From Multifurca ochricompacta (taxonomy: Eukaryota > Basidiomycota > Agaricomycetes > Russulales > Russulaceae), in contig WTXG01000032.1 in NCBI GenBank assembly GCA_022496185.1, forward strand, positions 1 to 64,000: a stretch of 64,000 nucleotides of DNA, given 5' to 3'. Under the pieces are notes generated by a model. The model did no database searches, was not told the origin of the DNA, and was given only the letters and a program-made list of their open reading frames with translations. Of the stretch, positions 1-64,000 are shown piece by piece. A program made the translations under genes and the position numbers. Every line of letters starts with the position of its first letter. Within the stretch, counting starts at the first letter, position 1.

Positions 1-29
1 TGCACTCAAATGGCTTTGAGGCACGTGTT

Positions 30-620
30 TCAGATGGGAGATAAGATTGCAAAGGCATCTTGCCTGTGCGCATCCTGGGCATAAGGGAGCTGTCTTTGGA
101 TAAGATAGATCTCGGGGGAATCCCTTAGTGTGATCTTTAGCATGACGTAAGACTTCCTTTGAAGGATGTCTAGGCGCTTATGCATTTGATTGTAATCTAC
201 AGTGTAGATTGTGGAGTAAGATCGTAAATTAGCGATCTTAGAATGAAGCCAATAGATAGTTTGGCCAGGAATTGCCAGATGGCATTGAATAACAGGGACT
301 TTTGATCCTTTATTACGCAAGGTTAATTGGTGTTTGTCCCATAGATGTTCGCCTTGCTTAAGAATTCTTCCAACACTCAGAGTCTCCCAGTAATATCAGG
401 AATGTAATATACTGGATATAAGCATGTAGTGCATGTTCTAGTGACTCCATTGTATGTGACATCGTGTTCTAGTAGAACTGTACCCTTCCTTTGATATAGA
501 TTGGCTTAGAAGCCATTTTAACGGCTCAGGGTTGCCATGTCCTCATACTCAATGAAATGTGAGAGAAAAGGTAAAGTGGATGAAGACTGAATCTAAGAGC
601 CATGTTATATGGCTATCGTC
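30..620 (-). pseudogene. Ty1/copia protease and GAG-pre-integrase remnant
   Basis: Degenerate coding sequence of a copia-type polyprotein, read right to left and running off the left window edge. The segment near 620-560 encodes WLLDS followed by a His-Phe-Thr stretch, resembling the aspartic protease entry (WLLDSGA...HFT) of mushroom copia elements, but with stops and frame changes. The segment at 320-30 is open and contains KGSKVPVIQCHLAIPGQTIY and then DYNQMHKRL, the start of the GAG-pre-integrase (His/Cys) domain. The Cys pair expected near its end is lost (PYAQDAHRQDAFA instead of a CPxCxxGK-like motif). Family assignment rests on recognised motif order. The element is not functional: reading frames are broken and the integrase and reverse transcriptase would lie outside the window. 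Confidence 0.75.
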
Positions 621-1399
621 CATAGTCTTTCTTACATTTAGCACACAGGCATTATGCTGCAACTCAATATATTGGTAATGACCTAAAGTCATGTACTGTG
701 CTGTTTACTCCTGCATAACAATGGCTCTCAATGGGGGTTCCTAGAAGTGCAAACTAAAGAAGCGTAAATGTGTCTATAAGCTTTGCAGGGTAGAAGGAAA
801 GGAGGGACATACACATCTGATTGTCGTCCTCGTTAGACCAGCCAGATCAGCCAACTGATCATCAAGATGATCAGAACCCCAGTCCAGAGGATTATTGGGG
901 TCCTCCTCCTCGTCTTCTGAATCGACGTCAATAGGCAAGGGGGATCTGGTTTTCTTGCGGGGCAGCTCATCTCCATCCTCTTCAAGGTCTCCAGTTTGGT
1001 CTTACTGGATACGCTCTTGAGAATTGGTCAGTGATGCAGGCCTCAAGCGGTTTAATGTTACAAGAGGTCCCTGGCACACCTATATTGTCACACAGATCCA
1101 AGGCTTGGTTAACACTTGATAGTGGCCAGGGATCTGCTCCTTAGGTGTGGTATGCATCACAATGAGGCCTTCCATTCCTGTAATGAGATTTAAACGCAGG
1201 AGGTGAGGGAACAGATGGCATGGTCATGAGATGAGGAGGGAAGAATGCCTGATTGGCAATGTGAGATGCTGCTGTCCCTAGACTGCTGATTATCTCTATA
1301 CTTCTTCCGGCAGCGCCCTGCACTGGAATTTCTGATCCAACTGTTTCTCTGCTTGCTCGGCTGCTTGCCACCAAGTGTTTCTGCTGATTAAAGCAAGGG

Positions 1400-2041
1400 T
1401 CACCCTGCTTCCTTTGATTGCCAAGAGCTTATTAACTGCATGAGGGTTCTTACCCCTGGATCATCTTGCTCCCACTGAGCAAGCATGGCATCACGGATTA
1501 TGGCTAGATTAATGTTGGAAGGAGATCTTCCAACAAGGATGGTGGGGATAAGGGCCTCCATTTGGGAGGGAGGTATGGAGCAGGAGCATGCCCTGCAAGA
1601 CATCAGGGATGGTGACACTATTGGTTCAAGGCCTCAAAGGCAACCTCAAGTGGTTAATCTGAGGCAAGGGGTGCTTGGCAGAGTCCAGGCAAAGTTAGGG
1701 CTTCTTTGAAGTCCCTAAAGATTGCAGCAGGCCCCACTGAGCCATACTTGCTCTTTAGACCAATCCATATAAGAAAGGAAGAGCCAGTTGAGGTATGTTC
1801 ATGCTGGATCGCAGTGGACAGCCTCAAGATTATAGTGCCAATCGCCTTGTTATCAGCGTGGTCCCATTCCTTCTGAAGTAATTTTTCATCTTCAGTGGGG
1901 CTTGGCATTAGGACAAGGGTCGGAGCCATTCATGACCTCCCAAAGCCCACTAGACATAAGGAAAGCCCTCATCACATTGGCCCAAGCAGAATAGTTAGAT
2001 CCGTCAAAGACGGGAACAGCAATGGTCAGTTGAGACGACAT
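1400..2041 (-). pseudogene. Ty1/copia gag remnant
   Basis: A gag polypeptide start lies at the ATG at 2041-2039. Its first residues contain the VFDGSNYSAWANVMRAFL signature typical of copia gag (UBN2-like), followed by a Leu-Trp-Glu-Val motif. The sequence then jumps frame near 1930 into an open stretch with DNKAIGTIILRLS and KSKYGSVGPAAIFRDFKEA, also hallmarks of this gag. A third stretch at 1618-1400 continues in another frame. Start, order and spacing fit one gag gene with at least two frameshifts, so I call it a pseudogene. It sits upstream of the protease remnant on the same strand. From about 1000 to 880 the same strand encodes an acidic linker (EDEEEDPNNPLDWGS) that probably belongs to the same polyprotein. 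Confidence 0.8.
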
Positions 2042-2581
2042 TGTTAAGATTTGAGTAAGTGTTTTGGAAGTGTGAGTAAATGGTTTCTGTAAAAGAAGCC
2101 ATAGTCAGCATTGAATGCAACAAAAGATACTCAGAGCACAAAACAGAACTCAGGCTCTTAGAAACCATAGATGCAGCCATAAAGGCGCAATGGTGAGCTT
2201 AGTAGTTTTTATGCAGCCTTAAAGGTGCATTAGCAGTGCAGCCATAGAGGTGCATGAACATTGCATTCACTGGTAGCATCTACTTTTGCAGCTGTATAGG
2301 TGCAGACACTTATCGCTGTTGAACACAGAAGATGTTCGGTGATGCTTCAGGCATCAGGTGATCAGATTAGCTACTTGTAGATTAGATTAGATACCGGAGT
2401 TTCGGACTATTTACATTATCATTATTACTTTCTTTCTCACATTCCGCAGTAGCTGACTGATGCACTATGTAGCATGTGATTTCTGTAGTAGCCAATGGCC
2501 TTTCTCCCTCATGTTTGTTTGTTTGGACTTTGTCCGGCACTTGTGGACTTATTCCCAGTGCACAGACCACCTCTTGATTAG

Positions 2582-2589
2582 TATATAAG
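2582..2589 (+). promoter_or_regulatory. TATA box of LTR family A copy 1
   Basis: TATATAAG lies 26 bp upstream of the first block of the leader module. A start about 30 bp downstream would fall at the beginning of that block (about 2612-2616). The other family-A LTR has the same box at 6010-6001 on the minus strand. Confidence 0.6.
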
Positions 2590-2614
2590 GGTGTCTGTTT
2601 CGTCTCTTACACTT

Positions 2615-2767
2615 CAGAGTTTCTTCTACCTCTGAAGTGTAAGTCCCTTCTCTTACTTACTACCATACCTTGAGACTAACGCTCTTAGTAGAACTTGTCT
2701 TTGTCTAGGTCAGTAGTATAGTATAACAGAGTTTCTTCTACCTCTGAAGTAACTTGTCTTTGTCTAG
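2615..2767 (+). other. LTR-A leader: intron-bearing copy followed by its spliced copy
   Basis: Block A (2615-2638) is followed by a 53-bp segment (2639-2691) starting GTAAGT, with branch-like GACTAAC at about 2674-2680 and ending TTAGTAG. Block B (2692-2708) follows, then an 18-bp spacer. Then 2727-2767 repeats A+B, 41 of 41 bases, without the 53-bp segment. The second copy is exactly what splicing of the first would give. Block A also forms the arms of an inverted repeat (ACACTTCAGAG ... CTCTGAAGTGT). The repeat and splice-like signals are seen directly; actual splicing is inferred. Confidence 0.8.
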
Positions 2768-2899
2768 CTTAACCCGCTAACCTTACAGTCAGTATGCTGC
2801 GCACATGCCTGTTTCACAATCGCAGCCATTGAAGGCACAGAAAATGTTTATTGCGGCCATTAAAGGCACAGAGTGTGTATTGCAGCCATAAAGGCACAA

Positions 2900-3259
2900 G
2901 ATGCCCACCAGGGCCCATAACCTATAGAACAGGTATGGCACAGCCTACACTAGATACTACATTACTGCTAGCTATCTCACCTTTGTTTTACTTTGAGACT
3001 TAGATGCAGTCGTTAATGCGATAGCAACTGCTTAATCTATAGCAGTTATACAGTAGTTTATATACAATTTAATGTACTATATCGGCTACTTAATTATATG
3101 AGTGCGTTATCTCGTTATTGATGTGATTTGATCACATGCCCGATCTTAGATGTATATTCTAAGTAATCTAGCTAATTATGAATGCGTTCTTACTTGTGTT
3201 ATCTATGCGTGATCACAATCATGTCGTACTGCTATCCCAGAGCCTCTGTACCAGTATCT
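2900..3259. other. No gene recognised
   Basis: AT-rich DNA between the copia leader array and an LTR-B fragment. It has no open frame of note and no motif I recognise. It may be the rest of the copia 5' end, but I could not define an LTR boundary. Confidence 0.4.
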
Positions 3260-3395
3260 TGGTTCAACACAGGTCAGATCAATCGCTAAGTGTGTGGTAC
3301 TAACAAGTGAGTTGTGTGTTGTGCAGTAGCATGCAGACTGTGTTTCACCTTCCTGTGAATAGTTTGATACCTTACTTGATTAGTAGTGATGTGCC
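3260..3395 (+). mobile_element. LTR family B upstream (U3) fragment
   Basis: This stretch aligns by eye with the reverse complement of 7702-7880, sharing the succession GATCAAT-GCTAAGTGTG, GTTGTGTG-TGTGCAG, CCTGTGAATA, TTTGATACCTT and TTGATTAG. It is the U3 part of the LTR-B group, without the TATA box or leader. It ends abruptly where GGCC-rich DNA begins. Confidence 0.55.
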
Positions 3396-3560
3396 TGGCC
3401 TGGCTCAAAGCCGGAAGCCAGGCCAAGCTGGGCCTGTTTGGGCCAGGCCAAGCCAAGCCGTTGTGACAGCCCAGCAAGGGCTTTGGCCCAGCTCAGAGTA
3501 GCTAAAAGCCAAAGCCGCTGGCTCAGGCTGCAGCTTTTGACCATAATTTTAGTGTGTACA
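3391..3560 (+). repeat. GGCC/AAGCC-rich repeat, copy 1
   Basis: The block is dense in GGCCAAGCC-like words and is unlike the AT-rich surroundings. It is related in inverted orientation to 6960-7116, and both copies abut family-B LTR sequence at a GATGTKCC junction. It may be a small element inserted into LTR B. The ends and target duplication are not clear. Confidence 0.45.
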
Positions 3561-4498
3561 AGTGCAATAGCAATTGTAATGGGTGCAACAATCCCAATTA
3601 CAAGGAAAGATTAGATAAGATGATAAAAAGCATCCTTGATTAAGAAGACAATGAAAATGATGAAAATGCCTGTCAAAAGCTGTGCAGAACATGGAGATTG
3701 ATGCACATGTAAGGTTTGAGGTAGTCAGAGATGAACAGCCCTGCTTGTACAGCAATAATATGCCTATATTGACAATACCAAGAGCCTGCAGCCCCAAGAG
3801 AACAAGATCAGCTCCTACTATGCCTAGATACAATGTAAACCCACCTGCAGCCCCAAGAGGACAAGATGGGGTCTGCAGCATGTTACAGGATGTCTTATAT
3901 ACATATCTGCTGTTATCCTATGAAGTGCCAAGTCGGACCATGTGTCCAATGTAAAATAAGACTACAATCAGTTATGGGATGCATAAGAGCATATCTCCAT
4001 ACTACTGTGTCTTGTTTGGTCATGTGCGGTCTATTTGTGTGGTCTGGCACCCTCTATGTTATGACCCTACTCTTTTTCCTGACCCTGCACACCATGCCTT
4101 ATTCTTTGCACCATCCTTGACTTTCCCCTTCTCTGGACCACTCCCTGATGCCCTTGGTATGCTGCCTTGGGACCTTCCTGATGCCTGTGGCCTGTGTGCC
4201 CAGGACCTTACCCTGATGCCTGTGACCTGCTGCTCACAGGACCAACCTCCCTTGCCACCATTTACACCTAACCTGATGGTAGTTCTGCTGCTATACTGTT
4301 GGATGTACATCACCCTTCCTTATTGCCTTGGCTTATGCCTTGGCCAGTACCCCTGTCCCTGTGCTTGACACCCATAGGATCTCTGACACTGTCCCTGCCA
4401 AACCTGACTCTGCACACAAGATGACTTTGGCTTGCATTTGACCCTTGACCACATGACCTCAGACCATGTGACCCCCTTTGACCATGTGACCTTGGGCT
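3561..4498. other. Unassigned repeat-like DNA
   Basis: No coherent gene. Imperfect repeats of CCTGATGCC and TGACCATGTGACC-like words occur from about 4140 to 4500, and similar vocabulary resumes on the far side of the hAT element (5283-5560). This suggests the hAT inserted into an older LTR or repeat. Confidence 0.35.
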
Positions 4499-4685
4499 TT
4501 GATCATTAGGGTTGCAGAAAAAAGGGGTACTTTTTTACAAACCCATTATTTACCGGTAATTTACCGGTAATTTACTGGTAATTTACTGGGTCGCTGTGGG
4601 AATAGTAATTTACCACCAGGTCACATGCCCACGTGACTAATATATGAGTTCAAAAATTCAACTAAACTAAATATACAAGTGAGCT

Positions 4686-4865
4686 GTTGAGCCGGGAACG
4701 GATCAGGGTAAGCCAGACTGGATCAGAGGTGACCAGTGTTGCCGGTGCATTGTAATATATTACTAACATTCCACTCATTTATTATGATTAAGATACAATC
4801 CTTATGACTATAGCGCAGCATGCTCTTTACAGTATTTAAGGACAGTATTTCTGTAGCTTGCACTT
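4686..4865 (+). mobile_element. LTR family B fragment inside the hAT element
   Basis: Begins TGTTGAGCC like the solo LTR at 24433 and follows it through the GGATCAGAGGTGACC and GTTGCCGGTGCA words, the GATACAATCCTT word and the TATA-like GTATTTAAGG. It stops within ACTTCAGTTTTGAC, the first bases of leader block A. It therefore keeps the promoter part of the LTR and loses the rest. Confidence 0.65.
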
Positions 4866-5150
4866 CAGTTTTGACTCAAGAACAGGTTCTTTTCGAAGTC
4901 AGATGGCAAACTGGATGAGAATTCGGATTATGATGAGGATGATAGTTGGTTGGATGAGCCGAATCTTGAGATGTTCTGTCCTGAACTTTCTCTTGAGGTC
5001 TCACAAACCATTGATCTGTCATCTCAGTGTCTTGCAGCAGCTCTTTCTGATGAACCATCAGGTGACATTTCTGTGGCTGCTCCTAACCCTCCAGAAGCTC
5101 TTGGAGAGCCCCTAGACAACGACTTCTCGATGGAAATGGAATTATATTGA
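4866..5150 (+). pseudogene. Acidic open frame inside the hAT element
   Basis: An open frame without an ATG runs from the LTR-B fragment to a stop at 5148-5150. It encodes a Lys/Ser-then-acidic stretch (DENSDYDEDDSWLDEP) and a Ser/Glu/Pro-rich end. The composition looks like real protein rather than chance translation. It could be a captured gene fragment or the remnant of a transposon protein. It starts right after an LTR promoter fragment, so transcription is conceivable. Family unknown. Confidence 0.3.
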
Positions 5151-5282
5151 AAATATCATGTGAAAGTATCACATGGAATTTTTTATGGTAAATTACAGTA
5201 AATTACCACCTTCCCATCAGACCCTCTGTAAATTACCAGTAAAATATCGGCATCAAATATTTTCCGCAACCCTATTGATCAT

Positions 5283-5764
5283 GACCCCTTAGATCATCTG
5301 ACCCATCAGTCACTTGACCCTCTTCTCTGACTCCTGTGGGAGTATTCCCACACTGATCTGACTCCTGTGGGACCTGTCATTTCCTCATTTGCCCCTGACC
5401 CTGGTGGGAATCCTCCCACACTGATATGACTCCTGTGGGGCTGCCCCACATGATTATGCTTCTGATAAGGCTTATCCTTATCATGGACTATATTTGACAT
5501 CTTATCTGCTATTGGATGATAAGGACTCTGACCCTGTTCCTGATTAGCTACAAACCAGACCCTCATACAGTATATAAGACCCTGTAGACAGTTTGTACAC
5601 CCCTAGATTTGACCTCTTGGGCCTTTAGCCTAGAGATCTTAGACCCCAGAATACATCAGAGCCTTTTCCCTCCTTTTGCGCCTTTGAGATTCCTACAGGG
5701 ACCCCCATTGCCTCTGGCAATGGGTGTGTGCCCTTCCCTTTGACCCCTCTTTTTCATTCCCTTG
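5283..5764 (+). mobile_element. Probable older LTR remnant with TATA box
   Basis: Repeated TGACTCCTGTGGGR words (about 5330-5440), a TATATAAG box at 5571-5578 and a downstream CT-rich stretch give this block the look of an LTR promoter region. The hAT element splits similar vocabulary on its left. I could not define LTR ends, so the call is tentative. Confidence 0.35.
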
Positions 5765-5769
5765 AGCTT

Positions 5770-6275
5770 TGTTGAACAGGCATGAGGCGCAGCATACTGA
5801 CTGTAAGGTGTTAGCGGGTTAGGCTAGACAAAGAAAGTTACTTCAGAGGTTTAGAAGAACTCTGTATTAACTATACTACTGACCTAGACAAAGAAAGTTC
5901 TATATAAGAAATGTTAGTCTAATAGTAAAGTAGATAGTAAAGAGGGACTTACACTTCAGAGGTTTAGAAGAACTCTGAAGTGGAAGAGACGAAACAGACA
6001 CCCTTATATACCCCAAGGGATGGTCTGTGCACACTGGGAATAAGTCCACAGGTGCCAGACAAAGTCCAAACGATAAACATGAGGGCATAAGGCCATTGGC
6101 TACAACAGAAATCACATGTTACATGGTGCATCAGTCAGCTACTGTGGAATGTGAGAAAGAAAGTAATAATGATAATGTAAAAAGTCCAAAACTCCGGAAT
6201 CTAATCTAATCCACAAAGCAGCTAATCTAATCACCTGATGCCTGAAGCATCACCAAACATCTTCTGTGTTCAACA
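5770..6275 (-). mobile_element. Solo LTR, family A, copy 2
   Basis: A 506-bp LTR has perfectly inverted termini TGTTGAAC/GTTCAACA and is flanked by an exact 5-bp target duplication AGCTT (5765-5769 and 6276-6280). It matches 2317-2818 in opposite orientation. The TATA box (6010-6001) and leader module show that it is transcribed leftward. No internal region remains, hence a solo LTR. Confidence 0.88.
5824..5977 (-). other. LTR-A leader: intron-bearing copy followed by its spliced copy
   Basis: Read on the minus strand: block A (5977-5953), a 53-bp segment (5952-5900) starting GTAAGT, carrying GACTAAC and ending ATATAG, then block B (5899-5884). After a 19-bp spacer, A+B recurs without the segment (5864-5824), 41 of 41 bases. 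The intron-like part has diverged strongly from that in 2639-2691 except at its donor, branch site and AG. The block sequences differ from those of copy 1 but are identical to each other within this LTR. Confidence 0.8.
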
Positions 6276-6959
6276 AGCTTCAGTCTGTTTGATGTGCTTT
6301 TGGCACTGCAGCTGAGCCTGATCCTCACTTAACAGCCCTAGGGGATTAGCTCCCTTTGGCTGACTCGTCCCATCTCCCTCTGTGCTTGGTTATAGCACCA
6401 AACTCTATTCTACTCCGAAGCTTGACAGTAGCCTAGAGCCTAGCCTTATTGTGCTAGGCTCCTGGCTGAGGTAATGGACCTGCGCTGACCTGTGCACGTT
6501 GCACACGAAACACCCAGCTGAGCATAACACTCTAAAATACATTCTAGACTATTGTTAGACTATCCTGGTAATTACATATTGTTCCATCTATTGACACAGT
6601 GTCCACAAGTATCTACAGGGTCTGTGCTGCATAGGGCAGTTCTGTAAATGCATAATGCATGCAAAGTGCAGGGTGGACTGCATCGGTCTGGCTGCTCTCC
6701 TGACTGCAAGGGTCAGATCTTGAGTAAACATGCATGTGAGGCATTCTGGGCAGCTTTACTAATGGGATACATCATAAGGAATATAGTAAGGCTATTAAAC
6801 AACAATAAAGACAAAGTATATGACTGTGGCCCTGGTGCATGTGAGCTCGCACAATGGAACATCTCACCTGTGCACTTGGGCCCATGTGGCTGGCACTTGT
6901 CTCAAAACTTGATTTCAAAAAAAGGAAAAAAAAAAAACTACTAGTTCTATGTTGTAAAA
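6276..6959. other. No gene recognised
   Basis: Unassigned DNA between two LTR-derived segments. Short open frames only, none with recognisable composition. Confidence 0.4.
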
Positions 6960-7116
6960 TATGTACTTTCTCTGCCAAAAGCCATGGCTTGGGCCAAGCC
7001 AGGCCAGGGCCAAGCTGTCTGTGGCGGCTTTGGCTCGGCCCAGACTTCAGGAAAGCTGGAGCTGCCTCAGGCCAAGCCAAAGCCGCAGCTTTTGGGCCAA
7101 GCCAGGCTGGAACATC
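6960..7116 (-). repeat. GGCC/AAGCC-rich repeat, copy 2
   Basis: Inverted relative of 3391-3560, with the same GGCCAAGCC vocabulary. It abuts LTR-B sequence at 7112-7120 (CATCACTATTGATTAG) in the mirror image of the junction at 3375-3395. Confidence 0.45.
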
Positions 7117-7405
7117 ACTATTGATTAGACACAATCCTTCTGAATCTTGGTTACTATAAGCACACTCATTTACAGTATTTAAAGGACACTTTTACTGTAC
7201 AGTTCACTTCAGTTCTGACCATCATAACTGAAGTGAGTATTTTGTTATCTTATCTTTACCTATGTAGCTAATGCATACTAGTTACAACTACCATTCTAGG
7301 TAAAGACTAATATTATTAGTTCTGACCATCATAACTGAATTACAACTACCATTCTAGGTAGTTTGATTTATCTAACCTCAGGCTGCATTCATTAAGATCT
7401 TGTAC
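7117..7405 (+). mobile_element. LTR family B copy, truncated U3
   Basis: Contains the family words ACACAATCCTT and TTGGTTACTATA, a TATA-like TATTTAAAG (7176-7184), the leader module and the 3' end CTAACCTCAGGCTGC...TTCATTA shared with 24433-24840. The 5' end is lost against the GGCC-rich repeat. Confidence 0.65.
7211..7360 (+). other. LTR-B leader: intron-bearing copy followed by its spliced copy
   Basis: Block A (7211-7232), then a 49-bp segment (7233-7281) starting GTGAGT, with GCTAAT as branch-like site and ending CATACTAG, then block B (7282-7302). After 15 bp, A+B recurs without the segment at 7318-7360, 43 of 43 bases. The arms CACTTCAGTT and AACTGAAGTG form a stem around block A. This is the same architecture as in family A with different sequence. 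Confidence 0.8.
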
Positions 7406-7590
7406 TTTTGTGGCTGCAGATGTGTTTTATCTTGGAAATTTCACTGATCTTGTCAATGCATAATCAGCACCTATACCACCCATTCCATGGGTTGGGAGCT
7501 ATATACCTGTACCTGTACCCAGCAAAACCCATGGCACTTACCTGTGCAGGTATGAAAACCCTTGACAATCACCTTAGGTGAGAAAAATTG

Positions 7591-7701
7591 TAATAAAGAT
7601 AACATAAAAAGTCCGAAACTCCGGAATCTAATCTAATCTAATCTACAGCTGAAGCAATCCTCAGATGCCTGAAGCATCTCCAGACATGTCCTGTGTCAAC
7701 A
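7591..7701 (-). mobile_element. LTR family A fragment
   Basis: Reads on the minus strand as the first ~110 bp of LTR A (TGTTGACACAGG..., the repeated TCTAATCTAA words reversed, and TCCGGAGTTTCGGAC). The remainder is missing. It is joined directly to an LTR-B fragment at 7702. Confidence 0.6.
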
Positions 7702-7880
7702 AATTATACACTAAAGGCATCCTTTAAATACTGTAAATGAGTAACCAAGACAGTAAAGGATTGTGTCTAATCAACCAAGGTATCAAAGTATTCACAGGAA
7801 AGTAAAATGCAGCCCAAGTGCTGCTGCACAGCACACAACTTGCCTATCAGTACTGCACACTTAGCAATTGATCCGAGTTG
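7702..7880 (-). mobile_element. LTR family B U3 fragment
   Basis: Minus-strand match to 3260-3395 and then to the promoter part of LTR B (TTGATTAGACACAATCC, TTGGTTACTC, ACAGTATTTAAAGGA). It is cut just after the TATA-like box by the LTR-A fragment. Confidence 0.6.
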
Positions 7881-8036
7881 ACCATGGATCCATTTCCAAC
7901 AGTAACACTATGTCCTAATTCAAGTATTACATTACTGTATGTAAATACACACAAGCGCACTCATTCTGTGCCCTAGTTACAGCACAAGACAAGAGGGATC
8001 TCCAGCCCATAGATTATTGAGTCATAAGTAGGAGAG

Positions 8037-11000
8037 CTATGAAAGGGGTAGTGTAGGCTTCCGGGATCGGGATTGGGAGATAACTGCTAACACCCTATCC
8101 AGGAACTTCTGGCGCTCACCAAAAAGCCAGAGACGGGCAGTTCTAAGCTCCCTCACTGCCTTGTCTATATGTGAACCTTTCTCTCCTTCGAGCATGTTGC
8201 GTAGTAGTACCAGGAGCTCGTCAGTGATGTAAGATGGATAAGAGTAATTGGAAAAGACGCCACGGTCTTTCGCAGCTATGTCGCAGACGAGATTGAGGAG
8301 AACTTGCTGCGTCCCAAGCGAATACTTGTATTTCTCCCAGTCGGCTACGATGGCCTTGAATGTGCCTATATAGAATGCTGTGTATGACTCCTTTACCGAG
8401 GATGTCGACAACAATTGTCTGAGAGCTAGGAAAAAGATTTCAATAGTAAATCCAAGTCCACTGCCGTGGCGTAGGTCTTGCAGACGCCATAGCTGTCGTT
8501 CCATCAGGTGCCCGACCAACTTCGGGCGCGCAGGGACCTTCTCCAGGGGCTTCAGACTCTCGATTGTTTCCCAGTACTGTTCTATGTTCCGCTCCTCCAT
8601 GATATCACGTAATTTGGGTCCAATTAAACACAAGCTTTGGAGTCGCTGTCGCAAGAGTATTAATTGTGGTTTGACAGATGCCGTAAACAACACAAGTGCT
8701 TGACTCAAAGGGACAGGCTCTGCGTGAGGCGCATCGAACTGGACACCGGGCAACTGCCCAGGCAGTGTGTGGGTGACGCGATCCACCCCATGCTGGAAAT
8801 CGGTGATCCACTTGTCGATATCTTGCATTCGTTCAGCATCGATTCCGATGCGTTCCAACTCGGAAATTTGAGATTCGTGGTTGTGCAAGACTTCTTTGAC
8901 TTGCTCTTCTGTCAAGCTTGCTTCCCGGCGATATAATAAAGCCACATACAACTCCCTCAAACACTTCCATGCTTTTCCGAAATTTTCGTCGATCTTCTGA
9001 GAGTTCTTCAGTGCCCTTTCATCCACGGTACCGTCTTCAGTTCGAAACAGTGCAAGAGACATCACCGCCCATGTCGCATGCATCATCAGTCGTTCGTCAT
9101 TCAGCGTCCGTCTAATGGCAACAATTGAGAGGCACGTCCAGCGTATGACGAATGACTGGTCCGATCCCGACGTCAATGTTTCGCGTGTCTTTTCGATACT
9201 ACCGATGTCACTGAGTAGTTTTACTATATCTCCAAACCAGCCCAGTTCAGCGTTGGCATAGAAAACAAGCGATGCTGCGGTCTCGACGCACGCACGAGTA
9301 CGCCTACGCCATGATTCCTCGCTCGAGAAATGGCCGTGGTTCTTGCAAGTCTCGAATAAGTGCCCAACACGATTGCTAAGCTCATGGACAATGCTCTCTT
9401 TGTTCGTGAAAGCGAGGACAAGTGGTGGATGAGCCTCAGGAGGATCTAATGCTGTTTGGAAGGCATTCGTGTCAGAAGGGAGATCCCTTACGGCACGTAC
9501 CGCTGCCAGACGCGCAATGGGACCAAAAAGGCTATGAAGGGCATTCATACGTGGCGAGGGTGGGGTAAGAGATGGTATAGGAACAGATAGGTCAACACTC
9601 GTGTGTAGCTCCGCCGCAGGTTGATTCCAGTTTCTGTTTGCATGTCCACCTCCAGAGACCTTCTTCCACAATCCCACACCCCAATTCGTATTAAAAGAAC
9701 CAGGGATAGCCATAGCAAACGATTCCATCTCGGCATCTTCTGTCAGATTGTTGACCAACCACCGAATTGCTCGCTCGTCACGACCCCTGCGCTCCTCTGT
9801 CTCTTCCATTGCAAGTTGCATCTGCCCCTCCGCCATGTTCGAGCTCACATGCTTCAGCACTCCAGAGGAGCCCCGGCCCTTGAACTTCCGCCCATGTATC
9901 TTCTGGATTAGATACCAAATAAGGCCCGAGAACGAGTTTTGATATGGTGACTGCGGGTGCATGACCGGCGCAAACATTGTGAAGATGTAGAGAAAGCCGC
10001 TGACGGCGATGGGAACAACTGTACTGATACCAACCGTCGTGTTGATTATCAATACGAAGTCGCATAAGCCGACAAAGAATAAGAAAAGGGAGACGTGGAC
10101 AAGGCCAGGTACAGCCTCGGCAACCACAGGCATATACCAGCCCTCGGACCCATCATATAGATACTGCCGAAGTCTTGCACTTTTCAAAGGATGAGTGTAT
10201 CTCTGGAATACGTGCATATAATTCCGAACCCATTGTTGGACGAGTGTTGCGAGGAGCGCTGCGGAAAGGCCGAAGACGAGAGCCATGAACCAGAATACAT
10301 TAACACGGACGTCAGATGGTGAAGGGGTGAAAGCAGGAAAAGGTGGCGGTAGAGTAGAAGGGATGACAATCTGCGGTGCGATTGAGGAAATCTGCTGAGA
10401 AATATGGACTAGAATTGCGATATTTTGTTGCTGGTAGTAGACCATTTGTTGCGCGGGGCTTACTTGGAGATTCTGAATGCTATTGATAATAAATGAAGTG
10501 AGAGTGGCGGAAAATAAACCAGCCTGCGTAAATGGCACATTGTCATGTTCGTATCCGTGATACAGAGGCATGAACGCACAAATATTAGAACACCATCCAT
10601 ATCATCTTTCAATGTTTGGATCCGAGCTTGATCATGACTCTTAGCCTCTTTTCCGTACAAAGTCCACAGTGCGTTGGCGCTGTCATCAAAATCCCCTATC
10701 ATACGCAATTGCTGGGGACCTTGTCCAGAATTCTCGACACTAACTCGCTCATCGCGAGGTGAGTTTAACCTGGTAGCTGTCCGTTGACACTTCGTCAGAT
10801 CATCGAAATTTCTACGGTTGCAAGGAAGATACAGACAGGGGTCGGAATGTGCCTTGTGGTGAGTCGGAGCCAGCGTGTTCCTTGCACCTCCTTAAATATG
10901 AGTTGGTTCGTCTAGCTGGGGACAGAGAAAAGGCAACAGAGCACGCACCTAGAACCGGCGTGGCGACTTCAGTTGCTCGAGCTTCGAGGTCCGTTTCTAC

Positions 11001-11069
11001 AATGTTGATTGTCGGCACTTGGCCCGAGGGGCTAAGTTCGTCCTTGGTCCCAGACTGAAGGCCGTTCAT
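8037..11069 (-). CDS. DUF6535 domain membrane protein
   Basis: Three exons: 11069-10949, 10887-10580 and 10523-8037, with introns of 61 and 56 bp (GTGCGT donors, AG acceptors) that keep phase throughout. The product is 971 residues. DUF6535, a family found in mushroom-forming fungi, starts near the WTLYGKEAKSHDQARI block in exon 2 and runs through ATLVQQWVRNYMHVFQRY to the HPQSPYQNSFSGLIWYL block. It includes three predicted membrane segments at roughly residues 217-242, 284-307 and 311-330. The remaining ~600 residues are soluble, helical-looking and without a recognised domain. Function is unknown. The start was chosen because MNGLQSGTKDELSPS resembles N-termini of relatives and splices in frame; exon 1 and its acceptor are the least certain part. 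The gene looks intact although it sits beside dead retroelements. Confidence 0.85.
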
Positions 11070-12138
11070 TTCATTTTTCTCCCCGCCCCCTGACACAGAC
11101 GTAAGTAAGTACCTCATATTCAAGATGTCGTTACAATGGGAATGGTGGACGTACGCAGTACCAGAGCCTGCGAGACGATTGGCTGGGCTTCGATGTCTAT
11201 TTCGGAATCTGCACATTCGGACATCACTATCAAGACTGAGGGTGAACAAGAGAAGGTAGGCAAGGGAAATTTATTGAAAGATGCGAACGTGGTGTGGTTG
11301 ATATGCCAACTGCTGTAGCGCCGTAGCGTGTTGGTGTCGTGAGAAGAATGAAATTGTCAATGAATGACAAGAGTGACGAGCGTCTGCTTCAGACGTGATG
11401 TAGCGATTTCAAGAGGCGTTATTCAACAAGAAATGGGCCCACCGATGATTACTCGGAGGCACGCGATCCAGGAGTCAGATGGGTTGTCGTGGGTGTCGAA
11501 GTGTGGGCTATCCAAACTGGCAATTGCCAGAGTCAGGGAGCCTGAGAGGTACTCTGTACTATGTCAGGTTATAACCGTGGGCCCACAGACTCTATGACAG
11601 CCTTTGAGCACGCTGTTTAGATAGCGAGCTTCACGCAGGTGAGGGTTTACTGTTTACCGTTGGTTCTTTTCTTGCGAGATTGGCGACACGAGCTAAAAAG
11701 CGTAGCTATACAAAAAATAAGTAAAAGAAGGATGTAGCTATAATGACAAGAATACTAACCTCAGTCTTTTGGTTTTTGGACAGAAAGACTGAGTTTCCTC
11801 ACTACGCAACTGAGTCTACTTTATTTCAAACTATGCAAAATTGGCGTTGACGGTGATCAACTCCGGGCCGCCATCTCACCTGGCCATAATCGTTAGGTCA
11901 CCTGCTGTGTTACCGCCTGCAGGGCCATACACGCGGTACTACACTGCACTGCACACACGAAACACCTTTCCCTGGGTCCGTTTGATACTCTCTTCCCAGT
12001 TTTGGCCACCAATTTCCTACGGGTTCTATGGCTCCTTGTTACACCATCAAGGTGCAAAATACGCCCATCACTCTTTACCTATAGTTCCTGCTGCTTCCTA
12101 ATTGGATCCGGTCTCTCATGAGCAGAACTAGCATATAC
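11070..12138. other. Intergenic, no gene recognised
   Basis: Short open frames only. Nothing with recognisable domains. Confidence 0.5.
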
Positions 12139-12382
12139 AACACCTAGATACTAGACACCTCGAGTCTTAGACTTGAGCTCCTGTGTATTTCGGTATCCAG
12201 TTAAACCGTGTTACTCCCTTTTCTTTTTCTGGGTTATCCTGCGAACAACCTCGGATGTCTAAACTGCTAAACATCTCCCTTGGAGCTCCCGAACCACGAC
12301 CTCCGACCTCGCACGCGATACGGCCTGCCGACCGTAACATTAGCTCGAGTCTAAGACTCGAGGTGTCTAGTATCTAGGTGTT
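12139..12382. mobile_element. Foldback/MITE-like element with ~40-bp inverted repeats
   Basis: The arm at 12139-12180 is repeated in inverted orientation at 12342-12382 with only about two mismatches. Both begin AACACCTAGATACTAGACAC when read inward, and each arm ends in a smaller palindrome around CTCGAGTCTTAGACT. The 160-bp centre encodes nothing recognisable. The structure could extrude as a cruciform. Flanks are TATA-rich, so a TA target duplication is possible but not provable. Confidence 0.7.
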
Positions 12383-12625
12383 ATATATGGTAGGACTGCT
12401 TGTGAGAGACTGGATCCAATTAGGGAGCAGCGGGAACTATACGAAAAGAGGGATGGACGCTCCTTCCCGCTCCGGGCACTTTCTACAGATGCTTTGGGAC
12501 AGTACGCCGAGCAGACGGGAACCCACCTGGACCAAGATCTGCTCGCCAGAAGGCTCGAAAGTTGCAACTCACCTGACTCTGTATTATCCATAATTCAGGA
12601 GCTGGCGCAGGATTTCAAGAGATTT

Positions 12626-12895
12626 AGAGAATGGTAGTGAGAACTAGTGTGGGTTAGATAAAGATATGATAACTAGATACTCACTTCAGTTTAGTTAGTC
12701 TAAACTGAAGTGAACTGCACAGCAAATGTGTCCTTAAATACTGTAAAGGAGTGTGTTATAGTAACCAAAGCAATGAAGGATTGTGTCTAGTCAGCTAAGC
12801 TAGTGAAGCATTCACAGAAAAGTAAAACAAAGTCCAAAACTGCACAGCTCGTCCATCAGCAGTGCACGAGTTAGCGATGATCGGTCGTTATTGAT
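12626..12895 (-). mobile_element. LTR family B fragment
   Basis: Minus-strand relative of 7702-7880 and 7117-7300: GACACAATCCTT, TTGGTTACTATA and CAGTATTTAAGGACA, then a 13-bp perfect stem CACTTCAGTTTAG/CTAAACTGAAGTG. A 41-bp GTGAGT...ACTAG segment with TCTAACC follows. Sequence after that diverges, so the second (spliced-form) block is missing here. Confidence 0.6.
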
Positions 12896-12943
12896 CTGTT
12901 TGCCACTGATCCGCTTCCGACACTTCTCAAGCACGGCGGAGAT

Positions 12944-13670
12944 ATGAAAAGTACAATAGTAATCAGCATCAAGATAGGGACATTCAGGGTCCTTCTCGAG
13001 CGCTACATCAGGCGTCGGAATCTGGGAGCTTGGAAATTGCTTGTATCCCTTTTCGAACACAGCGCGGATGGACATTGTCAGACGACAATAATCGCACCCC
13101 ACTACATTTGGCTTCGACGTACGGACACAAAGACGTTGCTTATTTCTTCGAGCACAACGAAGATGTACGTAATCCGGGACTATAGAAGACGGACTCCGTT
13201 GCATCAGACATACACCTACGGATACCAAAATATTACTCGAGTCCTTCTTAAGCAGGGTGCAAATGCGGATGTTCTGATGGATGGATTGGCGCCACGGCGT
13301 TGGATTTCAAACTGCAGACACCCAAAACTCGCATTTTCCTTGATCATGTAAATTCCCGTGACGTCAACAAGCGGACCCTGTTGTGTCTGGAATCAGAACG
13401 ACAGAGACATGTAGAAGTTGCTCAGGTCCTTCTTGAGCACGGTGCATGGCGCAGATGCAAATTCCTATGATAATGAAAGTGGAGTCCTCGCATCGGGCAT
13501 CCAAACACGGACATACGAAAGTTGCTCACGCCCTTCTTGAACATGGCGTGGACGTAAATTCCCAGGACCATGATAATTGGACCCCACTGGGTCAGGCATC
13601 AATATATGGGCACCTGGAAATTGCTGAAACCCTTCTCAAGATGCAAATGTCTTGGATGGCGATGACATAA
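12944..13670 (+). pseudogene. Broken ankyrin-repeat gene
   Basis: Several ankyrin-repeat units occur in order but in different frames. One near 13083-13180 reads NNRTPLHLASTYGHKDVAYF. One at about 13187-13265 reads RRTPLHQTYTYGYQNITRVL followed by LKQGANADV. One at 13545-13640 reads NWTPLGQASIYGHLEIAETL. The TPLH and GH-x-x-(I/V)-hydrophobic pattern is diagnostic. Frameshifts and stops separate the units, and no start or splice arrangement rescues a single product, so it appears to be a pseudogene. It lies immediately after an LTR-B fragment, which may have truncated its 5' end. Confidence 0.7.
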
Positions 13671-15027
13671 CGGGTCCACTGTAGACCTGGGCGCAGCCTC
13701 GCACGCGACTGGTAAACGAGAGTTCAAAAAGAAAGAAGCGTATAAAAAGTAAATTATTGTGCTGCCACCTGGTAAGGGGGCATAGGACACATGGGAAAAT
13801 GTGCTGGTACTATGCATGAGCGAAACCCATTAACGATCATGAGTGTAACGTACCCGTGGAATACGGGACAGGACAGCTGATGCACTGTTCGAATGAGTGA
13901 ATGGGATGCCAACTTCGATGGCCAAACAACATTTTTCTCAGTGTTCACCGGCGGGGTGGCATCTCATCGTTGGGGAGTACTTGGTGAGGTGCCATGGCGC
14001 AGGTCAGAGTTCTTGACTGTGACTGGATCCGTACGATCGCGAGAAGATTAGAATCACGTGATTCTTACGTATGTGATCCCTTTTCAAATATCGATATCAA
14101 TAACGATATCAATAACCAATAGGTTTATGACCCGTTCAGCTTCTGATAAACCTTCATGACACTGTCACGTATGCGATGATCGCGCTGAGAACGACAAAGG
14201 GGTTCGAAGAATTGGATGGACGCACTGTGCGAAAACCATAATAATGAGCACGAATAGCGGACAATCTGAAAAACGCGCACGCGTGGAATATTTCCACTTG
14301 CACTTCGAGGTCATGATCATGATCGTGTATACCCGTTCTCATCTGTCTTCATTGGGCAAAGTCGTGAGTCCTGACAGGGCCTCAGGTGCCAGGCACGACG
14401 AGGAAGGTCACTTGAGAACTTTCCCAAATTGACAAATCAAGCCGAAGGTATCTTCCTCACCCTCTTTGTACCATGTACTTCTTCCTTTTCGACCAACCGG
14501 CGTGTGTTTACAAATGGCACTAGCTATGGCACTGTAACTATGAGAAACAGTATTCTCATATGTCCGACTCACTTGTTGCTTCTGGGGACTGAGATGTCAT
14601 GCCAGGATGCTGACTTGTATTGTCGTCGTGATGGTGGGTCAGCGTACACTGTACCCAGACATGTTCTGTGCCTTCTAAGCAAGGACACCCCAACCATTGA
14701 TGAGTTAACCGTGCTTGCAAGGCTACTACTAGCGGAGTCCAACCAAATATAGTTCATAGTTTACCTATGACTGAGAACGCACAGTTTTTCTTATGCACGC
14801 CTACATCCTCGTAGGAACCAGAGACTACCGTCCGCCATACTTACCTCCCGCAGAATCTTCACGGATAGAAATTAAACAGCGGAATAACATGCGCGCAGGA
14901 AGTTGCTCTTCATAAGAAAGGAGAACCAACCATGAAGTATGTCGTAGACATCCTTGGTGTTTGTGGGTGATCATTACACGCTACAGTCTTCAACCGTACA
15001 ACACCATTGCTAATGTCATCGTTGACG
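13671..15027. other. No gene established
   Basis: An open frame of 107 codons at 14429-14752 (plus) ends in PTIDELTVLARLLLAESNQI and could be a fragment of something, but I recognise no family and see no splice context. The rest has nothing supportable. Confidence 0.35.
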
Positions 15028-15887
15028 CTAGAAGAACGCGTCTTGGATTTTTCGGGCTCTGAGCGCGTCGGGGTTTTTGGCTTCGAAAGCCTTTCGCCAC
15101 CCTAAATCTTCACATCTAGCAATCTGGCGCACGCAAAAAACGCTGTAAATCCGCTCAGCACACTCCGCCTTACCATGACGAACTCGATGAAACACATGTA
15201 CCCTCTTTATTTGCCCTTCCACTTCCATTTGGGCGATCTTAGTACCATTTTTCCTGTCAACATGCGTGAGAACGGGCTTGATGCCAACTAAGGCCTGAAG
15301 AAAGGTTTTGTTTCTGGCTAGTTCCTCGAGAAGATGGCAACCGGTGGCCATAGTATCGTATTTGTCTTTCCTATGGCTTCCAACCAACCACTGTCACTTC
15401 TGCATGCCGTCACTCGAAGGTCTTTTAAGTAACGTCATCGGGCCCATGAAACATCTTGGCCCGTCGGATGAGCAATCACACTCGCTGAACAGGACGAGTG
15501 CGACGACACCTGTCGCCATGGGGCACCCAAAAACTTGTTCACTGCGGACAGGTCTTGCAGAGATGTCCATAAAATGTGAGGGAATGACCTCAACACGAGG
15601 CGTGCAGTAAATCATCAAAGTGGCTGGAGTTTTAGCATTGAAGGAATCTTATCATACTCTTAATCTTTGGGTTATTTATTGACTTGCCTCTCTCATCACG
15701 GACCGTCCGCACATAACGACCAGGAGCTCGCGGGTCTGAGTGGCGAGCGATGAAAATGGCAGCAGTCGCATGCCATCTCGCACGTTGAGGCTCCACTCCG
15801 GGGTTTAGTGAGAAGTTCCGTATTCCAATAATCTTGTACTGCACAAAAGAGCGTTGTGTGATTTGACAATGAAAACTACCCACCAAA
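15028..15887 (-). CDS. Hypothetical multi-exon gene
   Basis: Three consecutive minus-strand open frames are divergent from the La gene: 15886-15632, 15618-15394 and 15387-15028. Their composition is protein-like (for example PSHFMDISARPVRSEQVFG and KTFLQALVGIKPVLTHVDR). They could be exons of one gene. A short GTATGA...CTCCAG segment at about 15610-15645 would join the first two in frame, but at 34 bp it is short for an intron. No family recognised. Exon borders and reality of the gene are uncertain. Confidence 0.3.
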
Positions 15888-16008
15888 GTTGTGTAGTAAT
15901 TTTTGTGCGGATTTCCGGGCCGGTTGGTTGTCCTCTGTTCTCAGTTCTCAACGTTCTCGTTGTTGATCTCTTGCTCACTTGCCACGAACATCAACCAAGA
16001 GTATCGAT

Positions 16009-17770
16009 ATGGTCGATGTTGAACTGGTCCCCCCTCCTTCTGCGACCACATGTGATTCTCTTGAGCTAGCAGACCCTGCAAGCATCACCGAATCAACAAC
16101 CGTAGTAGCGATAGAAGATGTTTCTACCACAGAAAATGAGACTGCAGAGCCTCGCGCACTTGCACAAGGTTCGCACAATTTATTTTCTCATCTCTACGCA
16201 TGTACTTACCTAGATCCGTCACGCTGGTAGTCGAGTTTTACTTTGCTGACTCGAATCTTCCATACGACAAGTAGGTTCACGTATCCTATCGACGAGTCGA
16301 ACATGTGCCAACAACATTCACCTAGATTCATGTGGTCACTTCATACCGCCAACGAGGAACACTGGGTGCCCATCGCCACCATCGCTTCTTTTAAGCGCAT
16401 GCGTGAGTTCCAACCCCGCAGCCTCGAATGGGTCGCCGACGTACTGCGTACTAGTACCGAGCTCGAGGTGAGCGAGGATGGTACAAAAGTGCGCCGTCGC
16501 ACGGAAGTGCAGGAACCAAAAGGTTCATTTGATAGGAGTGTATACGCGGTGCGTCTCTTATCTCAGTCGGGTGCACCCGTAAACCTACACCAGATTGCCA
16601 ATTTATTTCACAGAAGGGTTTTGGTGATGAGGTCCCGGGGCTTCAGCGACTGCTTGAACAATTCTTTTCCAAATATGGAAAAGTGGCGGCCGTTCGTATG
16701 CGGCGTGTGGACGGCACCAAGGCATTTAAGGTACGTCCTGTCGGTGAGGGAGCCGTCTCTGGCGAATCTTTGACTACGGCAGGGCTCCGTCTTCACCGAA
16801 TTCGTCGAGTACAAAGGCGTCGAGGCGTTCCTCAAGGCAGATCCCCAACCCTCCTGGGACGGCAAGGAACTCCTGACCATGTCAAAGGAAGCATATGTCG
16901 AGATGAAAATCGAGGAGAAAGGCCTCAAAGGCAAGGCGGCTGTCGTCAGGCGCGACCGTATCACGCGCAAAGGCTTCAATGCCTTCCACGAGGTGCGACT
17001 GGCTGCCGAGGGTAAAAAGGGTAAAAAGGACACGGAGAAGGCAAAACCGGAGATCTTTGTCGAATTTCTTGGTGCAAAGTTACGCGTTCTGGAGGAAGAT
17101 GGAGGTTCCATTGTGCCAGAGGATGTGCCCCGCGTGCGCGGATCTGCACTGCGCTTTGCAGGGTGTGGAGGCGAGGTATTGTTCGATGAGATCAAGCGCC
17201 CATTGAAGGAGCACTTCTCCCGGGTGCCGTTTGTCAAGTTCACCAGAGGTGATGACGCGGGGCTGGTCGGATTCGACAAGGCGCTGAACGAGGAAGATAT
17301 TGCCTTTGTCAAGGAAAAAATCCCGACGCTGAACGGGAAGCCCATCTTGTGGGAGCTGCCAGAAGGTACGTTTCCTTTCCCGCTGCACAAGCTTCGCGAT
17401 ACGACACCTATTGGGCCTTCATCGCATAGAGGAAGAAGAGCACACGTTCAGTATAGAACGAGCCAATGCAGCAGCCAAGCGCGCGCTCGGCGTTACGGAG
17501 GGTGGTAACCGTGGAGGGCGCGGTGGCCGAGCGGCCCGCGGCGGGCGTAGGGAACGTGGTGGTCGCTCAGAGCGGGGAACCAGGAGTGGGAAAAGAGGAG
17601 GCGGCATTGCTCGTACGCAGAATGGTAAGGACGAACAAGCCGGCGAGAAACGTAAGAGAGCAGTGGAGGCGGATGGAGGGCACGATATTGGGGCGCGCGG
17701 GGAAACCGTGCCTACAGTCGTAACGGCCCCGGCCCCCAAAAAGGCCAAGACCGAAGGCGGAGAGTCGTGA
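16009..17770 (+). CDS. La protein homologue (Lhp1-type RNA chaperone)
   Basis: Six exons: 16009-16168, 16231-16270, 16326-16548, 16614-16730, 16783-17365 and 17430-17770, with introns of 52-65 bp and consistent phases. The product is 487 residues. The La motif starts near residue 53 (VEFYFADSNLPYDK, then FMWSLHTANEEHWVPIATIASFKRM) and keeps the aromatic and Asp residues that bind UUU-3'OH ends. An RRM follows from about residue 137 (KGFGDEVPGL ... FTEFVEYKGVEAF). A second RRM-like region at about 265-375 (FVEFLG ... FVKFTRGDDAGLVGF) resembles the C-terminal RRM of La. The tail has an RGG-rich stretch and basic KRKR and KKAK clusters, probably nuclear localisation. La proteins bind nascent RNA polymerase III transcripts, protecting and folding pre-tRNAs. 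The ATG at 16009 is the first in frame. Confidence 0.95.
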
Positions 17771-17907
17771 GCCCTAAGGAATATGTGAGTACTGTAGTTG
17801 ACAATATGCGCTGTTGTGATTGCTTTTTTTTTGTAGCCAAAAAAATGTAATGCTAATCCTTCTTCGCTTATGGGGACGATGACTGAGAGAAGGTAGATAA
17901 GACAAGC

Positions 17908-17913
17908 AATAAA
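17908..17913 (+). terminator. AATAAA polyadenylation signal of the La gene
   Basis: A consensus AATAAA lies 138 bp after the La stop codon on the coding strand, a usual distance. Confidence 0.45.
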
Positions 17914-18579
17914 GCGTCAAGCTGCCTCTTTTCAGTCGCATTCGTGCTACTGAACATGACACTCTTCTATGTGTAATGGAAGAATAACAATGACCATGAT
18001 GGTACCACCCACACTGCCAGAACTAATCAGACAGATGCTGTGGCGGCAAGCCACCCTATGAAATTTGGGCCTCCTAGCATGAGCTATTGGCAAGAGCGCT
18101 CACGCCAACTTCCAAACCAGTCTCCAACCTTCTCCTTTCTCTCTTGCTGGTTGGTAACCCCACTGTTCCAAGTCAACTCGCAGAGCTAGCCCTTGTCACG
18201 TTTCCCATAGTTCCCAATACCTCCATTCCGCACCGCTCTTCTAATGCTGGAAAATCAGCCTGAGATTGTGACGAACTGATTACAGGACTCGCGCGACTAG
18301 TCTGCGCAGTCAAGGAAGATACCGTTACGATCTTGGGCATGTACGAGGTCGTCATACGTGTGCACGTACGGTACTTCAGGCCGCAGTATTTCCTTCAATC
18401 AGCCATCGCAGCGCAGATAACGCAAAGGTTTTTGTCAGCGCGCGGTCCCCCCTTTTTCCACAGCGCCTGCCCAGCGTCACGGTATTTTGTTCATCCTACC
18501 AGTCCAACTTGTGTCAATTTCTCAACCTGGATCTTTCAACCTCGACTCTCTCGAGGTGCCGGACGTATGATTTTCCCCG

Positions 18580-19204
18580 TGAGTTAAGGATGGCTCGGTA
18601 CGCCGGGCGTGAAACATCCAAGTCATCACCACTCCTGGCTTAACCCGTTTGCTCTCTCTTTCTTTACAATTGTTGACAATAACAATTTCTGACATTAATT
18701 CGACTTCATTTCGGACAGACTCTGATACAGTACAAATGTGATTGACGCACGATGCGAGCAATTTACTTAGCGTCTTAGTTTTTCAGATTGTGCGCGTTGC
18801 GGGCCATCTGCTCGTTCATTCGGTTTGGTCACCTTTTTTTGTTGCTCGGTTTCGTCCTGTTTCGTCTTGTCTCACTCGGCTTCATCCTCTTTCATCCAAA
18901 TTCGTCCTCTGCTGCTTTCATACCACTCCTTCAACTGGTCTCTCCACGATTATATAAAGGCACATACAATGCTTGTAGTAGGACCAGCAGAGCAATCAGC
19001 AATCAAGCAATCGAACAGTTTCTCTCTCTTTGTATGTTAAAGAACTTAATCGACGACGTCAAACGCAAGGTCAAACGGAATCAACTAGCAGTGCTTTCGC
19101 CAACTTCAAGCACGACGAACTCTCACATTCGAAGTCATGTCTTTGCCTCTCTCCTTGTTTGGGAACACCCTTGCCTCAAACTCACTGCGGATTGGATCCG
19201 TGCG
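18580..19204 (+). mobile_element. LTR family C, copy 1
   Basis: About 625 bp, related along its length to 23559-24171 and to 24184-25194, both inverted. Shared words in order are TAAGGATGGCTCGG, TTTCGGACAGACTCT, GCGGGCC, a TATATAAAGG box (18951-18960) followed by ACATACAATGCTTGTAGTA, AAGGTCAA and GGATTGGATCCGT. The 5' TG and 3' end are eroded and I see no target duplication. No internal coding region is attached. Confidence 0.65.
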
Positions 19205-22200
19205 CTAGTCCCCAAGTCCGGAATCCACCAAAGGCTACTAATAAGGACATCCACGGCTACCATAGTTGATTAACCATCCATCGGGGACATACCGAGCCAA
19301 GACCAGGAGAAACCCCCACGCAGGCATCACTGCTGCCAAATTTCCGGACTCTGGCTATTATTTCTGACTAGTAATCCCACAAACCCCTTTGGTCATCCCT
19401 CCCAGCCTCGAAATCCTTAGCATTACCTTTTTCGTAAACTCAACTTCTAGTGCACTATAAAATTTTTGATGGTGATGGACTCTCCGTAGCATACTCAACC
19501 ACCACTCTCAAAAAAATAGGTCCATTCAATCCGTCTCCCTGGATTTTGGTTCCTGAATAGACCAATGAATCCACGCTCTCCATGCAGCGCAGTCTCCGCG
19601 TCTACCAACTAGACGCCCCATTCCTCAATTTACGCGCATAGCCGCGCACTGTGGTTGGTAAGCTGAGTAGCGCTCAGTCAAGAGATGTATTGAATGACCT
19701 CGCGTTAGCGATCTTAAACATTGACCAGGGGTCATCACAGAATGGCATATGTACGACATCATTGCGCAGCGTCGGGGAAGACGGCCTTTCCAGAGTTAGT
19801 CGTTATAGTATTCTCACAGTGCTATCACAAGCGCGCACAACTAAAGGGGGAGGGGGGGAGGGTGATTTGATTTTTGTTCACATCACATACTGTGTCAGCT
19901 TTCGATTGGCCGGGTAGCCGTCCCCGGCGGTATACAACTAAAGTTTCCGTGCTCGCCATGCCAAACGAGATAGGACCGGACCTCCTCTCCGGCTCGCCGC
20001 CGCTGCGATTAAGGAGAGTATGCCATCCCCTACTATACGGTGCCAGGTGCCAAAATGTCAAGTATGATTGCGCCACTTCTCGTGAGCCCCGTAAGCTTTG
20101 CTAGTTCTGGGCCATCATGGGTTGCAGTTGCCATCTCCTTGCGGGCGCTGAGGTGATAGCGCGGGACCACCATAGTGCAGTAGTGGCGTCGGGTGCCTGC
20201 GATTCCGTATCGTTTCAAAGGACCCCCTTACATTGAAATGATAAGCCTACATGTACACTTGGTTACGCCGCGTTCGCATGATAATAGGCGCCTCGCATTG
20301 GTTGCTCTTCCTCGTGTTAAGGACAATAAGCAAGATAGTGACGGAATCGAACCACGCACGGGCGGGCAGAATAGCCGATGGTCGACGAACATGGTGACGG
20401 CGAATTGCCACACATTATTTACGCGTTATTTACGCGTTGTCTGCACCTCGTGATCACGGGGACACGAATTGTCTCCAAATCACCGCACCGCGCAGATTCC
20501 TTTGGCTGCCTACAGTTGAAAAATCTTGACTATTTTTTCGAACAAAACGTGTCGACGAGCGACATGCCGTTGCGGTCACAGCGTGGCGATTCCGGCCTAC
20601 TTTTCTCAGCCTAAACCATATGCATCTGTTCGATCCGATCTCGGTATCAAGACTTTGTTTCATGGTTCAGGACAGTGCGGTGACTACAGAACGTGCATCT
20701 CCGTGAATGATCGCGAGACAACGTCCCACAGCCCACTCATCGAGATTCTATCTATTCGCTGAAACGAGTAGAGCCATAAAGTCAATCGGGTATTCAAATG
20801 GACCATTGGAGATACTTTTAAGCTGTCATGGCGCAAATTCAGCAAAGGAAGGCCCGATCGAGGTGAGTTGCAGATTTACCGGATATCCCAGAACCTGAGA
20901 TAATGATTATTCAATGGATAGCTCTCAAACAGCTAGCCATGTCAAGGCAGTTGACTTTTCTGGTCTTCATGCTCATCCACTTCCGTAGATCGTGCTAGGT
21001 AATAGACCGCGTGGTCAAGTCTCCGAATGACGCTGACATTGTGTGTTAGTTTATCAGCGCCTCCCACCCCCCAACCCCTATCTTGAACGTCGTTATCGTA
21101 TTTAACATCGACTATTTCACGTAATTGCGATACGGAATATGACAACTACAGGAACGGCCATGACCAACATAAAACTTCTGTCTCACCGAGCGCGAATATG
21201 TGAACGTTCCCTGTGGGTCATGAGATAAACAGATGCCTGCCGTTATTATCACTTGTCAACGATATCATTGCCTCAAGTCAAACTATCTACGGTCGCGGAC
21301 ATCGCCTGTCCTCTCGGCTATCACGGACGACTTGGTTGTCCCCGCCAAATTGGCCTTATTCTATCCAAATCGCCCACCCCTTCTCCGGGAACATCTGATA
21401 TTTCTACGTACGAGGACTGCGCCTACATGATGAGCCCTTATGGCGCTTGACTAACAAGAATGCCGTTCCTTTCATTCTTTAGCCAACTGCTGCGGCGCAG
21501 GCCACCGGGGATGACTCCAGTGCCGGCAAAAATGATCGCGGGATATTCAGATCAACGTCATCACGACCTCGATCTCCATCCCCGCTTGCCTACCTCGTCG
21601 ATGACAAATGTCCCTTCCTCTCGATGAATAAGATCTATCCGACATCTCCTTCATATGGTCCGCTTTATGGCCTTCGTTGGTTCCAGCAACCTGGAACACG
21701 ATCGTAGGCGTGATAATCACACCCGCCTTCTTTGACGAATCATGCATGCGATTTCTGCTTTGACGTTCGCATCTAGACAGTCAAGAGCTCGCAGTGATGC
21801 TCGAGCGCCATTTAACATGAACAGTAGCATCTGGGCTTCTTTCCTATGCATTCAGTTTTTGTTTTCGAGGGTCATCGGGACAAAGTCCGATTACACTACC
21901 TGGCGAGTCGGCAGCGCTCCAGAAGAATGAGCATCATAACCTGACTGGAAGGAATGTCATCTCTACTGCGGGCGGCATTGAGGATGGTGGCGACAGCAGC
22001 AGATTCGCTTCGTGCCACCGTCTCACCACTTGTTCCATCCAAACACCGCTACAAAATCGACGCGTCTCTCCCCACACCACAGAGATCGATAATAATAATA
22101 AAAGAGGTCGTGGCCGAACGTAGGCCCGAGACTTCTAACGCACGTTCATGCATTACGTCCTTGCTGTCGGTAACCTAAGTGTTTGTTTTTTTTTTTGTTG

Positions 22201-23558
22201 ATTCTTGTCAGTTCGTCTTGGAAATGATATCAAAAGTTGCCCTTTCCCTTTTAGGTGATCTCGCGTCTGAGATAATGTCCAACAGACGCCAACGCTTCCA
22301 GCTTCCAAGCCAAGTCCGATTTGGTTTCTTCAATTACATATATACACACACACACCCCGTCCGCGCACCGCATGTCCGTGAATCTGTGGCCAGGCATATT
22401 CGTTGCCACCCCTCCCCCATTTTTTTTACAGCCATTCCGTTATCGTTATCACTCTGTAAGCATCGTCAATCATCACTGCACACCTATCGTAGGGGGTGGT
22501 CACTTTCTCTCCTTCAGCCAAGGCTTGGGCTTGCCACACTACATCAAAAACAGAAACATTGGAATGTTTCCTGCTCGTCCGTTTTTGTTTTTATTTTTAT
22601 TTTTTTTGGTCCAGAACGCCGGTCTGTCGGTGCTCGTTGGCATCAAGATGTAATGTTTACGTTGCATCATTCATTCCTTTTTTTTGTGTTGCGGGCAAAC
22701 TGTTTTATCGAATCTGCGGGGGACCCCCCAAAATCTCACTTTGGTCGGTTCCGTCTCTGACCTTCAATTTGGCAGTTGGGGTTGACAGAATTGTGGATGG
22801 AAGGAAGGAACAGGTAGGGATGTTTGGTTTCTCTATTTTTATTTTTTTCGTTTTCGTTTTCGCGCCTCTCCCGTGTGGCCGCAAAAAAAAAAAACAATGT
22901 GTAGGGGCGGGCACACACTACGTCGCGCAGAATCCCATTGAGCTTGTCAAGATCTAGTGTCCTCACTCTCAAGACTAAAAAAACTAATCCTAGTGCTCTG
23001 GAATCACCCCCCACACACACCCACCCCTGGGACCTGGAAGCTGTACTGGCCGACCCAATCCCCGACGACCGATCGCGCGGGTTGAATATGAAGTGGGATT
23101 CGGGTGATTTTTGAGCGCCTATGGGCGTGGGGGAGCCTTGAGCGTCCAATTTCGAAATCGCAAAAAAATGATAATAATTATATAAAATATCAGTAGTAAA
23201 TGGTAAAGTAAAGTTAAAAGCAATACCGACATGCGCAGTTGTAGTAGTGTCCGAGTATATTACGGTGAGCGGTGGGAAACAAAGTATTAAAAAAAAGGAA
23301 AATTCAGTCGACGGCCTTTCAGTTTCAAAGACTGACTTGTTGGTTCCAACCTGAAGAGGAGCGGCCGCGCTGCCCATGAAACATAGCAGCATTTGTTGTT
23401 GGGTTTGTGTATGGTTTAAAGCAGGCGGGGAACCTCCTTGTTTCCCTTACTCAGGCTATTCTTCACAACGAAGAGGAAGGGAATGAATAATTGGAAAAAA
23501 ATTTCGTTTTAATTTCGCATTCTGCACGGCATATTATTCCAAGACCAAGACAATTCAA
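19205..23558. other. Gene-poor stretch
   Basis: No gene supported over 4.3 kb. Open frames are short or low in complexity (homopolymer and CT-rich blocks at 22170-22900). A minus-strand stretch at about 21550-21860 has protein-like pieces (MLLFMLNGARASLRALD and VFQVAGTNEGHKADHMKEM) in different frames and may be a decayed gene. I cannot name it. Confidence 0.4.
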
Positions 23559-24171
23559 TGTACGGATCCAATCCACGGTGGGTGCGAGACAGTGTTCCTG
23601 AGAGGAGAGAGGTGGAAAGGTAGAAGAGAGTGATGAAGGAGTCCCAAAAGATAACTAAGACTTCGAAGGAGGATGTATCGTGCTTGAACTGTTGCAAATC
23701 TACTGCTTTCTGGTTCCATTTGACCTTGTGCTCAATGTCATCAAGAAGTCCTTCAGCACAGAAAAGAAAGATAGAGAAAGGGAGAGAAATGCCGTTTGAT
23801 TTCTGCTTCTATTGGCTCACTGGCTGGTCTACTTCAAGCATTGTATGTACCCTTATATACTTGCAGAGAGACTTAGTTATGAAGCAGAAAGAGAATGAAT
23901 TAGGATTGAAAGGAGACAAGTGAGATGAAGCCAGGCAATAAAGGCGGAGAGGTGTAGACGGGGAGGTAGAAACCTGGCAATTAAGACGGGGAGGTAGTGA
24001 AACTGGTGTAAGGAATGGACGGGCATGCGGCCCGGAATACAAATGTACTGATGAAAGATATACAGATAAAGATATACGGAACCAGATCAGATATACGGAT
24101 AAGCTCTAATTCATGAGAGGAGAGGCGATATAGTTGGAGGTTCCATGCTCAACGCCTGAGCCATCCTTACA
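23559..24171 (-). mobile_element. LTR family C, copy 2
   Basis: 613 bp, read on the minus strand from TGTAAGGATGGCTCAGG to GATTGGATCCGTACA. It has a TATATAAGGG box followed by TACATACAATGCTTGAAGTA, like copies 1 and 3. It is arranged head to tail with copy 3 and separated from it by about 12 bp. It provides the uninterrupted target sequence for the LTR B insertion in copy 3. Confidence 0.7.
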
Positions 24172-24432
24172 ACAATATAGTGCTGTATGGATGGGGTCCG
24201 TGGTGAGTGCGAGGCAAAGCGCGTTCCTGAAAGGAGAGAGAGGAAAGAGGAGGAAAACCCCGGGATGACTTTAAGAGGAGATGTATGTCGTACTTTCTAA
24301 CTTGCGAATACGAGCTTGCTGGTTCCGTTGACCTTGTGCTTGACGTCGTTGAAGATCTTTAGCACACAAAAAGAAAGAGAGAGAGAGAGAATGGTTGGTT
24401 GCTGGCTCACTACAAGCATTGTATGTACCCTT

Positions 24433-24840
24433 TGTTGAGCCAGTAACGGATCAGAGTTGGCCGGACCGGATCAGAGGTGACCGGAGTTGCCGGTGCAAGA
24501 TGGAGTTAAGTGGACATTGTAATATACTTACTGACATTCCACTCGTTTATTATGATTACTTATGATTAAGATACAATCCTTTATGACCATAGCACAGCAC
24601 ACTCTTTACAGTATTTAAGGACATTATTTCTGTAGTGTACACTTCAGTTTTGACCATTCATAACTGAAGTGAGTATTTACTTAGATTATCTTTACCGCGC
24701 GTATAGCTAACATTACTCGAGTAGTTATCTTGCTACCCGTTTAAGTAAAGACTAATTAATGTATAGTTTTGACCATTCATAACTGAATTATCTTGCTACC
24801 CGTTTAGGTAGCGCTTGTCTAACCTCAGCTGCGTTCATTA
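24433..24840 (+). mobile_element. Solo LTR, family B, nested in LTR C
   Basis: A 407-408 bp LTR runs from TGTTGAGCC to TTCATT(A), flanked by ACCCTT (24427-24432 and 24840-24845). This is a 6-bp or, if the last A belongs to the LTR, 5-bp target duplication. The empty site is preserved in copy 2 of LTR C at about 23846-23866 (TGTATGTACCCTTATATACT), which proves the insertion boundaries. It contains a TATA-like TATTTAAG (24612-24619) and the full leader module. It is the best preserved family-B copy. Confidence 0.88.
24646..24810 (+). other. LTR-B leader: intron-bearing copy followed by its spliced copy
   Basis: Block A (24646-24668), a 56-bp segment (24669-24724) starting GTGAGT, with AGCTAACAT as branch-like site and ending CGAGTAG, then block B (24725-24743). 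After 21 bp, A+B recurs without the segment (24765-24806), 42 of 42 bases; similarity continues three more bases after one mismatch. The arms CACTTCAGTT/AACTGAAGTG pair around block A. Confidence 0.8.
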
Positions 24841-25194
24841 CCCTTATATACTTGTGGAGAGACCTAGCTGAAGGGGTGTTTTTAGAAGATAACAGAGGTG
24901 AAGCGAAACAAAAGTGGAAGAAACAAAAGGGAATAAAGGGAAAAACCGGGTAGCCGGAAGTGAATAGGCAAGCGGCCCGGAACGCGCAAAACGACTTGTA
25001 ATATGCTAAGTCAAATTACTCGTACCATGAATCAATCGCGCTTGTACCGGTGTTAGAGTCTGTCCGAAACTAAAGTCAGGCAAATGTCAGAAATTTCATT
25101 GACAGTATAGTATGGAAGAGTGAGAGCAAACGGGTCCCGCCAGAAGTGGTGATGACCGGAGGTTTCGCTGTCCAACGCCCGAGCCATCCTTACA

Positions 25195-25901
25195 GTGCGT
25201 AGCAGTTAATTTAGTCAAGGCAGGGCGCTAATGATTGTCCGTAATGTGATGTAAATCACCGCACAAGTATACTGATACTGAGGTGTAGTCCGGGTTCTAT
25301 CTACAACAAGCGTACAGACTCATTATTGAGAAGTGTCGCAGGATCTTGAACGCTGCAACGTGAGGCGCCACAGAGAAGAAAAAAAAAAGACAAGTGTGAG
25401 AAGCACATCCCTCTTTACCACGAGGAATAATGAATGGCATCATAACTTTCTTTTTTTTCATTATTTTTCAGAAACGGCTTTTGGAGAGAGGGCTGAATGC
25501 CAGCAGCAGTATTTAACTCCGGTGGTCAGGCTCCTAAATAAACTGATCGATGGTCACAATCAATGTTTACAAATTCAATAAAGTAGCAACGGGAAACTTG
25601 AATCGTTAAAAACGCGAGATGTCTCGCTTTTACAATAATCTTCTTTACATTGATATAGCGGCGAAAGCAAGGGGGGAGGGGGGGGGAGATGTACAAAACA
25701 GGCGGCGGGGCCAGAAAAAGAGAAGTTTACACGCTGATTGAAGCAGGGGGGGGGAGAGGAGGGGATAGTAAAAGTAATAAGAAGAAAATATATATTTTTT
25801 GTGTGTGGGGCAGAGACGGAAAAAGAGATGGGCATAGCGATGATGGCATGGGTTAAAAAAAAGCTTATTTCCTTCCTCAATCATCTTCTGAACGACGTAC
25901 A
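25195..25901. other. Spacer with homopolymer runs
   Basis: No gene. Poly-A and poly-G runs at 25378-25390, 25669-25690 and 25744-25760. It probably includes the 3' UTR of the Nudix gene. Confidence 0.4.
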
Positions 25902-27034
25902 TCAACCTGTGAGCGTGGCATCCGACTGATGCTGCACACGCCCTCCTCCTGCTGAATCGCGATGACGATGATGACGATTGTGACGATGATGATACTGGTG
26001 CTGGTTCTGGGTAGGGTTATGACCGCCCCTTATAGCGTCGAGATCCTGACGACGCTGCTCCTCGATCCCGAGTGTCTGCTGCCAGTGCATATAAGCTATA
26101 TACGTGATGTGCGCCTCAATATCCGGGAGACGCATCAGGGCCTCATCGAGCTCAAGTAAAGTTCCGACATAATGTTGCTCGTCCGACATCCCAGTTGATT
26201 CTTCGCGGACCTTTTTATTTTATTTTGTTTTTTCAATATATGAGAAAAGCGAGATAACGTTGTCGATCAGTGTCGGTATCATTTCCCCCGTTTTCAACCC
26301 CCCCCCTCCCCCCCTCCCTTCTCGTGCGCCCTCCTCATTAAAGCAAACCAATAAGAGAAGAGGAAATAGGAGGATGGGGCTGGGGGGGGAGGGGCACGAA
26401 TGTGAATCTGTGAAAACGCACCGCATCTTCGGGAATTTGGCCGACGTAACAGAAAGTGATGTACTGTCCGCCGCGATCAACGACGTCGGTCCCCCGATAA
26501 TACGGCCCGAATCCTTGGGTAGCGATAAAGATGGGCTCAGAAACCATGAGCTCACGCCGCGCGTCTGGTCTGTCCGGCGGGGCAGGGGCTCGTGCGGGGA
26601 GGTGCAGTGGCAGAAATTCGACACGATATCCCGACTACAGAAAGAAAAAAAAAAACCCCCCCACCCACCGAAAGAGAAAACAAAAAAAAAAAAAAAAATT
26701 AGGAATGAAATGCAAAATTGTTGATTTATTGATTTATTTATTTTTCTTCGACGTTGTGTGTTCGCGTGCGTACCTCTTCGTATGCCTCTCTGAGGGCACA
26801 TTGTTCGAGCGACTCTCCGATATCTTTTCGTCCACGGGGGAGGAACCAAGAATTACGAGCGGTATCGTTCACGACGACGACTTTACCCGAGGAGGGCTGA
26901 ACGATGACCATGCTCGCGCCGAGCATGAAATCATGGGCCCAAAAGTAGCTGTCCGGGATTGCCACTGTAGAGTTCTGAGAGTATCGATACTGCTGCTGGC
27001 CGCCCCATAATCTGCGTCCGAGGCGGAAGGGCAT
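25902..27034 (-). CDS. Nudix hydrolase
   Basis: Three exons: 27034-26774, 26634-26422 and 26210-25902, product 260 residues, phases consistent. The Nudix box (GX5EX7REUXEEXGU) is complete: G68, E74, R82, E83, E86, E87 and G89. The first intron falls exactly inside the box, after E87. The domain opens with SMVIVQPSSGKVVVVND and WFLPRGRKDIGESLEQCALR and continues after splicing as SGYRVEFLPL. Nudix enzymes hydrolyse nucleoside diphosphates linked to another moiety; the substrate cannot be told from sequence. The tail is His-rich (HQYHHRHNRHHRHR), unusual for the family, and might bind metal. The introns (139 and 211 bp) are longer than typical here and full of poly-A, poly-T and poly-G tracts. 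Confidence 0.92.
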
Positions 27035-27925
27035 CTTAAAGAAGGAAAGAATGATAGTAGAATAAAGAGAGGGTATGAGAGGGGGAAAGTGTGAGTGAGT
27101 GAGTGAGTGAGTGAGAGTGAGGACAAGGAGACTCGTTGCCCCTGTGAGCCACATTTGCGATCTGATCCTAATCAGGAAATTGGCCTGTGACCCACCCCAT
27201 ACCGCTGAATAGAACAACAACAATAACAGTGCTTGAATGCGACGCGGTACAGGTCGATACGAACAGTTCGGACTGGTTGTAAACTTGTAAATTGTAATGT
27301 AATTTTGTAAAATTGTATTGTGCCGGGCACCACTGGTACTGGTACAACTTGTGCTAATCATCCGCCAACCTGTAGGGTCCCCGGAGGCATCATCATTCCA
27401 TTTTAATTTCATTTCATTCAAAAAAAGTACCCCCATGCCAAAAATATTGCTGAACTCTCTAACTAAGCTAATAATAATATTAAGCACAACTAACCTCTTG
27501 TTCATCCAAATGATTCTTCACAATTCCTTTTTCAAAACAACACGCCACAAAAAAACTGAGAACTTGTCAAGACAAGACTAAATCCGAAAAGTCTTCTAGC
27601 GTCCTCCTAGCCACGGCCTCCGGGCCCGCTTCCTTCCTCTTCCCTTCATCTCTTCTATGGGTTGTTCGTCTATTTTTTTATTTACATCATCAGAACCCCC
27701 AGGTAAACCGAAACTTTTAACGCCCTCTCTCTCCGCCTCCCGCTACTACATGATAGTAGCTTTAGGAACAGAGGTAAACGCGTAGAAGGGTATCTGTCCC
27801 CCTCGATAATCTACAACAAATCTGACTGTACTTGAACTTGCTGTTTCTTTTTATTTTATTTTATTTTTAAAAAAACGCATCCTTCGGGGGAGCACTTTCT
27901 TTCTTCTTCTTCATCTCTTCACTGG

Positions 27926-27957
<32 letters not shown>

Positions 27958-28853
27958 GTACTAACTTAAGTAATATTAAACGGCTTTGTTAAACTAACTA
28001 GCTAGAAGAGACATGGCAAAAAAATCCATCTCCGTCTCCGTGCCATACGTATAACATAAAACAATAAAAAATAAATAAAAAAAACATGGAAGGGTCACAC
28101 ATACGTATCGAACGGAGGAAGGTGTTGTTCGCGTGCGTGCGCTCGCACGTCGGGTTCTAGTAGCTTGCTTAGCAGTAGAGCCCGAAAGCCCGAAATAGCA
28201 CATGCAAGGAGAGAAAGAGAATGAGTGAGTGTGAGAAATACGGGTCACTACTCTATTCATCCTACATACTTACCTACCCTACCCTACCCTACCCTACCCT
28301 AACCCTACCAACCGTCATCTAAATGGAAGGGGGCACGGAACGTAACAGACGGGCTTCTACTTTCTCTTTCTCTCTCCCACACCAACCCCCCCCCCTTTAG
28401 AAGCGAACTCTAATAACAAGATTTTTTTTTTTTTTTGAAGAGGAAGACGCGATGGGGCGACGTTTTTCGACGAAGACTCGGTGGGCGGAGAGGACCTTTG
28501 GTGTGAAAAAAAAAACCCCCTTTTGCATATGCGTTCGGGGGGGGGGGGGTTATCAGTCATTCATTTGCCCTTCATTCCTACTCAGAGGGGGATAAACAAG
28601 AAAAAAAAAAAACATCAACAAATTAGTTCCTTCAGATGTATATTCCGAAAAAAAAAAAAAAAAAGAAAAAAAACCGTTCGAAAGCGGTCTAAATCCGAGA
28701 GAGTAGAGTTGTCCTTTGTCTTTTCTTCAGTGCACAAGTACAAGTACCATCCATATGAAACATGCATACCCCCCACTCCCCCCCCCCTCTCTCTCTCCCT
28801 TCTATTTTCTTCCTCCAAACCAATTGACCATTGACCATTGAGACTTGACTCGT
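27035..28853. other. Spacer rich in simple repeats
   Basis: No gene. Contains (GTGA)n at 27091-27118, (TAC)n at 27926-27956, a CCCTA array at 28272-28309 and long A and G homopolymers (28422-28437, 28537-28550, 28650-28670). Confidence 0.6.
28272..28309 (+). repeat. CCCTA array resembling telomeric sequence
   Basis: Five tandem ACCCT units are followed by AACCCTACC. The canonical fungal telomere repeat is CCCTAA, so this is one base short per unit except in the last. It is an internal array, most simply a microsatellite. Confidence 0.7.
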
Positions 28854-31800
28854 TTACCGCCGCCGACCCATAAAGAAACACCCTTCGTAGCCAAGTACTT
28901 CCGCGGGGCTTAACGTATCGCGCCAACGTCCAGTGTAGTTCCCCTGTGCGTCTCCAACAAAATATCCCCGGTACAACCATTTTCCACGATCGCCATCAAG
29001 CTAAAAAAAAAAAAATAACAAACAAATGAATTTTAAAAAAAAAAAACAAAAAACAAAAAACATTTGGAAAACAAACTCACATATTCTTTGGATAGAGTCA
29101 TAAATCCATCCCCTGGGCGAACGCGACCTATGATTTCAAACTGACCCCATGCAGAATGGCCCTGTCCAAGCAAACCAAAAAAATAAAATAAGAATATGAT
29201 GGACGGCATGAGAGGTGAGGTGAGGTGAGGTGAGGTGAGGCGCAGGGAAGAAAAAATCGTGGCGTCAGCGTCAGACAGATCAAATCGGAAGGGGGAAAGG
29301 CCACGAATTTAGTTAATGCGGAAACGAAGATAATACGAATATGGGGGGGGGGACATGGATAATGGATGATAATGGATATGAATAATTTAAAAAACAAATA
29401 AAAATAAAAAACCCACCTCGCCCGCGATCAAAATCTCGCGCACACGCCGGTTGTACTCCCGCGTGATCTGTTCCGGCGCGGGACACCGATGATAAAACGT
29501 ATCCATCACACGACCCGGTTCATGTACGGATAACCCATTTCGCTCTTGCTCGATGGACAACCCGTATGGCAGATAAGCGCGCAATGGGTCTCCCGGTGAC
29601 AGCGGCCTATATCTCGGATCTTCCTCGATCCTTGTCGTTGTTGTCGTCGCGGTGGTACTACTACCTGGTACGTATAGGCCATCGTCATGGTCCTCCGGGA
29701 GAAGAAGATGATATTCATGTAAACGCCAGGTTTGCTGATGTCGTGCGACGAGACTTTTGTTCAGAGTCGGCGGTGGCGCGCCGGATAACAGCGCTGCATA
29801 CGCGGTAAATTCCGTGTACTGAATGATATCATTTCCCCCATTGACAGGTAGGGGGAAGAGGGGGAGGGAAGGGACGGGAAGAAACAACGACGTGGGTGTG
29901 AGTGGCACGTCATAACGGAAGAAGAAGGGGGGGAAGGGGGGGGAGGGAAACAGGTGGAACGTAAAAAAAAAAAAAAAGAAAAAGAAAACTACCGAGCAAA
30001 AGGCTCAGGAGAGGGGGGAAACGGAGGAAGGAGGGATGGGAAACAAAGAGGCTTACGGTGAACAGCCCCTCCCAAATGCCTTCCATAGTACCCGGTTTGA
30101 AAGTGCCAGTCGGGCTTTCAACCGTCGGGGTATCGCTACCAGCCAAGCGCTTGCATCGTTCCCACTCACAGTCCCATTCGAAGCTCATGCGGAACGCCTG
30201 CAGGGAGACCGAAGAAGGGGCGAGGGGTGACATGGGTTGAAGAGCGTCTATACCCGTGGATGAGCGCGGCGCGAGGCTCAGATAGGAAAGGACGGCCGGT
30301 GCCGCGAGCGGAGGTGGTGAAAGCGGGGGGTATTCGGCATACGCGGGAGGTGCCGCGTTACGCCCTACTGTCTGATTCGGTACAAAGTCGACCCAGGCTG
30401 GGCGGCATACCGGGTACTAACACAAAGGAGGGAAAAAAAAAAATACACGTCAGGTACAGGACTTTAGTTTTCGAAAAAAAAAAGGGGGGGGGGGGGGGGG
30501 GAGGGAAGAAACAAAAAAGCAAAAAAAAAAAGTTCGATCATGGACCACCCAGGACCACCAAGAAGGGGATTGGTTGAGAAGCCCAAATAAAAAAAAAAGA
30601 AAAGAAATTAAAAACAAATAGTCGTCTCATTTCTTTGGGGAAAGTTTCAGGGATCCGTCACAAAGGATCCACACATGTCAGCGGAGTAGCAAAAAAAAAG
30701 AGAATTGTGACGGGCGGGGGCGGGGGGACAGGGCGGAGGAGAGCGGGAAATGAAGACCAAAGCTGGGGAAATAAAAGAATTGTTTTTTAAGAAAAAAAAA
30801 GAACACTGCCAGGAGAAAAGGCCAAATTGGCACGCACGCACTAATCAACGCGAAATTGACAACGCCATTACGAAAAAAATGAAAGGGAAAGAAACCCCCC
30901 CCCCCCCCCCTTTCCTCGAAAAAAGGATAAGACAGAAAAAAAAAAAAAAAGAAAAGACAGGAAAAACGCCGTTAGGAGATGAGGAACCGAAATGACGGCA
31001 GCAAATTTGGTTTCTGAGTAGTTTTACTCCGGTACCAAACCCTTCATAGACGCATCAGGGCCAGGGGGAGAGAGAGAGAAGGAAAGAAAGAAGAAAAGAA
31101 GGGGTTATGTGGTGGTGATTGGTGGTGGTGGTGGCCCTCTTATCCTGCTATAGTAAGTAGCATGGCTTGGCAGGGTTTTCAATTCACCACGCGCGCGCGC
31201 GCGCGCATGTACGTGTGCGTGTGCCCCCCTCGATCTTCCTCCATAACCCACATCCCCGGTTCGCCATGCCATATTAGGCGGCAAGAAAAAAAAAAAAAAA
31301 GAAAGAAAGAATAATAACGAGAGATCATAATAAGTGAAAGATGGAGATGTGTAAGCGCTACGTACCTGATGTGCTCCAAGGGCCAAAAGTTTCAGTATAG
31401 AAATCGCATTCCGAAACTCGGCATCGTCAAGAGCAAAGAATTCCTCTACGTGTATATGAGTAAGCGTGGACATATGGCAACAAAAATAAAAAAAAATAAA
31501 AAAATAAAAATAACAGAGAGAAAGAGAAAAAAGAAAGAGAAAAGATGGATGGATAAGGGGGGACGCACCAGGTCTAAGAAGGAACCAAAATAACCACATC
31601 GTGACGGCGGACAAGTCATTATTCGGTGGCCAAGCGTTATCTCGTATAGCGAGTTGGGCACACGAAGCGCCATCCTCAGCAAACCAAAAGGTATGCAACC
31701 AACCGTTAAGCTGAGCGTATTCCCGTAATTGACGCTCGTTCAATCCATCATTCTCGAGCATCATAAGATAGGCCGTCCAAAGCATCTCATGTAACGCTCT

Positions 31801-32271
31801 CATCGCTTCTTCCGTCAACCCTCCACCTCCACCCCTACCACCACCACCACCACCACCACCACCACTTTCTCCTTCTTCCCCTTCCCCTTCTCCTCCTCCT
31901 CCTCCAGCACTTCTATTTCCACCACCAGCAACAGCAGCTAGCGATCCAACCGTACATCCCGCACGAGCTCTCAACCTTCCCAATTGTACCCACCTCCGAC
32001 GTAACTCCATAGCAAGTTTAGGAGGTGTAGCCGCTTCCGGTCCGAGACGCCGTATGAGCGCCGAAGTATCAAATTTGGTGGCAAAGATTCGCGAATGAAA
32101 ATATGGGTTGGAAGAACTCGAGAGCATCGAATAGAATCGTCTATTAACGAGTAAAAAAGCCAGGAGCTCGCGCGGTGGACCGATCGGATTACTAGCCACG
32201 GCGAAGAACGCGATGTTCTCGAGCACTTCTTGAGGTATCGAATCGAACACGGTAGTAGTAGGCATCGGCAT
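28854..32271 (-). CDS. F-box-type protein, paralogue 1
   Basis: Six exons: 32271-31569, 31445-31366, 30416-30057, 29818-29417, 29161-29081 and 29000-28854, all phases consistent, product 590 residues. The N-terminus (SIPQEVLENIAFFAV ... PPRELLAFLLVNRRFYSML) fits an F-box followed by HSRIFATKFDTSALIRRL, as in a large mushroom family of probable SCF ubiquitin-ligase adaptors. The C-terminal part (GHSAWGQFEIIGRVRPGDG, then GNYTGRWRDTLSP and YEGCFFMGRRR) is a conserved end of the same family. Exon 1 encodes a Gly/Glu run at about residues 125-165 from a CCACCA microsatellite. Intron 2 is 949 bp, far beyond the usual 50-65, and consists largely of homopolymers. An unseen small exon inside it cannot be excluded. 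It is in tandem with 33517-35915. Confidence 0.85.
29212..29240 (+). repeat. (GAGGT)n microsatellite
   Basis: About six tandem pentamers inside an intron of the F-box-type gene 28854-32271. Confidence 0.8.
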
Positions 32272-33516
32272 TGTTGTTTTTTTTTTTTGTAATTTGTTTT
32301 GTTTTTATTTTATTTTTATTTATTTCCCCCTCCCCTTCCACTTACTCCTGAGTTGTTGATGACGGGGGGGGGGGGGGAGGTGTGTTTTGACGAGTGGTTA
32401 GTAATGAGTGATGGTGGTTGGTTGGTTGGTTGGTTGGTTGGTGTTGAGGGGGTTGAACGATGGTAGTGATGGTTTAAAGACAACAACGACGGGTAAAGGA
32501 TAGCAGCACGGATGGTGACGGCGACATGATGAGACGGGTCCGGCTCGGCATTTGTCATACATATCAGACATCAGACATATTTCAACTCCGATTTTTTTTT
32601 CCCTTTACTTTACTTACTTTTCACTTTTCAAATCATAAGCGAGTGATGATAAAATAAAATAAAATAAAATAAAATAGGACAAGCGGATTTCTTAGTGCTT
32701 AGTGCTACAAGGCGGGGCAGAGTGGTCTGTGCGTGTACGTACAATATAAGGGGATGTGTTTAATGTTAACGTCACATAGCGAGTAGTTGGCAGTAGCACA
32801 CAATTGACCGCTGATTTTACGTGATTGATTATCTTTAAACCTGGTCCAGTGCGCGTGTGTGTGATTGTGTGTAATGGGTAATGTGTATATGAGTGATGAG
32901 TGTATGAGTATGACTGTATATGTGCTTCTGTCTGTCTGTGTCTGTGTCTGTGTGCAGCGCAGCGGTATCCATGTATGTGAGTGTGCGAGCCTGTCTGTAT
33001 TTATGCGTGTGTGTGTGTGTGTCTGTATGAGTGTGGTATGCGTGTGAGGGGGATGTGTACATCATGTGTGTGTGTGTGTATGAATGATGAGAATTTGAGT
33101 TGAGCTGTAAGTTATGTGTGAAGAAAAAATAAAATAAAATAAAGAAAAACGTCGTTTCGTCTATTCGTGTCCTTCAAAATTGTCGCGCGGTCATAAACGA
33201 AATTGAGTGGAGGTGGAGGGGGGAAGAAGGGAAGCGAATTTCACATAAGCGTGATTCAGTTCCAAATCGAGATAACGAGGTAGCCAGAGAGGGTAGGGTG
33301 CTCAAGAAGAAAAGAAGAAAAGAAACGTTATCCTTTCGGATCTCGAGTTGGGCGCGGCGCCTGTGTTGCAAAATCGAGCTAGTATCGTTGCGGTCGTGGG
33401 GTGATGGGATGGGGGTGGAAGGCGCCATCAGGAGTGGTAAAGGGATGCCAGTCGCTGACCGGAGCACCAATATAAAGAAGATTTGTTTTTGGCTCCGGTC
33501 ACTTGATTCATTTACG
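32272..33516. other. Spacer between F-box paralogues with T/G-rich tract
   Basis: Contains (TTGG)n at 32417-32441, (AAAAT)n at 32648-32676 and a long cryptic TG/TGTC-rich tract at about 32850-33095. Promoter of paralogue 1 and 3' end of paralogue 2 must lie here. No gene. Confidence 0.6.
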
Positions 33517-35915
33517 CTATTCTGTTTTGCATAGAGTCCAGATACCTTCCCATTGAGCGCCAGGAGAGCAGTATTTCCATTTTCCAACAAAGTTTTGCGA
33601 AGACAGCACTGTTAAATTTAGCGCACCCGACATCCCCCGCCCCCCCACATACACGGATTAGCTCCATCCCTTGGCGGAAAAAAAACCACACCAAGACAGA
33701 TTGTTAAACTCACCGTAACCGGCATAGATCGTACGACGGGGAAGCCGCCCTCCATGTGCATTAAGCTGCAAGCAAAAGCATTAAAATCCAGTTTCTATAT
33801 CAGACGGCCTGTATATTCCAACGAGGCTGACAGCACGCTAATGACGCACCGGTTGTCGAATCAGCACAACAAGTCCGTCGGAGATCCGCACGCGGCCCGA
33901 GAAGACAAAATTTCCCCATGCGGGTTGAAGGTGTGCTTCGGTCTGAAAAAGGGTCAATAGGGGGCACCAGTTCTGGTGAGGAAAAGTCCAAAAATGGTAT
34001 TCACCTTTCCCGTTAAGATCACATCCACAATCTCCTCATCATCACCCTTCGTACTCGACCGTGAACCCGACTCGGAATCGCGCTGCACGTTTTCCGGTTC
34101 TTCACCATGACGCTCACATTTGAAGGTTTGGTAGAGTACCTTTGTGGAAGAAGAACGTTCATCAAACAATAACTCCATTCCATTCTGTCAAACAAAACGG
34201 ATACGGTTAACTCTCTGCGCATGTGATGCGCGGGCCCTTGCTAATCAGAGCAAGCCTCGTACCTCTTTCCGAGTCCATGTCGTCGGCGGGAGCAGCGGGA
34301 TATTCGAAGGGTCGTCCCATTCGTCCCATTCGTCCCCAAAGGGACATGACTTGGGTTTAGAAAACCGCACATGTTCTTCTAGACAACAGAAGAACGGGAG
34401 GCGAGAGTGACCCGGAAGAGCAGCGGGACCAGCGTCTCCAGTCATGAAAGGTGTAAAGTCGCGATCATATGACGCCTAAAGTAAAGGCAAGAGGAGAAAA
34501 AGGCAATCAACGCATCAGTATCGGAAATACTGGTGCAAGGGAAAAGGGGGGGGGGGAGAGACGAAGGGGTTGGTTGGGGGGCGAGGAGGAAACATTCAGC
34601 GCAGCACAAAACATGCAGAAGACGCACCAGCGCAGTACCCCTCCACTTTCCCGTAAGTGTCCCAGGAGTATATCGTTGAAAGGATCCCGAAGTGACAGGA
34701 TCTTCGACGATAGCCCGCAGCCAGTCCAAATCATGGCGCGTGCTAAGGCCACCCGGAGAACCCGGACCGTGTGGAACCGGTCGAGTACGAAAACAACGGT
34801 TGTACTCTTCAATATCCTCAACGGTTGGACCATCTATAGGGCCTTGTACTCGCGTAGAGGGCAAATATGCAGGGATCGCAAGCGGAAACGCGTCAAGCCG
34901 TGCGAAGTACGCGAGTGAGGCACTCAGCGCGATCGCAGGAAGCCGCAGGTGAAATGCGTGGGTCATATACTTGATCGGAATGGTCACGGGTGCCGGCGGC
35001 ACAGGGGGATGCATATGCGGAGATAGGCGCGGTGAAGATGAGCTTCCATTGACGAACACGTGTGGATCAAAGCCTTGCTCTGCGAAGGAGTACTGTAGCG
35101 GAAACGATCGGTTAGAAGGAAGGGAGGAGGAGGGCGTGACGATGAAGGGACGCACCCGAAACCAGGCAAACCAAAGGGGCATTAGAGTATCCATAACCCT
35201 TACGCGGCTGTCATTTGACTCTCCGTCGAGGGCATCTGATTTTGGGCGGAAAGGGTGTGTGGGGGGGGAGGGGGGAGGGAAGAAGGGAGGAAGACAGTGT
35301 CGGTCGAAGGAATAGAAGGGTGGAGTGCGATCATATGGACGCACCTTGTGAAGTCATATGCCAAAAGAGTGCAACGGCGAGGACGTTACAAGGATCCTCT
35401 TTGGGCCAAACGTTGTGGCCCGGGTGTAGACGTTCGTTGATATACCGGTTTAGGAGAGTGGGAAGGTCAACTTCTTGAAGCTGACGATAGTTGAGATCGT
35501 CGTCCTCAAGGACCATGATATATGCGACAAGTAAAGCATCTTGAAGGTCCGGATGGTAAATGTCACCACGTTTGATACACCTTAACGCTTGAAGGCGTTT
35601 CTTGAGCTCGGGGAAGAAGAGAGAAGGGACGGTGGAGGAAGGAGTTAAGCGGCGAGTGAGGGCGGTGATGTCAAACTTATGAGAGAATATGTGACGATAT
35701 AAATGGGGGTTGTTGTGTGGATGAAGAACGTTATAGAAGTGACGACATGTAAGCATGAGGGGAAGGAGAGAACGGGGAGGAGAGGATAAAGGTTCGTCTT
35801 GAAGGGTGTAGATGAGGAAGTCATCCATAATGCCTGGAAGGAGAAGAAGAGGGGGAACATGATGAATAAGAGAGTTAAGTAGATGAAGGAAAGTGGATAT
35901 AAAAGATGTATTCAT
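33517..35915 (-). CDS. F-box-type protein, paralogue 2
   Basis: Eight exons: 35915-35345, 35235-35156, 35092-34628, 34475-34263, 34184-34005, 33942-33850, 33765-33714 and 33608-33517; product 581 residues, phases consistent. It parallels paralogue 1: LPGIMDDFLIYTL as F-box start, PPRSLLPLMLTCRHFYNVL, HIFSHKFDITALTRRL, the PAWGNFVFSGRVRISDG block and the C-terminal NFVGKWKYCSPGAQWEGIW. Exon 2 is exactly 80 bp in both genes. Two introns (34185-34262 and 33609-33713) are absent from paralogue 1. Presumed adaptor of an SCF ubiquitin ligase; target unknown. The first ATG gives about 25 extra residues before the F-box compared with paralogue 1, so a later start is possible. Introns here are mostly short (62-152 bp). 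Confidence 0.85.
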
Positions 35916-36170
35916 GGAGGGGAGGGGGGGGAGGGAGGTTCATTTCGACAAAGCGGCGTCTTGAACGAGAACTTGGAGATGCGACTCCGACCAGTCGGTG
36001 GTGTGACGTTGTATGGTTAGTTGGAATGACGACGTAGTTTTTTGGGTCCATTAGTCCCGGACTCGACGGAGACCGGAGTATTTCTCCTTGAGATCGTAAA
36101 TCTGAACTCTTTAATGGCTTCGGTCGCCAACAAGGATAAGAGTTGACCAAAAGTTTGGATAGGATGAGAT

Positions 36171-36300
36171 GAGACAAGACAAGACAAGACAAGACAGGAC
36201 AAGACAAGACAAGACAAGATTGTGACAGGACATGCCAAGACAGAAGTAGTAGGCAAGGCAAGGCAAGACAGGATAGGACAAAACAGAACAGGACAGGGCA
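36171..36300 (+). repeat. (GACAA)n and related GGACA/GGCAA repeats
   Basis: About ten tandem GACAA units, decaying into GGCAAGGCAAGAC and ACAGGACAGGGC. On the minus strand this is a TTGTC array. Confidence 0.75.
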
Positions 36301-39300
36301 GGGCCACGGACAGGCGAGAGAACAGAAAGAGGAAAGAGAAAAAAGAGAAAGAGAAACAGAGGACAGGATAGGACAACACAGGACAACACAGGACAGGGCT
36401 CCTCGGACAGAGCCACGAGAATGGACTAAGTCTGTTTGTAATGACCCATTTGGTGACGGGGCTAATCTGAGAAGAACCCACCAAAAAACCCACATGTACA
36501 AAGGCCAAGATTACACCGTGTAATTGAGAGAGATCGGGGGGGGGGGAGGAACATGTCGATGACAAAATGAAAATGGAAACAGAAATAAAAATAAAAATAA
36601 AAATAAAATAGAAATCATCATTGAGTTGTGTCATGTCAGTCCATTCAGCCGCTAAGGAGCCGGGAATAAGGGATGGAAGGACGGGGACTGGGGAGGTGTG
36701 GGTGAGAAGGGGGGAGGGAAGGGGGGGAGGGGGGGGGATGATGAAAACGTGGATGGTTCGTAATCTTGGGTTAAGTCTGCTCAATCTGATTCTTACTCGA
36801 AAAGGAAAGCGGGATCTAGGAAGCCATCACATCGATCCCAGAGTACAGGCGAATGGCGAGAAAAAAAAAAAAGTATAAATGGATCAAAATAAAAAATAAA
36901 AGGAAATTATAGCGCGCTTTTGAGATGGAGAAAAAATTATTATTAAATGGTGAGTGGTAGGTGTGGGTGACATAGGGAAATGAGAAATTTTGCCAGAAGT
37001 GGCACAGGAATTATTAGGTAGGGGAGAAAAAAAAAAAAAGAATGAAAAAAAAGAAAATAACAACGACAACAATATTAATAATAATGAAGAGAGGAAGTTT
37101 GGCGACGTCAGATCCGGGTGTTACGATTCAATTGAATTGGGAGGGGGGGGGGGGCTGAAGTAAAGGGAAGGGGGGAATAGACGCGAGGGAAGTGAAGGGG
37201 AGGGAAGAGGACTGGGGGGGGGGGCGAGCAGAAGGAGGGAGGAGGGGCGAGCAGATGGGAGGGGTGGGAAAGGAGATGCGAAGACAGTAAAAACTCAATG
37301 AATCGCAGATTTCATCTTCTCATGATCGCGAACAACGTCCCGACCAACTGACGGAGTTAGCCGATCGTAAACAAAATAAATTCAGGGCTGGGGCTGGAAT
37401 CCCCTCTCTCCGGCGCAGCCAGCGCCCCAGGATTTGTCCATTAAGCGCGGCCGTGAGCGGCAAGCTGTGGTGGCAAGGACAAGGGCACAAGGCAATGCAA
37501 TGCAATGGGCATGGGCAGCATGGCATGGCACGGCAGGGCACGGCAGGGAAAAGCAAGGCAAGGCAAGAGGGGAGGGGGGCAAGGCCAGGTGAGGCCAACT
37601 TGGCAAGAGGCCCCCCCCCCCCCCCCCTTCCTATCCTATTCCTACCTTTCCCGCAACACACGACGCAAACGAATACGAATTGTTTTGAAGCGACCCCACC
37701 CACCCAACTCACCCAACTCACTCACTTCTCTCACTCACCCCTCGGGCGCCATTTTATTATTAAATTGTTTTTTTTTTTTCGCTTTTCTCTTCCCCACCGC
37801 CCATCGCTCGATCTGGCTTCACACATCAATCTATCTATCGTACACTTATTCGGCTTGTTTCTGAAGCAAACAGACGCCGAACGCCGAAAATTACCGATGG
37901 CCCCGACCCGCTTGTCTTGCCTTGCCTTGCCTTGCCACTTACTTTTTACTATTCTCTTCTCTTCTTACATTCTTAACGCCTTACACACCCATTCACAACA
38001 CATGACCCAACCCAAGCAGTAAGCACCCAACCTCAAATTACTCACTTGATTGCTATTTTTATTGCACGAATATTACTGTTGGCATCATTTTCTATTATTA
38101 CGACTACTATCCTATCCAATACGTCGTTCCTGTCATACCAGATGAACTCCCTTCACCCTCCCTCGGGTATCCCCACTTTCCCAAACTTCTTTCTCCATGT
38201 CGGCGTACCATTATTACGGATCCGGGAACTATTATCTTAGTAGTAGTTAAACGGACGGAGACCTAGATCTCACTCTTGTTACTCCGCACACGCACGCACA
38301 CTCCGACACGCCGAACAAACAAATAAACTTAACTTCGCTCACCAGAACCACGACAGTAATCGAGAGAGCGTCAATCTACCTTGACCCATATCCCATCGTC
38401 ATCGTAACACACACACATGCCCCCCCACTCCCCTTCTTTCCTTCGTATGCAATTGAGTGGGGGGGGGGTTATTATGAACTCACACACGCGATAAGTTTGT
38501 CTATTTCACGTTCACGCGCCAAGCCGGAATAAAATAAAATAAAATAATATTAACACGGAGAGTGGACCTAGGTGATTTGATTCGATCGGTTCCTGCGACC
38601 TGTCATGATCAACGGATCCATCATCATCCCGCGCAATCACACATCATACGACGACCCCCTCTCTTCCCCCCTTCCCCTCTATCATCCCATCCCTTTTCAT
38701 GGCACACTCCCCCCTCCTATCGTTTATCTCTCACCCCTTTTTTTCAATATATTATGATATATGGCGGCGTGCTGCGCAACGCGCGCTTTCTCACTCCCCC
38801 CGCCTTTCCCAGGCCAAGTCAGGGGTTAGTCGTGAGAGAGAGAGAGAGATAAAGAGAGAGGGAAAGAGAGAGATAGAAGAGGGGGGGATTCATTTGAGAG
38901 TGGGAGCGTGTGATGAATGAAATGAATGATTATGATTATGAATGAATGAATACACAGAAGAGGAAACGAGAAAAAAGAAAACTTTGGTGACGTCACTGTG
39001 GTTGCATGCATCGCCAGGACTTGGAACAACAACAAAACAACAACAACAACCAAGATAAATAAAAATCTTTACGATTCCTGGGATCCATGGGACCGAAAAG
39101 CGGGGTTTCCGTTTTTGGATTCCAGGTTCCGGGCTCAGTATCGGAGGAAAAAAAAAAAGAGAGAGACGGGAAAGTTGGAGTTTTTTTATTTATTTTAATT
39201 TTGTGTGAGATGAAGGGTGTGTGTGTGGAAAACGTGAAAACGGGGAACGGGGAAGAGGGAAGAGGGCAGGGCGGCGGCGGGGGAGGAATGATGTGTGTGT

Positions 39301-39556
39301 GGGGGGGATTGAGGAATGCATACATGTGCACATCAAACACTCTTTTTTCTTTTTCTTTTCCTTTCTTTTTCCCATCCCCACCCCCCCTCCCAACACACCT
39401 CCACGATTATAGTACACATAACCACTGTCACTCTCCTTTTTTCCCAAATATAGGAAACATAGACGGAGATAGATATGGCATAAGGGTAGATAGAGTAGAG
39501 AGAGAGGGGGGGGCGTAAGAGGAGACAAGTAATTTTTGACCGGCGATCTACATCAT

Positions 39557-39590
39557 CATTCATTCATTCATTCATTCATTCATTCATTCA
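39557..39590 (+). repeat. (ATTC)n microsatellite
   Basis: About eight perfect tetramers. Confidence 0.85.
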
Positions 39591-39728
39591 TCATCATCAT
39601 CGTTGATCAATTTGATCATTGATTATCATCGTTGAGGGAAGGGGGCCGCAATTAGTCTCAGTGATCGGAGGGATGACGAAAAGAGGAAAAGAGAGACAGA
39701 GGTAGAGATTAGAGACAGAGAGAGGAGG

Positions 39729-39778
<50 letters not shown>

Positions 39779-39780
39779 GA
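39729..39780 (+). repeat. (GAT)n/(GGT)n microsatellite
   Basis: About twelve GAT units followed by five GGT units. It accounts for apparent poly-Met and poly-His open frames here. Confidence 0.85.
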
Positions 39781-40324
39781 GAGTCCATCCATGCCACGCC
39801 TTAAACTCCGATCCTGCGCACAGCCATGTAATACACACAACACAACACACACACAACTGTTGTCGTCTGTGTGAGACATCCACCTCCAACCCAGACATCC
39901 ATCCAATCCAACAAAGACAACTCAGCTCAGAGACCAAAGACCGGGGGCCAGGGGATGAGAGGGGCGGAGAGAGGGGGGGGGGATTAAATTGGCAATTTTC
40001 ATTTTCATTTTTCATTTTTCATTTCAATTTTCAATATTTTTTTTTCTTTTTACTATTTTTTTTTTCTTTTTACTTACAGGATTACAGGGACCTATGATTT
40101 GCCGGATGAGATAGCTGACACCAAAAAAAAAAAAAAGTAGGGGGGAGAGATATTATGCTATGCTATGATCAGCTAGCTATGATCCAGTTAAGGTCTAGCG
40201 GGGGGGGAGGGGTTGAGCACAGCACAGCACACATTCTTTTTTTTTTTTCTTTTCTTTTTAAAAACCGTGTAAGGCCGCCGCCAAATTGCGAGGCTACTGA
40301 ATTACTGGAGATCCATATAGAAAA

Positions 40325-40705
40325 TTAAAATACCGCAGGGAAAAATAAAGGCAGCGGCAGATCAGTATAGAAGTACAAAGATAAAATGAGGGAGCCATCG
40401 TGAGTGAGAAAGACCCGTCTTATCCGGTCGTCGCGCCATATACGGCTTGCCCGAGGAGGAGGAGAAACCATCACGTAAGGGAGTAAGGTAAGAGTTATAT
40501 TCAGACCGATTTGGTGAAGGGTGAGGTTATAGGTGGCGCGTGCCCTCTGATACCGGGGGAGGGCGCAAAATGGAAGAGAGCACAGCACACGTTCGATCTG
40601 CCTCTTGCGTGCGTCGGCGTCGTTATATAGGGTGACCAAGTGTGTGTTGCCGCACACTACCCCAGAGATCGTGCGGCTGTCTCCAATTTTTTTTAAAAAA
40701 AACAA
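40325..40705 (-). CDS. Possible terminal exon of an unknown gene
   Basis: An open minus-strand stretch ends at 40325, with protein-like composition (GNTHLVTLYNDADARKRQIE, LHQIGLNITLTLLPYVMV and RVFLTHDGSLILSLYFYT). A possible acceptor GGAGACAG lies at its upstream edge (about 40680). It stands out from the simple-repeat surroundings. A second coding-like scrap FGCAFSADPRHEAAWGRE lies at about 40970-41030 on the same strand and could be an upstream exon. No family recognised. Confidence 0.3.
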   Translation of the reverse strand: MFFLKKIGDSRTISGVVCGNTHLVTLYNDADARKRQIERVLCSLPFCALPRYQRARATYNLTLHQIGLNITLTLLPYVMVSPPPRASRIWRDDRIRRVFLTHDGSLILSLYFYTDLPLPLFFPAVF

Positions 40706-41241
40706 TGAAGAGAAGAAAGTACGCACGCGTCCCCTCCCCCCGCCTCTACCCCCTTCACCCACGTGCGAATGAAGCCCATGTTATGTATGTATCCTCCTGA
40801 AAGGCTCCGATAACCCCCCGAATCACTGAAGGGGGGGGGGACTCGAGCATCACACAGCTGTTGAGGGAAAAAGTGAAAAGTAAGTGAAAAAAGAAGAAGA
40901 ACTAGAGCACCCTACCCACCCCTTTCCCCTCCTCCCCCCCCCCCTCTCATCTCCCAAACCCTTCCACCCATTCACCTCACGGCCCCACGCGGCTTCGTGG
41001 CGCGGATCAGCAGAGAACGCGCAGCCGAAAGTAAAACAATACACGCGCCGCCGGGACGGTATTCATTGGGGGGTGGGATAACAATAATTCAATAAGGTGA
41101 GGGAACTTCCTCTCTTGTCTTGTCTCGTCTTGTCTTGTTTCGTTTTGCATCACGATGATCAAAGAGTGTGATTCCTTTTGTGCCCCCTCCCCCCCCCCCC
41201 CCCCCTCCCTCCACCTTCCGTTGTATTGTTTGTGCAGTTTC

Positions 41242-41418
41242 AAGCGGATGGCCTCTGCGATCCTCCCCTACTCTGGCTGGCTTGCTGACCACGCGCCGCA
41301 GTCGTCATGTAACCGTCTCAACGTGCGCGCGGCGTTGAGGGGCAAGCAAGCCGCACGGCTCAATTTTTGTTGTTTTGTGCGCGACCGGGCCTATGGCGCG
41401 CGTCTCCAGGTACTCGAC
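41242..41418 (+). CDS. Possible exon of an unknown gene
   Basis: GC-rich, balanced-composition island within repeats, bounded by TTTGTGCAG (about 41231-41239) and CTCCAG|GTACTC (about 41410). In one frame it reads MASAILPYSGWLADHAPQSS and continues to a GARLQ end. A following CCACAG acceptor occurs near 41490. Direction and reality are uncertain. Confidence 0.2.
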
Positions 41419-42016
41419 TTGCCTTCTCTTTCTCTCTCTCCCTCCCCCCCTCCCCCTTCTTCCCTTTCCCAATCATTCTTTCTCCACAGCTGTACCGGAA
41501 GCCGGAGAAACCGATTTGCGGATCAGAGAGAGAAAGGGAGACAGAAGGGGGGTGGGGGGGGAGAGAGACAGAGAGAGAAGTGAGGGGAAAGAGGAGCGAG
41601 GGAAGGCGGAAATGAGCGAAGCAGGCGGAAATGAGCATACACACGTACCACACACGCTGCACTATCAGTCTTGCACAAATGTCATTCCCCTACCCTAGCT
41701 TTCACCCCCTTTTTGGCTTTTCCTGCCTGCCTGCCTGTCTGCCTACCTGTCGGGGGAAAACGAAACCCTCCTTTGTCCGCGGAGAACTATCAATCACAAA
41801 GGTCCCCACTTGCTCTGAATCATGATTGGCCTTGGTGAAACAGTGCGCCTTCGGTTGCTTACCACCTGACACGGGTAATAGCGCACGACAAGGATGCTTG
41901 CACACCATATTGATAGGCGTTTATCGAGTCATGAAAGAAAAAACAAAAAAAAAATTTAGGTTCGACATCATTACGCCTCATCCGCCAGTGCAGTACGTGT
42001 CTCAGTCTCATTAATC

Positions 42017-42262
42017 TTGCTCTGTGAAGTGCTTGTCCTACTTACTTGGTATGACGACTTCCCAGAAACCGGCGTCGCCGGCGGCGGTTATGATGACAGT
42101 GTGATAGATCCAAGCAAGGCTGGTTTGACAGATAATTTTTGCAGGGCATCACGGAAGGGGGTTTGTGTCAAGGTGATCAAAGGAAGAGATGGCACCATCA
42201 GAACTATAATGACCTGTCTTGGTCTTGCCAATCGGACAAACCCCACCTGCAAGGCGCCCTAA
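42017..42262 (+). CDS. Possible last exon of a cysteine-containing small protein
   Basis: Open frame ending in FCRASRKGVCVKVIKGRDG followed by TIMTCLGLANRTNPTCKAP and stop. Four cysteines over 40 residues, with Gly/Asp-rich sequence upstream, give it the look of a secreted protein tail. A CTTCCCAG at 42056-42064 could be an acceptor, but another acceptor (TTTTTGCAG, about 42144) opens a different frame. No signal peptide found. Family unknown. Confidence 0.25.
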   Translation: MLCEVLVLLTWYDDFPETGVAGGGYDDSVIDPSKAGLTDNFCRASRKGVCVKVIKGRDGTIRTIMTCLGLANRTNPTCKAP

Positions 42263-42693
42263 CTAATTCGCCATGGAATCGGTTGAAAGTTAACGTTAGA
42301 AAGGCCAACCACCGTTCGGGCAGAGACGGACCTTTAGGACAGTAGCAATAAAACAAGATGCAATCAAATTTCGAATAAAAGACCCGAATAAAGACCCAAT
42401 CCCATTTATCACGTAATGGAGGGTTTAACGACACGTGACATGACCCCCGTTCCTTTCTCAGTTGGTTTTTCTTCTGGGGTACACACGCCGTTCCCAAAAA
42501 AAAAAAAAAAAGGTTGGGAGGGAATGGGAACCCAGATCATCGAACGGGCCTGTCCATCTCATCAAATACTGCGCGGGTTGCATAGATCTCTGAACGCAAA
42601 AAAATAACCCTTTCATGTAGACGGGGGCGGGTGAAGATGGCAAGGCACCCGAGTGTGTTTGGGGCAACCATGTGTTGTGTGTTGTGGCTTGCG

Positions 42694-43645
42694 CGTCATT
42701 GTGTTTGGTATTCGACTTGCGCATCTTGGTAAAGTTTCAAAAACTTTGCGCTCGCTTGTTCATCTAAATGTGGTCGCCTAAATCGGAGAAAGCGGCCGTC
42801 CAGTATTTGGGCCAAGAACTGCGCCGCACGCCTATCCATATGACAGCCCCAACTCAGGAAGGCACGGGCTCGGCCCGTACCACCGATAGACGTAACGCTA
42901 TTTTGCGGGTTCCTTGGTGCAATAAGACTGTCTAGGTAAGTCTCGATGCTGGCCAACCGACGACCGTTGGCGAGCTTAGACGTGGGGAGTCATCGTCAGC
43001 GGATTGGGCGAACCAACTATTGTCACTACTCATCCCGACCGCTGCGCGCGCTCCGTTCTTAATACTTGTAATGATAAACAAACGCGTTGCCGTTCGCTAC
43101 CGTGGTCGTGGCCATCCGGGAAGAAGAAAAAATAAAAATAAAACAAGCGGGTTTCGAGGAAGGTAGAAGGAAGAAGAAGTGGTGATACATACATACACTG
43201 CCGACGGAATTGATAATAATTACGGAGTGCGTAAATTTTGGATTTGAGAGCTTGTTCCTGCGGCTGAAGCGCCAGAAAAGAAAGAAAGATGGGCGTCTTT
43301 TGTGTTCCCTGGGTGTTGTGCATTGCACATCATGACGACCTCGACCTGGAGATCATGGAACCAGTCACACACGTTTCGCGGAATGTTCGCAAGCAGCATA
43401 GAGGGGATGGGCGCCAGGCGCTTCAAGTTTGCCGGATACCTCCCACTGAACTAGTCCGGATCGGTATAATAGTGTGAAGTGCGATACACGGGCGGGGGGC
43501 CACAGGTTATGTTATGATATGAGTATGGCGATGGGTGCCGCACACCGTTGCGTTGGCGAGGCGGATGTTCTCTTTGAATTTGAGAGCTTGGTTTAAGGGA
43601 TGGATGAGGAGAGCCGATGATCATCATGCGCTCAATTATTCTCAT
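42694..43645 (-). CDS. Hypothetical gene or remnant
   Basis: Several minus-strand open segments follow one another: 43645-43451, 43430-43220 and 42956-42696. Readable parts include NIPRNVCDWFHDLQVEVVMM, EQALKSKIYALRNYYQFRRQ and, in the last, LASIETYLDSLIAPRNPQN to a stop at 42696. They are separated by an in-frame stop near 43450 and a poly-T-containing stretch at 43120-43200 that could be an intron. I could not find a splice pattern that joins all pieces, so it may be decayed. No family recognised. Confidence 0.3.
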
Positions 43646-43853
43646 TATGTAATTATATAAATTCAGTTACAGTCACATGTCTGTTAGGTTATCTGTTTTT
43701 TTTGTTTTATTTTGTTTTATTTTATTTTTATCGAAATCGACAATCTGAAATCAAAAATCGACAATCGATTTGATTCGACGACGACGACGAACGACTACTC
43801 TCTTTCCACTTTCCACTACCCACTGCTTCTACTTCCACTTCACTTTCATAGAT

Positions 43854-44907
43854 ATGTCTTTCGATCTCACTCAACTCGAGGCGCACCTTGCCACGCGTTC
43901 TTATGTTGAAGGGTGAGTTGTCACTTCACCTTAGATATGCGCATTTCCTTCGTCTTCTCCATGATGAATTTCACGCTATGGTCCGTGTTTCCAAGAAGCG
44001 ACTAGACACCGCTTTTCCAACCGTGCCGAAAACCAATATCTATAGCTTTCTGAGATTTTATAGTAGTGCATGCACCATCTTCCTATCACCCTTGACGCTT
44101 GTCTTTAAGATTCACAACTAAAGCACGAGATTATTTAACAGGTACACGGCCTCACAGGCAGATGTGCACGTCTTCAAGGCGCTTTCCGGTGCTCCTGATG
44201 CTACCAAAGCTCCCCATGCAGCGCGTTGGTGGAAGCACATTCGCTCGTACGAAAGCGAGTTCAACTCTCTCCCTGGTACCTCCAAGGCGGGTGAAGCGCT
44301 TACAGCTTCGGCCCCTGCTCCTGCAGCCCCTGCTGCTGCCGGAGAAGACGATGAAGATATTGATCTATTTGGTTCGGATGACGAAGTGGACGCGGAGGCC
44401 GAGCGGATCAAGGCCGAGCGTGTCGCGGAGTATGCCGCGAAGAAGGCAAACAAGCCAAAGACGATCGCCAAGGTCCGTGTCCTTGTCTTGTGGTGTTTGT
44501 CATTTAATTAATTTCGCCCATCTTTCCTAGTCTGTCGTCACCCTCGAGGTTAAGCCGTGGGATGACGAGACAGATATGAAAGCTCTAGAAGACTCTGTGC
44601 GGTCCATCCAGATAGAAGGTCTCGTATGGGGTGCAAGCAAGCTCGTCCCCATTGGTTATGGTATCCGCAAACTTCAGATTACGCTGGTTGTTGGTTAGTC
44701 TCTTGCTCATCTGCATGGACTTGATCTATAGTAAATTAATATGTGCAGAGGATGAACTGGTGTCGCTTGATGAACTCCAGGAGAAGATTGCCGAGTTTGA
44801 AGACTATATTCAGAGTTCTGACGTTGCTGCCATGCAGAGTAAGTGTTGATTAATGTTATCTTTGGATTTGACGTGGGTCTGATCTCACTTATCCCACAGA
44901 GTTGTGA
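43854..44907 (+). CDS. Translation elongation factor 1-beta (eEF1B guanine exchange factor)
   Basis: Five exons: 43854-43912, 44142-44472, 44531-44693, 44749-44838 and 44900-44907, product 216 residues. It starts [20 protein letters not shown] and has the GST-C-like N-terminal part, including [18 protein letters not shown]. The acidic hinge ([14 protein letters not shown], about residues 88-101) is the signature of the family. The C-terminal exchange domain from about 131 contains [12 protein letters not shown] and [19 protein letters not shown] and ends DVAAMQKL. It reloads eEF1A with GTP. The last exon is only 8 bp and supplies the Lys-Leu-stop end. The first intron (229 bp) is longer than the rest, as is common in highly expressed fungal genes. 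Confidence 0.96.
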
Positions 44908-45231
44908 GGTGCGAGATTAACTAAGGTTGAATTGGGATGTAAGGTTAGATGGCAGCGCGATAATTAGATGTAACAGAAACAAAACAAAAAAATAGGCATC
45001 ATTTTGTGCGCTCAACAAGGTGGTTGTTGAGAATGAAAAAGTCACGGTCAAGCACGTGATCTAAGTGTTACCAGGGTTTGCCTATTTTGGTAGGTTTGGA
45101 GGCCGCCTCCCGCTTGCCGCTGCCTGCCGCTGCGCTGTGAGGAAGAGTGAGTGTCTGCCTGCCTGTCTGTATGAGCACGCGCTCACATTTCCCCCTGTGG
45201 TCAAAACTTGCGAAATTACCTAGTTATCAAC

Positions 45232-45683
45232 ATGGCGAAGTATGTGTGTTGTGCTAACCAAGCTTACTTTCATTCATGTCTCACTTCCATCCTAGTCGCA
45301 CACCAGGTTCTTTTCGGGACTGTAAGCTTGAAACCCCCTTGCGTAAGCGTCGTTCACGAATATCGATCACAAACGAGTTCTCTGCAAAGAGGCAACGAGT
45401 TTCCGAGGCTATCGGCTCGATTGATGTCTCTACAGATGCTGAGCAGAGGCAAGAATATGCGGATATCAACGCTGAACCTAGGGTGAGCGTCACGATGTTT
45501 CTTCTCTCCTCTCATTCTTGTTTCCGAAACTGATTGAGGCGTGCGCTTTGTGGACCGCCATGGGCTCGATTTCTTTTCGATTGTACCCCTAAAAACACGT
45601 CTTTTCCACCCCGTTTTCATCCTCCCTCTATTCTTAATCTTGCTAAAAAACTCAATGACGTGCTATGCCATGCACTCCCGCTC

Positions 45684-45715
<32 letters not shown>

Positions 45716-47166
45716 CCACGACGATGACGTCGATCGTTTTACTACGTCTCACTTGGTTAGGCAGATCGCTTCATTGCCACACGTCCAGAGACCCTCTTTC
45801 CTCTGAACACAACCCCACGCACAAACCGAATGGCCAAGATATTTGGCCTCGCAGACGATCGGTTCCTACACTTCACAGACACGACCAATACCACAGCTGA
45901 CAACAAGTTGCTTACCTCGCTACGCCGAAGCGCCTCGCAGCTCTTCTACTCACAACCAACCGTCCATCAAACCTCAGCAGCCGCTCACCTCGGGAAGCGA
46001 AGGCAGTTCATCCTTGCACTTGATGGCCCCGGAATACCACAAGATCCCTGGGCCTATCCGCTCTCCTGGTCCTCGACTAACGTCATTGCTGTTGCTTGCG
46101 GGCATGATGTGTATTACCAGGACCTGGACACGCGGCAGATCGCACACCTCTGTAATCTGCCACGCCCAAGTCTGGGCCGCATCCGTGCTCTCGTGTTTGC
46201 TCCGCGTGGTCTTTACGCAGCACTCGGAACCACAACCGGCTGTGTGCAGGTTTGGGATGCTGCATCACGTCGCCGTGTGCGTTCCTGGCCGAACACGGAC
46301 TGGATGAGCGTTAGCGCGCTCGCATGGCGCCCGTGCTCCCGCGTCTTCACGGTTGGCAGAGCTGACGGTCGCCTCGCACTCTTGGACGTACGCGCGCCAG
46401 ACGAGGCCCACAAGTTTCGCGGGCACAGAGGGGAGATTTACGGCATGCAATGGAGCCACGATGAGCGCTACATGGTAAGCGCGGACGCCCATGGCACCAT
46501 CCACCTATGGGATGCGCGGAACATGTCGGCTCGGGTGGGCAAGATGAAGCATGACAGCTCTGTCAAGGTGGGTTACCTCTGATCTGATTCGTTCCTACGT
46601 CCCGGTATCCCTTTCGATCTAAGCTGACAGAACCCGCCGCCCTTCTTTACCTGGCTCTCTCTCTCTCTTTTTTTTTTTTGCGATAATAGGCCGTGGCGTG
46701 GTGTCCGTGGAAACCCGATCTACTAGCCACAGGTGGAACATACCCGGATGGACGGATCCACATCTGGAGCACCTCTTCCCTCGCTAGTACGCTTACACCC
46801 GCACCGGTGGAGACGATTCAGACGCACAGTAGCGTGTACTCCTTGCAGTGGTCTCCGCACTCGCGGGAATTGCTCAGCACGCACGGTTTTGCATGGAGCG
46901 CCCGCGAGCGTCTGCCGGACGTACCCGAACCTGCGCCATCACCGTACACCAATTCGATCAGTGTGCATGCGTTCCCCACCGGCCGCCGCCTTGTCAGCGT
47001 CGCAGCGCATACAGGCACTGTCAGTCAAAGCTGCCTCGGCCCGGATGGTACGATGGTCTTTACTATATGTTATCGCGAGGAGGCTATGAAGATGTGGAAG
47101 GTGTGGGGTCGCCGGGAGGATGAGGGGAGGAAGGAGAGTGCGTTTGATAAGTTTAGTATACGATGA
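45232..47166 (+). CDS. Cdc20/Fizzy-family WD-repeat APC/C activator
   Basis: Best model: exons 45232-45239, 45296-45482, 45791-46567 and 46690-47166, about 482 residues. The WD propeller runs from about residue 115 to the end (DVYYQDLDTRQIAHL; GEIYGMQWSHDERYM; KAVAWCPWKPDLLATGG; VYSLQWSPHSRELLSTHGF). These loops and the AVAWCPW block are specific to Cdc20/Cdh1/Mfr1-type activators. The protein ends Ile-Arg, the tail that docks on the APC/C. NRMAKIFGLADDR precedes the propeller as in meiotic and Cdh1-like members. The N-terminus is uncertain. The stretch 45483-45790 includes an AAC microsatellite and, in one frame, DDDVDRFTTSHLV, which may be the C-box (DRF). I could not splice it in phase, so the C-box is missing from my model. 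Confidence 0.85.
45683..45716 (+). repeat. (AAC)n microsatellite
   Basis: About eleven AAC units near the 5' part of the Cdc20-type gene. If exonic, they would encode poly-Asn or poly-Thr just before the possible C-box. Confidence 0.8.
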
Positions 47167-48194
47167 CCCCTCGACCCAACCCGACTCACCCCTCGACCCT
47201 TCCCTCCCTCCCTCACTGATGGGCGCGCTGGACGCGCGACATGATAGGCGTACGTTGTTGTGTGTGTTCCTCCTCTCTGCTGATTTGCTTGTATGCTTTG
47301 CTTGTATTATTTTTTTTTTTTGTTCATGACCCTCTTCTCTCCGGCCCGTCTGCCCGTGTCCAGCCACGCGTTCAAAGTTTGGCCATATAATCATTGCTGC
47401 TAGAATCTAACCCCCTGGTTCTTTTCCTGACGGACCTTCGTCAGGTTAACAATGAGATCCGTTCCCGCTTGATAATCTGACCTAAGGGGGGGGGCAACGG
47501 TGTCTTTTCTTTTCTTCCTTTTCTTTTGCTTTGAATCTCGGAATCATCGCGGCTGATGGTATGTCGTCGAATAATGGGATATCAGATGCGCGGCGCCACC
47601 AGCTCGCAACTTGCCACGGCCTCGCCTTTACTCCTCCGTCTCTGTCTATCTCACTATATCACCCTTGCCAGCGGGCGCCATATACTAGTATCTAGTCAGG
47701 CCATTATTTTCTTCAATGTCAGCTTTCGTCCAAAGGGGGCCGGCCAGTGAAGCCACACTACTGGCCCTCAAAGTCCTTTTTTTGTTTTCTTATTTTATTT
47801 TATTTTGCCCGCCACCTGCTTATGGTAAAGTGGCCAACGACAATTTGGTGGCATGACATGGAGAACGTTCAGTTCCTGGTGGCTGGTAGCGATCCTCATC
47901 CAAAAAAGATTTGGGAAATTTGATTGACGCCGCCCCCTCGCCTCCCCCACCCACCCACCCTCACCAAACTTTCCTTCCCCCTCTTCCCTCCGCAATCCCC
48001 AAACCCTTTAACACCGCGGAGATGGACGTATTTCCCATCTTCAAACCCTCCTACCCTCCCACCCCCACCTCCGTTCTCCCTTTCGGTGACCGTGACAAAT
48101 GACCTAAACGGGAAATGGGGGAAGTGTTTCGCCGCCGAAGCAACAAATTCGGTGTCGGTGCCTTATAGAGTACGTTATTATTGGTTGCCCCGGC

Positions 48195-48228
<34 letters not shown>

Positions 48229-51200
48229 TTGGTTGGCTGAAGGTCGGGCGAGGGCAAGGACAAATTTGGACATTAAACAAAAAAAATATCAATGCGCCGC
48301 AATTCGGTAAGTTATTTGCGTCCTCCTTTCGACTCTCGTCCGAGTCTCGTCGCCAATGCCAATTTCGCTCGTAATTATATAGATTATGTGTATGATGACT
48401 GATCTGTGGCGTTCGTTACTAAATCCTTGGCCTTGGTAGGTTGCATGCCGGCGCTCTAAAATGTGAGGAGGGGGGGGGGAGGGGGGGAAGTCATAAATTC
48501 ATTCGTTATCACCTTCGTTATCACCAACAACGGAACTCCCTCGGCGCGCGCTGGCCAAGTCCCTTCTTTTTCTTTCTCTTTACCTTTTCTGCGCAGGCAC
48601 AAGCCCGTTAGTACCGGTGTGTCTGACCGAACGAACCGAGTATTCTATTCGAGAGCCTTGGCTCCCAAGAAGATGAGCCTGAGTAACGCAATGGAAGCCG
48701 TGAAAAAATCATTCAAGGTAAAGTGACAGCGTCTCTGATTTTCTAGAGTGCTTGCGAACTCCGTCGATCACAGTTTGGATGAGTAATACCGAGAACGAAC
48801 ACATAAACTTTGTGTTATTATAATGAAAGAGGGCCAATCAACTCGAATTGTTCCGATCAATGAATGAAGACGAAACGGACAAGGTGACTGCGCAGCTGTT
48901 TTCATTGTTATTATTATTATTATTATTACTCTTTTTATGTTTTCTTTTTTCCCAGTCGCGTCTGCGCTTTTTACGTTTCTTCTCACCAATCTTCTCGCGA
49001 TAATTTTGTTGGACAACTCTTTCGAGTGCCTTGGTGTCCCGCAAACGTGATCCCTACCACAATTCGTCCTCTCGGCGTGTTCTCGACCTTCATTGGGCTT
49101 CTGCACCCGTCCTACAAAGCTATGACAGTTGCTTGGCGCGCTTGTCCCTGACAACGTCATGTCTCTCTCTGCGGCTCCATGTCTCTCCGGATGGACGGAA
49201 CGATACGACACCCGCACCGCGAAAACCCGTTTTGCACGTGATCCTTTGTTGCCGTCCCTCAACCACTTTGTGCGATGCGACGACGAGGAGGGAAAATCAA
49301 AAGTTCAGATCAGAAGATATAAATCATTTCCTTAGTTGGAAAAACCTGTTGATCAGACTTAAAAGTGGCCTATTGTCATTTGTCGAAAGAAAATAACATT
49401 AAATTTGGTCGCATTTCTTTTCCCATGGTGGACTTGATAACGGGTTTTTCGTGATCCAACAACATTTCAGTTCTTCAAAGACCGAGACCGGAGAAGTCGT
49501 CAAATCGTTCAGTTCCAGCAGTGTCTCGTCCAATGCGGAGGAAAGAAAGAACAGCGAACGACGGGAATCAGACATCATTTACTACATCAGTGCGAACTTT
49601 CATGCTCCCATTTCGGTCTTCTTTTTTCTCACATGTTATATCACAACCAACTTGAGAGCGGCCGTTCAGAGCCCGCATCACCTTGATAAGATTCTGTTCA
49701 ACTGAGCTACGTTTCCACATCATATCCTGGTGAATCGCCATACTGTTTGACATAGGCTCATTTCCCGAATCTACATTGCGGGAAGCACCACGGAAGGTCC
49801 TTGTCCATTTTTCACCTGGTTGTTTGATTGTTCTGGGAACTTTCCACCGATATGGCGCGTAGGGGTCACAAGACAGCAAAATAAAAAACAGTCCGGGTAT
49901 AGACTTTCACATCGGGGACCTGAAGCCACTCAAAAATGTTCAACGGGGTCCTCTCCTGCGGATAGAGCGCTTCTTATGTGGTGCTGATCCTGACACTTTT
50001 GTTAGCAGTTGGGCGCGATATTTGACTTTGATATGCCTACTCTGGACCCGTACCCGTGATTTTTTGGAAATAATATCTCTTTTGTGAACATGTCTGCATG
50101 TCTTTTTCTGGAAGAAAGCTGGCGCCTTCCGAATATCCACGATCTTCAGCAAGGATTAATTACACGGCCTTCTATCTTTGCGGCTGACTGCTTCCCGATC
50201 ATGCCGAACCTGTGTCTTTTCTCGTCGCAGAATTTCTATCAGAGTCGACTGTCAGCCACAGCAATGGTCTTCTTTGGCGACTAATAAACTTACCGTCTGG
50301 GCCTGTTATACCTCGGTTACCCACTGACGCAGATGAGGGTCCCAACGGGGATAAAGAATTCTTTACACACTTCAGGCAAAGGCCAATGGGGACAATTATG
50401 CCGATTTTGTCGACACAAATAGAATAAGATAGCGATCCTGAGCTCGTGTATCATACCCTCAATAGACGGTCAACTTGGGGCTTTTTTCATTAAACCCGGA
50501 TTTCTAAGGATAGCCAAGTAGAACTGTTAAGTATTCTGATAAGACCTCGTGTTTACGAATGTTCTGTGGTATTCTTAGCACATGGGTCTAACTCTGTCTC
50601 AGTGTTGCTACTGCCCGCTGATATTTACGCCAAAGTTGTCATTGACGTTGTGGGTTCCATGCCTCCAACTTCCAGGGTGTCGACTTGACACTACACCGGG
50701 CTCAAAATCCAAATGTGTTGCACTAAAAGGTACGCTTATTTGTGTGCGACAAATGCGTGGGGTCATGAGATCCTCGTCTCGGTGTCTTACTACTACTAGG
50801 TTTGGCAAACGAAAGCCAGCCCTGGCATTCCGTTCATGCTAAAGAGATTTTTTACAACCAAACCCTTACCCACGTTGCCACCTGATGTGCATGTGACCAT
50901 TCGTAGCCAACTGAGGGAGGGGGGGAAAGGGGGGAAAGGATATCTTTATCCGTTCGCCTATCTCGGCAACCAGTTACTATTCGCGAAATACGCTGTCCAC
51001 GGTGCGCGCAAGGTTGGATGTGCCCTCTAGTCCGATCCGGAGAAGCGTGTAGATTTCAGATTCTATGGACTGCACTTTAATCGAAAAGGCGGAGACCCGC
51101 ATAGGCCCTTTCTCAACGGAACGTTCACTGACAACTCCCCCCCCCCCCCACGGCTGCGGCGCTCCTTCGCGTCTCTTTACCGCCGCATATTATCCAATAT

Positions 51201-52746
51201 TATATGCTGATCCTAGCCGCAGGCACTAAAGGGTGGTTGGTCAAGTTCTGGCAGAGCCCCACTCACGTTAGGAATTACTTTGGCCCCTTCGAAGGTGGCT
51301 TGAAACCTTCCATAGAAAGTGTGCCGATATGGCTCAAGCATCCGAAATACAAATAGAGCATGTTGCCCCAGTGCTCGGACTACCCTTGCGTAAATCCGGG
51401 GGTTTTCACGCTAAGCGAGGTCTGGCCGACAGACGACGTTGCCGGCACTGCTTTGAAAAAATTCGTGAGTCGCCGAGATCCATTAAATCAGGGCTACCCG
51501 AACGTACGCAGGACTTTCCAATCAAGCGCCATGGGGTCTGAGGAACGCCTCAACGATTTTCGGGTGTTCCCCCTTTTCGCTACTTCAACGATAGTGTTCA
51601 ATTGTTCTTCGGTTTGCCTTCCCATCCCCACCCTCCTGTCTTCCCCGTCTCACCACCTTATCCAACAATGCAACTTATCGTGGGAAGGGATGACACCCTT
51701 AGCTATTTCATTAGTCCTTCATCTTCAGCGGCGAGGCGGCATCAATGGATTTGTGGCGCACGGCTCAGCTTGCCCTACTATACGTCCGCCACATATTGGT
51801 TTTTTTTTTTTTGTTATTTTCGCAAGGAAATGTCACTTGTCATGTGGTACGAAGATCATCCGCTTCGGAGCGACGACCTGTCATATCCTAACCGATACCG
51901 TACCACTTCAAAAATGGATGAGCGATGTGTGGGGAGGAGGGGGGAAAGTACGTAACGTCCTCCCTCCCCCTGTTCCCAAATACTAGACCAATTGGGCCGA
52001 ATCATCCTGAGAGCTGGACCACTTTAACGGGACTAACTCGTGTGCGCGCCACCGTATACAAGTTGGCAGGACGGTTCGCAATATATGTCCAACTACATCC
52101 GATGTCGGGAGTTAGTCAGTCGTGGGTTCTAATCTATCAACAACGCTCGGGAAAGTTAGTAGCCCTAGTCTCATCGCATCTCGTGTGCTCGTGTGTCAGT
52201 CGCTCGAAATTTAACTAGGGTGTGGAATTGGGGCCCTTTTTTTTTGGGGGGGGGGGAGGCGTATCAGTCAGTCACCGTTGTTTATCTTTCTCACTCTTTG
52301 TTTTGCTGCTCTGCCCCATAGCGTGTTCTGCCCAGTTGTGAAGTGGACGAAGAGTCGCAGCCGCTAAGCAGGAATATGACGATACACAAAAGTAACCAAG
52401 GATTGCTAATACTACAGTTCTGTGGGGGAAGGGTACGAGTGTCCAAAATTGCATTACGAGAGATGAGAGTGCCTCAGGAGCGGTTGTGAGAGACAGAGAG
52501 TGAGAGAGAAGGTCCATCTTGTAACAATACACAAGAGTGTGATAGTACAGGATGGTTATACAGACGTGTGATGCACATTATTTGCGATTTGCGGGAAGCA
52601 GAACTTGATTGAGATATGACAGGATATCTCTGGGAGTGGGGGAGGGGGTTAAGATTTGATATGAGGTGAAGATGAATGGCGAACATCGCGAGGCGAGCAA
52701 AGGCACTTTCAAAAAAAGCACTGAACGAAACAAGAGGGAGAGGGAG
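47167..52746. other. Gene-poor region with possible decayed genes
   Basis: No intact gene found in 5.6 kb. (GGCT)n at 48195-48238 and (ATT)n at 48903-48928 are simple repeats. Protein-like fragments occur on the plus strand at 48597-48720 (YSRALAPKKMSLSNAMEAVK, followed by a GTAAAG donor-like site), at about 50940-51130 (YLYPFAYLGNQLLFAKYAVH; FRFYGLHFNRKGGDPHRPF) and at 51210-51530 (LILAAGTKGWLVKFWQSPTH; LKKFVSRRDPLNQGYPNVRR). They are in different frames with stops between. They may be one decayed gene of unknown family. Confidence 0.35.
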
Positions 52747-54860
52747 GCGATCTTCTTGACCGGGAACACTCACTCAAGCCTCCCCCTCCTCTCCTTCTCC
52801 TCCACCTCCTTCCACGTCCCGCGGGACATACACCCAATTGTCCGGGTCCGTGACTGAGTCCCAAACGACGACGGCCGTGAATTCGTTCAGATCGTCGATC
52901 ATCCACTCGGACACGGCAGTTGCGCAATTCGATGCGGTCCAAGATGGTCACGCAAGCAGGGCTCGCTTGACGCTGCGACATCGCGGAAGACATCGTGCTC
53001 CATGCCGAATCGCTCGCTCGCATTAAGTTGACGCCTGCGAGTGTGAGAAAATACCAGTTCCGGGACGAGTAGCGGGCTGCCGGCAGCCGCACCGGTGGTA
53101 CGGGCAGCTCCTGCGTTCGTACTACTTTCTTCACCATCGCTTTCTCTAATCTCGTCAGCAGCGTAGGCAGTATTTGAGGTGGTGTTGGCAGGTATTTTAA
53201 GCGCATCAAGTACGCCCTCCACAGGGGCGTCAAGCGTCGCAACATGTGCAATTTCGACGAAGCCTACGACCACATCATACCAATCCTGCAGCGCCAACAT
53301 GGCCACCTCGGCTCTCACGCTGTGCGCGCAGAGATCGTCGAGTGGAATAGAAGCGCACGAACTGCGGAGGGCGGCGCAATCTGTGTCTGGGTGTCTGGCG
53401 TCCCATTCGGACTCGAGGCGAAGATCAGCTGCGCATTTGGGACCAAAGTAATGCTCCCGGTCCTCCGCGATGGTGGGGGGACGAAGGATCGCCAGGCCGT
53501 GAGGAGGAAATCACTACGAAGGGTGTCACTAGGCGAGGAAGAGGAGGCAGAGGGAGAAAGGGAGAGCGCGTGTGGACCGCCACCGCAACCACCACTGTTA
53601 CGCTGCTGCCGCTTCCGCGGTCCCGGTCCCTGTCCCGGTCCTTGCTGCCGTTCTTAGTGGTTCTGCCGAGATGAGCGCAGAGGGAAGGGAGGATCCGTAG
53701 ACAGTCATACTCGGAATGTTGGGCAGATGGGACAACAGGAGACCCTGATCATCGCCGAGGGCGGAATGTCGAGCGAGTTAAGCACCAGTCGACACCTATC
53801 GACACAATATTAGATGTTGAGTACACAGAGGTGCGGGAGGTGCACAGTTCGCGTCGAGAATGCCCTTGAGAAAGGCGGGAGGCAGTGAGCAAGAAAGATG
53901 GTTTGCAAGACCGGCATCTGCAGCAAACAGTCGAAGAGTTCCTCGAGCGTCAGTAGTATGAGCAAATTGTTGTTGCTGGTGCTCGACGTTGACTAAGAGT
54001 TTGCGTGAGGAAGGCGCGTGGATGTTCAGAACGGTGAGTTGAGTGAGTGGGCGGCGCCCTGACCAACTAGACAGCGAAGCGCCCTCAATTAAGAGCCTGC
54101 GTAGGCGCAGATGGGTTAATAAGAAGTTAGGCAGGAGGCCCGCTGGGGTATCGTGGAGTGACCATGAGCAGTGGGCATCGACGTGAAGCCAGAGGATCTC
54201 GACGAGCGGTGCAGCTGTCTCTAGTAAACGAACCCATGGTAGGGTGCTACACGAGCACGCGCCGGGATTGAGGTCTTGTATGTGATAAAGGTGATGCGAG
54301 AGCACGTCAACCGGGTCCAATTGTGCTCATCACGGTGGTGGTGGAGGTAGTACCCATGGATGTAAACGCGTGGTGGCCTCGCACGGGCCCGGGTCGGACA
54401 TCGCGATGGTGATTGATGACGCCTTGGACGACGAGAGCATGCGAGAAGCCCACATACATCACGACATGCGACCATGGTCGTGGATGCTCCAACGCAACGG
54501 TGCGCCAGTGACGACAGGGGATCCACCAGAGGACAGTACTCCTGAGCATGCGATGCTGCACGCGTCGATCACCACTTCCATTATTCGGAAGTATAATAAT
54601 ACAAAGATGTGGTAGTAGAAGAGGAAGATCTGGTCCAGGATCTCGGTCGGTATGTAATAGGTCAGAGTGACCGCGTTGCGGCCAGCGCCAATCGCACGTA
54701 GTGCGCCACGGATGGCAGCACCTCGCCGTCAATAAGATTGAATATTGTCATGTCGCTGAGGGCGGAAGATGGGACTTGTCGTAGGGCGTCATCGACGGGC
54801 TCAATGCGCGACTGTATGGCGTCAGACCAGTATTGGGCGGATCTGACAATACAATGATGC
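52747..54860 (-). pseudogene. F-box/leucine-rich-repeat gene, probably decayed
   Basis: Read right to left: a helical N-terminal part (about 54860-54690), an F-box-like segment near 54645 (TYYIPTEILDQIFLFYYH) and, in another frame, PCRHWRTVALEHPRPWSHV (about 54560-54490), the usual next block of mushroom F-box proteins. Then follow a leucine-rich part (54320-53796, with LPNFLLTHLRLRRLLIEGAS) and a C-terminal part (53460-52900, with AADLRLESEWDARHPDTD and SVRAEVAMLALQDWYDVVVG). The end WMIDDLNEFTAVVVWDSVTD sits in a third frame at about 52900-52840. The order matches one SCF-adaptor gene, but at least three frame changes lack clear introns, so I call it a pseudogene. Some breaks could be unrecognised introns. 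Confidence 0.55.
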
Positions 54861-57800
54861 GCGGCAACGCAGCCGGGATTTTTAATCCCACAGTTCGTGA
54901 CCCAAGGCGGGAGTGGAAAAACTTACGATGGACCACCTTCCCCAGACTGGTCGGCCATTTATGGGAGAATGTGTGGTTGAGTAGTGATATGAATGTCTCA
55001 AAAATTGTCGTAAAGACACCGAAAGGATGGTCTGATCTCCGAGTTTTAGCTTTGGCTCGAGAAATGGGGCTGTTAATGAACTCTTTAACTGTCTTCCTGT
55101 CTGTCGGGAGTCGGAAGTACTACGTCAAAGATGCGACCGGAATCACGGTACGGCTGCTAACATAATTCGTTCCAGTCCCAAGCTAAGTGCTGTGATTAAA
55201 AAGTCTCGTTCACGTCCGCACCGTATTGAGCAATAATTTCGAAATATCTGTGGCCACTGATCACTTCTCATGGCATAAAAAATGAAATCGGGGTTTCTGC
55301 CAACTGGACGCACGTCAGCGGTGTTTTCTCGGAAGCATGGACAAAACATATGAGCAGGGAATAGATGAGGAGAAATGGAAATAGGCACTTCGTCTTTTCC
55401 AGTGCTTGACGGTATTTCATTTTCATTGTCCACCACGCAAGAGGGGAGGTTCTTGCAGCTGTTAAACTTGATGCTGCAGAGATCCCGAGGCATAATGTGA
55501 CTCAGGGTACAGAAGAAGAAGCCGCGTTTGCGGGCCCCTGTGAACCATTGTTATAAATAACCGCCACATTCATGGCAACAATTTTGGAGTAGTACGGTTT
55601 TCTCACTTCATTTGATGTCGAAATCGCCTTGCCAATCAAGAAATCGCTCCTTTTCCCGTCACTATATCCTTTCAGAGCTAGTCAAAACCACTCTCACAAA
55701 GTTGCATCAGCACCACATTACCTGTGTAAAATCCCATCCCATTGACGAAAACACTCTTCCTTTGGCCTGGCACGCGCGTTGCGCAATTCTTACTTGAGCG
55801 GTGCGGAGGTGAACGTCCTTCGGAGGGACAACTCATCGAAACTGAAATCAGCGGGCGGAATAAGAGTTACTACGTCTTACCTTCCATTGAGAAAGTATAG
55901 ATCAGCCGTTGTTTGTTGTCCACTCTCCAGCTTCGCGTCTTTGCGTCTAGACCGACCATAGATTCTATGGACGCATTCGATCGCTCCCAGTTTAATTTGT
56001 TGCACTGTCAGAGCAAGAACGGAGAGCGATATTCCTCCGAATGTCAGTGAAATCCTAAGGCGACTGAGGGAGTTCTCAAGGCACTCAAAGGGATTCTTGA
56101 GTGCACCATAACTTACATTAACACCCTTCTCTACCTAACATTTTTGGATCACAATGCGCGTGAAGGGTGAAGATATATCGAAGACGCACTGATAGAAGAC
56201 CCCCGGCAAAGATGGCCCTTGGAGGCTGGAATATTAAACGGATGGGAACTAGAGCATGTTCACAATGTACTTGTCAAACTGGTGTGGGCCTTGCGAGACT
56301 GATACTCTCTCCAAAGCTTCCGCTGGTAGAAAGTGCAAAGAGGATATCGACCGTTTATTTGAGCCGTCTTATCCGCTTCCGGTCGCCAATACGAAATTAT
56401 TTAAAGCGCTTACTCTTGAAGTATGTCAAGAACTGTGACAGGAGATTGGAAGTTTGAAGTTTGATAGCAAGCGGGACCTGTGGTGAGGTCTCTCCCTGTC
56501 GTTCTCTGAATACTTTTTGAGGGCGGCGTCGAAGAGATGGAAATTGAGAATGATATGCTTGGGACGTGAAACCGGTAAAGAGTAGCTGGCTGGTGTTGAG
56601 GAGATGACGGCAAGATTGGTATTGATGTGGCCCAACGTGACAGCGCTTGTACAAATAACTAGTACTAGGGTCACAGGAACCCATCCCCGGGTTACTGAGT
56701 CACGAGCCAGACGTGGAACATTAGCGTCGATAGCGGTCATTAAAGCGCGCTGTAATGACTGGTCTCGTAGGATCATGAGTGCCAGTGGCAGGCCAGTGGT
56801 AATGGGCGACGTCAGATGTGTGGTGAGGGTTCGATATTCCCGGGTACCAGAACCGATTACCCACACCTATATTCCCCCATCACAGAGGATTGAAGAGTGC
56901 AAACTTGGAGCGAATCATCACAAGAAACCCAAAAAAAAGGATCTATGAATGTAGGAACATCACTCATTGCCTTGCATGGTCTATCGAGACGTAATGATCC
57001 ACTGTGCAAAGCGCGCTTTAATTCACATCAGCAACGACGAACGAACATCTGGTACATGTTACGCACCCACGCACCCCAAAACATCTAACCTTTCCGCACA
57101 CGCGGTATCGCGTGTACACCTGCCGTTCAGATCCGAAACCGGAGGTCCGTCAGGGTCACCGTCCTATCTTCCTTGTCGTTCCCACCTAACGAGCCAGTTA
57201 GTGACAGTGGTCAAACCAGGGGTTAACGATGTCGTCGTCCACCAGACATAATAGGGCCACCACGTGGGTGAGAGCAGCGCGTGTGACAAGTTCAAAGCAG
57301 GCCTTCCTGATCGGTCCACTTCGGGGAGAAAGGGGAATGTGACATGATCAAGTGAATGAAGAGTGAAGCCAAAGAACGCGAAACGTGTATAGTATATGAT
57401 CTCAATTGGCCTTTCCAACGCAAGGGGCATTGCACATCCCGTCATAGTTTATTATCTCACTTCGTATCCTTTTAATTGTATGGAATCCGGAGGAGGGGGG
57501 CACAGAAACGACAGAGTAATCCACAAGTGAACTCACGGCACATGCACACACGCGCCTCGATGGACGCCCATAAGTAGTATTGCCAAGAAAAAATGACTAC
57601 TATATTAACCCTAAAAAGTAAAAAAGTACGGTCAGTAGGGGTGGAAATGCGAAAGGTCCAATGCAAAAAAAAGGCAAGGACAAGTACCACTTGCCTGTGA
57701 ACCAAGCGAGTCAATCTCATGCTTTGGTCATCGGTATGCACAGTTCCTCCCGATATGAACACAAAAAAGCCGAGTAGGCAATGACGCCAGCGACGATAGT

Positions 57801-58402
57801 AGTGAGGGAACGAGTTTGCGATGTTTGCTTGGTGTCGTTGAAAGCATCACTTTTAGAGTCATACAAAAGGCACAGCACACACCCAACACACACACAGGAG
57901 GTAGAGGCTTGTTGTCACACTTACACTTTGTCTCGTGTCCAATCCCATGCATGGGACCTATTTTCTTGTGACGGAGGGATGAGTTCTTGTTGAGCGACCA
58001 AAAACAGTCACACGTGAGAGAAAGACTTCTATATATAAAATATGATATTTTATGTTTGTTGCGGTACCGTACCGATCAGTGACCGGTCTGCGGTGAAGAT
58101 GAAAGGAATGCACTACATTCCAAAACGTACGATACCGATAGGGAAAGAGACAAAGAACTTAAATACGTTATGACGAGTTGGCTTCGCACAGCAAAGGCAT
58201 TGGATGCTATTTAGCGGGTGTAACGGCGCCATTTGAATGGCTTCAGCTAGAATAATTCCTCAAGGGTATACTGTAGCGAGATAAGCAAAAAAATGAAATG
58301 AAGAAGAACATGGAAGGAAAATGACAATATGAACTGGCCCATAGCCAGATGAGAACACAGCGACAGGCAGGCATGAAGGCATCTTAACAAGGCCCCGCCT
58401 CT
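54861..58402. other. No gene established
   Basis: Only short or isolated open frames. The longest (56866-56426 minus, 146 codons) contains a hydrophobic stretch (WVPVTLVLVICTSAVTLGHI) but no recognised family and no splice partners. The stretch 55165-55493 (minus) likewise. Confidence 0.35.
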
Positions 58403-59382
58403 CTACAAAACTGCGACAGCACCAGCAGCCATAACCGCGATCGCTGAACCAACAAGTGCAAAGGTACTGTCAGCCGAGCGAGGAGCTGCCCCTGTCGCAA
58501 GGCCACCGGCGGCTTGTACTTGGCCACTGAGGAATGAAGTACCGCATTTGGTATTGATGGCAGCATAAAGCGCAGGTTGGCCGGATAGAAGCAGGCTAAA
58601 AGAAATGCCGGGGCCATAGGGAACATTATTAAGTTGTGTGGTGTAGACGTTCATGATATTGCGAGTGCAGGCTGTGCAGAGCTTGTCAGCGGGAAGGCTG
58701 GTCTGCAGGCCAAGGAATGGGATGTTCTGCTTGCTGTACTTGTCTAAGTTCGGAACGAGAGCCACTTGGTCTCGACGTTCAAGAGAGGAGCGCTTAGCGG
58801 TAGTCGAGTTAGAAGCGGTCCTGGATGAGGTCATGTTGGCTGCGCAGTAGCTCCCCGAATCATCCTTCTGGCAGACGGCTTTCTTGAGAGGGCCGAGGGC
58901 GTAGAGGACGTCATAAGCGATAACAACAGCCGAGTTCTTATTCGACGAAGAGAGCTCAGGCTGACACGCTTTGTAGAAGAGGGCGAGCTGGGTGCCGATA
59001 AGAGTAGGGTCACAGGCATCTGAACTTGAGCAGAGGTTGTTCAACGTGTTAGAAATGGTGGAGGTGGAGATCTTGGTTGAATTGGAACCCGCAGCATATT
59101 GTGAAGTGGCGGATATGAGGGGCTTAAGACACTCCGACAGGGTTATATTGGCATTCAGCTGAACATAAAAATCCTGGCAAGTTGGGCTGATACCCGAAGG
59201 AATAAGTGGGTTCGTGGTGGAATTTGACTAAAAGAAATCAGAATGGAAAAAAATAAATCAGCATTTACAAGTGGGTGGAGGAAGGGGTGAGAAGGGGTTG
59301 ATATGATGTGGAAGGGTGAACGTACAGATGTTTGGGCGAGAGCGAGGGAGGCGAAAAGAGAAATGATAGCGAGAGACTTCAT
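58403..59382 (-). CDS. Secreted, probably GPI-anchored protein (resembles DUF7729)
   Basis: Two exons: 59382-59326 and 59227-58403, intron 98 bp (GTACGT donor, TTTTAG acceptor), product 293 residues. The N-terminus MKSLAIISLFASLALAQ is a clear signal peptide; the intron falls just after it. The mature part begins SNSTTNPLIPSGISPTCQDF, has Cys-containing blocks (NNLCSSSDACD; KLCTACTRNIMNVY) and several Asn-X-Ser/Thr sites. The C-terminus is small-residue-rich and ends in a hydrophobic tail (STFALVGSAIAVMAAGAVAV), a typical GPI-attachment signal. The Cys pattern and NPLIPSGISPTC motif recall fungal DUF7729 surface proteins of unknown role. The family name is from memory of motifs and less certain than the gene itself. 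Confidence 0.85.
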
Positions 59383-62300
59383 GATTGGGATAGTGGGAAT
59401 GAGAGAGCGAGGGTGAAAAAGAGTGACAAAGGTTGTATTTAGGTTTACGTCGACGTTGTCGAGCGTTGTCGGGAGCGAGCGTTGTTAATGCGTGGGTGAT
59501 GGCGAATAATAAAAAAAGGGTGGTTAATTCCCTTCCGCCATTCATTCAAATTCAAAGTCAGATTCAGATTCAGATTCAGCAACCGTGCCTCACCGGCCCT
59601 ACCCCCTCGCAACAGCACGTGACAATGCCTCTCCGTCTATACCGGAATTATTTTGATTTTGAGAAAACGGGGACAATCACACCGACAGCAGCAACAATAC
59701 CTTGCTCATAAGTAACTACGGGTATTCGGTTGTGATCTTGTCCTTGTCTTTTGTCCCCCCCCCTGTTAATACCTGCGAAAAAACACAATATACTTCCAAG
59801 ACGTCCCAGTCTCTAATTTAACAGCAGTGTCCACACTACCACCAGCGGCCTCAGGGAGAATCGGATTTTCAACGCCACGAGGGTATTATTATGCCACTTT
59901 GGTCACTATGTTTGTACTGTGTAAAGAGGACACACGTCGGGCCCGAGAAAGTCGCACCAAAAACACTCGGATAACATAACTTGCCATTTTTACTACAAAC
60001 TAAATATGATCCCCTTCCCAGTCTTTTCTCAGAGTACCACCTAAAGGATGGTCCCAATGTTGTCATTCACATCGTCCGCCAAAATTTCACCACTTTGGAA
60101 ACCTGGTCTAGGGTGGACAAGTATATGTATGAGTGCATGGGGCTCAGCCGTTACCTGAAGGAGGGACGGAGACAGCATTGTGCTAGCTGGGGCGCAAGGT
60201 GCCGAATCGTCAACGAGAATCGGTGGGTTGCTAGTATGTGTATATAATCGTTCATCGTCCTCAAATAACTGTTCGGGTCCGGCCATCAAACAAAAGACTC
60301 TTGTCTACGCGCAATTAGAGGCGAGGCAATATACGATACAACTCCAGGTTAAACGACACCCACGACAGGTCACTTGGTCTGGATAGTTTCAGATCCTCCT
60401 TAATTCTGCTGGCAGAGGTTTGTGGGAGGGGGAGGTGGAGGGGAACTTCAGTCGAATCAATGTTGTGGGCTCCATCCATGCCCACGATTCAGGGAACCTG
60501 CCTTCCAAAGGTAAGGTGTTGGCCATCGTCCCCATAAAATTCCTCCTGAAATCGCCACGATACATGTCGTAAACCCGTGGATCGCGCCACCACTGATATT
60601 ATCCTCATGCTTCATCCACCTATCTGGCCATCGCATCATTGCATTGTAGGCGCTGCTGCGTTCTTTTAGGTATCAACAACGCCGCCAGGACCATCCCCTT
60701 CCGTTGTCCACGAACACGCAAGAAAAGCATATCCGGTCGGCCCACCATCATCGCTTGCCCCGCTACCATTAGAGAGGAGTGAAACTATCCGTCGGATCTG
60801 CAGGTCCGTGGTAGGCGTAGACAAGGTGTGGGGGCTGACACGTTCTCTCAAAAAGCGGATCGTGAGAACGCAAACCCACCTAGAAATGGGTGGGGATCGA
60901 ATTACGAGTTTATGGTATGCGGACCGGGAAGGTCGATTGGTCGTCGTCTTCAGTGCAAAAGTAGGAGGGTCGGTCATGATGACTTTGTCAAGCATGGTGG
61001 AGATTGTGTTATTGTATCCGAAGGTAAAAGAAGGTGAGACGCTCCCATTATCATTGCTAAGGGGGCGTTCTGCGTGATGTTCTTGTGCCCAATGAGAAAA
61101 ATAGAACCATTGCGCGAGAGGAAGACGGCTCTTTCCGTGAGTAATGGCACACTCTCTTGTGCTGATGTCGACGTTTTATCTCCTTTTACGCCGAGAATCG
61201 CTTTGTTTCTGCAATGTGGTCGTTTCTCGACGAAATTAACGATATCGCTTGGACAGCCACATACGCAGGTGGAATAAAACTGGGAAGAATAAAATGCTTA
61301 ATTCTTTGGCGATCTTGTTGGATCCTTTCAACGAAATTGCCTTCCATATCTGTAGGGGTTTCTTGAAGGCGCATCCAGGTCCTCTGACCTGTCAGTCCGT
61401 CGGTCATTGTAAATCAAACCATAGTAGTGAGTGTGAACACGCAGTCCGATGCGATCTAAATCTTCGAGGATGAGATGTCTTGCATGCTGGGAACTGATAT
61501 GGGCTTTGAATTGCGCTGCGCTGACAATTAGACAGCATATATGAGACCAAAGGCAAGCACCAGCCGCGTAGCCAAGATGAGATGCATATACCTCCTCTAT
61601 ATTGTTAAACACACTCTCTGTTGATTTCTTTAGTTCTAAGTCTTGTCCTATCATCTTAGGTAGAGATCGCATGTAAATACTTTTAAAGTGCTTGTAAAAC
61701 GCCCAAGTAGGAGTAGAGAACAGTAATTGTGATCTGTCTCATCCACTTCCTTTCCCGCCGCATCCTAGTCATTCCAACTAATCGATCTTCCTATCTTCGT
61801 GTTTGCTCCGCGTCACCTGATCCTTACTCGTTCGCCGTGTCGAGGACCTAGTGCCTTTAAAAGGCACTCAATAGATCCTTCAACGATCCCAATAGCAACC
61901 CAAAATTAAGACACCTCGTGAACCAAGTTTTTTTTGTGATGAGAGACGCACAGCCAGAAGGATTGTAGATGGACTGATTTGTTTTTCTTTCTGAAAATAT
62001 TAAGAGTAGGGGAATCCAACGAGATGATTTTTCGGATGAAAGGATAAAAGGTGAATAAGGGCCCTGTCGGAATTGTGATCCTGAAACCAAGGTAATTCAT
62101 AAATATGTCGCACCGAGGACCGCAAGGGACTAGGGTCATATCTTATGTGGAGCCGTGGGGGGAGTGTTCGCAGAAGCCACAGGCTCTAGAACCCTCATTT
62201 TTTTGGCGTTAGCTGGCGTAAGCAAGAACATCTGTGGCGTGCATCTCAAAATGCCCCCAGTAGTGGGGATGGGAATGGCCAGCGTGATAAGAATCGGGTT

Positions 62301-62934
62301 TTTCAGTCCTGTATAGCGACTCCGGGTGCACTTAGGCCGTTTGAGGGAGAGCTGAGACTGAAAACTTGGTTGGGGGCCATGAGGGAGGTAAGAGGTTCAG
62401 GAAGATAATGTATAGCCAATTCTTCCTGTCGGGATAATAAAAGCATCATAAGTAGAGCTAATGGCCAGGCAAGCAGGAGCATGATGGCTTTTAACGACAC
62501 GCAGACATGCACGTCCTCGTGATCTTGCCCATTGGCGGTTAAACGCGGCGGTTTGACGCAAGCTTGGCTTCATTGTGAAAGATGATGGGTTTTTTTTGTG
62601 GACAAATACTAGATGACTACAGAGTCGCGTACTCGCTAGGTCACTTTCGAATCAGAGTCATGTTCTGCCTACCGCAGCAAATGGGGTGGTCGTCAGCCTG
62701 ACAGAATGGAACACAACTATATCTATGACGACCCCAATGTCGTCTTTTGAGGCAAAGGCACGCGAGTTACAAACCAAAATTTTGATTATTGGGTAAGTCA
62801 GGTTAGGGGTTGGTCTGATCGAGTGGTGGTCGAGGAAGAAGGTCATGAGGAGGGTCGAGGTTCAGAACATTGAAATTAAAACAAACACGTGAACCTGACG
62901 AATTGTTAAGTTAGTTGCAAACCGTCTCACGCAA

Positions 62935-62969
<35 letters not shown>

Positions 62970-64000
62970 CACTCCTCTCCCATAATTAATTCAGGCGACT
63001 TGATTCATAGCTGGGAGATTAGACCCCGGAGCAGAATCCCATTATAGGCCCATGGGGCATGGACCAACCGTAGATTCCCATCTGGTTCGCCTTTTTCATT
63101 GCCATCCAATATAAATGAACTTTGTGACCGGCTGGCCGGCTGGCTTAATCGACACTCGCCACTGTACGCAAAATCCGAGAAGCCGGGAAATAGAGGATTT
63201 GACACCGATGTTCCCGGTAACACTCTCCGTAGATGGAGGGAGGGGAAGGGGTACACGGAGCCACAAGAGTGGCTCATGCCCGCTCACAGGCGTTTTGGAA
63301 TCACCGGATTTTGATTTGATTTGATTTGATTTTGATTGAGTCCGTGTTCGCTCCATTACAATCGTCTGACAGGCGGTTCTGGCTAAGCATGGTAGATACC
63401 AACTTGCGACAGGTTTCTTGAAAATTGTATGCAAGCACCAAGTACGGATAAAAACTTACTTTTTGTTCAGAACATAAAAAAAGAGTACGAGCCCGCCCGT
63501 GAGTTCTTCCCGTGATCAAGAATGGACCGCGACGACCGAAGCCGGTTCCCTTGCATAACTTGTTCCCGGTGCCGCGACCTGTCAGAGGATGATCTTCGGC
63601 AACATATGCTGAAGATATTGACGTGGCAGACTGGTGATAATTATGGGCAAACACAGAAGAAATAACTTGAGAAGCACCTGGATCTCCCCCCCCCCCCCCC
63701 TTCCATTCTCCCCCTTCCTCCTCGGTCTACGAAGGAGCGCGATTAGGTGGCCGATGACACGCGCAATCCCTGTTGATGGATGACTTGTATCCGCGTCAAT
63801 GCCACCCATAGAAGCATCCTCTTCGTTTCTCTCCGTTGTCCACATGCACAGGCGTATTTATGAATCATTGTTGGGAAAGTTCAAGTCTCTCACGGCGCCA
63901 CGACAGGACATTGAGCGCTTCATTCGTGGAAGTCCAAGTCCTTAATCCGATCTTTTCAAGTTAAGCATAAACGTAAATTCGAGCAGGCGGGGATGCCAGC
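59383..64000. other. Gene-poor right end
   Basis: No gene I can defend in 4.6 kb. A minus-strand open frame at 60995-60666 (RSPPISRWVCVLTIRFLRER) and one at 62512-62303 with a hydrophobic stretch may be fragments of decayed genes. (GCT)n at 62935-62968, TTTGA repeats at 63305-63335 and poly-C at 63688-63701 are simple repeats. Confidence 0.4.
62935..62968 (+). repeat. (GCT)n microsatellite
   Basis: About eleven perfect GCT/CTG units in non-coding DNA. Confidence 0.9.

Follow-up and report, generated by a model that had tools for sequence, protein, structure and literature searches.

LTRs of several retrotransposon families in the genome of Multifurca ochricompacta carry a leader in which two short exons (A1 and B1) flank an intron-like segment (intron 1) and are followed, after a short spacer, by a fused copy of themselves that lacks exactly this segment (hereafter the pad). 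The pad follows the exons of its own LTR, including shifts of the intron's 3′ border, and seems to be made anew from spliced RNA in every round of retrotransposition. We consider it probable that these are self-restoring LTR introns, in which intron 1 and a second intron formed by spacer and pad are both spliced in the 5′ LTR and regenerated via the pad in the 3′ LTR.

Results

Layout of the leader

The arrangement is found in full in copy 1, a solo LTR within the 64-kb stretch of DNA analyzed here (the window), with ATCGC on either flank (2312–2316 and 2819–2823; Table 1). The preliminary description of this LTR had recorded a block A, a 53-nt segment, and a block B, followed 18 nt on by an exact A+B fusion, and had placed a donor, a branch-like site, and an acceptor at the exact borders of the missing piece; both observations are confirmed, with 41 of 41 bases identical (2615–2767) and the splice-type signals bordering 2639–2691. 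The left edge of exon A lies at 2615, or at 2616 if a C that matches by chance is discounted. Since exon B1 ends in CTAG, its copy in the pad can act as an acceptor. An acceptor-like stretch, CTAAC..CAG, lies directly after the pad (2768–2788) and is conserved 3′ of the pad in families A–C; it was not seen in families D and E.

A scan of both strands of the window that did not require GT or AG edges identified four such arrangements, two in family A and two with other leaders, and a GT–AG register is present in all four. Applied to one strand of each of 20 first-order Markov sequences of 64 kb, the same scan returned no arrangement. An additional family-B-like leader on the minus strand (12628–12785) is truncated and did not parse, and a tRNA scan of the window identified no genes. 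A primer-binding site also occurs on the minus strand at 2908–2922, where the LTR end before it resembles that of L102, an LTR type (family F) without the intron and pad arrangement; the copy-1 solo LTR lies about 85 bp downstream of this site, apparently inside that element.

Table 1. Features of the LTR leaders in the 64-kb window
Feature	Position	Strand	Remarks
Family-A solo LTR, copy 1 (TGTTGAAC...TTTCACA)	2317–2818 (502 bp)	+	TG..CA ends
TATA box, copy 1 (TATATAAGG)	2582–2590	+	starting A of exon A1 34 nt below
Exon A1, copy 1 (AGAG...GAAGT)	2616–2638	+	putative RNA start
Intron 1, copy 1 (53 nt)	2639–2691	+	GTAAGT donor, GACTAAC branch-like site, TAG acceptor
Exon B1, copy 1	2692–2708	+	pyrimidine-rich, 3′ end CTAG
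Proposed intron 2, copy 1 (spacer and landing pad)	2709–2767	+	starts GT, ends CTAG
Spacer, copy 1 (GTCAGTAGTATAGTATAA)	2709–2726 (18 nt)	+	
Proposed landing pad, copy 1	2727–2767	+	A1+B1 fused, 41/41 bases exact
U5 (remainder of LTR), copy 1	2768–2818	+	acceptor-like CTAAC..CAG, then TCAGTATG... to LTR end
Family-A LTR, copy 2	5770–6275	−	AGCTT at 5765–5769 and 6276–6280
Arrangement in copy 2	5824–5977	−	exact pad; border-free scan
Family-B LTR leader, same arrangement	7211–7360	+	border-free scan
Family-B leader, exons and intron 1	A1 7211–7232; intron 1 7233–7281; B1 7282–7299	+	
Family-B leader, proposed intron 2	7300–7357	+	pad 7318–7357
Family-B′ LTR leader, same arrangement	24646–24806	+	border-free scan

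Identity of the elements

Family A belongs to Ty1/copia: one element (L101) encodes Retrotran_gag_2, zf-CCHC, gag_pre-integrs, and rve domains, followed 3′ by RVT_2, spread over several separate reading frames. Thirteen family-A LTR pairs were recognized by position; the two LTRs of a pair differ by 0–7 mismatches in about 480 sites, and GGTTA directly follows the 5′ LTR in all 13. Target duplications were matched by script in five of these pairs and by reading of the flanks in two more (L101 and L093/L077); they are swapped in two pairs (C601) and have no match in four. The two C601 elements (L007/L071 and L008/L073) stand in opposite orientation with their duplications (CAGAT and ACATC) exchanged; an inversion in which the two elements recombined would have this outcome. 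Both of their 5′ LTRs share a change that is missing from both 3′ LTRs.

Directly 3′ of the 5′ LTR of L101 lies a primer-binding site, GGTTATGGGCCCTGG, which would correspond to the anticodon region of an initiator tRNA. This 15-mer has 362 exact matches genome-wide (a control pattern has none) and no match in viral contigs. LTRs of families B, B′, C, and E abut the same site; families B–E are known here from their leaders alone.

Splice signals of intron 1

Family-A loci were picked from the 53.8-Mb genome for their resemblance to intron-bearing copies (two of the searches each had about 1,800 candidates, of which the best 40 were kept), giving 91 pieces with one unbroken blast match through the leader and 84 after removal of duplicates. 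All 84 leaders have the intron and pad arrangement; because the demand for an unbroken match drops intronless forms (at least L023), this count is not a frequency. The donor is GTAAGT in 82 copies, GTAAAT in one, and GTGAGT in one; a CTRAY motif occurs within the last 25 nt of the intron in all 84, and all 84 introns end in TAG. Family-A introns differ from one another by a mean of 11.7 edits (1,500 sampled pairs), and the splice signals stay.

The leader parser required GT or GC and AG, whereas the border-free scan and a register test did not. In the register test (shifts up to 6), 71 of the 74 exact family-A pads fit a single register and three fit two, and GT–AG is among the fitting registers in all 74. 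Deletions with borders unrelated to GT and AG, the contrary case raised in the preliminary description, were looked for by both approaches and not seen. Intron 1 has the signals of a spliceosomal intron, and these suggest that it is removed from RNA.

The pad follows the exons of its own LTR

The pad is exactly the A1+B1 of its own LTR in 74 of the 84 family-A copies; eight of the inexact pads differ by one base, one by two, and one by a length change. These copies comprise 35 haplotypes. When pads were shuffled among them 10,000 times, a procedure that ignores kinship of copies, exact matches averaged 9.8 with a maximum of 19, and the mean edit distance between exons and pad is 0.14 within a copy versus 4.2 across copies. 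The agreement extends to the exon junction itself, of which family A has 14 types (e.g., GAAGT|AAC, |TAAC, |TAAAC, |CTAAC, |ATAAC, and |ACTAC): the junction in the pad equals that of the copy's own exons in 81 of 84, and the other three show one T/C change. In families B and B′ the pad is exact in 34 of 35 copies (eight haplotypes); in family D it follows the exons in L145 and L146 and departs from them once in L147; and in family E it is exact in L140 and one base off in each of L143 and L144. The earlier proposal that the second copy came from a spliced RNA is strongly supported by pads that hold their own LTR's spliced exons and follow shifts of the acceptor.

Two simpler readings were rejected. 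A tandem duplication does not account for a second copy that lacks exactly the GT..AG segment and follows the acceptor, and an assembly error is incompatible with more than 100 copies across many contigs.

Distribution among LTR families

Among family-B and B′ LTRs, also picked by similarity to intron-bearing copies, the arrangement is present in all 35 leaders that parsed. A further 23 blast rows did not parse. Of these, 17 are pad pieces of parsed copies, and two stem from a single intronless LTR in L067, which is also the L155 copy; the remaining four are a 3′ piece in L020 and three pieces in the window. The tail of exon A occurs in exactly two copies per leader throughout (84 in family A, 35 in families B and B′).

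A less selected sample, since it was not picked by leader, was obtained from the primer-binding sites: the first listed sites were taken, those already in hand skipped, and the 400 nt upstream read for 40 of the 362. The full arrangement lies upstream of 29 (families A, B, B′, and C, and one family-D LTR, L112, seemingly nested in another LTR). Three sites (L104, L117, and L120) have other sequence upstream and keep spacer and pad; one (L132, family B) lacks exactly spacer and pad; one (L118, family C) is intronless; one (L140) is of the one-intron type of family E; and five (L102, L108, L134, L138, and L114) show no such duplication in the 400 nt read. In the family-A LTR L104 (1–415), unrelated or other LTR sequence begins near the intron-1 acceptor, and in L120 and L122 (1–415) just 5′ of the intron-1 donor; either nesting at a favored insertion site or chimerism would account for these three.

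The arrangement extends to families C and D, with a one-intron version in family E. Families B, B′, and C resemble one another, and families A–C share short motifs near the start site. Seven places match the family-E query in full, and the three that were read (L140, L143, and L144) all have spacer and pad; six other family-E relatives that were read (L142, L148, L149, L150, L151, and L154) are intronless. The family-E intron may be a recent gain or may often be lost.

A second intron formed by spacer and pad

The spacer begins with GTCAGT in 80 family-A copies and GTGTGT in four. The pad ends in TAG in 82 of 84, the other two having a point change and a length change, and a GT–AG register for the proposed intron 2 is present in 82 copies and absent from two. 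A GT next to B1 and a pad that ends in TAG or CAG recur in each of the families A–E (B–E by reading). Most junction types, though not every one, have a candidate branch site (AAC, TAAC, CTAAC, or ATAAC-like) at the pad junction, without a uniform motif. In family E the sole intron runs GTTAGT...CTGCAG, and its final 24 nt copy exon 1.

Splicing of intron 1 alone would give a strong-stop cDNA of the order A-B-spacer-A-B-U5, and its landing on the pad would yield three units. None of the leaders that parsed (84 of family A, 35 of families B and B′, and 29 from primer sites) has three units. With both introns out, the cDNA would be A-B-U5, and landing on the pad would restore exactly the observed order. 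We infer that the arrangement is stable only if spacer and pad are also removed as a second intron. A rather unlikely alternative is that only intron 1 is spliced, the GT of the spacer being incidental, and that the extra spacer+A+B unit is then lost through template switching or recombination between repeats, which leaves two units. This would produce the same concerted evolution from a single splice reaction, and reverse transcriptase is generally known to jump between direct repeats; however, beyond the lack of three-unit LTRs, it leaves unexplained both the GT after B1 with the TAG or CAG pad end in five leader families and family E, which is without intron 1.

Two other splice patterns were rejected. 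A splice from A1 directly into the A2/B2 boundary would introduce an extra T and would fail to keep B1 equal to B2. Another acceptor-like site lies further down U5 in families A–C; a template form that used it would delete the conserved stretch after the pad, which is unseen in families D and E. The CTAAC..CAG stretch, if used with the second donor, would be deleted in the next generation, yet it is conserved in families A–C.

In families B and C, GTAG usually stands directly 3′ of the pad; it is missing exactly from three family-B copies (one of which, L021, was read) and from L129 of family C. These losses fit use of the second of the tandem acceptors CTAG|GTAG|, and slippage could do likewise.

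LTRs that have lost an intron

Genome-wide counts with family-B patterns (up to two mismatches) identified 136 LTRs with intron 1 and 36 in which A is joined straight to B after U3; 22 of these joins have no mismatch, two have one, and 12 have two, the last belonging to a related family. The corresponding counts for intron 2 are 128 with B1 followed by spacer and eight with B1 joined straight to U5 (four exact, four with one or two mismatches; one, L132, was read). Three of the 36 A–B joins were read (L155, L156, and L157), and all are intronless. L156 and L155 lie 4.7 kb apart in the same orientation and are identical over 86 nt; because a primer-binding site follows L156 and none follows L155, they are taken to be the 5′ and 3′ LTRs of one element, and the loss from both points to an event at or before integration. 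Intronless LTRs are also present in family A (L023) and family C (L118). Intronless LTRs and those that lack only intron 2 could also stem from slippage or recombination between repeats, the latter at least where a single LTR is concerned.

Age of the pad

In the 13 position-matched family-A pairs, the two LTRs differ from each other at 30 of 6236 sites (0.48%) and the pads differ from their exons at 6 of 1010 (0.59%; one length-change copy left out). The five pairs with a script-matched target duplication give 1 of 408 for pad versus exons and 10 of 2398 for LTR versus LTR, and all family-A copies together give 10 of 3300 for pad versus exons. The similarity of the two rates, which rest on few differences, suggests that the pad is about as young as the insertion. 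In the pair L003/L072, which has no matching duplication, a difference between pad and exons is common to both LTRs. As the pad both tracks its own exons and ages like paired LTRs, each retrotransposition apparently writes it afresh from spliced RNA.

The same identity could have arisen from one ancient capture of a spliced leader, kept up afterwards by DNA gene conversion or selection, and close direct repeats are generally prone to conversion. We regard this as very unlikely: in several families, and with the intron left in place, a conversion tract would need to span exons A and B that are separated by about 50 nt in one copy but contiguous in the other; the junction follows the current acceptor; and the similarity of pad–exon and LTR–LTR differences, few as these are, points to resetting at integration.

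Start site and inverted repeat

Exon and pad begin to match at a base 34 nt below TATATA in all 81 family-A copies that have this motif (it is absent in 3 of 84), and 33–35 nt below TATTTAAA, TATTTAAG, CATAAAAG, or TATATAAGG in one copy each of families B, B′, C, D, and E. The pad's left edge would then coincide with the presumed RNA start, which is what a strong-stop cDNA requires.

Families A–D have an inverted repeat whose left arm straddles the start site and whose right arm lies at the donor of intron 1; in family E the left arm is wholly in U3. The local stem with U3 is predicted at −15 to −25 kcal/mol, as compared with −0.5 to −5 for RNA beginning at the exon (one copy per family). Folding predictions give the donor a lower accessibility in the 3′ than in the 5′ context in 76 of 84 family-A, 34 of 34 family-B, 8 of 8 family-B′, 3 of 3 family-C, and 4 of 4 family-D copies (one of the last with only 10 nt of upstream input and three with about 24); family E shows the opposite in 3 of 3. 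Predicted accessibility in family A is low in both contexts (means of 0.26 for 5′ and 0.10 for 3′), and the gap is only 0.02 in family C, small in B′, and virtually nil for the second donor. The intronless family-E relatives that were read keep the inverted repeat, so it has another role, at least in family E. As a hypothesis with mixed folding support, the hairpin might hide the intron-1 donor only in the 3′ LTR. That the self-restoring system works through such a U3-arm hairpin, with one and the same donor used in the 5′ LTR but not in the 3′ LTR, is a possibility that we advance tentatively.

In every family folded, the repeat lies across or beside the start site, as a promoter, RNA-structure, or polyadenylation role of the duplication without any tie to splicing or strand transfer might have it, but such a role predicts neither the exact loss of a GT..AG segment with a branch motif (CTRAY, 84/84) nor junctions that co-vary with the acceptor, and we consider it extremely improbable.

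Discussion

A proposed cycle

We propose an LTR of the order U3–A1–intron 1–B1–[spacer–A2B2 pad]–U5, in which the bracketed part is intron 2. Transcription would begin at the first base of A1, as its position below the TATA box suggests. RNA from the 5′ LTR would then lose both introns, giving A-B-U5-PBS; splicing at this step is suggested by the splice signals and by a pad that equals the spliced product. A tRNA fragment would prime a minus-strand strong-stop cDNA with the complement of A-B at its end, as in the standard copia cycle. In the 3′ LTR the introns would be kept, and the contiguous A2B2 pad could pair with the strong-stop cDNA, whose extension would copy spacer, B1, intron 1, A1, and U3. 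The new LTR would read U3-A1-i1-B1-spacer-[A1B1]-U5, and its pad would be a new copy of the spliced exons of the parent; renewal of the pad in each cycle would be seen as the concerted evolution described above. Landing on A1 instead would yield an intronless LTR, and such LTRs were found. LTRs that lack only the second intron are likewise an expected failure of the cycle, and these too occur. Family E would be the minimal form, with one intron whose 3′ end copies exon 1. Transcription start, splicing, polyadenylation, landing on the pad with strand transfer, and a silent 3′ LTR are all proposed here from sequence features.

The preliminary description had mentioned in passing that an intronless copy could serve as a landing site for spliced strong-stop cDNA. 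This idea has become the main explanation, with the addition that a second intron is needed.

If the proposed cycle is correct, spliced RNA, processed and exported, is reverse-transcribed in several LTR families of one genome and the introns are nonetheless kept indefinitely; these elements appear to solve the problem of intron loss by sequence alone. The genome would also hold a record of splicing, as each pad would state its parent's choice of donor and acceptor in a form readable from DNA. Why an LTR element should want introns, whether for export, translation, or escape from silencing, would become testable, and the cycle predicts a signal by which the cell treats two identical LTRs in one RNA differently.

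Comparison with known systems

Family A is like Ty1/copia elements primed by half tRNA-iMet in its gag-integrase-RVT_2 order, 5-bp target duplications, and primer-binding site after the LTR. Drosophila copia and yeast Ty5 are Ty1/copia elements of this priming type. We know of no such element with an intron inside R or a pre-spliced copy of its leader. The foamy virus LTR has, to our knowledge, neither an acceptor nor a spliced pad. Foamy viruses are alike in having a splice donor inside R, which a review places in the R region of the LTR (PMC3185757). The part of a review of retroviral RNA processing that was available (PMC9143442) holds nothing on the arrangement described here. A literature search, with most subscription papers outside its reach, returned no description of an intron-bearing, pad-bearing LTR of such layout.

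In Ogre and EVADE, unspliced RNA carries the intron on. These elements, the latter an Arabidopsis Ty1/copia element, are intron-bearing exceptions in which splicing makes subgenomic RNAs, according to a review of plant LTR elements (PMC12786077). They are alike in having natural introns and different in that here the intron lies in the LTR and would be restored despite a spliced template.

Introns are expected to be lost once spliced RNA is reverse-transcribed, and retrotransposition was first shown in this way. An intron-marked Ty was used to prove the RNA intermediate, the intron being lost in new copies, as the same review recounts (PMC12786077). That system represents one-way intron loss, which the present arrangement appears to prevent.
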